Shown here piece by piece: positions 1 to 64,000 of a DNA stretch of 64,000 nt. Both the position numbers and the translations under genes were made by a program. Origin of the DNA: Egibacteraceae bacterium (GTDB taxonomy: Bacteria > Actinomycetota > Nitriliruptoria > Euzebyales > Egibacteraceae); assembly GCA_030446745.1 (NCBI GenBank), contig JAUJMS010000001.1, forward strand, positions 163,107 to 227,106, written 5' to 3'. Under the pieces are notes generated by a model. The model was not told the origin of the DNA and ran no database searches. It saw only the letters and a program-made list of their open reading frames with translations. Numbering within the stretch: the first letter of the stretch is position 1; each line of letters opens with the position of its first letter.

Positions 1-681
1 GCGGCGCACGTCCGCAACGCCCACCCCCGCGCCGGCTACCGAACCCCCGCGCAGTACGCCGAGGCGGCGGGCGGTCGCCACAAGCCCGCGCTCGCGCAGC
101 GTGCGCAGCGCCTTGCTGACGGATTCCCGCGAGGATCCGACCCAACCCGCCAACTCCGACTGTGACAGCGCGAGGTCGATCTCGACCCCGTCGGCCGACG
201 GGCTTCCGAAGCGCTCGGCCAGCTCGACCAAACGGCGGGCCACGCGACCGACGGTGTCGTGCGAGCCGAACTCGATGCGCTTGCGGTCGGAGTCGCGCAG
301 CCGCTGGACGAGCAGCCTCAACAACGCCTCGGCAACGCGGGGAACCTCGCGCAGGAAGCCGCGGAAGACCTCGGCGGACACGACCGTCACCTCCACCGGC
401 TCGAGTGCGGTGACGTTGGCGGAGCGGGGGCGGCCGTCGAGGGCGGACAGCTCGCCCAGCAGCTGCCCCGCCGCGCACACGGCCAGGACCACCTCCTCGC
501 CGTCCGCGGTGAAGTACGAGACCTTGACCCGTCCGCGCTCGAGGTAGGCGACGGTGTCGGAGCGGTCCCCCTCCTGCAACACGGTCGCGCCACGGGGGAA
601 CCGGCGCCGCCGGCCACCCGCCCGCAGGACGGCAACCTCCGCATCCGTCAGGGCGAACCCTGCCTCGCCGTCGAGTGTCAC
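1..681 (-). CDS. Crp/Fnr-family transcriptional regulator (3' end cut by or near window edge)
   Basis: Manual minus-strand translation from GTG 681: cNMP-binding-like region (..ATVLQEGDRSDTVAYLERGRVKVSYFTADGEEVVLAVCAAGQLLGELSALDG..) and HTH (..LSQSELAGWVGSSRESVSKALRTLRERGLV..). Confidence 0.8.
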   Translation of the reverse strand, partial: MTLDGEAGFALTDAEVAVLRAGGRRRRFPRGATVLQEGDRSDTVAYLERGRVKVSYFTADGEEVVLAVCAAGQLLGELSALDGRPRSANVTALEPVEVTVVSAEVFRGFLREVPRVAEALLRLLVQRLRDSDRKRIEFGSHDTVGRVARRLVELAERFGSPSADGVEIDLALSQSELAGWVGSSRESVSKALRTLRERGLVATARRLGVLRGGSVAGAGVGVADVRR

Positions 682-704
682 GTGCCCGCCGCGACCGCGG
701 CTAC

Positions 705-1049
705 TCAGGCATCGTGCTGCTGCCAGTAGGCGAGCCGGTTGCCCGAGGGGTCGGTGAACGACACCCACGTGCCACCGGGTGCCTGCACCGGCGCCTTGAC
801 TTCCGCGGCGCGGCCGTTGCGGGCCAGTCGCCGCTGCTCACTGCGGGCGTTGCCGCTGGGGAGCACGAGCTGGATGCCCGGTGCCGCGCCCGGGACGAGC
901 GTCACCCGCTGGCCCTGCGCGTCGAGTTCCGCCACGCGCACGTCGTCGACGTCGACGGTGCGCACGAGACGGAACCGGCAGGCGTCGGTGTAGAACGCGA
1001 TTGCGGCATCGAGGTCGGTGACCGTGATGATGACTTCCCAAAATCCCAT
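705..1049 (-). CDS. VOC-family (glyoxalase/bleomycin-resistance-like) protein
   Basis: MGFWEVIITVTDLDAAIAFYTDACRF...WVSFTDPSGNRLAYWQQ; ATG overlaps the glnE stop (ATGA). Confidence 0.8.
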   Translation of the reverse strand: MGFWEVIITVTDLDAAIAFYTDACRFRLVRTVDVDDVRVAELDAQGQRVTLVPGAAPGIQLVLPSGNARSEQRRLARNGRAAEVKAPVQAPGGTWVSFTDPSGNRLAYWQQHDA

Positions 1050-3865
1050 CACGGGGCATCGTAGAAGTAGCGCTCGTGAACCTTGCGCACCCGGCGGCGG
1101 CCGCGCGCGAGCTCCTCGGACAGCGCCTGACCGCCAGGCTTGGCAAAGCCGAGCATGTGCGCGACGCGTTCTTGTGTCTCGTCGGCGGTCGGCAGCCGGT
1201 CGGTGTCGCGCAACCCTGCCAGGTACAGCGCGTTGCGCACGCGGGAGCACAGCCGCCAGCCGTCGGCCAGCCACGCGGCGTCGACCGGTGCGAGCACGCC
1301 CGCGTCGACGGCCGCGGCGAGCACCGGCAGCGTGCCCGGGCGGCGCAGCGCCGGCAGCCGGCCGCCGTGGCGCAGCTGCAGCAGCTGGGCGGTCCACTCG
1401 ACGTCGGACAGCCCGCCGGACCCGAGCTTGAGGTCGGGGGTGTCGTCGCGGGACCCCCGCGCGACGCGCGGTCGCCGGGCCGTCGCGCGTTCCCGTTCGA
1501 TGCGTGCCTTCATCCGCCGCATCGCGGCCAGCCGCTGCGCCGGCAACGGCGTGGGGTAGACCAGCTCGGCCAGCGACGCGACGAACCGCTCGCCCAACGC
1601 GGCGTCGCCGGCGACCGGCCGCGCCTGGGTGAGCGCCTGCAGCTCCCACGGCTGCGCCCAGCGCTGGTAGTACGCGACGTAGGCCGCCGGCGTGCGCGCC
1701 AGCGGGCCGTCCTTGCCCTCGGGCCGCAGGTTGGGGTCGACACGGAAGGCTTGTCCCTCCGGCGTCACCGCCGACAGCACCCCGAGCAGCTGCTCGGCGG
1801 CGCGTTCCGCCGCGCGCTGCGCGTCGGCCGGCTCGTACACCAGCAGCACGTCGAGGTCGCTGGCGTAGCCCAGTTCCGACGCGCCGAGCTTGCCCAGCCC
1901 GACGACGGCGACGGCGACGCCGGCGGGCACGACGAGGTCGACCGCCGCCTGTAGGCACGCCCCCGCGAGCGCGGAGAGTTCCCGCCCCACGGCGACGACG
2001 TCGGCCAGCCCGGTGAGGTCGCGCACCGCGATGCGCACCGCCTCACGCCGGCGCAACCGGCGCACCGCGTCCGCGGTCGTTGCCACGTCGTCGCCCCGGC
2101 GCCGCAACCCCGCGACCATGCGGGCGTAGTCCTCGCTCGTGGTCGCGCGGGCGAGCGCGCCGGCGTCCGCGAGGACGGCCGGCACCTCGGGTTGGCGTTC
2201 CAACCAGCGCCCCACCACCGCGCTGCTGCCGAGCACGCGGGCGAGCAGGTCGGCGAACGGCGGCGAGTCGCGCAGCGTCCGCAGGAGCTCGGGTGACTCG
2301 CTGCGGCGCTCGACGAGCGAGCGCAACGCCGCGAGCCCCCCGTCGGGATCGGGCGCGGCGGCCAGCGTCGGCAGGATGGCAGGCAGCACGGTGCGCAGCA
2401 TCCGGGCGGTGCGTGAGACCCCGCTCGCCATCGCGGCGAGGTGGCGCAGGGCGTGCTGCGGGTCGGCGAACCCCAGCGCGGTCAGCCGTTCGCGCGCGGC
2501 GTCCTCGGCCAGCCGCCCGTCGTTGTCGCCGGGTGTGAGGACCTCTGCGCTCGACAGCTGGGCGAAGCGCGCCAGCAGCGGCCGGTAGAACAGCTTCTCG
2601 TGCAGCCCGCGCACCAGGCTGCGCACCCTCCGCAGCTCGGCGTCGAACGCCTCGAGCGGGTCGCCCCCCGCAGCGTCGAAGCCGAGCGCGCGCGCGAGGC
2701 TCCGGCGCTCGTCGCCGTCGTCGGGCAGGGTGTGCGTGCGTCGCAGCCGCACGAGCTGCAGCCGGTGCTCGACCGTGCGCAAGAACACGTACGCGGCGGC
2801 GAAGGTCGCCGCGTCGTCGCGCCCGACGTAGCCGCCGGCGGCGAGCGCCGTCAGCGCCTCGAGGGTGTTCGTGCTGCGCAGCGACCGGTCGTGACGGCCG
2901 TGGACGAGCTGCAGCAGCTGCACGGCGAACTCGATATCACGCAGGCCGCCGGGCGCGAGCTTGACCTGTCGGGCACCGGCGCGGCGGACGGCGTCCGAAC
3001 GCTCGACGACCCCCTTCAGGCGCTGGATCTCAGCGACGGTGCGGCTGTCGAGGCGGTCGGGCCACACGAACGGCGCGGTCCGGGTGCAGAACGCGCCGGC
3101 GACGGCGGGGTCGCCGGCGACGGTTCGGGCCTTGAGCAGCGCCTGGTGCTCCCACGGCTTCGCCCAGCGCCGGTAGTACGCCTCGTACGCGTCGACGGTG
3201 CGCACCAGCGGTCCGTCCTTGCCCTCGGGGCGCAGGTTGACGTCGACCTCGTAGGCGCGCCCCTCCGGGGTCGTCTCGCCGAGCAGCCGCAACAGCCGCC
3301 GCGCGACGAGCGTCGCGGCCGCGGCGTCGCGGTCACACGCGAAGACGAGGTCGACGTCGGAGACGTAGTTCAGCTCGCGCCCGCCGAGCTTGCCCATCGC
3401 GACCACGGCGAGCGCCGCGTTGCCGCGGGCGGTGACGTGGTCGAGCGCCGCGGCGACGACACCTTCGGCGAGATCGGACAGCTCCGCGGTCACCTGCCCC
3501 AGCGACGCGCGGCCGAGCAGGTCGCGCGCGGCGACGTTGAGCAGGCCGAGGCGCTGGCTGGCCGCCAGCGCCGCCGCCGCGTCGGGGGCGCCGTCCAGCG
3601 CCGCCGCGCAGCGCGCGCGCACCGTCGCGGCGGCGGGGGGGTGGAGCGCCCCGGGGAGGACGTCGAGGGCAGCGGGGCGGTCGGCGGCCAGCGCGCCGAG
3701 CGCCTCCGACGCGCCGGCGACCGTGGCGACCCGGCGCAGCGCCTCGGCGTCGAGCCGCTTGCGTGCGGCCGGGTCGCGCTGGGTCAGGCGCGTCAGCGCC
3801 GCCTGCGCGCGGTCAGGGTTGGCGCTGCTGGCAAGCGCCTCCGCCACGGCGGCGTCGGCAGTCAC
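1049..3865 (-). CDS. glnE: Bifunctional glutamine synthetase adenylyltransferase/deadenylase
   Basis: Two repeated nucleotidyltransferase domains (GKLGGRELNYVSDVDLVF; GKLGASELGYASDLDVLLVY), each followed by NLRPEGKDGPL; GTG start at 3865; adjacent to glnA. Confidence 0.93.
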   Translation of the reverse strand: MTADAAVAEALASSANPDRAQAALTRLTQRDPAARKRLDAEALRRVATVAGASEALGALAADRPAALDVLPGALHPPAAATVRARCAAALDGAPDAAAALAASQRLGLLNVAARDLLGRASLGQVTAELSDLAEGVVAAALDHVTARGNAALAVVAMGKLGGRELNYVSDVDLVFACDRDAAAATLVARRLLRLLGETTPEGRAYEVDVNLRPEGKDGPLVRTVDAYEAYYRRWAKPWEHQALLKARTVAGDPAVAGAFCTRTAPFVWPDRLDSRTVAEIQRLKGVVERSDAVRRAGARQVKLAPGGLRDIEFAVQLLQLVHGRHDRSLRSTNTLEALTALAAGGYVGRDDAATFAAAYVFLRTVEHRLQLVRLRRTHTLPDDGDERRSLARALGFDAAGGDPLEAFDAELRRVRSLVRGLHEKLFYRPLLARFAQLSSAEVLTPGDNDGRLAEDAARERLTALGFADPQHALRHLAAMASGVSRTARMLRTVLPAILPTLAAAPDPDGGLAALRSLVERRSESPELLRTLRDSPPFADLLARVLGSSAVVGRWLERQPEVPAVLADAGALARATTSEDYARMVAGLRRRGDDVATTADAVRRLRRREAVRIAVRDLTGLADVVAVGRELSALAGACLQAAVDLVVPAGVAVAVVGLGKLGASELGYASDLDVLLVYEPADAQRAAERAAEQLLGVLSAVTPEGQAFRVDPNLRPEGKDGPLARTPAAYVAYYQRWAQPWELQALTQARPVAGDAALGERFVASLAELVYPTPLPAQRLAAMRRMKARIERERATARRPRVARGSRDDTPDLKLGSGGLSDVEWTAQLLQLRHGGRLPALRRPGTLPVLAAAVDAGVLAPVDAAWLADGWRLCSRVRNALYLAGLRDTDRLPTADETQERVAHMLGFAKPGGQALSEELARGRRRVRKVHERYFYDAP

Positions 3866-3867
3866 GC

Positions 3868-5201
3868 CTACAGCGTCGGCAGGTACTTCGCCAGCTCGAA
3901 CGGCGTCACCTGGGCGCGGTACTCGTCCCACTCCGCGCGCTTGTTGCGCAGGAACCACTCGAAGACGTACTCGCCGAGTGCCTCGGCGACGAGCTCCGAG
4001 TCCTCCATCTCGCGCAGCGCCTCGTCCAAGTTGCTCGGCAGCTGGCCGATGCCGGCGGCGCGACGTTCGCTGTCGGTCATCTCGTAGATGTTGTCCTCGG
4101 CCTCCGGCGGCAGCTCGTAGCCCTTCTCGATCCCGCGCAGGCCAGCGGCGAGGACGACCGCGAACGCGAGGTACGGGTTGCACGCCGGGTCGGGCGCGCG
4201 GAACTCGATGCGCGTCGAGGCACCCTTGCGCGGCTTGTACATCGGTACGCGGACCAGCGAGGAGCGGTTGTGCCGGCCCCACGACACGTAGACCGGCGCC
4301 TCGTAGCCGGGGATCAGCCGCTTGTAGGAGTTGACCCACTGGCAGCACACCGCCGCGATCTCGCGGGCGTGGGTCAGCAGGCCGGCCGTGAACTGCTTCG
4401 CCGTCTCCGACAGGTGGTACGGGTCGGCGGCGTCGTAGAAGGCGTTCGTGTCGCCGTCGAACAGCGACACGTGGGTGTGCATGCCGTTGCCCCACTCCCC
4501 GGCAGCGGCTTGGGCATGAACGTCGCGTAGATACCGCGCGCGAGCGCGACCTCCTTCACGACGAGTCGGTACGTCATGAGGTTGTCAGCCATCGTCAGCG
4601 CGTCGGCGTAGCGCAGGTCGATCTCGTGCTGGCTCGGCGCGACCTCGTGGTGGGAGTACTCGACCGAGATCCCCATCGCCTCGAGCGTCTCGATCGCCTG
4701 GCGGCGGAAGTCCTGCTGGACGTCGAGTGGCGTGAGGTCGAAGTAGCCGCCACTGTCCAGCGGCGTCGGGTCGTCGGGACCGGCGAACAGGAAGAACTCC
4801 ATCTCGGGATGGACGTAGAAGGTGAACCCCATGTCCGCGGCCTTGCCGAGGTTGCGCCGCAGGACGTGGCGCGGGTCGGCGGCGAACGGGGCACCCTGGG
4901 GCGTGCGGATGTCGCAGAACATGCGACCGACGCCGCCGCCGGTGTCACCGTCGGCGCGCCACGGCAGCACCTGGAACGTCGCGGCGTCGGGCACCGCGAG
5001 CATGTCCGACTCCTGCACCCGCGCGAAACCGTCGACCGCTGAGCCGTCGAAGCCGAGCCCCTCGTTGAACGCGCCCTCCAGCTCCGAAGAGGTGACGGCG
5101 ACCGACTTGAGCATGCCGAGCACGTCGGTGAACCACAGCCGCACAAAGCGGATGTCGCGCTCCTCGACCGTGCGCAGCACGTATTCCTGCTGGCGGTCCA
5201 C
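3868..5201 (-). pseudogene. glnA: Glutamine synthetase type I (GlnA2-like), apparent 1-nt frameshift
   Basis: N-part VDRQQEYVLRTVEERDIRFVRLWFTDVLGMLKSVAV...MPKPLPG and C-part MHTHVSLFDGDTNAFYDAADPYHLS... lie in different frames; restoring one G near 4497-4500 gives MPKPLPGEWGNGMHTHVSLF. Confidence 0.88.
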
Positions 5202-5276
5202 GCGTCCTCCTGAGGCGTCGGTCCGGCGACGGATGCTACGCCAGCCGTGCCGGTGCCCGGCTACGATCGCGGGGCG

Positions 5277-6929
5277 ATGCGCCTCGCCTTGGCCCAGCTC
5301 GACGCCACCGTCGGCGACGTGGCGGCCAACGCCGCGGGGATTGTCGACGCCTACCGCGCCGGCGTCGCCGCGGGCGCCGACCTCGTCATCACGCCCGAGC
5401 TCGCGCTCAGCGGCTACCCGCCCGAGGACCTCGTGCTCAAGCCGGCCTTCGTCGATGCCGTCGCGGACGGGCTGCGCCGGGTCGCGGCGGCGACCGGGTC
5501 GGTGCCGCTGGTGGTCGGCTTCGTCGAGCGCTGCGCCGGCGCCGACGACGTCGACCCGTGGGCGGCGGTGCGCCCCCCGCTGAGCAACGCCGCGGCGGTG
5601 TGCCGCGACGGCGCGGTCGCCGCGGTCTACCGCAAGCAGCGCCTGCCCAACTACGGCGTGTTCGACGAGGCGCGCTACTTCCGCCCGGGCGGGACTCCCG
5701 TCGTCGTGCCGGTCGGCGACGCGAGGGTCGGTGTCACCATCTGCGAGGACCTGTGGGGCGACGGTGGACCCGTGCGCCAGGCCTGCGACGCCGGGGCGCA
5801 GCTGGTGGTCAACCTCAACGCGAGCCCCTACTGCCGCGGCAAGCGCGCGCAGCGCGAGCACTGGGTGCGCCGCCACGCCCGCGCCTGCGACACCTGGATC
5901 GCCTACTGCAACGAGGTCGGCGGGCAGGACGAGGTGGTGTTCGACGGGGACTCGTTCGTCATGGCGCCCGACGGGACGGTCGTCGCGCGCGGGGCGCAGT
6001 TCGCCGCCGACCTCGTCGTCGTCGACGTCCCGGTCGGTGGCGCCGGCGCCGTGGTCGCCCGCGCCGATGCCGCGCGCCTGGACCCGCTCGCGGAGGTGTA
6101 CGCCGCCCTGGTGCTCGGGACGCGCGACTACGTTCGGGGCAACGGCTTCCGGCGCGCGGTGGTCGGCGTGTCGGGGGGCATCGACTCGGCGCTCGTCGCC
6201 GCCATCGCCGCCGACGCGCTCGGGTGCGAGGCCGTCACCGGCGTCGCGATGCCGTCGCCGTACTCGTCGCCGGCGTCGCTCGCCGACGCCAAGCAGCTCG
6301 CCGCCAACCTGGCGATCGGATGGCTCGAGCTGCCGATCGGCCCGGTGATGGACGCGTTTGGCGCCACCCTCGCCGAGCCGTTCGCCGGCACCCCGACCGG
6401 CGTCGCGGAGGAGAACCTCCAGTCGCGCATCCGCGGCACCCTGCTCATGGCGCTGTCGAACAAGCGCGGCGACATCGTCCTGGCGACCGGCAACAAGAGC
6501 GAGTACGCCGTCGGCTACGCCACGCTCTACGGCGACATGGCCGGCGGGTTTGCCGTGCTCAAGGACGTGTCGAAGCTGCTCGTGTTCGAGCTGTGCCGCC
6601 ACCGCAACGCGGCCGGCGACGGCGAGGTCATCCCGCAGGCGATCCTGGACAAGCCGCCGTCGGCGGAGCTGCGTCCCGGCCAGCGCGACACCGACAGCCT
6701 GCCGCCGTACAAGGTCCTCGACCCGATCCTGCAGGCCTACGTCGAGGACGACCGCTCGGTCGCCGAAATCGTCGCCGCCGGGTACGACGCCACGGTGGTG
6801 CGCGACGTCGCGCGGCTGGTCGACCGCGCCGAGTACAAGCGCCGTCAGGCCGCGCCAGGCGTGAAGATCACGCCGCGTGCCTTCGGCAAGGATCGCCGGC
6901 TACCTATCACCCAGCGGTGGTCTGGGTAG
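5277..6929 (+). CDS. nadE: Glutamine-dependent NAD+ synthetase
   Basis: Nitrilase-type glutaminase domain (PELALSGYPPEDLVL, VTICEDLWGDGG) plus synthetase SGGIDSAL loop. Confidence 0.95.
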   Translation: MRLALAQLDATVGDVAANAAGIVDAYRAGVAAGADLVITPELALSGYPPEDLVLKPAFVDAVADGLRRVAAATGSVPLVVGFVERCAGADDVDPWAAVRPPLSNAAAVCRDGAVAAVYRKQRLPNYGVFDEARYFRPGGTPVVVPVGDARVGVTICEDLWGDGGPVRQACDAGAQLVVNLNASPYCRGKRAQREHWVRRHARACDTWIAYCNEVGGQDEVVFDGDSFVMAPDGTVVARGAQFAADLVVVDVPVGGAGAVVARADAARLDPLAEVYAALVLGTRDYVRGNGFRRAVVGVSGGIDSALVAAIAADALGCEAVTGVAMPSPYSSPASLADAKQLAANLAIGWLELPIGPVMDAFGATLAEPFAGTPTGVAEENLQSRIRGTLLMALSNKRGDIVLATGNKSEYAVGYATLYGDMAGGFAVLKDVSKLLVFELCRHRNAAGDGEVIPQAILDKPPSAELRPGQRDTDSLPPYKVLDPILQAYVEDDRSVAEIVAAGYDATVVRDVARLVDRAEYKRRQAAPGVKITPRAFGKDRRLPITQRWSG

Positions 6930-6939
6930 GAGTAAACGC

Positions 6940-7437
6940 ATGAGCCGACTTGCTGCCATCCTCGTTTCTGCCCTGCTGCTTGCCGCCTGCGGCGGGAACA
7001 ACGCCGCGCAACCCGGCGCCACGGTCGACCCGTCGGGCGGTGCCGCCGCCGCCGGCGGGAACGCGGGCACCCAGGTGTCTGGTGACACGTTCACCACCAG
7101 GCTGACGGGCGACGCTGAGGTTCCCGGTCCGGGCGCAGACGATGCGCGCGGTCAGGCGTCGGTCGACTTGACCACCGGCGGCCAGCTGTGCTTCGAGCTG
7201 TCCGTCGAGGGCATCGAGGCGACGGCGGCCCACATCCACAAGGGCGGCATCGAGGACGCCGGACCGGTCGTCGTGGGGCTGGACCCCCCGGCGGGCGGCT
7301 CGAGCAAGGGCTGCGTCGACGCGGAGCAGGCGCAGCTCGACGAGATCAGAGCCGACCCGAGCGGCTTCTACGTCAACGTCCACACCGAGGAGTTCCCGGA
7401 CGGCGCGGTGCGCGGTCAGCTCGGCGCCACGTCCTGA
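6940..7437 (+). CDS. CHRD-domain lipoprotein
   Basis: Lipobox SALLLAACGG; TTRLTGDAEVPGP..ARGQASVDL..AAHIHKGG..YVNVHTEEFPDGAVRGQL. Confidence 0.85.
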   Translation: MSRLAAILVSALLLAACGGNNAAQPGATVDPSGGAAAAGGNAGTQVSGDTFTTRLTGDAEVPGPGADDARGQASVDLTTGGQLCFELSVEGIEATAAHIHKGGIEDAGPVVVGLDPPAGGSSKGCVDAEQAQLDEIRADPSGFYVNVHTEEFPDGAVRGQLGATS

Positions 7438-7449
7438 CGAACGAGCGGC

Positions 7450-7890
7450 TCAGCCGCCGGACTCGCGCCGCAAGGCGAGCGTGACCGGCCCGTCGGCGAG
7501 CATCTCGATCGCCATCGTCGCGCCGAACACCCCCCGGCTGGTCGGGACGGTCAACGCGTCGCAGTACCGCTCGTAGAGCCGGCGGCCGTGGGCCGGTTCG
7601 GCCGCGGCGACGAACGACGGTCGCCGCCCACGGCTTGCGTCGCCGTAGAGCGTGAACTGGCTGATCGCCAGGACGCCGCCGCCGACCTCGGCGACGCTGC
7701 GGTTCATGTGACCGGCGTCGTCGGCGAACAGCCGCAGCCCGACGGTCTTGTCGGCGAGCCAGCGCGCGTCGTCGTCGGTCGAGCGGTGGCCCACGCCGAC
7801 CAGCGCGACCAGGCCCAGCCCGATCGCGCCGACGACCTCACCGTCGACGCTGACCGCCGCGCGGCGGACCCGCTGCAGCACCACCTGCAC
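7450..7890 (-). CDS. dtd: D-aminoacyl-tRNA deacylase
   Basis: MQVVLQRVRRAAVSVDGEVVGAIG...ISQFTLYGD...DGPVTLALR. Confidence 0.92.
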   Translation of the reverse strand: MQVVLQRVRRAAVSVDGEVVGAIGLGLVALVGVGHRSTDDDARWLADKTVGLRLFADDAGHMNRSVAEVGGGVLAISQFTLYGDASRGRRPSFVAAAEPAHGRRLYERYCDALTVPTSRGVFGATMAIEMLADGPVTLALRRESGG

Positions 7891-7910
7891 GTCCGCGCGC
7901 CAGCGCGCCG

Positions 7911-8831
7911 TCAGCCGGCCAGCGAGGGGACCGTCGACGGCGGCGCGGATGCCGGCAGCGCGTCCGGTCGCCCGAAGTGGTAGCCCTGCGCGTATGGCAC
8001 GCCGAGGAAGCGCAGCGCGTCGACTTCGCGCTCGGTCTCCACACCCTCGGCGACGACCGCCCCGAGCGCTGAGGCGAACGCCGTCAGTGAGTAACCGAGC
8101 GCACGCAGGACCCGGTCGCAGTCGATCTCGTGCACCAGGCTCGTGTCGAGCTTGACGATGTCCGGTTCCAGCTTCACGACGTGACGGAAGCTCGCAAAAC
8201 CGGAGCCCGCGTCGTCCACGGCGACGCGCAGACCACGCCGGCGCAGCGGCGCGAGACTCTCGTTGAGCACGGCGTAGTCGGTGACTGCCTCATGTTCGGT
8301 GATCTCGAGGACCAGGCGTTCAAGGGGCGCCTCGGACAGCGCCTGGACCAGCCGCGGCGACGTCGCCACCGGCGGCGAGACGTTGACCGAGAGGTAGCAG
8401 CCGTCGGGAAGCTGCGGCACCGCCTCGACCGCCTTCTCGATCGCGAGCACCTCTAGCTCGACGCCCAACCCGACGGCGCCGGCTTCGCCGAACCACTTGT
8501 CGGGCGTGCGCGTCGGGCGGCTCGCGAAACGCGACAGCGCCTCGTAACCGATCACCGCCTCGGTGTGCAGGTCGACGATGGGCTGGAAGACCAGCGCGAC
8601 GGCGCGGGCGTCGAGCACGGCACGGATGCGATCCGTTCGCAGTCGCCACAGCGCGCTGGCGCGTTGGCCGGCCGCGAGCTGCTGGAGCATCAGCCGACCG
8701 AACGCGAGCGCGTCGTCCTCGCGCGCGTCGCCGCTGCCGAGCCGCGCGGGCGGGGCGGCCACGTCCCATCCCGACGACGTCAGCAACGCCGCGACCTCGC
8801 CGGCCGGGGTGTCCACGTCGTGTGCCGCCAT
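7911..8831 (-). CDS. EAL-domain c-di-GMP phosphodiesterase-like protein
   Basis: VFQPIVDLHTEAVIGYEALSRF, LSVNVSP, LEITEHE, VAVDDAGSGFASF, GVETEREVDALRFLG. Confidence 0.87.
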   Translation of the reverse strand: MAAHDVDTPAGEVAALLTSSGWDVAAPPARLGSGDAREDDALAFGRLMLQQLAAGQRASALWRLRTDRIRAVLDARAVALVFQPIVDLHTEAVIGYEALSRFASRPTRTPDKWFGEAGAVGLGVELEVLAIEKAVEAVPQLPDGCYLSVNVSPPVATSPRLVQALSEAPLERLVLEITEHEAVTDYAVLNESLAPLRRRGLRVAVDDAGSGFASFRHVVKLEPDIVKLDTSLVHEIDCDRVLRALGYSLTAFASALGAVVAEGVETEREVDALRFLGVPYAQGYHFGRPDALPASAPPSTVPSLAG

Positions 8832-8995
8832 TTCCGCGCCGCTTTCTTGGCTCGTCCGGCTCCGCTGCGACGTGCTCGACAGCACCCGCCCGGAACTTGA
8901 GTCAGACCCGCGAGGCTACGCTTGCACACGCCGCTGGACCTCGCCGTCGCGGCCGTTCACGCGGCCGCCGGGGCTGGCAGGCAGGAGTGGTCCCC

Positions 8996-9811
8996 ATGAG
9001 CGTGCACAGCAGCGACACCCCCCTGTCCATCCACGACCTGCGGTCGTACAAGCAGCGCGGCGAGCGTTTCGCGATGCTGACCGCGTACGACTACCTCACC
9101 GCGCAGGTTCTCGACGAGGCGGGCGTACCGGTCCTGCTCGTCGGCGACTCGCTGGGGATGGTCGTCCTCGGCTACGACTCGACCGTCCCCGTCACCGTCG
9201 ACGAGATGCTGCACCACACCCGCGCCGTGCGGCGCGGCGCGCGGCGCGCCGTCGTCGTCGGCGACATGCCGTTCATGAGCTACCAGCGGTGCGTCGAGGA
9301 CGGCATGGCCAACGCCGGCCGCTTCCTGAAGGAAGGCGGCGCGACGGCGGTGAAGCTCGAGGGCGCGGGACCGGTCGTGGAGCTCACCGCTCGGCTCACC
9401 GCGGCCGGCATCCCGGTCATGGGCCATCTCGGCCTGACCCCGCAGCGGGTGCACCAGGTCGGCGGCTACAAGGTGCAGGGCCGCGCCACCGACGACGCCG
9501 ACCGCACCGTCGACGACGCGGTCAGCCTGGCACAGGCCGGCGCGTTCGCGATCGTGCTCGAGGCGGTCCCCGCCGACCTCGGCCGGCGCGTCACCGCCGC
9601 GGTCGACGTGCCGACGGTCGGCATCGGTGCCGGCCCGCACACCGACGGCCAGGTCCTCGTCGTCTCGGACCTCCTGGGGTTGACCGGGGGGCGCCTCCCT
9701 CGCTTCGTCAAGCCCTACGCCGACCTGCGGGGCGTCATCACCGACGCGGCGAAGGCCTTCACCGCCGAGGTGGCGTCGGGCGACTACCCGGGGCCCGAGC
9801 ACAGCTACTGA
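8996..9811 (+). CDS. panB: 3-methyl-2-oxobutanoate hydroxymethyltransferase
   Basis: RFAMLTAYDYLTAQVLDEAGVPVLLVGDSLGMVVLGYDSTVPVT...MGHLGLTPQ...TVGIGAGP. Confidence 0.95.
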   Translation: MSVHSSDTPLSIHDLRSYKQRGERFAMLTAYDYLTAQVLDEAGVPVLLVGDSLGMVVLGYDSTVPVTVDEMLHHTRAVRRGARRAVVVGDMPFMSYQRCVEDGMANAGRFLKEGGATAVKLEGAGPVVELTARLTAAGIPVMGHLGLTPQRVHQVGGYKVQGRATDDADRTVDDAVSLAQAGAFAIVLEAVPADLGRRVTAAVDVPTVGIGAGPHTDGQVLVVSDLLGLTGGRLPRFVKPYADLRGVITDAAKAFTAEVASGDYPGPEHSY

Positions 9812-10557
9812 GTGATGGGTGGCGGCGACGTCGCCGCGAGCTGCGCGGCGAGTGCGGAGAAGCAGCGCAGCGCGTCAGCCGTCCGCGCGCCGTGCCAGGT
9901 CAGCAGCTGCCCGTCGACGAACCGCGTCGGCACGTCGCCGACCAGATCGCCGACCGCCGCGAGGTCCGCGTCGGTGAAGCGGTACGGCTCGCTGGGGAGC
10001 AGCACGACCTGCGGCCTCGGGGCGACCGGTGCGGCGAGCCGGGGGTAGCGGTCGGCCGCGCCGGCCAACACGTTGGCGAACCCACAGCTGGCCAGCAGGT
10101 CGTCGACGTAGGTGCCGGTGCCGACCCCCATCCACGGCCGGCGCCAGATCAGCGTCAACGCCGCGACGGGCGTTGCCGGCCGGCGGCGTCGCGCCTCCTC
10201 CTGCGCCGCTTCGAGGTCGTCGAGCATCCGGCCCGCGTCGATGTCGAACACCTCGCCGAGCCAGAAGACGAGGTCCAATGCCTCGTCCACCGTCTGCACG
10301 AACGTCTCGGCGACCTTCAACCCCTCGTCACGCAGCCGGTCGAGATCTTGCGAGCGGTTCTCCTCGGTGTTGCCGACGACCAAGTCGGGACGCAGCGCGA
10401 CGACACGCGCGACCGACGGGTTTTTCGTCCCGCCGACGCGCACCGCGTCGTTCGGGGCGCCGGCGACGCAGTAGTCCGTCACGCCCACGAGACGGTTCGC
10501 CACGCCAAGCGCCGCGATGGTGTCGGTGACGCTCGGAACGAGCGAGACGACTCTCAC
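9805..10557 (-). CDS. Helical-backbone metal receptor / cobalamin-binding (BtuF-like) protein
   Basis: RVVSLVPSVTDTIAALGVANRLVGVTDYC...LRPDLVVGNTEENR; GTG start overlaps the upstream adenosyltransferase stop. Confidence 0.8.
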   Translation of the reverse strand: MRVVSLVPSVTDTIAALGVANRLVGVTDYCVAGAPNDAVRVGGTKNPSVARVVALRPDLVVGNTEENRSQDLDRLRDEGLKVAETFVQTVDEALDLVFWLGEVFDIDAGRMLDDLEAAQEEARRRRPATPVAALTLIWRRPWMGVGTGTYVDDLLASCGFANVLAGAADRYPRLAAPVAPRPQVVLLPSEPYRFTDADLAAVGDLVGDVPTRFVDGQLLTWHGARTADALRCFSALAAQLAATSPPPITQ

Positions 10558-11105
10558 ATCGAGCGGATGCGGGTGTACTCGCCGTGCTCGACGGCGCGGG
10601 CGAGGACGAACAGATAGTCCGACAGCCGGTTGAGGTAGCGCAGCAGCAGGTCGTCGGGCAGCAGGTCGCGCCGGTGCATCGCCACGCAGGTCCGCTCGGC
10701 GCGGCGCACGATCGTGCGGGCGAGGTCGACGGCGGCGCCAGGCGGCCGCTGGCCCGGAACGACGAACTCCCGCGGCAGCGGAAAGCGGGCCGTGAGCTCG
10801 TCGATGCGCTGCTCGAGCACGTCGACCATGCCCGGCGTCACGCGCGACACCTCGTCGCTGAGCTGGTCCCAATGGTCGGTGTGCGTGGCGAGCTGCGCCC
10901 CCAGGACGAACAGCTCGCGCTGCACCCGCAGAACCTCGTCGTGCCACTGCGGCTCCGCGGTCAGCGCGGCGCGCGCGAGTCCCAGCGCCGAGCACGCCTC
11001 GTCGACGGTGCCGTACGCCTCCGTACGCAGGTCGTCCTTGTCGACGCGGCCGCCGTAGAGCAGGCCGGTGGTCCCGTCGTCGCCGCGTTTCGTGTAGACC
11101 TTCAC
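10554..11105 (-). CDS. PduO-type cob(I)yrinic acid a,c-diamide adenosyltransferase
   Basis: KVYTKRGDDGTTGLLYGGRVDKDDLRTEAYGTVDEACSALGLAR...RTIVRRAERTCV...LNRLSDYLFVLAR. Confidence 0.9.
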   Translation of the reverse strand: MKVYTKRGDDGTTGLLYGGRVDKDDLRTEAYGTVDEACSALGLARAALTAEPQWHDEVLRVQRELFVLGAQLATHTDHWDQLSDEVSRVTPGMVDVLEQRIDELTARFPLPREFVVPGQRPPGAAVDLARTIVRRAERTCVAMHRRDLLPDDLLLRYLNRLSDYLFVLARAVEHGEYTRIRSM

Positions 11106-11353
11106 GTCTGGTCCCTCCCGTCGCGGTCGCGCAGCCCCGCCGTGGCGCCGCCGGCGCAGGTTCGCCGACGCCGGCGCGGTTCGACGGCGCCCGGCGCGGT
11201 AGCGGCCCACCTTACTGACGCGCGCTCGGGAGGTTCCGATTGCGGTGCGGCGCGCGGCTCGGGTAGCGTGCCCGCGTCCCGGCGAGGGCCGCCCGCAGGA
11301 TCCGTTCGTGCTCATGTCGCCCGCCTCGCCAGCCAACGTGAGGTCTGCTGCCC

Positions 11354-11593
11354 GTGAGTGACGAGTCGGCGCGACGCCACTTCCGCGTGCTGACGCAGAC
11401 CCGGGGCGGCTACAACGGCTCGACGATGTACGACGTGCAGCTGCAGTTCGCAGCGTCGGGCAACCTCGTGTGGGCGCAGACGTTCTCCGACCGCACGGAG
11501 GCGGAGGCCTATGAGCGGGCGCTCGACGCGGACCTCAACGAGCTCGACGACGCCACGTTCCGGCGCAAGTACAACGTCACCTCGCCTTCCTGA
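11354..11593 (+). CDS. Small hypothetical protein (79 aa)
   Basis: GTG-initiated ORF VSDESARRHFRVLTQTRGGYNGSTMYDVQLQFAASGNLVWAQTFSDRTEAEAYERALDADLNELDDATFRRKYNVTSPS. Confidence 0.6.
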   Translation: MSDESARRHFRVLTQTRGGYNGSTMYDVQLQFAASGNLVWAQTFSDRTEAEAYERALDADLNELDDATFRRKYNVTSPS

Positions 11594-12896
11594 CCTCGGG
11601 CGGGCGTCCGTCGCCCCACTCGACACCGCCGCGAGACCCCTCGACCTCCTCGACGACCTCGCCGCCGACCCGGAGGCCGGTGCTGCGCTCCTGACGGTCA
11701 GGGGCTGGCAGGTCCTGGTCGCTGAGCCGCTCGCGGTCCTTGACGACGTCGACGCGCTGTCGGCGACGGCGGACGCGCTGGGATGGCGTGACCGGCCGCT
11801 GCGCAACGTCGCCGGGGCGCCGTTCGTGGGGGGCGCCGTCGGGGCGTTGACGGCCGAGGCCGGCACGGCGTGGCTCGGGCTACCCTCCGACCGGCGACCT
11901 GCGCTGATCGACGTGGCTGCCGTCCGCTTCACCGTCCACGACTGGGCGGTGCTCGCCGACCCCCACGGTCGCCGCTGGCTGGCCGCCCCACCTGAACGAC
12001 ACGCGCAGCTGCGGCGGTGGGCGGCGAGGGTGGCGCCGGCGGCCGGTGGTGGCCAGCCGATGGGGCGCTATGCCACCGCGACGATGCCAGTGCCGGCGCA
12101 CGCGGAGGCCATCGCTCGCATCCGCGACTGGATCGCCGCCGGCGACCTGTACCAGCTCAACCTCACGTTCGCCCTGTCGGTCCCGTGGGACGCCGGTGGC
12201 CCGTCGCTGCACCGCCGCCTGATCGCGGCGAACCCGGGGGCGGCGCATGCCGCGTGTGTGTCCCTCGGCGGCGGTGTGTGGGCGGTGTCCGTGTCGCCGG
12301 AGACGTTCTTGCGCACCGACGGTCGGCGGGTGGTCACGCGGCCGATCAAGGGCACCCGCCCGCGTGGCCGCGATGCCGCCGCCGACGAACGGCTCGCGGC
12401 GGCGCTGCGCCACAGCGGCAAGGACGGGGCGGAACACGTGATGATCGTCGACCTCGAGCGCAACGACCTGGCGCGGGTCTGCGAGGTCGGGACCGTGCGA
12501 GTGCCCGAGCTTGCGGCGTTGGAGGCGCACGCCACGGTGTGGCATCTCACCTCGACGGTCTGCGGCGAACTGCGCCCCGGGGTGACGTTGGGCGAGCTGC
12601 TCGCCGCGACGTTCCCGTGCGGTTCCGTGACCGGGGCGCCGAAACGGATGGCGGTAGCGCGCATCGCCGACGTCGAGCGCCACCGCCGCGGGATCTACTG
12701 CGGAGCGCTCGGCGTGGTGACCCGAGGGATGGTCGACCTGTCGGTGGCCATCCGCACCGCCGCGGTCGGCGAGGACTGCGCGTGGTACGGCACGGGCGGC
12801 GGGATCGTCGCCGAGTCGCGCGCCGCCGACGAGCACGCCGAGGCGCTCCACAAGGCGGCGGCGTTCCTCACAGCGACAAACGCCGTGCCCGCGTGA
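11511..12896 (+). CDS. pabB: Aminodeoxychorismate/anthranilate synthase component I
   Basis: IRDWIAAGDLYQLNLTF...RPIKGTRPRGRD...SGKDGAEHVMIVDLERNDL...FPCGSVTGAPKRMA; exact start uncertain. Confidence 0.85.
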   Translation: MSGRSTRTSTSSTTPRSGASTTSPRLPDLGRASVAPLDTAARPLDLLDDLAADPEAGAALLTVRGWQVLVAEPLAVLDDVDALSATADALGWRDRPLRNVAGAPFVGGAVGALTAEAGTAWLGLPSDRRPALIDVAAVRFTVHDWAVLADPHGRRWLAAPPERHAQLRRWAARVAPAAGGGQPMGRYATATMPVPAHAEAIARIRDWIAAGDLYQLNLTFALSVPWDAGGPSLHRRLIAANPGAAHAACVSLGGGVWAVSVSPETFLRTDGRRVVTRPIKGTRPRGRDAAADERLAAALRHSGKDGAEHVMIVDLERNDLARVCEVGTVRVPELAALEAHATVWHLTSTVCGELRPGVTLGELLAATFPCGSVTGAPKRMAVARIADVERHRRGIYCGALGVVTRGMVDLSVAIRTAAVGEDCAWYGTGGGIVAESRAADEHAEALHKAAAFLTATNAVPA

Positions 12897-13756
12897 CCGG
12901 CGCCGTGACGGTGCGCCGCACCGCCGACCCCTCCGAGGTGCTCGTGCGCGGAGCCCACGTGCTGGCGGTCCGCGAAGGCGACCACGCGGTGATCTACGCG
13001 CTGTGTGACCGGCTGCGGCGCAACCCTGCGCCCGACGCCTATTTGTCGCTCGTGGAGCGCGCCGGCGCCGTCGTGGGATGCGCGGCCGGCAGGGCAGGCG
13101 TGCGGATCGCTGTGTCGCATCTCGACGCGGGCGACGCGGCGGACGCCGTCGCCGACGACCTGGCCGCTGCCGTACCGACACTCGCGAGGCTCGTGGCTTT
13201 TCTGCCGTACGCCGATCGGCTGGCCGGCCGCGTGGCCGTGGCGACCGGGCGCCGAGCGACCGTTGCCATGGCCCAGCGCCACTTCGAGGCAACGGATGTC
13301 AGGCCGCCCACCGGCGTCGCGGGGCGCGTTCGGGACATCGTCGCCGGCGACCGTGCGGTCGTGCGGGAGTGGGTCGGCGCGTTCATGGCCGAGGCGCTCG
13401 GCGAGCACGATCCGCAACGCGCCGTCGCGGTCGCCGACGACTGGCTCACGCGCGACGGCGAAGACAGCGGGCTCGTGGTGTGGGAGGACGGCGGCCTCCC
13501 GGTCGCGATGGCGGGCTTCACCGGCCCGACCCCCAACGGCATCACCGTGTTGTCGGTGTACACGCCGCCGGCCCTTCGCGGACGTGGCTATGCGTCGGCG
13601 TGCACCGCGGCGCTCACCGGCCGGCTGCTTGCGTCGGGGCGACGGCGGGTGTTTCTGTCGACTGACCTGGCGAACCGGACGTCGAACGAACTCTATCCGC
13701 GCATCGGCTTCCGGCCGTTGGGCGAGTCGCGGCTCTACCGGTTCGCTGACGCGTGA
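12893..13756 (+). CDS. GNAT-family N-acetyltransferase
   Basis: C-terminal GITVLSVYTPPALRGRGYASACTAALTGRLLASGRRRVFLSTDLANRTSNELYPRIGF. Confidence 0.8.
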   Translation: MTGAVTVRRTADPSEVLVRGAHVLAVREGDHAVIYALCDRLRRNPAPDAYLSLVERAGAVVGCAAGRAGVRIAVSHLDAGDAADAVADDLAAAVPTLARLVAFLPYADRLAGRVAVATGRRATVAMAQRHFEATDVRPPTGVAGRVRDIVAGDRAVVREWVGAFMAEALGEHDPQRAVAVADDWLTRDGEDSGLVVWEDGGLPVAMAGFTGPTPNGITVLSVYTPPALRGRGYASACTAALTGRLLASGRRRVFLSTDLANRTSNELYPRIGFRPLGESRLYRFADA

Positions 13757-13825
13757 GGCGCAACCACGTCGCTGGTGCTGCGTCCGACCGACGGCGTGCC
13801 CGCGTCGACTTGGCCAGGGTGCGGT

Positions 13826-14431
13826 TCAGCCGGCGGGATCAGCGGTTCGCGGCCGGTAGGTGCAGACCAGGACGCCGGTGCTGGCCGTCGTGGTCGAGAC
13901 CAGCTCGAGCGGGCGGGCCCGGCCGTCGTCGGGGAACACCCGCTTGCCGCCGCCGAGCAGAACCGGCTCGATCATGAGCCGGTACTCGTCGACCAGGTCG
14001 TGCTGGACCAGCTGCGCGGCGAGCGATGCGCTGCCCCAGACCTGCAACCCGCCACCGTCCTGCGCCCGCAGCTCACGCACCGCGCCGATGGCATCGTCGG
14101 GGGGCAGCAGCATCGAGCCCGACCAGGTGAGGTCCTCCTGCGTGAGCGTGCGCGATGCCACGTACTTCGGGATCTCGTTCATCCGGTCGGCGAAGGGGTC
14201 GCCGGCGCGTTCCGGCCAGGCGGCGGCCATGCGCTGCCAGGTGCGCCGGCCGAACAGCAGGGCCTCCGTCGCGGCCATGCCCTCGTCGATAGCGGGGCCC
14301 ATCACCTCGGGGTCGAAGTACGGCATGGACCAGCCGCCGTAGGAGAACCCGCCGTCGGTGTCCTCCTCCGGGCCGCCAGGCGCCTGCACCACGCCGTCCA
14401 GGCTCATGAAGTCAATGAGGATGAGGTGCAT
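13826..14431 (-). CDS. Dihydrofolate-reductase-family (RibD C-terminal-like) protein
   Basis: MHLILIDFMSLDGVVQAPGGPEEDTDGGFSYGGW...LLFGRRTWQRM...LQVWGSASLAAQLVQHDLVDEYRLMIEPVLLGGGKRVF. Confidence 0.85.
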   Translation of the reverse strand: MHLILIDFMSLDGVVQAPGGPEEDTDGGFSYGGWSMPYFDPEVMGPAIDEGMAATEALLFGRRTWQRMAAAWPERAGDPFADRMNEIPKYVASRTLTQEDLTWSGSMLLPPDDAIGAVRELRAQDGGGLQVWGSASLAAQLVQHDLVDEYRLMIEPVLLGGGKRVFPDDGRARPLELVSTTTASTGVLVCTYRPRTADPAG

Positions 14432-14802
14432 CGCTGCTCCTTGGTAGCGACCGACGTGGGATGCCGAGCGGCTCGCCGCGTCCTGCTCAGGCGCCGACCG
14501 CGTAGGGGCAGCTCCCGCTCGCGGACCGTGGGCCGAGCGTACGCCGGCATCACGGCCATTCGTGCCGCCCGGACGTCGAGGTCGCGCGGAGAGCGGTCTG
14601 GCGAACATACCGACGTCGGCGAGCTTGCATGGGGCGCCGGTCAGCCGGAGAAGACCGGGGCGGCGCGGCGGTCGTCCTGAGTCCACCGCTGTCGATTGCT
14701 CGCTGCCGCAGCGGCGTGGCCACGCGGCAAAGTCCCGCGAAAAATAGTTCGCGGAGAGCGCGAAATTCCTGTGGAAGCGCGGGCTCTGTCGCACCGGTCG
14801 GG

Positions 14803-14808
14803 TAGTAT
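14803..14808 (+). promoter_or_regulatory. Putative -10 element TAGTAT, about 6 nt upstream of the ATG at 14815 (leaderless architecture)
   Basis: gggTAGTATacgaacATG; spacing fits a TSS at the A of ATG. Confidence 0.45.
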
Positions 14809-14809
14809 A

Positions 14810-14823
14810 CGAACATGCGTTCG
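14810..14823. promoter_or_regulatory. LexA/SOS box CGAACATGCGTTCG overlapping the DUF222-HNH start codon
   Basis: Palindromic GAAC-N4-GTTC core, matches the actinobacterial/Gram-positive LexA operator. Confidence 0.75.
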
Positions 14824-16405
14824 AGTACGGCGACTGAACGGTGTGGCCGCTGGAGCGGCGACGCGGTCGACGCCGTCCTCCACGCGTTGGCGGCGCTGGA
14901 CGACGCCGGCGTTGCGACCGTGATTGGTGAAACGCTGGCGCGGCTGGACGACGCCGGCGTGCTGGCATTGACTGACCGGGCGCTGGGCCGGCTCGACGAG
15001 CCGCGCGTGTTCACGGTGATCGGCCACGGGTTGTCCCAGCTGGCCGCCAACCCACTGGGCGGCGGGATCGACGACACTCCGCTCGCCGCGTCGATCGAAC
15101 GGCTGCAGCGGCTGGAAGCCAGCGTGGCCGGGGAGAAGCTGCGCCGGGTCGCGGAGATGGCCGCGCGCGGGTCCAGCCGCGCCACCGGTGACCGGTCCCC
15201 CGCTGATCTGCTGTGCCGGCTCGGGTTGACCCGCGGGGAGGCCGCGTCGCAGGTGGCGGCGGCCGCCGCGTTGCGACAACTGCCGTCCACCCGCGCCGCG
15301 CTGGAACGGGGCGACATCGGGTTGGGCCACGCAACGGCCGCCGCCCGCACGCTGGGCCAGCTGGCTGACGCGGGCGGGCCGGTGGCCGGCGAGACGGTGG
15401 ACCGGCTCGACCGGCTGGTCGCCGGCACCGCCGGCGACAGCGCCGGTCGCGGTGACCCAGCCGACGGCGCCGGCGACGCCGGCACCACCGACGGCGGGGT
15501 GGTCGCCCGCGGGGGGCGGCGGGTGGACCGGCGCGAGTTGGGCCGCCGGCTCGACGGGTTCGCGCACACGGTCAACGACGACGTGCTCGCCGACCGGGCG
15601 CTGCGCGCCAAACGGCTGCGCCGGTTCTCGTTGACCCCCAACGTGGACGGGGCGTGGACCGCCGCCGGCCAGTTGGAACCGGTCGCCGGCGCGACGCTGC
15701 ACGGCCTGCTGGGCCGGCTCGCCCGCCGTCACGGCCCCGACGACGACCGTTCGCAGCCGCAGCGGATGGCCGACGCGTTGGCCACCGTCACCACCCTCGC
15801 GGCGGGCAACCCCGCGCTCCGCACCGCCGACCCCGCCGACGCGCCACAGCCACGACGGTGACGGCGCGGACGGTGGGGCGATGGACCGGGCGGCGGCGCA
15901 TCGGGTCGCGCGGGCGATGGCCGCCACCCGCGCGCAGGTGCTGGTGATCACCACCGTCGACGCGCTGCACGGCGTCCCCGGCGCCGCGCCGGCGGAGGTC
16001 GACGGGTACGGGGCGGTGTGCACCGCCACCGCCCGCCAAATCTGCTGCGACGCGCAGGTGACCACCGTGGTCACCGCCGCCGACGGCGACGTGCTGCGCG
16101 TCGGCCGGGCCCGGCGCACCCCGACGACCCGCCAGCGGGTCGCGGTGATCGTGCGCGACCGGCGCTGCGTCGGCTGCCACGCCCCGGCGGTGCGCTGCCA
16201 GGTCCACCACGTCCACTGGTGGCGCGACGACGGGCCCACCGACGTCGACAACCTCACCTTGCTCTGCTGGTCGTGCCACGCCGACGTCCACCACGGCCGT
16301 ACCACCGTCACCCGACAACCCGACGGGCGCTACACCACCCACCACTGGGCGGCGCCCCGGCCCGCCGCAGCCGCGACGGCGCCGGCCGAGCGACATACCC
16401 CATGA
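14815..16405 (+). pseudogene. DUF222 / HNH endonuclease (13E12-like family), split by a 1-nt frameshift
   Basis: DUF222 part 14815..15861 and HNH part (RRCVGCHAPAVRCQVHHVHWWRDDGPTDVDNLTLLCWSCHADVHHG) 15881..16405 in another frame; removing one C from the CCCC at 15831-15834 joins them. Confidence 0.8.
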
Positions 16406-16551
16406 CCCGACCCTCCGGGCCGTGCGGGCCGGAGGCCTCAGCCTGCGCTCGCACCGGCCCGTGTGCGGCCCGGGCGCGGCGCGGCGCCCCGGTGCGCTGC
16501 GGGCGGCCGGGGCCGCGGTCGTGCGGGACTGACCGGGCCGACGTCCGATCG

Positions 16552-17208
16552 TTAGCCGCTCGCCGAGGGCTGTGGGAGTCCGGTGAAGCGCACACCGGTG
16601 TGGGCGCGGTAGCGGCGGTTCGTGCTCAGCAGCAGCGGGGTGAGCGCCTCGAGGCTCGCGGCCAGCCGCAGCGGCCCCGCCACGAAGCCCCGCAGGCCAG
16701 CAACGTCGCTGCACAGCGCCGCCACGGTGGCGCCGGCGTCGTCGTCGTCGGTGCACAGCGGCACGTCCATCGCCAGCTCCGCATCACGCCGCAGCAGCAT
16801 CGGGGCGGGCACCCACTGGAAGCCGGCGACGACCCGAGCCTCCGGCAGCAGCGCTTGGCACTGCTCGGCGGCGGAGCCCTCGGCGACGGGGACCGGGTGG
16901 GGGCCGCGGTCGTCGAAGGCCAACGGCACGACGGCGCAGATCACGGGCTTGCCCGCGACGGCACCGGCCAGCGCTGGGAGCGTCGCCGTCTGCGCCGCGT
17001 ACGGCACGGCAACGACGACGAGCTTCGCGTCGGCGCACGCGCTCGTGTTGTCGGCTCCGGCGACGCCATCGACGCCGAGGTCGCCGGCCACCGCGGCGGC
17101 CCTGTCAGCGTCGCGCGAGCCGAGGACGACGTCGTGTCCTGCGACAGCGAGCCGCAGGCCGAGCCCGCGCCCCAGCGGACCGGTGCCGCCGATCACGCCG
17201 ATGCGCAT
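16552..17208 (-). CDS. NADPH-dependent F420 reductase (NpdG-like)
   Basis: [37 protein letters not shown]...VVVAVPYAAQ... Confidence 0.8.
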   Translation of the reverse strand: MRIGVIGGTGPLGRGLGLRLAVAGHDVVLGSRDADRAAAVAGDLGVDGVAGADNTSACADAKLVVVAVPYAAQTATLPALAGAVAGKPVICAVVPLAFDDRGPHPVPVAEGSAAEQCQALLPEARVVAGFQWVPAPMLLRRDAELAMDVPLCTDDDDAGATVAALCSDVAGLRGFVAGPLRLAASLEALTPLLLSTNRRYRAHTGVRFTGLPQPSASG

Positions 17209-19199
17209 CAGCGAACTCCGGTGCCGACCCGCTCGGGCGTCTCGTGAACGGCGTCGGCGACGGTGCGCGGCATCTCCGTGACGGTCGCGCGCCCCCGGAG
17301 GCGACCACGCTGCTCGGACGTCAGCGCCGCGCGCACCGCGGCGAGCGCCTCCTCGCCGGTCAGGGACTCGCGCTCGACGAGTTCGGCCGCCATCGCGTCG
17401 AGTCCCGCACGCAGCTCGCTGAACGACGCGACGACGTCGTCGAGCGCGGCGGTCAGGATGCGCCGCACCTCGCCGTCGATGATCTCGGCGGTCTTCTCCG
17501 AGTACTCCGACCCGGTTCCGATCGACTCGCCGAGGAACACCTGCCGCTCGTCGCCGAAGCCCATGGGCCCCAGCGCGTCGCTCATGCCAAAGTCGCGGAC
17601 GATCGCGCGGGCGAGCTTCGTCGCCTGCACGAGGTCGTGCTGCCCGCCGGTCGTCGGCTGCCCGAGCACCACCAGCTCGGCAGCGCGCCCGCCGAGCATC
17701 ACCTTCAGCCGCGCGTCGAGCCAGCTGCGCAGGTAGATGTGACGCTCGTCGATGGGCAGCTGCGTCGTGACGCCCAGCGCCATGCCGATCGGCAGGACGG
17801 TCACCTTGTAGACGGGGTCGGCCTCCTCCTCGAGGAACGCCGCCAGCGCGTGGCCGCCCTCGTGGTAGGCGACGGCGCGCTTCTCCGCCTCATCCAGGCG
17901 CAGCGACGCGCGTTCCCGCCCGATGGTGTTGCGTTCGCGCGCCTGTTCGAGGTCGCGCATGCGGATGACGTCGGACCCCGACCGCACGGCGATGAGCGCC
18001 GCCTCGTTGACGAGGTTGCGCAAGTCCGCGCCCGCCATGCCAGGCGTGCCGCGGGCGAGGTTGCGCACGTCGACGTCGTCGGCGAGCGGTTTGCCCTTCG
18101 TGTGGACGCCGAGGATCTCGACCCGCTCCTCCAGCGTCGGCAACGGCACGACGATCTGGCGGTCGAACCGGCCGGGGCGCAGCAGCGCCGGGTCGAGGAT
18201 GTCGGGCCGGTTCGTCGCCGCCATGATCACGACGCCGGTGCTGGCCTGGAAGCCGTCGATCTCGCCGAGCAGCTGGTTCAGCGTCTGCTCGCGCTCGTCG
18301 TGGCCGCCGCCCAGCCCGGCGCCGCGCTTGCGGCCGATCGAGTCGAGCTCGTCGATGAAGATGATGCACGGCGCGTTCGCGCGGGCGGTCTTGAACAGGT
18401 CGCGCACGCGACTGGCGCCGACGCCGACGAACATCTCCATGAAGTCCGAGCCGGTGACGGTGATGAACGGCACGCCGGCCTCACCAGCGGTCGCGCGGGC
18501 GAGCAGCGTCTTGCCGGTGCCCGGTGGACCGACCAGCAGCAAACCCTTCGGGATCTCGGCTCCGGCCTTGCGGAAGCGGTCAGGTTCCCGCAGGAAGGCG
18601 ACGACCTCGGCAACCTCTTCTTTGACCTCCCGGTAGCCGGCGACGTCGGCGAAACGGGTGTCGGGCTCGTGCGGCTTGTACAGCTTCGCGGTCGACTTGC
18701 CGATCGAGGCCAGCCCGCCGATCTGCCCCTTCGCCTGACGGCTCATGAACCAGAAGATCCCGACGAACAGCAGCAGCGGGAAGGCGAAGGTCAGGATGAA
18801 CGGAAGGATGCCGCCGCCGTCGTTGCGCCGGGCGGCGATCTCGACGTCGTTTTCGAGCAGGAACGACTCGATGCCGTCGGCGCCGACGACGGACTCGGGC
18901 GGCAGCGTCGTCGCGAACGTCTCGGCGTCGTCGCCGGTGTAGACGCCCTCGACCGCCTGACCGGTGATCGTGACCTCCGCGACCCGACCCGCCGCGACGT
19001 CGTCACGAAACTCGCTGTAGCTCAGCCGCTCGTCGGCGGCGGCGAAACCGCCGGCCAGCCACAGCAGCCCCGCGGCGAGCAACAGTCCGGCGAGGACCCG
19101 CGTGCGGATGGTGCGGTTCAACAGTGCGTCCTCGACGTCGCGGGAGCCGCTGACCGGATGGCCAACGCGGCCACCGTACCCGCCGTCCGCAGCGGTCAT
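17208..19199 (-). CDS. ftsH: ATP-dependent zinc metalloprotease FtsH
   Basis: FtsH extracellular region, [29 protein letters not shown] and HEGGH motif; start uncertain (ATG 19199 or a downstream TTG). Confidence 0.95.
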
Positions 19200-19242
19200 C
19201 CGGCCCGGCGCCCCGCCAGACCGAACCTTTACCCTGGCCGCG

Positions 19243-20886
19243 ATGACTGCTGCCGGGGCGCTTGCGGGCGGGCGTGAACGTCGCTTCGACCTCGTCGTCG
19301 TGGGTGCGGGGGTGGCCGGTTTCGTCGCGGCCCTCGACCTCGTCGCGGCGGTGCCGTCGGCTCGGGTTGCCGTGGTCGACAAAGGCGCCATCGGCACCTC
19401 CGGGTCGACGCCCCTCGCGCAGGGCGGCATGGCCGCGGCCGTCGCCGCGGACGACTCCCCCGCGCTGCACGCCGAGGACACCGTGCGCGCCGGCGACGGC
19501 TTGTGCGACCCACGCGCGGTGGCAGTGATGGTGAGTGAAGGCCCGGCTCGCGTCGCTGACCTCGTCGCCCGCGGTGCGGTGTTCGACCGCCACGTCGACG
19601 GCACGCTCGACGTCGCGCGCGAGGGCGGCCAACGCGTCGCGCGCAGCGTCCGTGCCGCCGACGCGACCGGCGCGGAGATCTTCCGCGTCCTGCGGGCCGC
19701 GGCCGGCCCGTCGGTGACCCGGGTCCAGGGGGCGGCGTGCGGGCTGGCGACGGCCGGCGACGACGGGCACGCCGCCGGGGTGTGGGTGTTGCTCGACGAC
19801 GTCGACGCCTCGCCGGCCGGCGCCCCCCAGTCGGCGGGACTCGCGCTGCTGCGCGCCCCGGCGGTGCTGCTGGCGACCGGCGGCTGCGGCGGCCTGTACG
19901 CGGCGACGACCAACCCCGACGGCGCGACGGCCGACGGCGTCGCGTTGGCCTACCGGGCGGGCGCCGTGCTCGTCGACCTCGAGTTCGTGCAGTTCCATCC
20001 GACCGGGCTGCGTGTCGACCACCCGGGCGGCTTCCAGCGCCTGCTGCTGACCGAGGCGCTGCGCGGCGCCGGGGCGCGCCTGGTCGACGCCGACGGTCGG
20101 CGGTTCATGCCGCAACGCCACCCGGATGCCGAGCTGGCGCCGCGCCACATCGTCACCAAGGGGATCCTCGACCAGCCCGGCGGCGCGTGGCTCGACGCGA
20201 CCGGGATCCCTGCGGCCACGCTGGCCGCCGAGTTCCCGACGGTTGCGGCGGGCGTGGCGCGCCACGGCTTCGACCTCGCGCGTGAACCGGTACCCGTCGA
20301 GCCGGTGCAGCACTACATGATCGGCGGCGTGGCGACCGACCTCGACGGTCGCACGTCCGGGCCGGGGCTGTACGCCGCCGGTTAGGTCGCGTGCACCGGC
20401 GTCCACGGTGCCAACCGCATGGCCGGCAACTCGCTGCTGCAGGCGTGCGTGTTCGGCTCGCGCGCCGCCGCCGCGGTGGCGGCGGCACGCGCGACCGCGG
20501 CCCGGCGCGCGGACGCGGGGCGCGACGGCGACCTGACCCCGCCCGACCTGGGCAACGCACCGCGTGCCGCCGCGGACGCCGTGCGCGCGGACCTGCGCGT
20601 CGCCATGTCCGCCGGCGCGGGACCCATCCGCAGCGCCGATGGGCTCGACGCCGCCGACAAGGCGCTGGACGGCGTCGACGCGTCGCTTGGCGACGTGTCG
20701 GCGGCGACGCGCGACGACCTCGAGCTGCACCACGCCGCCGCGGTGGCGCGGTTGCTCGTGCGCAGCGCCCGCCTGCGCGACGAGTCGCGCGGAGCGCACT
20801 GGCGCGACGACGCGCCGGATCGCGCCGCGCGGTGGGACGGCGTGCGGCTGCGCGTCCAGGTGACCGCCCAAGCGCCACGGCGATGA
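19243..20886 (+). pseudogene. nadB: L-aspartate oxidase, interrupted by in-frame TAG at 20383-20385
   Basis: FDLVVVGAGVAG...QGGMAAAV...FVQFHPTGL...[37 protein letters not shown]...; same frame on both sides of the stop. Confidence 0.9.
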
Positions 20887-21377
20887 GACCGCGGCGGATC
20901 GCTCCTGGGCCGGGGCAGGAGTCGGTGTGGGACTACCCGCGCCCCCCGCGGGTCCAGCCGGCGGCGCGGCGCGTGCGCGTGGTGCTCGGCGGCGTGACGA
21001 TCGTGGACACCGACCGGGCCGTGCGCGTACTCGAGACGAGCCATCCGCCCGTCTACTACCTGCCGGTCGCGGCGCTGCGCGACTGCCGCATCACGCCGGC
21101 GGGGCGGATGACGCACTGCGAGTTCAAGGGGCGCGCGCACTACTACACGGTGACGGCCGGCAGCCCGCCAGCGAGCGCGACGGTCTGGGGCTACCCGCAG
21201 CCCGCCCCCGGCTACGAGTCGCTCGACGGTTACCTCGCGGTGTACCCGTCGCAGGTCGATGCGTGCTACGTCGGCGACGAGCGCGTCGACGCCCAGGACG
21301 GCGACTTCTACGGCGGCTGGATCACCAGCGACGTCGTCGGCCCGTTCAAGGGCGGCGCTGGCACGTGGGGCTGGTGA
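20883..21377 (+). CDS. DUF427-domain protein
   Basis: ESVWDYPRPPRVQPAARRVRVVLGGVTIVDTDRAVRVLETSHPPVYYLP...CEFKGRAHYY...GGWIT. Confidence 0.82.
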   Translation: MRPRRIAPGPGQESVWDYPRPPRVQPAARRVRVVLGGVTIVDTDRAVRVLETSHPPVYYLPVAALRDCRITPAGRMTHCEFKGRAHYYTVTAGSPPASATVWGYPQPAPGYESLDGYLAVYPSQVDACYVGDERVDAQDGDFYGGWITSDVVGPFKGGAGTWGW

Positions 21378-21420
21378 CGCGGCCGGCGAACCCTGGTGCA
21401 CTACGCTGCCGCGAGCGCCC

Positions 21421-22599
21421 GTGACATGGGGAGCGACCGTGCTGCGAACCGACCTGCCCGACCACCGCCGCGCCAGCGAGGCGGACGTGTTGGCCGCGCT
21501 GCGCGAGCGCGATCCCCTCGCGCTCGCCGAGGTCTACCACCGCACCATCCCGGCGGCACATGCCGCCGCGCGTCGCCTGCTGTCAGGCTCGGCGGAGGTC
21601 GAGGCGCTGCTGCGAGCGGTCTACAGCGAGCTGTGGCAGTCGCCGCCCGGCACCGCGGCGCTCGAAGGCTGGGTCCGCCAGCGATGTTTCGAGCTGGCGT
21701 CGGAAGACCTGCGCGAACGCGGCGCGGCGCCGGCGTCCCCGTCGCTGGCCACGCTGCTCGCTGACCTGCCGACGCCCGAGGTGCGCTACCTCGACGCCGC
21801 GGAGCGCGTCCTCGCCGACCTCGACGAGCACTGTCGCCGTGCGCTGCTGCTCGCCCACGACGCCGGCGTCGCCACCGTGCAGCAGGACGGACACGACCCG
21901 GCCGCCGCGCTGATCGCGGCGCTGACGGCGCTCGCCGGCCCCGACCCGGCCGGCGACGACGGTGCGGCGCACGGTTGCGACGACGTCGCGTCGCTCGGCG
22001 ACTGGGTCTTCGGCCTGCTCGACCCCGACCGCGCCGCCGACATCGCCGCAACGGTTGCGACACGCCCCGAGTGCGCCGCACTGGTTAAGACGTTGCGGCG
22101 CGGGCGCCGGCGTCTGGAGGGCCTGCCGCCGACGCCGGACATGGGCCAGCGCGTCCTGGTCGTCGTCCTCGCCGGCGCACCGCCCACCGCCGCGCCCGCG
22201 GCCGCGTCGGGTCCCGCGCCGACGGCTGCCGTCGCCGCGCCGGGGCTGCCGTCGGCGCTCGATGAGCCCGACCCGGCGCCCGGCGCGCAACCCGACCTCC
22301 AGCCCCAGTACGACGAGGACACGGGTGATCTGTCGGCGGCCGTGCCCGCGGCTGCCGCCGACGACGAGGCCGCCGCGTACGCGGCGCTTGCGGAACTCGA
22401 CGAGGAACGCCTCGACGACGCGGCCGACCTCGCCGACGACGAGGACGGCTTCGACGGTGACGAGCCCGACGGGGGCAGGCGGTCCTTCGGTCGGCGCCTC
22501 GTCGCTTTCCTGCTCGGCGTGTTGTTCGTCGCGGCCGGCGTCGCGTTGGGCCTGTTCCTCGGCTACACCTACATGCCGCGGCTGTTCGACCTGTTCTGA
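21421..22599 (+). CDS. Sigma-70-like / anti-sigma-like fusion with acidic linker and C-terminal TM helix
   Basis: N-term LAALRERDPLALAEVYHRTIPAAHAAARRLLSGSAEVEALLRAVYSELWQSP (ECF region 2-like); middle LGDWVFGLLDPDRAADIAATVATRPECAALVKTLRRGRRRL (anti-sigma-like); C-term FLLGVLFVAAGVALGLFLGYTYM. Confidence 0.55.
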   Translation: MTWGATVLRTDLPDHRRASEADVLAALRERDPLALAEVYHRTIPAAHAAARRLLSGSAEVEALLRAVYSELWQSPPGTAALEGWVRQRCFELASEDLRERGAAPASPSLATLLADLPTPEVRYLDAAERVLADLDEHCRRALLLAHDAGVATVQQDGHDPAAALIAALTALAGPDPAGDDGAAHGCDDVASLGDWVFGLLDPDRAADIAATVATRPECAALVKTLRRGRRRLEGLPPTPDMGQRVLVVVLAGAPPTAAPAAASGPAPTAAVAAPGLPSALDEPDPAPGAQPDLQPQYDEDTGDLSAAVPAAAADDEAAAYAALAELDEERLDDAADLADDEDGFDGDEPDGGRRSFGRRLVAFLLGVLFVAAGVALGLFLGYTYMPRLFDLF

Positions 22600-22606
22600 C
22601 CCGCGC

Positions 22607-23368
22607 TCACGCCCTGCTGTAGCCGAGCCGCCGGGACACGTCGAGCGCGAACGAGCGCACCCGCGGGCCGAGCGTGGCCGGGTCGGGCAGACGCGGCGAC
22701 GGCGCGACGATGCCCAGACTCGCGATGGGCCGGGCGCTGCGGTCGAGGATCGCGGCGGCAACGCCGACCGCGCCACGCTCCAGCTCGTCGGCAGACAGCG
22801 CGAAGCCGCGGGTACGGGTGGCGGTCAGCTCGCTGGCGAGCAGCGGCTGCCGGGCGATGAATGCGTCGCGATCGGGACCTTCGAGGTGGGCGAGCAGCGC
22901 CCGCCCGTGGGCGCCGACGGCCAGTGGATGGCGGAAGCCGACGTGGTAGCCGACGCGGACGAACAGTCCGGGTGGCTCGACCCGGTCGACGACGACGACG
23001 TCGGTGCGGTCGCGCACCGCCAGACAGACGGCTTCGTGGACGGCGTCGACGAGCGCGCGCATCACCGGCAGCGTGAGGCGACGAACTTCCAGACCCCGGC
23101 TGGCGCGTGCGCCGAGCTCGACGAGCGCCACGCCGAGCTGGAAGCGGCGGCTGCCCGGATCGCGCACGACGAAGCCCTCGTCACCGAGTGTGTCGAGCAG
23201 GCGGTACAGCACCGCGCGGTCGAGCCTCGTCGCGGTCGACAACTCGGCGACCGTCGCTCCGTCGGCGGTCGTGCCCAGGAACTGCAGCACGGCGAGCCCG
23301 CGGGAGAGGGTGCGTGAGCCGGACGAACCACCCGACGCCGACGCGCCGTCCTGCGACCCGGTGGGCAC
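22607..23368 (-). CDS. IclR-family transcriptional regulator
   Basis: RTLSRGLAVLQFLGTTADGATVAELSTATRLDRAVLYRLLDTLGDEGFV...AVGAHGRALLA. Confidence 0.88.
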   Translation of the reverse strand: MPTGSQDGASASGGSSGSRTLSRGLAVLQFLGTTADGATVAELSTATRLDRAVLYRLLDTLGDEGFVVRDPGSRRFQLGVALVELGARASRGLEVRRLTLPVMRALVDAVHEAVCLAVRDRTDVVVVDRVEPPGLFVRVGYHVGFRHPLAVGAHGRALLAHLEGPDRDAFIARQPLLASELTATRTRGFALSADELERGAVGVAAAILDRSARPIASLGIVAPSPRLPDPATLGPRVRSFALDVSRRLGYSRA

Positions 23369-23531
23369 GCCGGTCCCCTTGCCGAAAAGCCTCGCGCCGG
23401 GCCGCTGTCCGGTGCCGCCAACGAGGCCCGGGCGTCCCCGCGTACGCCGCGGCCAGTCTGTCGCCGGAGGGAAGCTCGCGTCAAGGGCCGCTGCTAGCCT
23501 TGCCAGCCCGGGCCCAGATCAGGAGTCTGCC

Positions 23532-24137
23532 GTGACGAGCTTGCGACGCGACGTGCCCACCGCCGCGGAGGGGGAAGGCCCCGACCCGCTGGAGCGGATG
23601 GTCGAGTCAAGCGTCTTCAAGAAGCTGTACGACAACCGCATCCTGTACCTGCGCGGACCGATCGAGGACACGGTCGCCGACACCCTCGTCGCGCAGATGA
23701 TGTCGTTGGACGCCGACTCGGCGAAGGACATCACGCTCTACATCAACAGCCCCGGCGGGATCGTCAGCGGCATGTTCGCGATCTACGACGTCATGCACCT
23801 GATGAACAGCAAGGTCAACACCGTGTGTGTCGGGATGGCGGCGTCGGCGGCAGCGTTCCTGCTCGCGACCGCCAGCGGCAGCCGCGCGGCGACACCCAAC
23901 GCGCGGATCATGTTCCACCAACCGCTCGGTGGGGCGCGGGGGCAGGCGGTCGACATCCAGATCCAGGCCCAGCAGATCGCCTACCTGCGCGAACGGCTCA
24001 ACGAGATCCTCGCCGAGCGCACCGGCCAGCCGCTGGACCGCATCCGCAAGGACACCGACCGCGACTTCTGGCTGTCGTCGCAGGAAGCGGTCGAGTACGG
24101 CGCGATCGACGAGGTCCGCTCGCGCGGCGGCGTCTGA
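23532..24137 (+). CDS. clpP: ATP-dependent Clp protease proteolytic subunit
   Basis: RILYLRGPIEDTVADTLVAQMMSLDADSAKDITLYINSPGGIVSGMFAIYDVM...CVGMAASAAAFLLA...IMFHQPLGG. Confidence 0.93.
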   Translation: MTSLRRDVPTAAEGEGPDPLERMVESSVFKKLYDNRILYLRGPIEDTVADTLVAQMMSLDADSAKDITLYINSPGGIVSGMFAIYDVMHLMNSKVNTVCVGMAASAAAFLLATASGSRAATPNARIMFHQPLGGARGQAVDIQIQAQQIAYLRERLNEILAERTGQPLDRIRKDTDRDFWLSSQEAVEYGAIDEVRSRGGV

Positions 24138-24157
24138 CGGTCGGCGCCCGACCGGCG

Positions 24158-26410
24158 TCAGGCCTCGACGCCGGGACGCCTGACGACGTCCTGGCGCACG
24201 ATCACCCGCGCGCGTTGCCGCAGCAGGCGGTCGAGCAGCGCCACCTCGGCGGGGATCGGCAGCCGGCGCACGTCGTACGCCTGGCGCGTCACGAGGGCGA
24301 TCCGGTCGAGCAGCTCGAGCAGCTGGTGCTCGGCACCGTGCAGCACGACCTCCATGACGGCCAGGCGCTGGCTGACGGCAGCTTCAGCCTGCGCACGCAG
24401 CGGAGCACCGAACTTCGCATGAAGCCGGTCGACGCGCGGCAGTGGCCCCGGAAAGCGGCCGGACGACGCGGGACCGTCGTGGGAATCGGGCTCGGCCGAC
24501 CACCAGCGCGCCCACGACGCGTCGATGAGGTCGAGCGCACGCAGCACCACCGACGGCTCGACGAGCCCGAGCGACACGGTGCGGTCGCGGCCCGCGCCCG
24601 CCGTCCACGTCGTGACCGCCGTGTCGTCGCCGACGCCGTGGACGGCGGCGTAGGCGGCGTGGCGCTTCGCCATCGCCATCAGCTGCGCGGCACCGTCGCG
24701 AGCCCAGTCCAGGTAGCGGTGACCCGCCGGCGGCTCGCCGAACAGGTCGACGGCGCCCATGGAGAGCGCGATTTGGTCGCACAGATAGTCAAAGGCGTGC
24801 AGCCGTAGCTCCGTGCGCAAGAACGGCATAACCTCGCTCTCGAAGCTGCCGACGACGCCCGCGACAAGCTGCTCGTAGCCGCGCGGTGGCACGACCAGGA
24901 CGAAGTCGTCGCCGCCGACGTGGGCGGCGGCGCCCCCCGCGACGCCGCCGACGACGCCGGTCAGGCAGCGGCCCAGCGCGCGGATCGTCTCGTCACCGAG
25001 CGCGAAACCGCCGAGCTCGTTGATGCGGCGGAACGAGTCGACGTCGAGGAACACGACCGTGGCCGCCTCGCCGACGTCGAGCCGCCGCCCGAGCTCCGCC
25101 TCCAGCCATGCGTGTCCGTTCATCCCGGTCAGGGGATTGAGCTGGGAGTCGCTGCGGACCTCGCCGAGCGTGCGCACGATGTCGCGGACGTCGACCAGGC
25201 CGGTCAGCCGACCCCGCAGGTCCGACACGACCACGTCGTCGGCGACCTCGTCGGGGCGCCGCGCGGACAGGATCGCGGCGACTTCGACGATGTCGAGGCC
25301 GGCGCTGACGGTCAGCTGGTGGTGCTCGGCGACCTCGCCGACGGGGCGTGCGGCATGGCGCGCCCAGCCGTCGGGTCCGGCGAGCAGTCGCTCCAGCGAT
25401 CGACGGGTCACCAGCGCGCCGACGCGGTCGCGGGCGGTGACGAGCAGAGTCTGCAGCGACGGGTTGCGGCGGAACCGCTCGTAGACGTCACCGACCGGCG
25501 TCGCCGGGTCCTCCAGCGCCGGCTGGCGTACCAGTTCATCGACCGTGACCTGCGGTGCGCCGAGGCGCAGGCGCTGGGCCGCCGCGGCGATCATGCGCCG
25601 CGCCGGGGCCGACGGCGTGACGAGACCTTCGATCGAGGGTCGGGCGAGGAAGTATCCCTGGCCCGCCTCCACACCGAGGCCCGCGAGGCTCGCCAGCTCG
25701 CCCTCGGTCTCGATGCCCTCGGCGACGAGTCGCGACCCGATCTGGCGCGCGAAGCGGACCATCGCCTCGATGAACGCCTGGCGGGCGCCGTCGGTGTCCA
25801 CGGAGCTGATGAGGTCGCGGTCGATCTTGATGTAGTTGGGTCGCAGTCGCGTGATGACGCGGAACGACGCGTGGCCGGCACCGGCGTCGTCGACGGCGAC
25901 GCCGATCCCCAGGCGCCGCAGCCGCTGGACACGCCGGGTCAGCGCGGCGAGGTCGTCGACCTCCTCGGACTCGGTCACCTCGATGACGAGGTCGGAGGCG
26001 GGGATGCCGTGCGCCTCGGCGAGGTCGAGCAGCTCGCCCACGTCGAAGTCACCGTCGACGAGGGTCAGCGGGCTCGCGTTGACGAACAGCTTCACCGGCG
26101 GGGTCGTGGGCGCCCGCCGGTGCGGGCGAGCGCCGTTCGCCGCCGCGATCCCACGGATCGCCGCGCAGAACGCCGATCGTTCGCCGGCCAGCCGAAGCCC
26201 CGCCTCCTCCAGGACGCGGAAGAACTCGGCGGGTCCGGCCACGGTGGGATGGCGCGGTCGCGCGAGGGCCTCGTACGCGATCACCGATCCTGACCCGAGG
26301 TGGACGATCGGCTGGTAGGCCATGTCCAGCCCCGCGTCGAGCAGCGCGAACCCCGGGGGTGCGCAGGGGGCGGCGACCACGACGGGGAAAGGGGAAGGGT
26401 CCGCGGCCAT
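24158..26410 (-). CDS. EAL-CBS-GGDEF (GGDDF) c-di-GMP signalling protein
   Basis: MAYQPIVHLGSGSVIAYEALARPR (EAL), tandem CBS-like middle, VVFLDVDSFRRINELGG...AHVGGDDFVLVV (GGDDF). Confidence 0.85.
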   Translation of the reverse strand: MAADPSPFPVVVAAPCAPPGFALLDAGLDMAYQPIVHLGSGSVIAYEALARPRHPTVAGPAEFFRVLEEAGLRLAGERSAFCAAIRGIAAANGARPHRRAPTTPPVKLFVNASPLTLVDGDFDVGELLDLAEAHGIPASDLVIEVTESEEVDDLAALTRRVQRLRRLGIGVAVDDAGAGHASFRVITRLRPNYIKIDRDLISSVDTDGARQAFIEAMVRFARQIGSRLVAEGIETEGELASLAGLGVEAGQGYFLARPSIEGLVTPSAPARRMIAAAAQRLRLGAPQVTVDELVRQPALEDPATPVGDVYERFRRNPSLQTLLVTARDRVGALVTRRSLERLLAGPDGWARHAARPVGEVAEHHQLTVSAGLDIVEVAAILSARRPDEVADDVVVSDLRGRLTGLVDVRDIVRTLGEVRSDSQLNPLTGMNGHAWLEAELGRRLDVGEAATVVFLDVDSFRRINELGGFALGDETIRALGRCLTGVVGGVAGGAAAHVGGDDFVLVVPPRGYEQLVAGVVGSFESEVMPFLRTELRLHAFDYLCDQIALSMGAVDLFGEPPAGHRYLDWARDGAAQLMAMAKRHAAYAAVHGVGDDTAVTTWTAGAGRDRTVSLGLVEPSVVLRALDLIDASWARWWSAEPDSHDGPASSGRFPGPLPRVDRLHAKFGAPLRAQAEAAVSQRLAVMEVVLHGAEHQLLELLDRIALVTRQAYDVRRLPIPAEVALLDRLLRQRARVIVRQDVVRRPGVEA

Positions 26411-26447
26411 ATGCGCAGGTGTTCGGCACGCCCCCGTACCGACTTGA

Positions 26448-27953
26448 TCACCGAGCGTTGTCGACGTCAGGAGGGTCGCCGAGGAGACGAGCCGCCCCGG
26501 TGGCGGGATCGGCGACAAGCACACGGTGGTTGCCGGTGTCCACGACGACGACCTTGCCGTCGAGCCAGGCGACGGCCTCCGGCTCGCGCAACGCGGCGGC
26601 GCCCCGCAGGTCGACGGGTACCTCGCAGCGGTGCTCGAGGCGCGCCAGCGCCGCGTCGAACGGCGTGCCGTCGCCGAACAGCGTGGTGACGGCGCCCGTG
26701 GCCACCTCGACCGTCTTGACCTTGTGGTTGAGGGTGTCGGCGAGCAGCAGGGTGCCCGGCTCGCCCGCGGCGACGCCGACCGGGTGCTGCAGCCGCACGT
26801 CGTCGCCGACGCCGTCGCGGTCCCCGAACGCGAACAGGTCGCCCCCGGCGATGGTGGAAACCCGACCCGCGGCGACGCGGCGCACCGACGACGTCTCGCT
26901 GTCGGCGACGTACAGGGCGGAGTCCTCGCCGGTGCCCCACGCCAGGCCTGACGGCTGACCGAACGCCGCGGCCTCGAGCATCCCGTCGACGCGGGCCTCG
27001 CGCCCGCTGCCGGCGTAGCGCGCGGCCACGCCGTCGGCGACCGTCCACAGCTGGTGGCTGCCCGCCATCGCCACGACGACGCGACCGTCGGGCTCGACCG
27101 CGACGTCCCACGGTGACCGCAGCGCCGTGGCGAGCGCCGGTCCGCCGGCGATCGCGCCGCGCCCGCGCCGCCCGGTCCCCGCGAGCGTCCGCACGGTGCC
27201 GCTGCGCAGGTCGACCGCGCGCACGGCGTGGTTGCCGGTGTCGGCGACGACGAGGGTCCGACCGGCGACGGTCACGCCGTGCGGGTAGGTGAACCGCGCG
27301 GCGGCCGTGCCGTCGACCAGTCCGGGCGCCCCGCAGCCGAAGCGCCGCAGCTCACGCCCGCCGGCGTCGTAGGCGACGACCTGGTGGTGGCCGGTGTCGG
27401 CGACGTAGACGGTCGCACCGTCGACGGCGATGCCGCCCGGGTACGCGAGGCCGCCGGGCGCAGGCCGCTCGGGCGCGAGCGGCAGCGGCGCGTCGCGCGT
27501 CAGGGAGCGTTGGCGGTCCAGGATCTCTCGGAGCGTCGCGAGCAGCGGCTCGCGGTCCGGTTCGCCGCCGGCGGCCCCGACGATGACGCCGTCGGCGCCG
27601 ACGACGACGAGCGTCGGCCACGCCCGCACGCCGTACTCGCTCCAGATCCGATGCCCGGCGTCGACGACGACCGGGTGGGTCACCCCGTGGCGCAGCACCG
27701 CCTCACGCACGAGGTCGGCGTCGCCCTCGGTCGGGAACTTCGGGGAGTGCACACCGACGACGACGACGGGCTCGTCGGCCAGTTCCTGCTCGACCGCCGC
27801 CAGCACGGGCAGCGTATGGAGGCAGTTGACTCAGGCGTAGGTCCAGAAGTCGAGGACCACGACCTTGCCGCGCAGGTCCGCCGCGGTCAGCGGCCGCAGC
27901 ACGTTGAGCCAGACCGCGTCGGTCGGCAGGGCGGGAGCGTGGATGGTCACCAT
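26448..27953 (-). CDS. NHLRC2-like thioredoxin-fold/NHL-repeat protein; candidate selenoprotein with in-frame TGA (27831-27833) at the first Cys of CxxC
   Basis: MVTIHAPALPTDAVWLNVLRPLTAADLRGKVVVLDFWTYA-TGA-VNCLHTLPVLAAVEQELADEPVVVVGVHSPKFPTEGDADLVREAVLRHGVTHPVVVDAGHRIWSEYGVRAWPTLVVV..., then NHL repeats; same frame on both sides of the TGA. Confidence 0.85.
27795..27814 (-). promoter_or_regulatory. Candidate bacterial SECIS hairpin
   Basis: CGCUGCC-CGUGCU-GGCGGCG: 7-bp stem (one U-G), 6-nt loop with G at loop position 2; loop begins 23 nt after the TGA. Confidence 0.45.
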
Positions 27954-27963
27954 GGGCGCAACG

Positions 27964-28635
27964 CTACGTGCCGGCGGCCGACGCCGGGGCGCCGGCGGCG
28001 ACCGCGCGCCGGTATTCCTCGACGCTCGGGCCGCCCAGCGCCGCGAGCCGGCGGTTGACGTAGGCATAGGTCGCGACGAGCAGCACGGCGAACACCGGCC
28101 AGCCGCTGACGATGCGCGCCACCGCGAGCCAGCCGACCTCGCCACGCACGACGAGCAGGTACTGCACGCCCGCCTTGGCCAGGTACACGATCGCCCAGAC
28201 CCACGTGATCTCGCTGTAGGCGGGGCGCACCTGGTCGTGCCAGTACCAGCCCAGCGGCCAGCGGTAGATCGCCGCGCTGGTCAACGCGATCGCCGGGCGG
28301 CGCGCGAAGACGCTGACGACGGACACGACGCCCAGGACGGCGTTGCTGACGATGCCCGGCAGGAAGTAGGCCTCCGCCTCGCCGGCCCACACGGCGAAGG
28401 CCACGGCGAGCACGACGCCACCGAGGCCGGACGCGGCGTAGAGCAGGCGTTGGCGCCGCGCGAGCCGCACGGCGACGAGCAGCACCGACAGCCCGAGCGA
28501 GACGGCGGCCGCGATCGTCAGCCCCCCGGCGGCGTTGGCGACGACGAACACGAGCGGCGGCGCGACGGTGTCGAGCAGGACGCCGCGGTTGGTGAGCAGG
28601 TCGCGCGCGGAGTACCGCCGCTGCGGTGTCGTCAT
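27964..28635 (-). CDS. DUF3159-family membrane protein
   Basis: Multi-TM; LTNRGVLLDTVAPPLVFVVANAAGGL...RWPLGWYWHDQVRPAYSEITWVWAIVYLAKAGVQYLL. Confidence 0.75.
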   Translation of the reverse strand: MTTPQRRYSARDLLTNRGVLLDTVAPPLVFVVANAAGGLTIAAAVSLGLSVLLVAVRLARRQRLLYAASGLGGVVLAVAFAVWAGEAEAYFLPGIVSNAVLGVVSVVSVFARRPAIALTSAAIYRWPLGWYWHDQVRPAYSEITWVWAIVYLAKAGVQYLLVVRGEVGWLAVARIVSGWPVFAVLLVATYAYVNRRLAALGGPSVEEYRRAVAAGAPASAAGT

Positions 28636-28674
28636 GACCGCAACGCTAGCCGCGATCCGCATTCCGAACGTGGG

Positions 28675-29481
28675 TCAGTGCCGCTGGCAGCGCGGGCAGT
28701 ACGTCGTGCCGCGCCCCGCGAGCACCACCTTGCGCAGCGGTGTCGCGCAGCGCGGGCACGGCCGTCCTGCTTGCCCGTAGGCGACGAGAAAGTCGGCGTT
28801 GCGACCCGACGCCCCGTTGACCATCCGGTAGTCGCGAAACGTCGTGCCTTCGCGCTCGATCGCGGCGGCGAGCACCTCACGGATCGCCGCCCACAGCGCG
28901 TGCGCCCGTGCCGGACCGATGCGTCGGGCGTGGGGGTTGATCCGCGCACGCCACAGCGCCTCGTCGGCGTAGATGTTGCCGACGCCCGCGACGGGGCGCT
29001 GGCTGAGCAGCCACGGCTTGACCGGCGTGCGGCTGGCGGCCAGGGCAGCGGCGAAGCGGTCGGGGTCGAAGTCGTCGGACAGCGGCTCGGGCCCGAGCGC
29101 CGCGAGCGTCGCCAGGCCGCGGTAGTCGCCGGCGGCGACGACGGCCAGCGTGCCGAATCGTCGGACGTCGCGAAAGTCGAGGACGGCGTCGTCCAGGGTG
29201 AACGTCGCGCGGACGTAGGCGTCGGGGGTCCAGCCGTCCGGGTCGCCGCGGAACCGGAACACCCCGGTCATGCCGAGGTGCATGACGAGCTCGGCGCCGC
29301 CGTCGAGGTCGGCGAGCAGGTACTTGCCGCGCCGGCGCACAGCGCCGATCCGCCGGCCGGCCGCGGCCCCGACCCGAGAGAACCGTCGCTGCGGCTGCGC
29401 GGCGGCGGCGAGGATGCGCCGTCCGACCAGTCTGGGCACCAGCTGGCGCCGAACGCTCTCTACCTCGGGCAGCTCGGGCAC
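28675..29481 (-). CDS. mutM: Formamidopyrimidine-DNA glycosylase
   Basis: MPELPEVESVRRQL...RRRGKYLLADL...ELVMHLGMTGVF...GVGNIYADEALWRARI...C-terminal CPRC..YCPRCQRH zinc finger. Confidence 0.94.
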   Translation of the reverse strand: MPELPEVESVRRQLVPRLVGRRILAAAAQPQRRFSRVGAAAGRRIGAVRRRGKYLLADLDGGAELVMHLGMTGVFRFRGDPDGWTPDAYVRATFTLDDAVLDFRDVRRFGTLAVVAAGDYRGLATLAALGPEPLSDDFDPDRFAAALAASRTPVKPWLLSQRPVAGVGNIYADEALWRARINPHARRIGPARAHALWAAIREVLAAAIEREGTTFRDYRMVNGASGRNADFLVAYGQAGRPCPRCATPLRKVVLAGRGTTYCPRCQRH

Positions 29482-29622
29482 GCTGCCATTGTCGCCGCGA
29501 CCGCCTCACCGACGGTGAGCGAGGACCACTTTGTCGTACGCACAGTGAAGTCGCCGCCGCCTTCTGCCGAAGCATCAGGCATCCGCCGTTGAAGTTCCGC
29601 CTCGCCGTCGAGCAGGAATGCC

Positions 29623-30057
29623 ATGGCTGTTGTCCACGCTCTGCCGTCGTCCCCGCGACCTGCTGCGCGGCCGGCCGCGTCCCGGGGCGTCGACGCGGAC
29701 GCCACTGCGGCGTTCCTCCGCGCACAGGCGGCCTGGCTGCGACGCGGCCTCGTCCGCGCCGGTGACCCCGTCGCCGTTGCGCTCGTCCTCGCGGCCCACG
29801 ACCGCTCCCACGAGCGCTGGGTGCGCCTCGTCGCCACGGTGACGCGCGGTTGCGGCGCGGCCGCCGGCCAGCGCGTCGCCGCCCTGTACGGCTTCCACGG
29901 CCACGTCGCCGGCTCGCTGGAGCGCCGCGCCTGTGAGCTGCTCGATCCCCCCCTCGCCCGCGAGGTCCGCCGGATGATCGCCGAGCGCCTCGCTGACCTC
30001 ACCGAGGCGACGGTCGCCGCCGTCACCGACGCCGCAAGGGACGCCGAAGCCGGGTAG
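29623..30057 (+). CDS. Hypothetical helical protein
   Basis: 144-aa ORF immediately upstream of pruA, consistent spacing. Confidence 0.5.
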   Translation: MAVVHALPSSPRPAARPAASRGVDADATAAFLRAQAAWLRRGLVRAGDPVAVALVLAAHDRSHERWVRLVATVTRGCGAAAGQRVAALYGFHGHVAGSLERRACELLDPPLAREVRRMIAERLADLTEATVAAVTDAARDAEAG

Positions 30058-30102
30058 GGTGCGGGCCGGGCAGCACCGGCGCTGCGACGAAAGGCCCTCG
30101 CC

Positions 30103-31581
30103 ATGACCGGCGCGTTCCGCGTCCCCGTCCCGACCAACGAGCCGGTCCGCGGCTACGCCCCCGGCAGTCCCGAGCGCGACAGCCTGACCGAACGCCTCAC
30201 CACGATGGCCAAGGAGCGCGTGGAGGCGCCGATGGTGATCGCCGGCCGCCGGGTCAGCAGCGACACGACGTTCCCGGTGACGGCCCCCCACCGCCACGAC
30301 CACGTTCTCGCCGACGTCCACACCGCCGGACGCGACCACGTCGACCAGGCGATCGCCGCGGCCTTGGGCGCGCGGCGCGACTGGGCGGCCACACCGTGGC
30401 CGGAGCGTGCGGCGGTGTTCCTGCGAGCCGCCGAGCTGCTCGCTGGGCCGTGGCGCGACACGCTGAACGTCGCGACGATGCTCGGCCAGTCCAAGACCGT
30501 GTACCAGGCGGAGATCGACGCCGCCTGCGAGCTCATCGACTTCTGGCGCTACAACGTCGCCTTTGCCGAGCGCATCCACGCCGAGCAGCCGGAGTCGGCC
30601 CCCGGCATGTGGAACCGGATGGACCACCGCCCGCTCGAGGGGTTCGTCCTGGCGCTGTGCCCGTTCAACTTCACGTCCATCGCCGCGAACCTGCCGACCG
30701 CCCCGGCACTGATGGGCAACGTCGTCGTGTGGAAGCCGTCGGAGAAGCAGGCGTTCGCGGCGCACTACACGATGGAGCTGCTCGAGGCCGCCGGCCTGCC
30801 CGACGGCGTCGTGAACCTCGTCCACGGCGACGGGGCGCTGGTGGCCGACGCGGCGATGGACTCGCCGCACTTCGCCGGGCTGCACTTCACCGGTTCGACC
30901 ACGGTGTTCCGCGCGCTGTGGCGGCGCGCCGCCGAAGGCCTCGACCGCTACGACGGCTACCCGCGGCTGGTCGGCGAGACCGGCGGCAAGGACTTCGTCG
31001 TCGCGCATCCGTCCGCACGTGTCGAGCCGCTCGTCGTGGCGCTCGCCCGTGGGGCCTTCGAGTACCAGGGCCAGAAGTGTTCCGCCGCGTCGCGGGCGTA
31101 CATCCCCCGCTCGCTGTGGCCGCGCGTTCGCGACGACCTCGCCGACCTCGCCGCTAAGCTTCCGATGGGCGACGTCGCCGACCTCGCGAACTTCATGGGC
31201 GCGGTGATCGACGAACGGGCGTACCGCCGGCTGACCGACGCCGTCGCCCAGGCGCGCGACTCCGGCGCGCACGTGCTGGCCGGGGGCGGAGGCGACGACC
31301 GCGAGGGCTGGTTCGTCGAGCCGACCGTGCTCGTCACCGACGACCCGCGCTCGGACACGATGACCCGCGAGCTGTTCGGGCCGGTGCTCACGGTCTACGT
31401 CTACGACGACGCTCGCTGGGACGACACCCTGCGCCTGGTCGACGAGTCGGCGCCGTACGCGCTGACCGGCGCGATCTTCGCCGACGACCGCGCGGCCGTC
31501 GACCACGCCTACACCGCACTGCGCAACGCCGCCGGCAACTTCTACGTCAACGACAAGCCGACCGGCGCGGTCGTCGGGCAG
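30103..31581 (+). pseudogene. pruA: 1-pyrroline-5-carboxylate dehydrogenase, truncated C-terminus
   Basis: ...VLALCPFNFTSIAANLPTAPALMGNVVVWKPSEKQ...GETGGKDFVVAHPSA...FEYQGQKCSAASRAYIP...NFYVNDKPTGAVVGQ, then homology stops before the expected QPFGGARASGTNDK tail. Confidence 0.9.
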
Positions 31582-32317
31582 CGCTTCCGGCCGCCGCGTC
31601 GTCGTCGCCGGCGGCGACGGCAGTGTCCACGCCGCGGTCGCCGTCCTGTGGGAGCGCGGGCGCGAAGCCTTGCGCGCCGTGGAGCTCGGTCTCGTCCCGC
31701 TCGGCACGGGCAACGACCTCGCGACGGGGCTCGCCCTGCCCGACGACCCGGCCGCCGCCGCGCGGGTGTGCCGGACCGGGCGCGTGCGCGAGCTCGACCT
31801 CATCGTCAGCAACCACGGCGACGTCGTCGTCAACGCGAGCCACGCCGGACTCGGCGCCGCCGCCGCGGAGCGCTCCGAGGGCCTGAAAGAGCGTCTCGGC
31901 CCGCTCGCGTACCCGGTCGGCGCGCTCATCGCTGGGGTGCGCGAGGCGGCCTGGGACCTGCGGATCACCGTCGACGGTCACGTCGTGCACGACGGCTCCA
32001 CCCTCATGGTCGGTGTCGCCAACGCCCCGTCGATCGGCGGCGGGACGCGCCTGGTCCCGCCTGCGCTGCCCGACGACGGGCAGCTCGACGTCATCGTCGT
32101 CACGGCGATCGGGCCGGCCGCGCGCCTGGCGTTCGGCGCGGCGCTGCGCGACGCCGCGCACCTCGACCGCGACGACGTCGTCCACGTCCGCGGGCGCGAG
32201 GTCACCATCGCCGGCGAGCCGGTCAGCCACGACCTCGACGGCGAGGTCACCGAGCACCGCTCCAGCTGCACCTACACCGTCGTACCCGGCGCCTGGCGGA
32301 TGGTCGTGCCGGCCTGA
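31580..32317 (+). pseudogene. Diacylglycerol/lipid kinase, N-terminus missing
   Basis: SASGRRVVVAGGDGSVHAAVAVLWE...VELGLVPLGTGNDLATGLALP...VANAPSIGGGTRLVPPALPDDGQLDV; begins inside the family at the GGDG motif. Confidence 0.82.
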
Positions 32318-32324
32318 CCCCCGC

Positions 32325-33086
32325 TCAGCGCGGCGCCATCCGCAGCGCCCCGTCGAGGCGGATCACCTCACCGTTGAGCATCGGGTTGTCGACGACGTGA
32401 CGCACGAGCGCCGCGTACTCGGCCGGGCGGCCGAGGCGGCTGGGGTGCGGGATCTGCGCGCCGAGCGAGGTGCGCGCCTCTTCCGCCAGCCCCGCCAGCA
32501 TCGGCGTGTCGAACGTCCCCGGGGCGACCGTGACGACCCGGATCAGCTTGTCGGCGAGGTCGCGCGCCAGCGGCAGGGTCATGCCCACGACGCCGCCCTT
32601 GCTCGCCGCGTAGGCCGCCTGGCCGATCTGGCCGTCGAACGCGGCGATCGACGCGGTGTTGACGACGACGCCGCGCTCGCCGTCGACCGGCTCGGTCGCG
32701 GCCATCGCCGCCACCGCCAGCCGGATGACGTTGAACGTGCCGATCAGGTTCACCGCGACGACGGTCGCGAAGCGTTCGAGCGGCAGCGGCCCACCGCGCC
32801 CGAGGACCCGCCCTGGGGTCCCGACGCCGGCGCAGTTCACCACCACCGCGAGGTCGCCGAGCTCGCGCGCCGCGTCAACGGCGGCCGTCACGTCAGCCTC
32901 GCTGGTCACGTCGGTCGGCGCGAACCGCGCGCCGCCGCCAAGCTCCGCCGCGACCGCTTCGCCGTCGGAGGTCTTGAGGTCGCACACCACGACCGCGGCG
33001 CCCGCTGCGGCGAGCGCCTCCGCGGCGGCGCGCCCCAGTCCCGAGGCGCCGCCGGTGACCAGCGCGACCCTGCCGTCGATTCGCAT
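32325..33086 (-). CDS. SDR-family NAD(P)-dependent dehydrogenase (type 2 3-hydroxyacyl-CoA dehydrogenase-like)
   Basis: [37 protein letters not shown]...[13 protein letters not shown]...[39 protein letters not shown]. Confidence 0.9.
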
Positions 33087-33149
33087 TGCTGCCGCCTCTC
33101 GTCGCGGGCGTTGGAGCGCGGACACGCGAGAGGGGGGCGGCGCGGGGCG

Positions 33150-33830
33150 GGCCCCCCGCCCGACCCCGGGGGGGGGAGTTGCCGGGGGTAAAGCACCTAT
33201 ATATCCCCAACTCGCGGTGGCGCGCGGGCCCCGCAACCCTGACCCCCCGCCCGCACAACACCACCCCCCCCCAAGTTTTGGCGGCCCCCGCGATTTAGGC
33301 CCCCACCACCCCCCCCACCGGGTGCACCAGATAAGCCCCCCCCCACAGCATTCGCGCGCCGCGTTGGAGCGCGGACACGCAGAGGGGGGCCGGCGCGTGC
33401 GTCCCCCTCTCTGGTCACGTCGGTCGGCAGATCAGTTGCGGTGTACTCGAAGCGTAGAGCGCCGAGCAGGTCGGCGCGAACCGCGCGCCGCCCTCCGCGA
33501 CCGCTTCGCCGTCGGAGGTCGGCCACGACCGCGGCGCCCGCCGCGGCGAGCGCCTCCGCGGCGGCGCGCCTTTGTCCCGAGGCGCCGCCGGTGACCAGCG
33601 CGAAGCGATTGCCTGCCTCGTCGATGAAGGCGCCGCCTCTCGTGCCTCGTCGTCGCGGGCTTTGCCACGCGGACAGCGAGAGGGGCGTAGGCGCGTGCCG
33701 AGCCTGCTGCGCGTTGGATGCTCAGCGACCTCGTGTACTCGACAGAGCCGGTGGCGACATCGGTCCTCCTCTTTGAGGTCGCGAGCCCGAAGTCGCGGTC
33801 GCTACTCCTTGCCCCCGCTCGAGACGGCCC
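33150..33830. other. Scrambled/mosaic low-confidence sequence (homopolymer-rich, fragments of both flanks)
   Basis: C/G homopolymers at 33150-33350, then shredded copies of 32904-33127 and of 34799-35240 segments. Confidence 0.75.
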
Positions 33831-34804
33831 AACACGCGCCTGCCTGCCAGCGCCAGAAGCGCAGGGAGCAGCGTGACGGCGGCGGCGACAACGGCGGCGA
33901 CGACGAGCGCGGTCGCGAACCCCATCGTCATCAGATTGGGGAGGCCGCACAGCACGAGCCCGCACAGAGCGATGATGACCGTTCCGCCGGCGAAGACCAC
34001 CGACTGGCCCGCCGTCGCGTTGGCATGTGCCGCTGCAGTTCGTACGTCGAGACCGTCACGCAGTCCCTCGCCGTGGCGCGTGACGATGAACAGCGCGTAG
34101 TCGATGCCGACTCCGAGACCGATCATCGTCGCCAGTGTGGGGCTCACCGGGCTGATCGACGTGAAAGCTGCAAGAAGTGAGATCGCGGAGACGCCGACCG
34201 CGAGGCCGACCGCAGCGATGGCCAGCGGGAGACCAGCGGCGACGACGGAGCCGAAGGCCAGCAAGAGGATGAGCAAGGCGGAGACGATGCCGATCGCCTC
34301 GGCGACTCCGCCGGGCTTGTTGAGGTTCTCGGGCAACTGCCCGCCGTACTCGACTTGGAGCCCGGCCTCAGGCAGCGGGGCAGTCGCTGCGCGCAGGGCG
34401 TCCAGACCCTCGTCACCCTGGAACTCGGTGACCGGCACGTCGTACTGCACGGTGATGATCGCCGTGTGCCGGTCGCGGCTGACCCGCGGCGGCGCCACGA
34501 CGCTCACGTGGTCGAGTCGGCTGAGCTCCTGCATCGTCCCGTCGAACGACACCTCGTCGAGGGGCGTCGAGCGGGAGTGCACGACGACGCGTGCGCCAGT
34601 GCCGGACATGGCCGGGAACCGCTCGGTGAGCAAGTCGGTCGCGCGCTGCGTCGACGATCCCGGTATCCGGTAGTCGTCCTCGAGCGTCCCGCCCAGCGTC
34701 CCGGCGAGGCCCACGGCGGCGACGACGGCGACGGCCCAGCCCGCGATCACGCGCCAGGGGTGGCAAGCCGCCCAGGCCCCGAGGCGGTGCAATGCCCCCG
34801 ACAT
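33722..34804 (-). pseudogene. MMPL-family transporter, N-terminal half only
   Basis: MSGALHRLGAWAACHPWRVIAGWAVAVVAAVGLAGTLGGTLEDDYRIPGSSTQRATDLL...GLGVGIDYALFIVTRHGEGL...; ends at LGRLERGQG inside the mosaic region. Confidence 0.8.
33755..33783. repeat. 29-bp direct repeat, copy 1 (CGACATCGGTCCTCCTCTTTGAGGTCGCG)
   Basis: Identical to 34799-34827. Confidence 0.9.
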
Positions 34805-34827
34805 CGGTCCTCCTCTTTGAGGTCGCG
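34799..34827. repeat. 29-bp direct repeat, copy 2 (spans the MMPL start)
   Basis: Identical to 33755-33783. Confidence 0.9.
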
Positions 34828-34922
34828 CCTTGGCCTCACTTTGCTCCCGGCGGTACGGCGAGTGCCAGGGGTTCTCGCGGTGATCCTCGCCACATCGCCG
34901 GGCTGCCCCCGGACATGCACGA

Positions 34923-34950
34923 AGCCGGCGCCCCAACAGGGACGCCGGCT
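34923..34950 (-). terminator. Strong hairpin (AGCCGGCG...CGCCGGCT) downstream of the LVIVD-repeat gene
   Basis: 8-bp perfect arms plus CCC/GGG; no U-tract. Confidence 0.5.
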
Positions 34951-34974
34951 CCGGTCTCAGCTGCGAGTCGGGGG

Positions 34975-36828
34975 TTACGGCTTCTTCGCGAAGATGTAGA
35001 GCCCGTGGTCGCGGTCGCTGGCCGCGACGTACTCCTTGCCGTCAGCGCCGGTGAAGACGTCGACGCCCCAGAAGTTGTTGCCGCCCTCGTCGATGAAGGC
35101 GCCAACCTCGACCAGCTCGTCGTCCACGATCTTCGCCACCCGGAAGCCAGCGGCGTAGTACGAGAAGTAGGCGAGCCTGCTGCGGTCGTTGGAGGTCGCG
35201 ACCTCGTGGACCGACAGGTCCCCGAAGCCGGTGGCGAAGTCCTGGTCGTGCGCCTCAGGGACGGCGTACGTGTCGAGCTCGGCCATCTTGCCGGCCGAGT
35301 TGTCGAACAGGTGCACGTAGCCCCAGCCGTCGAAGTACGACGAGAAGGTCAGCGTGTCACCGGTCGTGCCTGGCGCGACGGGCAGTCGCGACGGGCCGGC
35401 GCCGGCGAGGCAGGCGTCGTTGTCGTAGGGCGTATCGAAGATCGCGAAGCCCTGGCCGCGCGGCGCCACGCCGAAGGTCGGGATGTCGCCCTGGACGCTC
35501 ATGCCGAGCGAGCCGTTGCAGCCGTCGGTCCCCGTCCGGTTGAAGATGAGGATGGCGGCGTAGCCACCGACGGCCTGGACGTTGGCGACCTTCTCCGTGA
35601 AGGTGCACAGCCCACGTTCGACGACCGCGATCTGCGAGCCGTCGCCGGCCCCCGCGCTCGGGTCGCCGTTGCAGCCGCGCCCGAAGAACACGCTCTCGCC
35701 GGTGATGGTCTGGCCGGGCTCGAGCTTCTTCGTGTCACTGCCCTGACCGGCGTTGATCTCCGTACCGTCGTCGACGTTGCGGGCCTCCAGCGCGAACGGC
35801 GAGAAGTCCTCGTCGGCGCCGATGACGTAGGCGTTGTTCTTGGTGAACTCGGCCTGGTGGCCGTTGCCCTCCGGCGGAACGGTCAGGCCGCTCTCCGCCG
35901 CCTCCGGGTCGGGGGTGTTGAAGTCGGTGTCGCCGAGGTAGACCGCGTCGCGCGGGTCGGTGACGTCGAGCTTGACGTAGCCGGCGTCCCAGTACGACAG
36001 CAGCATCTGGAAGCGACCACCGATCTCCTTGACGACCATGTCGTGGAGGAACACCTCGTCGAGACCCTGCTGCGTGATCTGCGGGAACGACTCGGCGAGG
36101 TTGTACTCGGCGATCAGCGCCGGCTTCTTCGGGTTGGTGATGTCGACGATGTCGACGTCGTCGGCCTCTTCGTTGTCCACCATCACCGCGTACGCGCGCC
36201 TGCCGGCGTCCCACGCGAACACGCTGTGGGTTTCGTGCGCGTCCTTCTTGCCCGTACCGGACACCACCTCGTCGCCGAAGCCCACGAACAGCGGCGTCGG
36301 GTGGGCCGGGTCGGTGACGTCGTAGGCGTTGATGCCGCCGAAGCCCGCCGTGTCGCGGCACTTCTCGTTGTTCGTCACGAGGATGTCGCCCTTGAACCGC
36401 GGCGTGGTGATGCGCACCGCCTGGACGCCCTCGCCCGGGTAGCTGCCTTCCTTGGCCTGGATGAAGGCGACCTCGTCGGGGTTGTCCACGTCGGAGATGT
36501 CGACGACGTGCACGCCGTTGTACTTGCAGGTCACGCCGCCCCAGGCGGCGACGAAGGCGGTGTCGCCGTCGGGAGAGACCCCGACGTCGGCGATCTTGCC
36601 TTCGCTGACGTTGCGCAGGGCCAACTTCGACACCACGTCGACGTTCTCGCGCTCGGGGTCGAGGTGGCCCTCGGTGCCACCGTGCTGCACGTGCTGGTCG
36701 TGGCCGTGCGTCGCCTTCGCGTTGTCGATCGCGCCGTCGTCGACGTCGTCGTGCGCGAACGCCGTGCCCGCCGCGAGCAACGAGAACGCGAGCGCCAAGG
36801 CGAGCAGGGGCCGGAGCCGTTGCGACAT
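34975..36828 (-). CDS. Secreted LVIVD-repeat protein with inserted PA-like domain
   Basis: Signal peptide MSQRLRPLLALALAFSLLAAGTAFA; repeated VHVVDISDVDNPDEV / VDIVDITNPKKPALIAEY; PA-like IAVVERGLCTFTEKVANVQAVGGYAAILIFN. Confidence 0.82.
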   Translation of the reverse strand: MSQRLRPLLALALAFSLLAAGTAFAHDDVDDGAIDNAKATHGHDQHVQHGGTEGHLDPERENVDVVSKLALRNVSEGKIADVGVSPDGDTAFVAAWGGVTCKYNGVHVVDISDVDNPDEVAFIQAKEGSYPGEGVQAVRITTPRFKGDILVTNNEKCRDTAGFGGINAYDVTDPAHPTPLFVGFGDEVVSGTGKKDAHETHSVFAWDAGRRAYAVMVDNEEADDVDIVDITNPKKPALIAEYNLAESFPQITQQGLDEVFLHDMVVKEIGGRFQMLLSYWDAGYVKLDVTDPRDAVYLGDTDFNTPDPEAAESGLTVPPEGNGHQAEFTKNNAYVIGADEDFSPFALEARNVDDGTEINAGQGSDTKKLEPGQTITGESVFFGRGCNGDPSAGAGDGSQIAVVERGLCTFTEKVANVQAVGGYAAILIFNRTGTDGCNGSLGMSVQGDIPTFGVAPRGQGFAIFDTPYDNDACLAGAGPSRLPVAPGTTGDTLTFSSYFDGWGYVHLFDNSAGKMAELDTYAVPEAHDQDFATGFGDLSVHEVATSNDRSRLAYFSYYAAGFRVAKIVDDELVEVGAFIDEGGNNFWGVDVFTGADGKEYVAASDRDHGLYIFAKKP

Positions 36829-37033
36829 GAAGTCTCCTCAAGTGGTCGGACCGGCCTGCCGAAACAGACCGCGGGACAGCAGGATGGCCGGGGCTCCGAT
36901 GGAGGTCGGAACGCCGGTACGTCTGGCAAGGGTACGCGATCACGCACCCGGCGGTAGGCCTTTCGTCTGATCCGGCGGGGTCCGCGCGCACGGCGCGTTG
37001 CAGCGCTGCCCGTCGGATGGGACAGTGAGGGCC

Positions 37034-38392
37034 ATGTCCACCGCCGCCCGCACTCATGGCTGGTCCCCCTCCTCGTGGGCGGCCTACCACGCCGCGCAGC
37101 AGCCCGAATGGCCCGACGACGGGGCGCTCGCCGCGGTGCTCGCCGACGTGGCGGCGATGCCGCCGCTGGTGTTCGCCGGCGAGGCCCGCGCGCTGCGCGA
37201 CCGGCTCGCGGCGGTGGCGGCGGGCGATGCCTTCCTGCTGCAGGGCGGCGACTGCGCCGAGACGTTCGCCGCCTTCGGCGCCGACGCGATCCGCGACAAG
37301 CTCAAGGTGCTGCTGCAGATGGCGGTCGTGCTGACCTACGGCGCCCAGCTGCCGGTCGTCAAGGTCGGGCGCATCGCCGGACAGTTCGCCAAACCGCGGT
37401 CGTCACCCGTCGAGGTCGTCGACGGCGTGGAGCTGCCGGCGTGGCGTGGCGACGCGGTCAACGGCGTTGACACCTCCGCGGCGTCGCGCCGCCCGGACCC
37501 CGCCCGCCTGCTGCGCGTCTACCACCAGTCGGCGGCGACCCTGAACCTGCTGCGGGCGTTCACGCGGGGCGGCTTTGCCGACCTCGAGAAGGTCCACGTG
37601 TGGAACCAGGAGTTCGTCGCCGCCTCGCCCGAAGGCCGGCGGTACGCGGCGCTCGGTGACGAGATCGCCCGCGCGCTGCGGTTCCTTGCCGCGTGCGGGG
37701 TCGACGTGCGCAACGACCCGACCTTTCACACCGTCGACTTCTGGACCTCCCACGAGGCGCTGCTGCTCGATTACGAGCAGGCGCTGACCCGGCAGGACTC
37801 GCTGACGGGGCGCTGGTACGACTGCAGCGCGCACATGCTCTGGATCGGTGAGCGCACCCGCGACCCCGATGGTGCCCACGTGCACTTCCTGTCGGGCGTC
37901 GACAACCCCGTCGGCGTGAAGCTCGGGCCGTCCGCGACGCCCGAGGCGGTCGCGGCGCTCGCGGCCCGGCTCAATCCGGACAACGCCCCTGGACGGCTGA
38001 CGCTGATCGCCCGCATGGGCGCCCCGTACGTCGAGGACGCGCTGCCACCGCTCGTGCGCGGCGTCCGCGACCGCGGCCTGTCGGTGGTGTGGTCGTGCGA
38101 CCCGATGCACGGCAACACCTTCGTCTCGGCGACGGGCTACAAGACCCGGCGGTTCACCGACGTGCTCGCCGAGCTTCGCGTCTTCTTCGGCGTGCACCGC
38201 GCCGAGGGCACCGTCCCGGGGGGCGTCCACATCGAGCTGACCGGCGAGGACGTCACCGAGTGCCTCGGCGGGGCGCAGGACATCGCCGACATGGACCTCG
38301 CGTACCGCTACGAGACCGCCTGCGACCCGCGGCTGAACAACGAGCAGGCGCTCGAGCTGGCCTTCGAGGTCGCCGCCATGCTCCGCACCTGA
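37034..38392 (+). CDS. aroG: Class II 3-deoxy-7-phosphoheptulonate synthase
   Basis: [56 protein letters not shown]...[20 protein letters not shown]...[12 protein letters not shown]. Confidence 0.95.
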
Positions 38393-38460
38393 CCCCGGCC
38401 CTTGTCACCGGCTTTGCGCTTCCGGTGCCGTCGCTGACGCAGCCCGGGTGAGCGCTCCGG

Positions 38461-39639
38461 TCAGAAGCGGCACGAGCCGGTGCCGACCGGGGTGTTGCGC
38501 GCGATGGCGTCGCGGACGTCGTCGCGGACGGAGGCCGCCGCAAGCGCGTAGGCGGTTCCGGGTTCCGCCGCGGCGGCGGCGAACACCACGCCCGCGACGC
38601 GCCCTTCGCTCGTGACGAACGGGCCACCTGAGTCGCCCCGCTGCACGCCCGCGGACAGGGTGAGCACCTGCCGGTTGACCACGCCGCGCCCGTAGATGTC
38701 GCGTCCCACGGCCTCGCCGCGCCCACGCACGGCCGCGGGCTTGACGACGAGGTCGCGGCGCCCGCCGGGGAAGCCGAGCGTCGCGCCGGCGGTACCGCGC
38801 TCGGCCGCATCGGTCACCCATGGGATCGCACGGGCGGCCGCGTCGGGAGCGGCGAGCACCGCGAGGTCGATGTCGGGATCGACGTAGATCGCCCGGGCCT
38901 GGTGCTCGCCGGCGCGGTCTCGTACCGCGAGCTGCCCGACACCGGCGACGACGTGGGCGTTCGTCACGACGAACCCCGGCTCGGGAACGAAGCCGGTTCC
39001 CGACGACATCCCCCCGCATCCGACGCCGACGACCTGGACGACGCTGCGCGCCCCGGCCCGCTGCGCCGCGGCGACGGCACCCCTGCTCGGCGGGTCGACC
39101 GGCGGGGCGATGGCCCCGCCGAAGTCGCTGAACACCGTCGGAAAGCCCTGGCGGTTCAGGTAGCCGCCGACACGGCTGAACACGTCCGGCGGTGGCGGGA
39201 GCGCGTCGTCGACCACCGCGACGATGCGCGAGGTGCGGACCTCCTTGGCGACGGCGGGGACCGGCCCCTGCGCGAGCACCGAGCCGAGCAGCCACACGGC
39301 GAGGAGCAGACCCGTGACGCCGACCGCGACGCCGGCGGTGCGGTCAACCGACGCCGCGCCCACGTCGGCGGCCGCCGCGCGCAGGCGCACGCCGACCGCC
39401 AGGCCGGCCACCTGCCCGACGACGATCGCGACCAGCAACAGTCCGAGGGTGAGCAACGACAGCGTCGACCCCGGCTCGGGGACGAACGACGCAGCGATAC
39501 GCGGGGCGGCGAGCGCCCCGACCAGCAGCCCCACCGCCGCGCCGCCGAAGGCGGCGACCTGCGACAGCGCGCCCTGGCGGAAGCCGCGGGCGGCCGAGTA
39601 GACCAGCCCGAGCAGCAGCACGAGGTCGACGACGTTCAT
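38461..39639 (-). CDS. MarP-like membrane serine protease (CvpA + trypsin)
   Basis: N-terminal CvpA-like TMs MNVVDLVLLLGLVYSAARGFRQG; SSGTGFVPEPGFVVTNAHVVAG...DIDLAVL...GVQRGDSGGPFV. Confidence 0.87.
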   Translation of the reverse strand: MNVVDLVLLLGLVYSAARGFRQGALSQVAAFGGAAVGLLVGALAAPRIAASFVPEPGSTLSLLTLGLLLVAIVVGQVAGLAVGVRLRAAAADVGAASVDRTAGVAVGVTGLLLAVWLLGSVLAQGPVPAVAKEVRTSRIVAVVDDALPPPPDVFSRVGGYLNRQGFPTVFSDFGGAIAPPVDPPSRGAVAAAQRAGARSVVQVVGVGCGGMSSGTGFVPEPGFVVTNAHVVAGVGQLAVRDRAGEHQARAIYVDPDIDLAVLAAPDAAARAIPWVTDAAERGTAGATLGFPGGRRDLVVKPAAVRGRGEAVGRDIYGRGVVNRQVLTLSAGVQRGDSGGPFVTSEGRVAGVVFAAAAAEPGTAYALAAASVRDDVRDAIARNTPVGTGSCRF

Positions 39640-39673
39640 GGGCGGCATGGTAGGGACCGCTACCGTGCCGACG

Positions 39674-40657
39674 ATGATCGGGATCGACGACGTCCGCGCG
39701 GCGGCGGCACGGCTCGAAGGCGTCGCCAACCGCACCCCCGTGCTGACGTCGCGGACCCTGAACCGGATCACCGGCGCCGAGGTGTACCTCAAGGCCGAGT
39801 GCTACCAGCGCGGCGGCGCGTTCAAGTTCCGCGGCGCCTACAACAAGATCGCGAGCCTGCCGTCCCCCGCCCTGGCGCTCGGCGTCGCCGCGTTCTCGTC
39901 GGGCAACCACGCCCAGGCGGTCGCCATCGCGGCCCGGCTTGTCGGCACCACCGCGGTCATCGTCATGCCCGAGGACACGCCCGACGCGAAGCTCGCCGCG
40001 ACGCGCGGGTACGGCGCGGAGGTCGTCACCTACGACCGCTACCGCGAGGATCGCGAGGCGATCGGGGCCGCGCTCGCCGAGGAACGCGGGCTCACGCTCG
40101 TGCCGCCGTACGAGGACCCGCTCGTCATGGCCGGGCAGGGCACCGTCGCGAGCGAGCTCATCGACGAGGTCGGCGACCTCGACGTGCTGCTCGTCTGCGT
40201 CGGCGGCGGCGGGCTGATCGCCGGCTGCGCGACGGTGGCCAAGGCGATGGTTCCCGGCATCGAGGTCATCGGGGTCGAGCCCGAGACCGGCGACGACACC
40301 GCGCAGTCGCTCGCGGCCGGCCGGCGCGTGCGCATCCCCGTGCCGCGCACGATCGCCGACGGCCAGATGGCCGACATCCCTGGGCGCCTGACGTTCCAGG
40401 TCAACCGCAGGCTGCTCGACGGCGTCGCGCTGGTGTCCGACGCCGAGATCCTCGACGCGATGGCGTTGTTGTTCGACCGCTGCAAGGTCGTCGCCGAACC
40501 CAGCGGGGCGTCGGCGCTCGCCGCGCTGCTCGCCGGCCGCGTCGACGTCGGCGACCGGCGCGTCGGCGTGACGATCTCCGGCGGCAACGTGGGGCTCGCG
40601 CGGTTCGTGTCGCTCATGGCGGGCCGCTCGGGACCCACCGGTCCCGGCGCCGTCTGA
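39674..40657 (+). CDS. ilvA: Threonine ammonia-lyase
   Basis: NRTPVLTSRTLNRITGAEVYLKAECYQRGGAFKFRGAYNKI...SSGNHAQAVA...VGGGGLIAG. Confidence 0.9.
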   Translation: MIGIDDVRAAAARLEGVANRTPVLTSRTLNRITGAEVYLKAECYQRGGAFKFRGAYNKIASLPSPALALGVAAFSSGNHAQAVAIAARLVGTTAVIVMPEDTPDAKLAATRGYGAEVVTYDRYREDREAIGAALAEERGLTLVPPYEDPLVMAGQGTVASELIDEVGDLDVLLVCVGGGGLIAGCATVAKAMVPGIEVIGVEPETGDDTAQSLAAGRRVRIPVPRTIADGQMADIPGRLTFQVNRRLLDGVALVSDAEILDAMALLFDRCKVVAEPSGASALAALLAGRVDVGDRRVGVTISGGNVGLARFVSLMAGRSGPTGPGAV

Positions 40658-40693
40658 CGCCGCGGCAACGCCGCGCGGGCGCGGCGCAAGGGC

Positions 40694-41014
40694 TCAGATC
40701 AGCGTGCGGATCTCGCCGTCGGTGGCGTGCAAGACCGCACGCGCGGCCTCGTGCAGCGCCGCGTGGGCGTGGCGGAACGACGCGATCTCGTCGTCGGCCA
40801 CCTCGCCGTTGCCCGCGGCGGTCGGCTCGTCGAGCGCCTGGAGGGCGGCGTCCCAGTCCGTCGCCGCGGCGGCGCGCCGCAGGTGCATGTTCGGCGCCTG
40901 CAGCAGCGCGCGCTCGAGGTCCTGGATGACCGTGAGCACGACGTCGGTCGTCGTGCGCACGCCCGGCGTAGTGAGCAGGTGCAGCGCCTGCAGCTTGCGC
41001 ATCGCCATCGCCAT
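40694..41014 (-). CDS. Hypothetical protein
   Basis: MAMAMRKLQALHLLTTPGVRTTTDVVLTVIQDLERALLQAPN...; GC-bias consistent ORF. Confidence 0.45.
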   Translation of the reverse strand: MAMAMRKLQALHLLTTPGVRTTTDVVLTVIQDLERALLQAPNMHLRRAAAATDWDAALQALDEPTAAGNGEVADDEIASFRHAHAALHEAARAVLHATDGEIRTLI

Positions 41015-41016
41015 GA

Positions 41017-41196
<180 letters not shown>

Positions 41197-41218
41197 CCCC
41201 CGCTTATCATCCCGGCCC

Positions 41219-41974
41219 ATGGCGCGCACGAAGCGGCGGACCAACCCGGTGTTCGACGCCGGCGAGCTGCGGCTCATCGGCGGCGAGGCGCGCGCGGAGC
41301 GGGCGCTGGAGGATGCGGACAGCGTCGACCTGCTGGTGTGGAACATCTTCTCGACGCTGGACACCCACCGCGACCGTGACTGGCTCGCCTACCGGCTCGA
41401 GGCGTTCGGCGGCGCCGGCATGGGCGCCCCGGTCCGGCTGTCGCTGTGGACCGGCGCCGAGCGGGAACCGCTGCTGCACCCGGCCCCCGGCTACGTCGCG
41501 CACGTCCGCGAGCGCGCGCAGGCAGCCGGCGGCGACGACGCGACCGTCGCGGCGTTCGCCGCGCCGGTGGAGGTCCCCGTCCGGCTGGAGTCGCCCGACG
41601 TCCTCGCGCTCGTCGACGTGACCGTGGACACCGTCCCCGTCGGGCGGGGCGGGCGCGAACGTGTCGTGGAGCTCGTCGACGCCGGGCTGGAGCAGGCCCG
41701 GCGGCTGGGCAAACGCCTCGCCGTCGCGACCGTGTACCAGTCGGCCACGGCCGCGTCGACGCAGCTGTCGTCGCGGATCAACGATCTGCGCGACCCCACG
41801 GCGCTCGCGGCGGCGCTGCCCCACCGGCGGGTGGTCCCGCCCGTGACGCTGCGGGAGGTGTCGTGGCGGCAGCTGCTGCGCCTGTGGTCGGCCGAGATCG
41901 GCTACCTCGACGTCGGCGGACAGCCGGTCAAGGCCTTCCTGGAGCACTGCCGCGCGCGTGGCCTGCTCGCATGA
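41219..41974 (+). CDS. Hypothetical protein
   Basis: 251-aa ORF MARTKRRTNPVFDAGELRLIGGEARAERALEDADSVDLLVWNIFSTLDTHRDRDWLAYRLEAFGG... Confidence 0.65.
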   Translation: MARTKRRTNPVFDAGELRLIGGEARAERALEDADSVDLLVWNIFSTLDTHRDRDWLAYRLEAFGGAGMGAPVRLSLWTGAEREPLLHPAPGYVAHVRERAQAAGGDDATVAAFAAPVEVPVRLESPDVLALVDVTVDTVPVGRGGRERVVELVDAGLEQARRLGKRLAVATVYQSATAASTQLSSRINDLRDPTALAAALPHRRVVPPVTLREVSWRQLLRLWSAEIGYLDVGGQPVKAFLEHCRARGLLA

Positions 41975-42005
41975 CCCGTGCCCGACGCAGTCGCGGCGCC
42001 CAGCC

Positions 42006-42550
42006 TTAGCGCGACGCAGCGTCCGCCGCGTCGCGTTCGGTGGTCGCCGCTTCGTTGACCAGCCGGCCTGACTTGTCCTCGAGGTGGGCACGCACGAACC
42101 ACTGGAACAGCTCGAGCTTCTCGCTGTGACCGATGAGCAGGTCCTGCGTTACCGGGTCGAGCTCCTCCAGCTCACCGATGGCAGCGCGGTGGTCCGCATT
42201 GACCCCGCTGTAAACCAAGTCGAGCGCCGAGAGATGCTCCTGCGTCCCGCCGCGACCGATGGCGTAGTCGTCCCAGCCGCGGTGGCTCGCGATGTAACCG
42301 GGCGTGCCGATCGGCTCGTAACCCAGCGTCGCGATGCGCTCGGCGATCTCGTCGGACATCGCCCGGACCGCCTCGACCTGCGGGTCGAGCATCTCGTGGA
42401 CGCCGATGAAGCTCGGACCGATGACGTTCCAGTGGATGTGCTTGAGCGTCAGCTGCAGGTCGAGCAGGGAGTTGAGCCGCTGCTGGAGCAGCGTGGCGAT
42501 CTTGCTGCCGCTCTCGGGTCAAGCCCCGGAATCGTGTAGCGCGAGACCAT
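42006..42550 (-). pseudogene. dps: Dps-like DNA-protection/ferritin protein, apparent 1-nt frameshift
   Basis: [12 protein letters not shown] / ESGSKIATLLQQRLNSLLDLQLTLKHIHWNVIGPSFIGVHEMLDPQVEAVRAMSDEIAERIATLG...; frames join if one base is restored near 42514-42516. Confidence 0.85.
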
Positions 42551-42668
42551 GCGGGCGTCCTTTCCATCGTCGGTACCGGCCGGGAAGCGTCCATTGCGGC
42601 CTACCCCGCACGCGGTGGTGGTAGCCGGGGCAGTTGACGCGGCAGCGAGGTCCGGCGACCGTTGCCGC

Positions 42669-43877
42669 ATGCAGACCGCTGCTGAACCCTCCGCCGTCGC
42701 CGCGCGCGTCCGCCGGGTCGCGGAGTCCGCCACCCTGGCGATCGACGCCCGTGCGAAGGCGCTGAAGGCAGCCGGGGAGGACGTCGTGGGGTTCGGCGCC
42801 GGCGAGCCTGACTTCCCCACGCCCGCCCACATCGTCGCCGCCGCGCAGCGCGCCTGCGCCGACCCGGCGAACCACCGCTACAGCCCCACCGCCGGCCTGC
42901 CGGCGCTGCGCGCCGCCATCGCGCGCAAGACCGCCCGCGACTCGGGCCTGGAGGTTTCGCCCGACGAGGTCCTCGTGGCCAACGGCGGCAAGCACGCCCT
43001 CTACACGGTGTTCCAGGCGCTGCTCGACCCGGGCGACGAGGTGCTGCTCCCGGCGCCGTACTGGGTCAGCTACCCCGAGCAGATCGCGCTCGCCGGCGGC
43101 CGCGCCGTCGCGGTGCCGACTGACGTCGGCTCGGGTTTCCGCGTGTCCGTCGAGCAGCTCGACGCGGCGCGAACGCCGCGGACGAAGGCACTGCTGTTCG
43201 TGTCACCGTCCAACCCGACCGGCGCGGTCTACCCCCCGGACGTCGTCGCCGCGATCGGGCGCTGGGCCGAGGACACCGGCCTGTGGGTGATCACCGACGA
43301 GATCTACGAGCACCTGGTGTACGGCGACGCGCGGTTCGTGAGCATGCCGGCCGTCGTCGAGGGGTTGCGCGACCGCTGCATTGTCGTCAACGGGGTCGCC
43401 AAGACCTACGCGATGACCGGCTGGCGCGTCGGCTGGTCGATCGCGCCGGTCCCGTTCACCCGCGCGATGACGCGCCTGCAGAGCCATGCGACGTCCAACG
43501 TCGGCAACGTCGCGCAGGCCGCGGCGCTCGCCGCCGTCGAGGGGCCGCTGAACGACGTCGCGACGATGCGCGCGACGTACGACCGCCGGCGTCGCGTCGC
43601 GCACGAGCGGCTCGACGCCATCGAGGGCGTCGTCTGTCCGCTGCCCGAGGGCGCCTTCTACGCCTTTCCCTCCGTCGAAGGCGTGCTCGGCCGCGACGTG
43701 GGCGGACGCAGGGTCACGACCGCCGCGCAGCTGTGCGAGGCGCTGCTCGACTGCGCCAAGGTCGCACTGGTGCCAGGCGAGGGCTTCGGCGCCCCCGGGT
43801 ACGTGCGGCTGTCCTACGCACTGTCCGACGAGGACCTCGTCAAGGGCCTCGAGCGAATCGCCGCCGCGCTGGCGTGA
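42669..43877 (+). CDS. Class I aminotransferase (aspartate aminotransferase-like)
   Basis: [24 protein letters not shown]...[13 protein letters not shown]...[12 protein letters not shown]...[16 protein letters not shown]. Confidence 0.93.
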
Positions 43878-43960
43878 GCGCCGGCGCCGTCGCTGCGCCG
43901 TGCATGATGCGTGGCGAATCGGTCATCATCGTGCGACACGACGAGGAGGTAGCGACAGCC

Positions 43961-44431
43961 ATGGCGGCCTTCCGCCTCACCAGCACGGCGTTCGCGCACG
44001 ACGAACCACTGCCCGACGAGCAGCTGGGAGAGGACGAGGGTGTCTCCCCGCCACTGGCCTGGAGCGATGTCCCCGCCGACACGAAGGAGCTCATCCTCGT
44101 CTGCGACGACCCGGACGCCGACGCGGGCGTGGTGACCCACTGGGTCGTCTACGGCATCGCCCCGGATGCGGGCAGCCTGCCGGGCGCCGTGCCACGCGAC
44201 GCCTACATCGAGGGCCCGATCGAGCTGGTACAGGGGCTCAACGAGTTCGACGAGGTCGGCTACTCCGGGCCCGAGCCGGACGAGGACCGCGGTCCCCACC
44301 GCATCTTCTTCCGGCTCTACGCGCTGGACACGGAACTCGTCACCCTGCCACCCGGCGTCACGCGAACCGAGCTGCGCGCCGCCGCGAAGGACCACGTCCT
44401 CGGCATCGCGGAGCTCGTGGGCATCGCGTGA
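43961..44431 (+). CDS. YbhB/YbcL (PEBP) family protein
   Basis: FRLTSTAFAHDEPLPDEQLGEDEGVSPPLAWSDVPADTKELILVCDDPDA..THWVVYGI...GPHRIFFRLYALD. Confidence 0.88.
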   Translation: MAAFRLTSTAFAHDEPLPDEQLGEDEGVSPPLAWSDVPADTKELILVCDDPDADAGVVTHWVVYGIAPDAGSLPGAVPRDAYIEGPIELVQGLNEFDEVGYSGPEPDEDRGPHRIFFRLYALDTELVTLPPGVTRTELRAAAKDHVLGIAELVGIA

Positions 44432-44462
44432 CGCGGGCGCGCTGCCGGCCCTGGAGTGCGTC

Positions 44463-45158
44463 GTGAGGATCACGCGCCACGTCGACGACGCGGTGGCGAC
44501 GCTGACCATCGACGACGGAAAGGTCAACGCGTTCGACCGTGAGCTCTTCGGCGAGCTCGACGCCGCGATGGACGAGTGCGCCGACGACAACGCCGTGGTG
44601 GTCGCCGGGCGGCCGGGGATGTTCTCGGCCGGGTTGAACACCAAGCGCATGGCGGCACTCGACGATGCGGGGATGGCGGACCTGCTCGTCGCGTTCGGCC
44701 AGACGATGATGCGCGTGTGGCTGGAACCGCGACCGGTCGTCGCGGCGGTCACCGGCCACGCCGTGGCGGGCGGCACGATCCTGGCGATGGCCTGCGACCA
44801 CGCCGTCGCGGCCGCCGGCGAGTACGCGTGGGGGCTGACCGAGACGACCATCGGATTTCCGCTGCCGTCGTGGGTCATCGCGCTCGCCCGCGGCAACGTG
44901 CGCGCCGACCGCCTCGACGACCTGCTGCTGCCGGGGCGAACCGTCGGTCCCGACGCTGCCGTGGAGGCCGGCTTCGCCGACGTGGTCGCCGTGCCAGACG
45001 CCGTCGTGGCGACGGCGCAGGCGCGCGCCCGTGAGCTCGCGGCGCTGCCGCGGTCGGCCTACGCCGAGACCAAGCGCCGGCTGCGCGGCGACGCCGCCGC
45101 GGCGGCGCTTGCCGGCGTCGCCGGGGATGTCGCGACGCTGCTCGCCGCGCGGGCGTAG
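44463..45158 (+). CDS. Enoyl-CoA hydratase/isomerase family protein
   Basis: VATLTIDDGKVNAFDRELFGELDAAMDE...MFSAGLNTKRM...AAVTGHAVAGGTILAMACDHAVAA. Confidence 0.88.
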   Translation: MRITRHVDDAVATLTIDDGKVNAFDRELFGELDAAMDECADDNAVVVAGRPGMFSAGLNTKRMAALDDAGMADLLVAFGQTMMRVWLEPRPVVAAVTGHAVAGGTILAMACDHAVAAAGEYAWGLTETTIGFPLPSWVIALARGNVRADRLDDLLLPGRTVGPDAAVEAGFADVVAVPDAVVATAQARARELAALPRSAYAETKRRLRGDAAAAALAGVAGDVATLLAARA

Positions 45159-45161
45159 CGC

Positions 45162-46040
45162 ATGCGCGTCGCCCTGGCCACCTGCGCCGCGCTGCCCGAC
45201 CTCGACGCCGACGACCTCCCGCTGCTCCACGCGTTGACCGCCCGCGGTGTGGCCGCGCGGCCGGTCGTGTGGGACGACCCCGACGTCGACTGGTCGCGCG
45301 AGGACGCGGTCGTCATCCGCTCGACCTGGGACTACGCGACCCAGCGCGACCACTTCGTCGCGTGGGCGCGCGAGGTGGCAGGCGCCGTGCCGCTGTTCAA
45401 CGGTGCCGACGTCGTCGCGGCGAACACCGACAAGACGTACCTGCGCGACCTCGCGGCGCAGGGGACGCCGACCGTGGAGACCCGCTGGCTCACGCGTGGG
45501 GACGCGGTCGACCTCGCCGCCGTGCTCGCCGACGCCGGCTGGACCGCCGCCGTCGTCAAGCCGACGGTCTCGGCGGGGGGGCGCGAGACGCTCCGCATCG
45601 GCACCGGCGACACCGTGGCCGGACAGGCGCTGGTCGACCGGCTGCTCGCAGCCGGCGACGCCATGGTCCAGCGCTACCTGCCCGGCGTCGAGCACGACGG
45701 CGAGCTGTCGATCGTGTTCGTCGGCGGCGTCGCCACCCATGCGGTGCGCAAACGCCCCGCTGCGGGCGACTTCCGCGTCCAGGAGCGCTTCGGCGGCAGC
45801 TGGACGGGCGCCGACGCGACCGCCGACGAGCTCGCCGTCGCGCGCGCCGCGCTCACCGCCTGCGCCGACGACGTCCTCTACGCGCGCGTCGACCTGCTGC
45901 CGGCACCGGACGGTCCGCGCGTCGTCGAGGTGGAGCTCGTCGAGCCGAGCCTGTACCTCACCGCGGTGCCGCACGCCGCCGGACGCCTGGCCGACGCGCT
46001 GCTCGCACGCCTCGGCCGCCCCGCGCGGGCGTCGGCGTGA
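45162..46040 (+). CDS. ATP-grasp-like protein
   Basis: VVIRSTWDYATQRDHFVAWARE...NTDKTYLRDLAAQGTPTVETRWL...AAVVKPTVSAGGRETLRI...YARVDLLPAPDGPRVVEVELVEPSLYL. Confidence 0.8.
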   Translation: MRVALATCAALPDLDADDLPLLHALTARGVAARPVVWDDPDVDWSREDAVVIRSTWDYATQRDHFVAWAREVAGAVPLFNGADVVAANTDKTYLRDLAAQGTPTVETRWLTRGDAVDLAAVLADAGWTAAVVKPTVSAGGRETLRIGTGDTVAGQALVDRLLAAGDAMVQRYLPGVEHDGELSIVFVGGVATHAVRKRPAAGDFRVQERFGGSWTGADATADELAVARAALTACADDVLYARVDLLPAPDGPRVVEVELVEPSLYLTAVPHAAGRLADALLARLGRPARASA

Positions 46041-47827
46041 GCGCCGTCCCGGCGTGGCAGCGCCGCTACCGCGCCGCCCGGGTCTCGCTGCCGACGTGGG
46101 CGGAGGCGCGACCGGACCGCGTGGTGTACGCGACGAACGCGTCGGGCGTGTGGCAGGTGGTCTCGTGGGACCTGGCCGAGGACCGGCACGCGACAATCAC
46201 CGACAAGCCGACCGGGGTGCTGGCCGGCCGGGCGACCCCCGACGGGAACGGCGTCGTGTGGTTCGACGACGCCGCCGGCGACGAGGTGGGCACCTACGTC
46301 GTCGCGCCGTTCGTCGGCGGCGCGGCGAAGCCGCTCGTCCCCGAGGCCGGCAGCGGCTGGTCGGAGGGGCTGAGCTGGCGTGGCGCACGGCTGGCCGTGG
46401 GACTGTCCGACCGCGACGGCTTTCGCGTCGGCGTGCGCGACGACGAGGGGTACCGCAAGGTGTACGCCTCGGACCATCCGGCCGGCGTCGGTGGGCTCAG
46501 CCGTGACGGGCTGCTCCTGGCGGTGTCGCACACCGAGCACGGCGACACGATCCACCCGGCCCTGCGCGTCCTCGACGCGCGCACCGGCGAGGCGCTGGCC
46601 GAGCTGTGGGACGGCGCGGGCAACGGCGTGTCGCCCGCCGGGTGGTCGCCGGTCCCCGGAGACGGCCGCCTTGCGGTGCTCGCCGACCGCAGCGGCCGCA
46701 CCCGGCCGGAGGTGTGGACCCCCACGACCGGCGAGCGCGTCGCGCTGACGGTCGACCTGCCCGGCGAGGTGTCGGTCGCCGACTGGGCGCCGGACGGGAC
46801 GGCGCTGCTGCTCGCCCACGCCCACCTCGGGCGCGTCGAGCTGCACCGCTACGACCTCGCCGAGCACCGGATGGCGCCGGTCGCGCTGCCGGAGGGCACG
46901 CTGCGCGGCGCGCGCATCCGCGACGACGGCACGCTGTGGTACGCGTACACCTCCTCCGCCCACGCGCCGCAGGTGCGGCGGCGAACGCCCGACGGCCGCG
47001 ACGAGGCCCTGCTCGCACCCCCCGGCGAGCCGGCCCCCGATGGCATCGCGTACACGTCGCTGCACTACCCCAACGACGACGGAAACGAGGTCCACGCGTT
47101 CCTCGCGACGCCACCAGGCGACGCGCCCTTCCCGGTCGTCGTCGAGGTCCACGGCGGCCCCACCGCGCAAGTCACCGACAGCTTCGACCCGGAGGTCCAA
47201 GCGTGGGTCGACCACGGCTTCGCCGTCCTGCAGCCGAACTACCGCGGCTCCACCGGCTACGGCAAGGCATGGGAGGACGCGCTCATCGGCGACCCGGGGC
47301 GCCCCGAGCTCGTCGACGTGCTCGCCGGGCTGCGTCACCTCGTCGCTGAAGGCCTCGCCGACCCGGCACGCACGGTGCTGACGGGATCGTCGTGGGGCGG
47401 CTACCTCACGTTGCAGGGCATCGGCACCCAACCCGACGCGTGGGCCGCGGCCGTCGCCGTCGTGCCGGTCGCCGACTACCCCACCGCGTACGCCGACGAA
47501 AGCCCGGGCTTGCAGGAGTTCGACCGGTCGCTGTTCGGCGGCACGCCCGACGACCTGCCGGACCTCTACCGGGAGCGCTCGCCGCTCACCCACGTCGACG
47601 CCGTGCGCGCCCCGGTGCTGATCATCACCGGGGCGAACGACACCCGCTGCCCCAAGCGCCAGGTCGACAACTACGTCGCCGCGCTCGCCGCGCGAGGCGC
47701 TCCGCACGCCTACGACGTGTTCGAGGCGGGGCACGGCTCGCTCGCCGTCGACGAGGCGATCCGCCAGCGTGCGCTCGCGCTCGACTTTGTCGCGCAGCAC
47801 CTCGGCACGCCTCCCGCACAGCGCTGA
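46037..47827 (+). CDS. S9-family peptidase (prolyl oligopeptidase-like)
   Basis: Beta-propeller-like N-part, VVVEVHGGPTAQV, FAVLQPNYRGSTGYGKAWEDAL, TGSSWGGYLTLQGIG, VLIITGANDTRCPKRQ. Confidence 0.9.
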   Translation: MSAVPAWQRRYRAARVSLPTWAEARPDRVVYATNASGVWQVVSWDLAEDRHATITDKPTGVLAGRATPDGNGVVWFDDAAGDEVGTYVVAPFVGGAAKPLVPEAGSGWSEGLSWRGARLAVGLSDRDGFRVGVRDDEGYRKVYASDHPAGVGGLSRDGLLLAVSHTEHGDTIHPALRVLDARTGEALAELWDGAGNGVSPAGWSPVPGDGRLAVLADRSGRTRPEVWTPTTGERVALTVDLPGEVSVADWAPDGTALLLAHAHLGRVELHRYDLAEHRMAPVALPEGTLRGARIRDDGTLWYAYTSSAHAPQVRRRTPDGRDEALLAPPGEPAPDGIAYTSLHYPNDDGNEVHAFLATPPGDAPFPVVVEVHGGPTAQVTDSFDPEVQAWVDHGFAVLQPNYRGSTGYGKAWEDALIGDPGRPELVDVLAGLRHLVAEGLADPARTVLTGSSWGGYLTLQGIGTQPDAWAAAVAVVPVADYPTAYADESPGLQEFDRSLFGGTPDDLPDLYRERSPLTHVDAVRAPVLIITGANDTRCPKRQVDNYVAALAARGAPHAYDVFEAGHGSLAVDEAIRQRALALDFVAQHLGTPPAQR

Positions 47828-47941
47828 CACCGGCTTCGTCGCGCGCTGGGTCGGCCTCCTGTGCGGCGCTCGCGACCGCACGGTCGCGCTACGGTTGCTC
47901 CCCCAGGCGGCGCAGGCACGACGGGAGCACGGACGACGGCC

Positions 47942-50377
47942 ATGGCGGGCGGCACAGCACCGGACGACCGTCGCGTCCTCGATGCGATGGCCGACGCGGT
48001 CGTGGCGGTTGGTGCCGACGACGTGGTGCGCTACGCGAACCGGGCGGCGGAGCGCATCCTGGGATGGCCATCGTCCGAGCTCGCCGGCCGGCGGTTCACC
48101 GAGCTGCTCGCACCAGGAGTGGCCGCGATGCTCGCCGGGGGCTTCGCCACCTACGTGCGCGAACACGCCACCGCCGTCGTCGACGGCATCCTGCGCCTGA
48201 CCGTCACCCGCAGCACCGGCAGCACCGTCGACGTCGAGGCGGTCGTGTCGACATCGACGGGCGACGACGACGACTGGGTCGCAGTCGTCAGCATGCGCGA
48301 CCCGGGGCGGGTGGGACCGGAGCGCGAGGTCGCCTTCCCGCTGCTCGTGCGCGCCAGCGCGCTGCTGTCGTCGATGCCCGACTACGACGCGACGCTGCGG
48401 GCGGTCGGTGACCTCGTCGTTCCGGCGCTCGCCGACTGGTGCGCCGTCGACGTGGTCGGCCCCGACCGCGCGATCCGGCGAGTCGTCCTCGCGCACGCCG
48501 ACCCCGCGAAGGCGACAGCTGCCGCACAACTGCGCGATCGCCTGCCCCCCGCCGACAGCGACCACCCGCTCGGGGCCGTCCTGAGCACGGGCGAGCCGAT
48601 GTTGCTGCCCGAGATCCCCGACGAGGTGCTCGTCGCCGCAGCCGAGGACGACGAACATCTGCGGCTGCTGCGCACGCTCGGCTTCTCCTCGGCGATGGTC
48701 GTACCGCTGCGCGCGCGGGGACGCACCCTCGGCGCGATGACACTGGTCGCCGCGGAGTCCGGCCGGCGGTACAACCGCGCGGACCTCGCGCTGGTCGACG
48801 ACCTGGCCGGCCGGGTGGCGCTCGCCGTCGACAACGCGCGGCTGTACCGCGATGTGCAGGCGGCCGAGCAACGGTTCCGCCACCTCGTCGACAGCCTCGA
48901 CGCGATCGTGTGGGAAGCCGACCCCGCGACCCTGCGCACGATCTACGTCAGCCACCGCGCCGAGGAGATCCTCGGCTACCCGGTGCAGCGCTGGCTGGAC
49001 GAACCCGACTTCTTCTGGCAGTCGGTGCTGCATCCCGACGACCGAGACCACGTTCTCGACTACTGCCGGACGCGCCTGCGCGAGCGCCTTCCCATCGACG
49101 TCGAGTACCGCGCGCTGGCGGCCGACGGGCGTACCGTGTGGCTGCGCGACATCTCGGATTTCACCGTGGGGGCCGACGGCGAGGCGCACCGCACCAGCGG
49201 ACTGATGATCGACGTCACCGACCGCAAGGGGATCGAGAACGAGCTGCGCTACCAGCGGGCGCTGCTCGAGACGCAGAACGAGCACGCCGTCGACGGGGTG
49301 CTCGTCGTCTCGCCGACGGGCGAGATGACGTCGTTCAACCAGCGCTTCATCGACCTGTGGCCCATCCCCGACCACGTCGTCGCGAGCCGGTCCGACGCGG
49401 CGGCACTGCAGTCGGTCCTCGACAAGCTCGTCGACCCGGATGCGTTCCTCACCCGGGTCGAGGAGCTGTACACCGCACAGATGGCGGGACGCGACGAGCT
49501 GCATCTGCTCGACGGCCGGGTCTTCGACCGCTACGGCACACCGCTGCGCGGACCCGACGGAGCGTTCTACGGCTACGCCTGGTACGTCCGTGACATCACC
49601 GAGCAGAAGCAGTTCCAACAGCAGCTCGCCGAAAGTGGCGAGCGCTTCGCGCGGCTCGCGCGCACGCTGCAGCAGAGCCTGCTCCCACCCAACCTGCCGG
49701 AGATGCCCGGCGTCGAGGTGGCGGCGCGCTACCTGCCGGCCGGCCGCGGCATGGACGTCGGCGGCGACTTCTATGACCTGTTCCGCACCGGGGCACGCAC
49801 GTGGGGCATCGTGATGGGCGACGTGTGCGGCAAAGGCGCCGAGGCGGCGACGGTGACGGCGCTCGCCCGCTACACCGTGCGCGCCGCCGCGATGCAGACC
49901 CGCAAGCCACGCGAGATCCTCGCCACGCTCAACGAGGCGATCATCCGGCAGCGCTCCGGCGACGAGCGATTCGTCACGGCGGTCTACGCGAGCGTGCGGC
50001 GGGGGCCGGACGGCGCCCGGTTGCGCATCGCCTGTGGCGGCCACCCGTTGCCGCTGGTGCTGCGCGAGAGCGGCCGCGTGATGACGGTCGGCCGGACGGG
50101 GACGCTGCTGGGACTGTTCCGCGACATCGAGGTCAAAGACGCCTCGGTGCACCTGCGCCACGGCGACGCGCTGGTGCTGTTCACCGACGGGGTGATCGAG
50201 GCCCGCGACGAGGAGGGGGAGCTGTTCGACGAGCAGCGCCTGCGCGACCTGCTCGCCGACTGTGCCGGACTCGACGCCGCCGAGATCGCCAAGCGTGTAG
50301 AGGAGGCGGTGCTCGGCTACTCGGCTGGGGAACCGGCCGACGACACCGCCGTGCTCGTCCTGCGCGTCACCGACTGA
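47942..50377 (+). CDS. PAS/GAF sensor with SpoIIE (PP2C-type) phosphatase domain
   Basis: Three PAS-like regions, GAF-like 48350-48840, C-terminal LPAGRGMDVGGDFYDLFRT...IVMGDVCGKGAEAATVTALAR...LVLFTDGVIEARDEEGELF. Confidence 0.9.
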   Translation: MAGGTAPDDRRVLDAMADAVVAVGADDVVRYANRAAERILGWPSSELAGRRFTELLAPGVAAMLAGGFATYVREHATAVVDGILRLTVTRSTGSTVDVEAVVSTSTGDDDDWVAVVSMRDPGRVGPEREVAFPLLVRASALLSSMPDYDATLRAVGDLVVPALADWCAVDVVGPDRAIRRVVLAHADPAKATAAAQLRDRLPPADSDHPLGAVLSTGEPMLLPEIPDEVLVAAAEDDEHLRLLRTLGFSSAMVVPLRARGRTLGAMTLVAAESGRRYNRADLALVDDLAGRVALAVDNARLYRDVQAAEQRFRHLVDSLDAIVWEADPATLRTIYVSHRAEEILGYPVQRWLDEPDFFWQSVLHPDDRDHVLDYCRTRLRERLPIDVEYRALAADGRTVWLRDISDFTVGADGEAHRTSGLMIDVTDRKGIENELRYQRALLETQNEHAVDGVLVVSPTGEMTSFNQRFIDLWPIPDHVVASRSDAAALQSVLDKLVDPDAFLTRVEELYTAQMAGRDELHLLDGRVFDRYGTPLRGPDGAFYGYAWYVRDITEQKQFQQQLAESGERFARLARTLQQSLLPPNLPEMPGVEVAARYLPAGRGMDVGGDFYDLFRTGARTWGIVMGDVCGKGAEAATVTALARYTVRAAAMQTRKPREILATLNEAIIRQRSGDERFVTAVYASVRRGPDGARLRIACGGHPLPLVLRESGRVMTVGRTGTLLGLFRDIEVKDASVHLRHGDALVLFTDGVIEARDEEGELFDEQRLRDLLADCAGLDAAEIAKRVEEAVLGYSAGEPADDTAVLVLRVTD

Positions 50378-50384
50378 GCAGTCG

Positions 50385-50795
50385 TCAACCCTCGAACGGC
50401 GCGTCGAGCACCGCGTCGAACCAGCGGCGCAGCGCGTCGAGGCCGTCGGTCACGGGGTCCACGACCGTGCCGACGTCGCGCAGCCTGCCGGCGGGGCGGT
50501 CCGACACGACGAGCACGGGGCCCGCGTGCCCGGCGGCCAGCATCGCGAAGTCGCCGTCACCGGACGCCAGCACCAGCGGTTGCCCACCGGGCCGGTACGC
50601 CGCGACGAGGACGAGGTCCGCGGCCTGCCAGCCCTCGACGCTGTTGACCGTCGCCGCACGCGGCCAGACGATGCCGGCCAGCGCCCGCGCGCTTCCCGCA
50701 ACGACGACGTCGACCTCGCCGGACGGCAGCGTCCGCAGCAACGCCCGCACGCGCGCGGCGGACAGGTTGTCCGCGTCGACGAGGACCTGGATCAC
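50385..50795 (-). CDS. NYN/PIN-like domain protein
   Basis: MIQVLVDADNLSAARVRALLRTLP...DLVLVAAYRPGGQPLVLASGDGDFAMLA. Confidence 0.65.
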   Translation of the reverse strand: MIQVLVDADNLSAARVRALLRTLPSGEVDVVVAGSARALAGIVWPRAATVNSVEGWQAADLVLVAAYRPGGQPLVLASGDGDFAMLAAGHAGPVLVVSDRPAGRLRDVGTVVDPVTDGLDALRRWFDAVLDAPFEG

Positions 50796-50804
50796 GGCTG
50801 CGGA

Positions 50805-51734
50805 TCAGTCGTGCAGCGGCAGATCCTCACGGCCCACCCGCGCACCGGCACGCGTCAACGCCGTGACCGCCGCGGCGGCGACCAGCGCCAACGCCACCGC
50901 GACCGCGAGCGCGCCGAGCGACGGCGGCGGGAGCAGCCCGCGGTCGGCGTCCTGCCACGGCCACAGTGCGCGCAGCGACCCGGCCATCAGGCCCACCAGG
51001 GCGGCCATCGTGAGCGAATGGTGGCGCGCCAACAGGTGCTCGAGCAGGCGCGAGAACGCGCCGAGCCCGAGTACGCAACCGGCGACGAACGTCGCGACGT
51101 ACGGCAGGTCGCGCGCGCTGAGCGCGGCCAGCGTCGGCTCGTAGACCCCCAGCACGAGCAGCAGGAACGCCCCGCTCACGCCCGGCAGGATCATCGCGCA
51201 GATGGCCACCGCCCCGGCGGTGAACACCTGCGGCAACGACGGCGCCACGCCGCTGCGTGGCGGCAGGCCGACGAGGACGAACGCCGCAACCGCGGCGACC
51301 GCGACGCACACCAGCGCGGTCGCGTCGCGCCGCTCGACCCGCCGCCACGGCACGGCGAGCGAGCCCGCGATGAGTCCGAAGAACACCGCGAGCATCTGCA
51401 CCGGGTAGGCCTCGAGCAGACCAGGGATGACGGCCGCGCCGATCACAAACGCGGTGACGATCCCGACGCCCAGCGGCACGACGAGCGCCCAGTCGACCTC
51501 GCCCAGGCGGCGTCGCGCGCCCGGCAGGTCGCCGCGCACGGCGCTGACCGGTGCCGACGCCGCCGCGCGGATCGAGGTGACCAGCCGTTCGTAGATGCCG
51601 ACGATGAGCGCGACCGTTCCGCCGCTCACGCCGGGGATGACGTCCGCGGTGCCCATGAGCAGCCCCTGGGCAAACGTCGTTCCGGCGGCGGCGGGCCTGC
51701 CGGTCCGGCGGCGCGCGGGGCGGGTGGTCGTCAT
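50805..51734 (-). CDS. DUF368-family membrane protein
   Basis: FAQGLLMGTADVIPGVSGGTVALIVGIYERLV...ICAMILPGVSGAFLLLVLGVYEPTLAAL. Confidence 0.9.
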   Translation of the reverse strand: MTTTRPARRRTGRPAAAGTTFAQGLLMGTADVIPGVSGGTVALIVGIYERLVTSIRAAASAPVSAVRGDLPGARRRLGEVDWALVVPLGVGIVTAFVIGAAVIPGLLEAYPVQMLAVFFGLIAGSLAVPWRRVERRDATALVCVAVAAVAAFVLVGLPPRSGVAPSLPQVFTAGAVAICAMILPGVSGAFLLLVLGVYEPTLAALSARDLPYVATFVAGCVLGLGAFSRLLEHLLARHHSLTMAALVGLMAGSLRALWPWQDADRGLLPPPSLGALAVAVALALVAAAAVTALTRAGARVGREDLPLHD

Positions 51735-51852
51735 GGTGGTCGAGGGTAGGTCACGCCCGGCGTGCAGCGGTACTCGGCTGCCGGCGGCGGCTTTCCACCG
51801 GGCCGGGCGGACATCCGGCCGGCTGTCGCACCCGCCCGTTACGCTGCCTGCC

Positions 51853-52782
51853 ATGACGAGCACCGCCGTCCCCGACGTCGCCGGCCCGGTCGGTGACGCC
51901 GGCGGCAGGCCGCCGCTGCGGCTGTCGTTCAGCCGCGTCGACAGCTACCGCTCGTGTCCCCTGCGCTTCCGTTTCGCCTACGTCGACAGGCTTCCGACCG
52001 TTCCCAGCCCGCACCTGTCGTGGGGCTCCTCGATCCACACCGCCCTCGAGGCGTGGTGGGACTGCAAGCTGCCCGAACCGCCCCCGGTGGAGGTGCTGCT
52101 CGACACCCTCTACGCCCGCTGGGACGACGAGGGCTTCGCCGGCATGCCGCGCGACGAGAAGATCCGCTGGTACCGCCACGCGCAGGACGTGTTGCGCCGC
52201 CACCACGCCCGCCACGCCGCCGCATATGTCCCTGCCGTCGCGACCGAGCAATGGTTCGAGTTCGACGTCGGGGACGACGTCACCGTCGTCGGCTCGATCG
52301 ACCACGTCGCACGCACGGGCAACGGTGGCTTCGGCATCGTCGACTGGAAGACCAACCGCCGGGCCAAGACGCGCCAGCAGGTCGCCGGCAGCCTGCAGCT
52401 GGCGATCTACACCCTGGCCGCGGCGCACCTGTGGGGCCGCGAGCCCGACTGGGTGGCGCTGGACTTCGTCGTCCCCGGGGTGCGCGTCACCGTCGACCGC
52501 GCCGACATCGACACCGACCACGCCCTGGCCGAGATCCACGCGGTCGCCGCGCTGGTCCGCGCCGAGGCGTTCGACCCGGCCCCGTCGGCGCTGTGCGGCT
52601 GGTGTGACTGGCGGGCGGTGTGCCCCGCGTTCGAGGGCGACGGCCCCGACGTCGCCGGGACCGCGGTCGTCGAGCTGCAGCGGCTGCGGCGGCGCCAGGA
52701 ACGCGACCGCCAGCGCATCGCCGAGCTCGAGCGGGTGGTGCGCGACCGCCTCGGCGTGGAGGCGGTCCTCGAGGTCGGCTGA
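51853..52782 (+). CDS. RecB-like PD-(D/E)XK nuclease with putative Fe-S cysteines
   Basis: LSFSRVDSYRSCPLRFRFAYVDRLP...GSSIHTALEAWW...VVGSIDHVARTGNGGFGIVDWKTNR...CGWCDWRAVCPAF. Confidence 0.87.
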   Translation: MTSTAVPDVAGPVGDAGGRPPLRLSFSRVDSYRSCPLRFRFAYVDRLPTVPSPHLSWGSSIHTALEAWWDCKLPEPPPVEVLLDTLYARWDDEGFAGMPRDEKIRWYRHAQDVLRRHHARHAAAYVPAVATEQWFEFDVGDDVTVVGSIDHVARTGNGGFGIVDWKTNRRAKTRQQVAGSLQLAIYTLAAAHLWGREPDWVALDFVVPGVRVTVDRADIDTDHALAEIHAVAALVRAEAFDPAPSALCGWCDWRAVCPAFEGDGPDVAGTAVVELQRLRRRQERDRQRIAELERVVRDRLGVEAVLEVG

Positions 52783-52796
52783 CCGGCGTCGGTGGG

Positions 52797-53193
<397 letters not shown>

Positions 53194-53234
53194 CCGCCCA
53201 AGCGTACGCGAGCGGCCTCGCGGGCACCTTGGCG

Positions 53235-53966
53235 TCAGACGAGGACGAGGATGCGGCCGCACTGCTCGCAGCGGGCGAGACCCTCGGCGGAGTCGGCGCG
53301 GACGTCTTCCAGCTCGATCTGGGTCAGCTCGAGGCGGCAGCCGGCGCAGGTGCGGCCCTGCAGCTCGGCGACGCCGACGCCGTCCTTGCGTGCGCGCAGC
53401 TCCTCGTAGTACTCGAGCACCTCGCCGGGCAGCTCCTTGGCCACGGCGTCACGCTCGGCGGCGCGTTCCCGCAGCTCGGCGTCGATGTCCGTGGCGGCGT
53501 GGTCACGCGCCTCGGTCAACGCCGCGACGGCGCCGGTGAGCTCGCCGTGACGCTCTTTGAGCGTCGCGACGAGCGATTCGAGATCCTCGACCTGCTCCAT
53601 GATCTCGATCAACGCGTCCTCGAGGTCGCCTTTGCGCGCGCGCAGCGACGACAGCTCGGCGCGCAGCGCGTCGACCTCCTTCTCGGAGCGGATGAGCCCC
53701 GAGTACATCCGCCCCTCCTCGGACTTGCGGCGGGAGTCGACGGTGGCGATCTCCGCCTCGTGACGGCGCTGCTGGGTCGACAGCCGGTCGAGCCGGTCGC
53801 GTGCGGTGGCGTACTCGGACGTCACCCTCGCGAGGGTCTCGGCGTTGTCGTCGAGCGCCTTCTGCTCGGGCAGGTTCGCGCGCCGGTACCGCAGCTTGTG
53901 GATCGCGCTGTCGACACGCTGGAGGTCGAGCAGGCGGCGCTGCTGCGCCGGAGTGGCCGGGATCAC
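53235..53966 (-). CDS. C4-type zinc-ribbon coiled-coil protein (CT398-like)
   Basis: Coiled-coil plus C-terminal CAGCRLELTQIELEDVR..LARCEQCGRILV. Confidence 0.87.
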   Translation of the reverse strand: MIPATPAQQRRLLDLQRVDSAIHKLRYRRANLPEQKALDDNAETLARVTSEYATARDRLDRLSTQQRRHEAEIATVDSRRKSEEGRMYSGLIRSEKEVDALRAELSSLRARKGDLEDALIEIMEQVEDLESLVATLKERHGELTGAVAALTEARDHAATDIDAELRERAAERDAVAKELPGEVLEYYEELRARKDGVGVAELQGRTCAGCRLELTQIELEDVRADSAEGLARCEQCGRILVLV

Positions 53967-55123
53967 TGGGCTCCTTCCGTGTCGAGCCCTGCCGGCCGGT
54001 ACTGCGCCCACGGCTCGCTGCGCGCCGCCGACGCTAGCAGGCGCGCGGTCAGGCCACGGGCCGTCGCCGCGGCTGCGAGCGTGGCGTGCAACGACGGGAG
54101 CGCGGCCGCCTCCGTCGCGCCGTGCCCCGCGTCGACCAGCGCGAGGCCCTGCGTCAGCGCATCGAGCGCGACGTGGTGGCGCAGGTCGCCGGTGACGTAC
54201 ACGTCGGCGGCCTCGGCGAGCGCCGCCCCGACCAAACTGTCGCCTGCGCCGCCACACGCCGCCACGCGCCGGACCGGTCGTTCGAGGTCTCCGGCGACGC
54301 GCAGGTGCGGCGCCGGCAGTCCGGCGGCAAGCCGGTCGGCAACCGTGCGCAGCGGCAGCGCGGTGGGCAGCTCGCCGACGCGGCCGAGCCCTCTACCGCC
54401 GGCGGGCGGCGGGGCGACCAGGACGAGGTCGTAGGCGACCTCCTCGTAGGGGTGCGTCGCGACGAGCGCGGCCACGACCTCCGCGACCGCCGCGCGTGGA
54501 ACGACGACCTCCAGCCGGTCCTCGGCGACCTCGTTGCGCCGGCCGACCTCGCCCACGACCGGCTGCGCCCCGGGGCCCGGGCGAAACGTCCCCGTGCCGC
54601 GGACGCGGAAGCTCACCTCGTCATATGCGCCGATGCGCCCGGCACCGGCCGCGGCGACGGCGGCGAGCACCGCGTCGGTCGACTCGGGGGGCACGAACGT
54701 CACGAGCTTCACACCGCCGGCGCCACGTTCGTCCACCGGCAGCAGCGGGCGCGCCTCCCGCAGCCCGAGCAGGCGCACGATCGGGTCGGTCGTCCCGTCG
54801 ACCGCCGCGTCGAAGTTCGTGTGCGCAGCGAGGACCGCGACGCCCGTCCGCGCCGCGCGCAGCGCCAGGCGACCCGCGGCGGTTGCGCCGGTCAACCGCT
54901 CCAGCGGCCGGAACAGCAGCGGGTGATGGGCGACCAGGAGGTCGGCACCACGGTCGCGCGCCTCGTCGATCGTGGCCGGCGTGACGTCGAGACAGACGAG
55001 CACGCCCGCAACGCCGTCGTCCTCGTCGCCCACCTGCAAGCCCGTCGCGTCCCACGGCTGCGCCGACGACTCCGGGTAGCACGCGTCGACCAGCGCGACC
55101 CAGTCGGCGAGGCGGTCAGCCAT
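53963..55123 (-). CDS. Nif3-like dinuclear metal-centre protein
   Basis: WDATGLQVGDEDDGVAGVLVCLDVTPATIDEARDRGADLLVAHHPLLFRPL...HTNFDAA...HPYEEVAYDL...TGDLRHH. Confidence 0.92.
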   Translation of the reverse strand: MADRLADWVALVDACYPESSAQPWDATGLQVGDEDDGVAGVLVCLDVTPATIDEARDRGADLLVAHHPLLFRPLERLTGATAAGRLALRAARTGVAVLAAHTNFDAAVDGTTDPIVRLLGLREARPLLPVDERGAGGVKLVTFVPPESTDAVLAAVAAAGAGRIGAYDEVSFRVRGTGTFRPGPGAQPVVGEVGRRNEVAEDRLEVVVPRAAVAEVVAALVATHPYEEVAYDLVLVAPPPAGGRGLGRVGELPTALPLRTVADRLAAGLPAPHLRVAGDLERPVRRVAACGGAGDSLVGAALAEAADVYVTGDLRHHVALDALTQGLALVDAGHGATEAAALPSLHATLAAAATARGLTARLLASAARSEPWAQYRPAGLDTEGAQ

Positions 55124-55236
55124 AGACGCCGCAGCCTAGGTGACTAAAGTTGCGCGCCGCGGCGTCCGAACACGTACGAGACGCCAAAGGTGTGTCCGTC
55201 CTCCGGCGAGCGCGAACTACGGCCAGGAAGCGGCTG

Positions 55237-57276
55237 ATGCGGTTGCGCCAGACCTCGAAGCTGCGGCTGTATGTCCTGGCGGTCTCGGTCGCCGGCATCG
55301 TCGTGCTGCTGTCGCTGGCTCCCGCGGGCGTGGAGGCTCTCCGTTCGGCGCCGGTGGTGTCGCTGGTCATCGCCGCCTCGGTGATCGTGTGCGAGCTGCG
55401 CCCGATCAACATCACCTGCGAGGACGAGTCCGGCCAGATCACGCTGTCGACGCCGTTCGCGTTTGCGCTCATGCTCGCGTCTGGGACCGCGATGGCGGTG
55501 CTCGTGCTGGCCGTCGCGTCGCTGTTGGCCGACATCCGCCGCAAACCGCTGGACCGGGTGGTGTTCAACGTCGCCCAGTACTCGCTGTCGTTGAGCGCCG
55601 CCGGCGGCATCATGCTCCTCGCGTCCGGCAGCCCGGCGCTGCTGTCGACGCCGCAGCTGAGCGTGTCGGAGTTCGGCGCGCTGCTGCTCGGCGGTGGCAC
55701 CTTCTTCTTGCTCAACAACACCCTGACGGGGACCGTCGTCGCGCTGGCGCAGCGCATCGGCGTCTACGACTTCTTGCGGCAGGACTTTTTCTTCCAGACG
55801 TTCACCACCGGTGTCCTGTTGGCGCTCGCGCCGATCGTCGTCGTCGTCGCCGAGGTCAACGTCGGGCTGATCCCCCTGCTCGTGTTGCCGGTCGTGGCGG
55901 TCTACCGCAGCGCCACCGCCTCGCTGGAGAAAGACCACATCGCGCGGCACGACGTGCTGACCGACCTGCCGAACCGCCGCCTGTTCCTCGACCGCCTCAC
56001 CCTCGCGCTGCGCGAGGCGAAACACCCGGGCGAGCAGGTGGCGGTGCTGCTCATCGACCTCGACCGCTTCAAGGAAGTCAACGACACCCTCGGTCACCAC
56101 ATGGGTGACCTCCTGCTCCAGGCCATCGGCCCGCAGCTGCAGGTCGGCATCGCCGACGACGCGACGGTCGCACGTCTCGGCGGCGACGAGTTCGCGCTGT
56201 GTCTCCCCGACGTCGACGGCGCCGACGAGGCGGTCCGCGTCGCCAAGGGGATCGTCCAGCGGCTCACGACGCCCTTCCACATCGGCGGGTTCACCCTCGA
56301 CATCGGCGCGAGCGTCGGCATCGCCCTGTACCCGGACCACGGCGAGGACGTCTCGACCGTCATGCAGCGCGCCGACGTCGCGATGTACGTCGCGAAGGAG
56401 TCGCACGGCGGCTTCGAGGTCTACAGCGCCGAGCGCGACCCCCACCGGCGCCAGCGCATCACCTCGGCGGGCGACCTGCGCCGCGGCATCGAGACCAGCC
56501 AGCTGGCGATCCACTACCAGCCCAAGGCCAACATGCGCACCGGCCTCGTCGGCGGCGTCGAGGCGCTCGTGCGCTGGCAGCACCCCGACTACGGGCTCGG
56601 GGGGGCCGACGAGGTGGTCCCGGTGGCCCCGCGCGCCGGGCGGGTCGGGCAGATGACGCCGTCCGTGCTCGACGCGGCGCTGGGCCAGTCCCGCCGCTTG
56701 TACGACGAGGGCCTCGACCTGCGCATGGCCGTGACCCTGTCGGTCCAGAGCCTGTACGACCACGAGTTCCCCGGCCACGTCTCGGATCTCCTGCGGCGCT
56801 GGAACGTCTCGCCGCGCCAGCTCGTGTTGGAGATTGCCGAGAGCACCGTCATGGCCGACCCACGGCGCGCGCAGCGGGTGCTGGCCGAGTTGTCCGCGAT
56901 GGGCGTCACCCTCGCGATCGACGACTTCGGCACCGGCTACTCGTCGCTGGCCTACCTCAAGCAGCTGCCGGTCACCGAGCTGAAGATCGACAAGTCGTTC
57001 GTCCTCGGCATGGCTACCGACAGCGACGACGCGATCATCGTCCACTCGACGATCGACCTGGCGCAGAAGTTCGGGTTGCAGGTCGTCGCCGAGGGCGTCG
57101 AGTCGATGCGGGTGTGGCAGTTGCTGGCCCGGCTCGGCTGCGACCACGCGCAGGGCTACTACGTCAGCCGACCCCTCGCTGCGCCGCAGCTGACCCCGTG
57201 GCTGCGGGCCAACACGATCCCGGACATCGACGGCGACGTCCCCCGCCGCACCGCCCCCACGGCGTCCGCGAGCTGA
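55237..57276 (+). CDS. Membrane GGDEF-EAL c-di-GMP signalling protein
   Basis: N-terminal multi-TM, HDVLTDLPNRRLFLDRL...RLGGDEFALCL, AIHYQPKANMRTGLVGGVEALVRWQHP, LEIAEST, AIDDFGTGYSSLAYLKQLPVTELKIDKSFV. Confidence 0.93.
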   Translation: MRLRQTSKLRLYVLAVSVAGIVVLLSLAPAGVEALRSAPVVSLVIAASVIVCELRPINITCEDESGQITLSTPFAFALMLASGTAMAVLVLAVASLLADIRRKPLDRVVFNVAQYSLSLSAAGGIMLLASGSPALLSTPQLSVSEFGALLLGGGTFFLLNNTLTGTVVALAQRIGVYDFLRQDFFFQTFTTGVLLALAPIVVVVAEVNVGLIPLLVLPVVAVYRSATASLEKDHIARHDVLTDLPNRRLFLDRLTLALREAKHPGEQVAVLLIDLDRFKEVNDTLGHHMGDLLLQAIGPQLQVGIADDATVARLGGDEFALCLPDVDGADEAVRVAKGIVQRLTTPFHIGGFTLDIGASVGIALYPDHGEDVSTVMQRADVAMYVAKESHGGFEVYSAERDPHRRQRITSAGDLRRGIETSQLAIHYQPKANMRTGLVGGVEALVRWQHPDYGLGGADEVVPVAPRAGRVGQMTPSVLDAALGQSRRLYDEGLDLRMAVTLSVQSLYDHEFPGHVSDLLRRWNVSPRQLVLEIAESTVMADPRRAQRVLAELSAMGVTLAIDDFGTGYSSLAYLKQLPVTELKIDKSFVLGMATDSDDAIIVHSTIDLAQKFGLQVVAEGVESMRVWQLLARLGCDHAQGYYVSRPLAAPQLTPWLRANTIPDIDGDVPRRTAPTASAS

Positions 57277-57312
57277 TTCCGCTCCCGCGGCGCGCGGCGC
57301 CGGAATTCGTGG

Positions 57313-57386
57313 TGGGCGCTGAGGGGCTCGAACCCCCGACCTCCGCCGTGTAAAGGCGGCGCTCTCGCCAGCTGAGCTAAGCGCCC
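57313..57386 (-). tRNA. tRNA-Val(TAC)
   Basis: GGGCGCTTAGCTCAGCTGGCGAGAGCGCCGCCTTTACACGGCGGAGGTCGGGGGTTCGAACCCCTCAGCGCCCA; anticodon loop CTTTACACG. Confidence 0.95.
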
Positions 57387-57486
57387 GCCTGCGGCGCACT
57401 CTAGACGGACGGCTCGGCACCGCCGCGCGTGGGGAGGGGGCAGGCGCCTTCTAGCATGGGCGCCCCCTCTGCGGCAGGAGCGAACG

Positions 57487-57777
57487 ATGAGCGATCCCAA
57501 CGCGCCCGACGGCGGCGGCCAGCAGATCCAGATCTCGGTTCCCGACGCCATCAAGCACGGGACCTACGCCAACTTCCTCGTCGTCAGCCACTCCGCCCAC
57601 GAGTTCACGCTCGACTTCTGCCAGGTGCTGCCCGGCGGCGACCCGACGTCGGTCCAGGCCGACGTCGTCAACCGTGTGAAGGTGGCGCCCACGATGGTCG
57701 CCAAGATCATCCGGGCGCTCAACACCAACATGACGGCCTACGAGGACAAGTTCGGCATGGTGCAGAACATCGACTGA
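57487..57777 (+). CDS. DUF3467-family small protein
   Basis: IQISVPDAIKHGTYANFLVVSHSAHEFTLDFCQVLPGGDPTSVQADVVNRVKVAPTMVAKIIRALNTNMTAYEDKFG. Confidence 0.8.
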   Translation: MSDPNAPDGGGQQIQISVPDAIKHGTYANFLVVSHSAHEFTLDFCQVLPGGDPTSVQADVVNRVKVAPTMVAKIIRALNTNMTAYEDKFGMVQNID

Positions 57778-57802
57778 CGCAGACTCTGGCGCCTGTACCG
57801 CC

Positions 57803-58180
57803 CTATCCCCGCCACAGACAGAACGGGTGGCCTGCAGGGTCGAGGTAGACCCGGACGTCATCTTGCGGTTGGTACTCGGCGAGGATCGCGCCCTGCGCGA
57901 CGGCGTGCGCGCCCGCGGCGTCGAGATCCTCGACCTCGATGTCGAGGTGCATCATCATCTGCTGATCGCCGGGACCGGCGGGCCAGGTGGGCCTGACGTA
58001 CGCCGGCTCGCACTGGAACGCCAGGTGTCCATCGCCGTTCGGCGCGTTCAGTGTCACCCAGTCGGGCTCGTTGCGGCCCACCGTCCAGCCGAGAAGGCGA
58101 CGGTAGAAGTCCGCCAGCACGCGAGCGTCGGGTGCGTCGAGCACCGTGCCGGTCAGCGTCAGAACGGGGCGTTCGCTCAC
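57803..58180 (-). CDS. VOC-family protein
   Basis: GTVLDAPDARVLADFYRRLLGWTVGRNEPDWVTL...LDIEVEDLDAAGAHAVAQGA...VYLDPAGHPFCLWRG. Confidence 0.87.
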   Translation of the reverse strand: MSERPVLTLTGTVLDAPDARVLADFYRRLLGWTVGRNEPDWVTLNAPNGDGHLAFQCEPAYVRPTWPAGPGDQQMMMHLDIEVEDLDAAGAHAVAQGAILAEYQPQDDVRVYLDPAGHPFCLWRG

Positions 58181-58206
58181 CTCGGTCGGCGCGCCAGTCA
58201 GGCGGC

Positions 58207-58668
58207 TTACGCGAGCGCGGCGAGGGCGTGTTTGACCTCGTCGTTGTCGCGGGCGTCTGGGATGGCGTTGACCGTCGTCCACCGCACGATGCCGTCGCGG
58301 TCGATGACGAAGGTGCCGCGCAGCGCGATGCCGAGGCGGTCGTCGAACACGCCGTAGCGGCGGGCCACCTCGCCGTGGGGCCAGAAGTCGGCGAGCAGCG
58401 GGAAGTCGTAGCCCTGGTCCTGCGCCCAGCGCCTCAGTACCGCCGACGAGTCGACGCTGATGGCCAACATCTGCGTGTCGTCGTTGCTGAACACGTCGCC
58501 CTCGTCGCGCAGCGCGCACAGCTCGCCCTGGCAGACGCGGCTGAACGCCAGCGGGTAGAAGACGAGCACGACGTTGCGCGTGCCACGGTAGTCCGACAGC
58601 CGCACGAGTTGCCCGTGCTGGTCGCGCAACTCGAAGTCGGGGGCCTCCTGGCCGGCTTCGACGGGCAT
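58207..58668 (-). CDS. Peroxiredoxin (AhpE-like)
   Basis: PVEAGQEAPDFELRDQHGQLVRLSDYRGTRNVVLVFYPLAFSRVCQGELCALRDE. Confidence 0.92.
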   Translation of the reverse strand: MPVEAGQEAPDFELRDQHGQLVRLSDYRGTRNVVLVFYPLAFSRVCQGELCALRDEGDVFSNDDTQMLAISVDSSAVLRRWAQDQGYDFPLLADFWPHGEVARRYGVFDDRLGIALRGTFVIDRDGIVRWTTVNAIPDARDNDEVKHALAALA

Positions 58669-58790
58669 GGCACTCCTCGCGGGACGCTGGGCCGCCGTCG
58701 GTCGGGCGGTCGTGGGGCGCGGGAGTCTACGCGGTGTCGCCTCCAGGGCCGATCGGGGAAATCGCGAGCGTGGCGTAGCGTGGCGCCGCG

Positions 58791-59480
58791 ATGCGCTGGC
58801 GCGACCTCGGCTACGAGTGCGGCGACGCGGCCGCGCTGCTCGACCGCGGCAACCGGCTGCTCGACGATCTCGCCCGCGACCCGACGCCGACGCTGCGCTG
58901 GTACCGCGCGTCGACGCCCGCCCTTGTCCTCGGTCGTGGCCAGGCGGCGCCCGACGCTGCGGACGCGCTCCCTGTCGTGCTGCGACCGTCCGGCGGCGGG
59001 GCGGTGCTCATGGACGCGGCACTGCTGTCGCTCGACGTGCTCGCGCCATCCGGCCACCCGCTGCTCGCCGGCGATCTCGGCGCCGTCCTCGACCGGGTGG
59101 GGGCGGCGTGGGCACTCGCGCTCGACGACCTCGGCGTCGCTGACCTCACCGTGCACCTCGGTCCGGCGACCGCTCGGCGGCGCGGCACCCCGCGCGAGCG
59201 GCTGCTCGCCGCGATTTGCTACGCCACGTTGGGCCGCGGCGAAGTGCTCGCCGGTGGGCGCAAGGTCGTCGGGCTGGCCCAGCGCCGACGACGCGCCGGG
59301 GCGCTGGTGCAGTGCGGCGTGTTACGCCGTTGGGACCCGGCCCCGCTGCTGCGCGCGTTCGGCGCCGAGGCGGCCGACGCCGGCGTCGCCGCCGCGGCGG
59401 TCGGGCTCGACGACCTCGTTGATCCGCCGCCGTCCGACGCCGCGATCATGGCTGCGGTGACGCGGCGGCTGGTGGGGTAA
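58791..59480 (+). CDS. Biotin/lipoate A/B protein ligase family protein
   Basis: VVLRPSGGGAVLMDAALLSLDVLAPSG...LAGGRKVVGLAQRRRRAGALVQCGV. Confidence 0.85.
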   Translation: MRWRDLGYECGDAAALLDRGNRLLDDLARDPTPTLRWYRASTPALVLGRGQAAPDAADALPVVLRPSGGGAVLMDAALLSLDVLAPSGHPLLAGDLGAVLDRVGAAWALALDDLGVADLTVHLGPATARRRGTPRERLLAAICYATLGRGEVLAGGRKVVGLAQRRRRAGALVQCGVLRRWDPAPLLRAFGAEAADAGVAAAAVGLDDLVDPPPSDAAIMAAVTRRLVG

Positions 59481-59489
59481 GACGCGCCG

Positions 59490-60916
59490 GTGGGCGAAGG
59501 GCTGGTGGTCGCGAGCAACCGCGGGCCGGTGAGCTGGTCGCGCGCCGACGACGGCACGTTCACCGCCAGCCGCGGGTTCGGCGGTCTCGTCACGGCGCTC
59601 GGCGGGGCGCTGCAGGCGGAACCCGGCGCGTGGGTGTCGGTGGCGCTGTCGGAGGACGACCGGGCGGTCGCCGCCGAGCACGCCGGCCGGCGCTTCGCCG
59701 CCGAGACGGACGGGGCCACGTTCCAGCTGCGCCTGCTCGACGCGGCCGAGCGTTACGAGGCCTACTACAACACTGTCGCGAACCGCCTGCTGTGGTTCAC
59801 GGTCCACCAGCTGTGGGGCGAGCCCTACGAGCCTGCTGGCGTCGGCTGGCCGCCGGCCTGGGACGACTACGTCGCGGTCAACGCGCAGGTCGCCGAGGCG
59901 GTGGCGGCGGAGGACGGCGCCGAGGTCTACCTGCAGGACTACCACCTCGCCGCCGCCGGGACCGCCGTGCGCGCGGCCCAACCGGACGTCGCGCTGCTGC
60001 ACTACCTGCACACACCGTGGGTCGATCCGCAGTATCTGCGGCGGCTGCCCGACCGCGTGGCGGACACGGTGCTGCGCGGCCTGCTCGCCGCCGACGTCGT
60101 CGCGTTCTCCTCGCCGGTGTGGTGCGACGCGTTTCGCCGCTGCGCCGCGGTGCTGCCGGGCGCCCGCATCGACGGCGACGACGTCGTCCTCGACGGGCGG
60201 CGCACGCGGGTCGCGGCGTTCGTGCTCGGCGTCGACGAAGACGACCTCGCCACGTCGGCGGCGTCGGACGCCGTCGCCCGGGCCGGCGCCGAGCTCGACG
60301 CCCGGCGCGACGGCCGGCGCCTGGTGCTGCGGGTGGACCGCACGGACCTGTCGAAGAACATCCTTCGTGGGCTGCAGGCCTACGAGCTGCTGCTGGAACG
60401 CCACCCCGAGCACCGCGACAGCGTGTGGCACTACGCCCACCTCAACCCGTCGCGCCAGGGCGTTGCCGAGTACCGCGAGTACCTCGAGGCCTGTCTCGCG
60501 GTCGGCGACCGCATCCGCGAGCGCTTCGGCGAGCGCGTGCTCGACGTGTTCGTCGGCGACGACTACCCGCGCGCCGTGGCGGCACTGCAGCGCAGCGACG
60601 TGCTCATCGCCAACCCGGTCACCGACGGGACGAACCTCGTCGCCAAAGAGGGCCCGGTGCTCAACACCAACGACGGCGTCCTGCTCCTGTCCCCCACCGC
60701 CGGCGCCGCCGACGTGCTCGGCGACGCGGCGCTGCTCGTCAACCCCTACGACGTCGAGGCGCAGGCGCGCGGCGCTGCACGCAGCGCTGCACATGGACGC
60801 CGGCGAGCGGGGCGACCGGGCCCGGCGCCTCGCCGCGGCGCGCGCGCGAAGGCAGTCCGGCGGCGTGGTTCGACGCCCAGCGCCGGACGCTGCGCGCCGC
60901 GGTCAGCCGCCGCTGA
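59490..60916 (+). pseudogene. otsA: Trehalose-6-phosphate synthase, two apparent +1 frameshifts near the 3' end
   Basis: GLVVASNRGPVSW...HDYHL-like YLQDYHLAAAG...DGTNLVAKEG...LLVNPYDVEAQAR / LHAALHMDAGERGDRARRLAAARAR / GSPAAWFDAQRRTLRAAVSRR in three frames. Confidence 0.88.
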
Positions 60917-60952
60917 CCCGCCCTACCCCGGAGCGGGGAGCGGGGAGCGCGG

Positions 60953-61730
60953 TCAGCGGTCGACGGCGGCGGCGAGGTCGCGCAGCCACGCCGCCAGCGC
61001 CGGTGTCCCGTCGAGGACGACGTCGGCGGCGGCGAGAACCTCGGAAGCCGTCTCGTCGCCCGCGGCGACGGCGACCGCCGTCCCGCCGAGCTCGCGGGCG
61101 GCGGCGAACGCCGGCAGGTCGCCCCGGTCGTCGCCGGCGTAGACGACGTCGCGCAGGGCGAGCTCGGCCGCGGTGGCACGGACCGCCGAACCCTTGTCCC
61201 AGGCGACCGGGGGCGCGCTCCTCGACGAGGCGCCCCGGCTCGCGGGCCAGGCCGGTCTCTGTGGCGAGCGCGGTGACCAGCGCCGCGACACGGCGTCCGG
61301 CGGCGTCGCGGTCGACGGCGTTGCGCCAGTGGACCGCGACCGACAGCCCCTTGTCCTCCACCGCGACGCCACGGGTGCCGACCAGCGCGGCGGCGATGCG
61401 GTCCTTCGCCGCGTCGACCGCCGGCTGCCACACCGCCGCCTCGGGGTGCGCGTGGCTGCTGCCGTCGACCCAGGTCTGCAGGCCGTACAGGCCGAGCAGG
61501 CGTACGCCCGTGACGTCGACGCGGTCGGCGAGAAACGCCACCGGGCGGCCGCTGACCACGGCCACGACACCCAGGCGCCGCGCCAGCGTGCGCAGCGCGG
61601 GGACGAGCTCGTCGGGCAGCGTCGCGGTTGCGGGGTCGTCGACGATCGGGGCGAGCGTGCCGTCGAAGTCGAGGAACAGCCCAGCGGTCGCGGGCGCCGC
61701 GGCGATCCGCCGCCTCACGGCGTCGGTCAC
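60953..61730 (-). pseudogene. otsB: Trehalose-6-phosphate phosphatase, apparent +1 frameshift
   Basis: GLFLDFDGTLAPIVDDPATATLP...VSGRPVAFLADRVDV..LYGLQTW...LVEERAP / VAWDKGSAVRATAAELALRDVVYAGDDRGDLPAF; frames join if one base is removed from the C-run near 61209-61213. Confidence 0.87.
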
Positions 61731-62524
61731 GCGCCCGTCGCCGACCAGTCCATCCTCAGCGGGCCGCCGGCGCGGCCGCGCTCCACCGCGACGATCTCGG
61801 CGACGATCGACAGGGCGATCTCCTCGGCCGAGCGGCTGCCGATGTCCAGGCCACAGGGGCTGCGCAGCCGCGCCACCGACCGCTCCGGCACGCCGGCGTC
61901 GCGCAGCCGGCGGACCGCCTGTGGCGCGTGGCGGCGGCTGCCGAGCATCCCGACGAAGAACGCGTCGCTCGCGAGGGCCACGCGCAGGACCTCGTCGACC
62001 CACGGTGCGTCGTGGTCGGACACGACCACCGCGTCCGCGCCGCCGGGCGGGGCGGCGAGCAGGTAGCGGCCGGGGTCGTCCGCCTTGACCTCGACGCCGC
62101 CGGCGACGCCCGTGTCACCGCCGGGCGCGACGAGCACCGCCCGGCGACCGAGGTGGCGCGCGAGGTGCGCGACGGAGCGACCGACGGGGTTCGCGCCGAA
62201 CACGAGAACCGCCGGCTCGGGATCGAACACCTCGGCGAACAGCTCGAGCGCGCGGGGCTCGCCGTGACCGGCGAAGTCGTGGCCGGCGAAGTCCTCGCGG
62301 CGGCGCAGCGGCGCGCGTTCCGCGAGCGCAGCGGCGGCGAGCGTCACGCCGGCGGTGTCGAACTCCGAGCAGCCGAGCGTGCCGGCGCGGACGCCGTCGT
62401 CGCCGACGACGAGCTTGGCCCCGGGCGAGCTGGGCGCGTCGCCCTCGACCGACAACACGGTGACCAGCACGACGCGTTCGCCGCGCGCGCGGGCCCGCGC
62501 CAGCGCGTCGAAGACCTCCATCAC
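61727..62524 (-). CDS. xdhC: XdhC/CoxI-family protein
   Basis: VVLVTVLSVEGDAPSSPGAKLVVGDDGVRAGTLGC...VLVFGANPVGRSVAHLARHLGRRAVLV...FFVGMLGSRRHAPQAVRRLRDAGV. Confidence 0.88.
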   Translation of the reverse strand: MMEVFDALARARARGERVVLVTVLSVEGDAPSSPGAKLVVGDDGVRAGTLGCSEFDTAGVTLAAAALAERAPLRRREDFAGHDFAGHGEPRALELFAEVFDPEPAVLVFGANPVGRSVAHLARHLGRRAVLVAPGGDTGVAGGVEVKADDPGRYLLAAPPGGADAVVVSDHDAPWVDEVLRVALASDAFFVGMLGSRRHAPQAVRRLRDAGVPERSVARLRSPCGLDIGSRSAEEIALSIVAEIVAVERGRAGGPLRMDWSATGA

Positions 62525-63936
62525 GCGGCGCCGACCGCGGCGCGCCGGGCGGCGAGCGCCTCGACGTCGAGCTCGGCGAGCAACTCGAGGTCCGGCATGG
62601 CGTCACGGTCCCCGACGAGGCCGACGAAGACGCTGCCGCGGTACGACGTGACCGCCACCGACAGCGCCGAGGTGCCGGCGAGCGGGATGAACGGGTAGGT
62701 CTCCTCCAGCTCGACGCCCGCGAGGTAGCGGGGAGACTGCGGTCCCGGCGCGTTGGAGAGCGCCACGTGGTAACGCTGCTCCGCCGCGGCGACGCGCGCC
62801 GCGCGGGCGTGCAGGTTCGCCGGCGCGTACCCGGCCAGGCGGATGAGCGTGTCCGCCGCGACCGCCTGCCGTGACTCTTTGAGTCCCGCCATCTCCCCCA
62901 TGACGCGGTACAGGCGCGCGACGGGGTCCATCTGCAGCACGGGCAGCGGGGCGACGACGCCGACGACGCCCTCGCCGACGGCACGCGCGGCGACGACACC
63001 GGACTCGTCGCTGGTGGCGGCGTCCACGCGCACCGGCACCATGACCCGCAGGTCGAGGTCCTTGGTGTCGTGACCGCGCCAACGCAGCAGACGCCCGACG
63101 GCGTCGGCGGTCACCGCGACGACGACGTCGTTGACGGTGCTGCCGACGGCGCGGTGGACGTCGCGGAGGTCGTCCAGGGCCAACCGCGCCGTGGCGAAGC
63201 GCCGGTGCTCGCTCAGTGGTCGGTTCAGCGGGCTCGCCGGCGGCGGCATCGCCACGCGGGCGACGACGTTGGCCGCCGCCCCGGCGGCTGACAACGCCAG
63301 ACCCGCGGCGCGGCGGGGGTCGCGCGGCAACCGGCGCGCCGCCGAGCCGACGGCGGTGCCCAAGCGCGCCGCCGCGACCACTCGCTCGCGCACCGCATCG
63401 ACGGCGAGCTCGACCTGCCGCGGCCCGGGGGTCGGTTCCCACCGCCCCACCGGAGTCTCACCCGGATCCGGGTCCGCGGCGTCGTCGAGGATCACGCCGA
63501 ACGGGTCGCCGCCGTCACCGCCGGCCATGGCGACGTGCACCTTCGAGAACAGGGCCGTACGTCCGCCCTCCACACCTTCGATGACGTACAGCTCCCACAG
63601 CGGTCGCCCGCGGTCCAGCGGCCGGGCGATGAGCCGGGCCACGAACTGCCCGAGCTGCCCCCGGTCCCCCGGCGCCGGCAGGGCGGCGTGCCGCAGGTGG
63701 TACGACAGGTCGAAGTCGGCGTCGTCGACCCACACCGGCCGTCCGGCGCCGGGTGGCGCCAGCTGGACGCGGCGGCGGGCGAGCGGCACCCGGTCGAGGC
63801 GCCGCTCGACGACGGCCAACACGTCCGCGAAGCCAAGGCCGGGCGCGAAGATGCCCACGCCGCCGAGCTGCAGCGGCGGGGCGCCGCCGCCCTGGACGAG
63901 GAACGACGCGTCGGTCAGCGACAGGCGGTCGGGCAC
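62521..63936 (-). CDS. WS/DGAT (wax ester synthase/diacylglycerol acyltransferase) family protein with degenerate active-site motif
   Basis: MPDRLSLTDASFLVQ..., RGRPLWELYVIEG, HRRFATARLALDDLRDVHRAVGSTVNDVVVAV; KVHVAMAGG where KVHHxxxDG is expected. Confidence 0.85.
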   Translation of the reverse strand: MPDRLSLTDASFLVQGGGAPPLQLGGVGIFAPGLGFADVLAVVERRLDRVPLARRRVQLAPPGAGRPVWVDDADFDLSYHLRHAALPAPGDRGQLGQFVARLIARPLDRGRPLWELYVIEGVEGGRTALFSKVHVAMAGGDGGDPFGVILDDAADPDPGETPVGRWEPTPGPRQVELAVDAVRERVVAAARLGTAVGSAARRLPRDPRRAAGLALSAAGAAANVVARVAMPPPASPLNRPLSEHRRFATARLALDDLRDVHRAVGSTVNDVVVAVTADAVGRLLRWRGHDTKDLDLRVMVPVRVDAATSDESGVVAARAVGEGVVGVVAPLPVLQMDPVARLYRVMGEMAGLKESRQAVAADTLIRLAGYAPANLHARAARVAAAEQRYHVALSNAPGPQSPRYLAGVELEETYPFIPLAGTSALSVAVTSYRGSVFVGLVGDRDAMPDLELLAELDVEALAARRAAVGAA

Positions 63937-64000
63937 GCCGGCAGCGTACCCATCACCTCGGCGACGGCCGGTGGCGGGCTAGGCTGTCGCAGCCCGCGAC

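Follow-up and report, generated by a model that had tools for sequence, protein, structure and literature searches.

In the 64,000-nucleotide stretch of Egibacteraceae DNA analyzed here (the window), one minus-strand reading frame raises the question of whether an internal TGA breaks a gene or specifies selenocysteine (Sec). From the ATG at 27953, the frame runs for 40 codons, meets a TGA at 27833–27831 in the context FWTYA-*-VNC, its single internal stop, and then continues for 460 codons to the TGA at 26448. The initial annotation, made from the letters and open reading frames alone, had described a thioredoxin-fold, NHL-repeat protein of the NHLRC2 type with one in-frame TGA, a frame open beyond it for more than 450 codons, and the TGA at the first Cys of the family CxxC with the second Cys retained. 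All of this was borne out, the retained Cys by the TGC at 27824–27822 and the family by Pfam (NHL 4.4e-29 and Thioredoxin_8 1.1e-11 on the read-through translation) and a full-length structure match. The features of the gene are as follows:

26448–27953, minus strand: thioredoxin/NHL gene of a predicted selenoprotein, 501 codons with the UGA read as Sec, its own terminator TGA, under purifying selection before and after the internal TGA
27831–27833, minus strand: putative Sec-UGA codon (residue 41), where the family motif CC(I/V)NC has its middle Cys; TGA in 11 genomes, TGC or TGT in 50 homologs
27822–27824, minus strand: partner Cys of the UxxC motif, residue 44, codon TGC, in a column invariant in a 34-homolog alignment
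27507–27941, minus strand: thioredoxin-like domain, residues about 5–149, from Pfam, sequence and structure matches
26484–27461, minus strand: NHL-repeat beta-propeller, residues about 165–490, from Pfam, sequence and structure matches

The AlphaFold2 model of the read-through product has a mean pLDDT of 94 and a pTM of 0.92. ARAGORN also calls a tRNA-Arg at 27066–27152 on the minus strand, inside the NHL-repeat coding region, which is most likely a false call.

The read-through protein is similar to human NHLRC2 (PDB 6GC1) over its full length (TM 0.91, 35% identity, 521 columns; sequence E 1.6e-86), and to the lumenal domains of Arabidopsis SOQ1 (PDB 7DJJ/7DJK; TM 0.92 to 7DJK; sequence E 6.9e-95). 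NHLRC2 and SOQ1 carry CC(I/V)NC at the same place, CCINC being residues 89–93 of human NHLRC2 (PMC6107167), whereas the window protein has Ala for the first Cys and would have Sec for the middle one; in the alignment to SOQ1, the window TGA falls on the second Cys of CCINC. The motif reads A-U-V-N-C in the window protein and C-U-INC or G-U-VNC in G102, a homolog from another class of the same phylum, and in the forms from a second phylum. With the TGA read as Sec, these motifs are the CC(I/V)NC motif with a predicted Sec replacing its middle Cys. The window protein stops after the propeller and lacks the C-terminal domain of human NHLRC2, which has been called non-conserved and therefore is not taken as defining the NHLRC2/SOQ1 family (PMC6107167). 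The HAD domain of plant SOQ1 is absent as well. A related thioredoxin-like domain is found at the C-terminus of Mycobacterium DipZ (PDB 2HYX, E 4.6e-21), but DipZ has no NHL propeller, and its motif is SCINC, with Cys where the window protein would have Sec (PMC6107167).

If the TGA were a true stop, the locus would encode a 40-residue peptide and a separate downstream protein starting from the GTG at 27806, where a mechanical open reading frame is indeed present. However, such a split would fall at the active site of the thioredoxin fold, every homolog conserves the two sides as a single protein, and the stop is always TGA: among confirmed homologs, only TGA, Cys codons and one Glu occur at this position, never TAA or TAG. 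We therefore consider termination at this codon to be extremely improbable.

The search of relatives proposed in the initial annotation returned TGA or Cys at exactly the Sec codon, with TGA in 10 other genomes from two phyla. Four are from the window's phylum, namely G004, G005 and G009, which represent two further genera within the window's family (70, 64, and 71% identity to the window gene, respectively), and G102 (54%). The remaining six (G425, G440, G461, G555, G624, and G704) are from a second phylum, that of a Planctomycetia MAG. A Cys codon (TGC or TGT) occupies the position in 50 compared homologs. The single Glu is found in a Planctomycetia MAG (L026, SXXH01000028.1; FWTGGEIAC), whose homolog clusters with two Sec forms in the tree and whose genome has a tRNA-Sec.

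This distribution bears on a caveat of the initial annotation, according to which the TGA could be a G-to-T error from TGC. More generally, TGC might have become TGA in a Cys-type gene through a recent nonsense mutation or through an error in sequencing or assembly, and other lesions are indeed present in the window, namely a TAG in nadB (20383–20385) and an aldehyde dehydrogenase frameshift near 31570. Against this, ten other assemblies, drawn from two phyla, share the TGA at this codon, and purifying selection acts on the sequence beyond it, with dN/dS of about 0.27 (0.23/0.84) between the window gene (G000) and G004, the clearest pair, and 0.34 (0.21/0.62) between the window gene and G009. 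TGA conservation and dN/dS contradict the caveat, and we rejected error or pseudogene formation as highly unlikely.

The nadB change had been cited in the initial annotation as damage of a like kind; the lesion is real, but it is of a different sort. The gene (19285–20862, plus strand) is broken by a TAG at a position where the homolog in G010 has Glu (AAGEVAS), and since this stop is TAG rather than TGA, nadB is not a Sec candidate. The aldehyde dehydrogenase frame (30103, plus strand) has an apparent frameshift at about 31570–31600, departing from the G010 homolog right after PTGAVVGQ and running from there into arginine-rich sequence. The UGA-type copies of the thioredoxin/NHL gene in the draft genomes G005 (L084) and G009 (L021/L085) also have frame breaks elsewhere in their sequence, which may be draft errors or decay.

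Decoding a UGA as Sec depends on dedicated machinery, and the check for selA, selB, selC, and selD suggested in the initial annotation found all four in the host genome, a 2.7 Mb draft that is 85.5% complete. The tRNA-Sec scores 70.9 bits and has the anticodon UCA, SelA (E 1.1e-108) is encoded next to SelB, and SelD was identified with an E of 2.6e-110. SelD itself has an in-frame UGA at its known Sec site (HGAG-UGA-ACK), thus serving as an internal positive control, so that the reading of UGA as Sec is very likely in this host. Formate dehydrogenase did not provide a second control, as the sole Molybdopterin-family match in the host has no internal stop. A tRNA-Sec was present in all five UGA genomes tested, which are all from the window's phylum. 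Its presence was rejected as a discriminator of Sec and Cys forms, since most Cys-form genomes also have a tRNA-Sec, and only G010 is telling.

Downstream of the UGA lies a hairpin that may act as a bacterial Sec insertion element (bSECIS):

27795–27814, minus strand: candidate bSECIS hairpin, stem CGCUGCC/GGCGGCG, loop CGUGCU, loop start 23 nt after the UGA

The published bSECIS model has G in the first two loop positions, a loop of 3–9 nt, a stem of 4–16 bp, a spacing of 16–37 nt, and an MFE of at most −7.5 (PMC13188914). The window hairpin, with a 7 bp stem, G then U at loop positions 2–3, and an MFE of −17.5 to −20.9 for the 45–60 nt from the UGA, agrees with this model as printed, and on the SECIS point raised in the initial annotation this comparison came out in favor of a Sec codon. 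The loop CGUGCU is identical in all five UGA genes of the window's phylum (window, G004, G005, G009, and G102), with at most one of the seven pairs broken; four of the seven are broken in the Cys-type G010, and its loop is different. Likeness at four-fold sites is 0.83 in the hairpin stretch vs. 0.47 in the remaining gene. Compared with synonymous shuffles, the folding energy is only mildly better in most single genes (z −0.7 for the window gene), and the UGA and Cys groups differ in hairpin folding energy with a Mann-Whitney p of 0.0013 that is not corrected for kinship. No support from covariation was found in the hairpin, for which this measure is uninformative because the paired positions barely vary in the compared genes. 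At the equivalent place, the hairpins of the second-phylum TGA genes differ in sequence. That of G461 is a good fit to the model (stem of 7 bp, loop AGUUG, spacing of 25), and a simple model-fitting hairpin was not found in some of the others. The codon at U+9, within the hairpin loop, encodes Val in 5/5 Sec genes of the window's phylum and in 0/50 Cys rows of the tree set; Val as a unique mark of Sec forms was nevertheless rejected, since Tistrella mobilis carries it together with Cys.

The hairpin and the host machinery also bear on whether the UGA might instead be read as Cys or Trp, whether by near-cognate read-through or with the help of a suppressor tRNA. In favor of this reading, most homologs have Cys at position 41, and tRNA-Cys(UCA) variants are known. 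However, all components of the Sec system are encoded in the host, whose SelD itself contains a UGA; the gene also terminates with TGA; a SECIS-like hairpin follows the UGA; and no tRNA-Sec is detectable in G010, the genome that holds the Cys ortholog. Taken together, we give insertion of Cys or Trp very little credence.

The gene thus almost certainly encodes an NHLRC2/SOQ1-family selenoprotein, in which the UGA at 27833–27831 would be decoded as Sec by the host SelB and tRNA-Sec under direction of the hairpin, because of the position of the UGA, its conservation, the decoding machinery, the hairpin, and the signature of selection. The proposal of the initial annotation, a selenoprotein and UxxC oxidoreductase of the NHLRC2 type, is likewise supported by TGA in relatives, the host Sec system, and the hairpin. 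Neither result that would have counted against it, close relatives uniformly carrying Cys or a host devoid of Sec machinery, was seen.

On a tree of 62 homologs, Sec rows appear in three places, and well-supported branches force at least four changes between the Sec and Cys labels. The Cys-type G010 is nested in the Sec group of its family (SH-aLRT 88% for its placement), and its ortholog lies at the same locus as the window gene, with the same mutM and aldehyde dehydrogenase neighbors. No tRNA-Sec was found in the G010 genome, which is 93% complete. The position of G010 would fit a reversion of Sec to Cys accompanied by loss of the Sec system.

As for mechanism, we infer that the UxxC pair may consist of Sec41 and Cys44, located in the cleft that faces the propeller, between the two domains. 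The selenol of Sec41 would be the attacking nucleophile and Cys44 would resolve the selenenyl-sulfide, while the propeller might hold the substrate during the reaction. Several forms have Ala or Gly instead of the first Cys of CCINC, which is therefore dispensable in them. Disulfide reductase activity is not assured, given that human NHLRC2 showed none when assayed for insulin reduction (PMC6107167).

Among the 119 prokaryotic selenoprotein families catalogued in May 2026, the main text names none of the NHL type, although some overlap is possible with the row "Redoxin family, UxxC" (representative HEU0032618.1), which was compared by its description (PMC13188914). The catalogued UxxC thioredoxin-fold selenoproteins ("Redoxin family protein" PF08534, apparently the "Prx-like 3" of GOS, "Thiol-disulfide isomerase-like," and UGC-containing TlpA) have Sec at the first CxxC position, as the window protein would; however, their main-text descriptions include no NHL propeller, which the window protein has. 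Among shorter, TlpA-like matches from the window's phylum, G192, G173, G111, G098, G251, G371, G185, G292, and G422 have an in-frame TGA; most are about 330 amino acids long, and they are possibly catalogued UGC-type selenoproteins. No selenoprotein model in NCBIfam (June 2026) accepts the window protein, which reaches 36.6 bits against NF041054 (WAxxUGC selenoprotein), below the curated cut-off of 300. Our literature search found no paper relevantly linking NHL or NHLRC2 proteins with selenoproteins. We consider it probable that the Sec forms of NHLRC2/SOQ1 constitute an uncatalogued selenoprotein family, which spans two or more phyla, has exchanged Sec and Cys repeatedly, and would mark Cys90 of human NHLRC2, the middle Cys of CCINC, as the redox nucleophile.

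NHLRC2 is an essential human protein that is mutated in FINCA disease, and SOQ1 controls photoprotection in plants. The redox activity of the SOQ1 thioredoxin-like domain "remains to be determined" (PMC10173003). The Sec position likely marks one particular Cys of NHLRC2 and SOQ1 as the redox nucleophile, and a natural Sec at that Cys argues for selenol/thiol chemistry by this residue in bacteria. Further, intermediates of the Sec form, once trapped, could identify the substrate.
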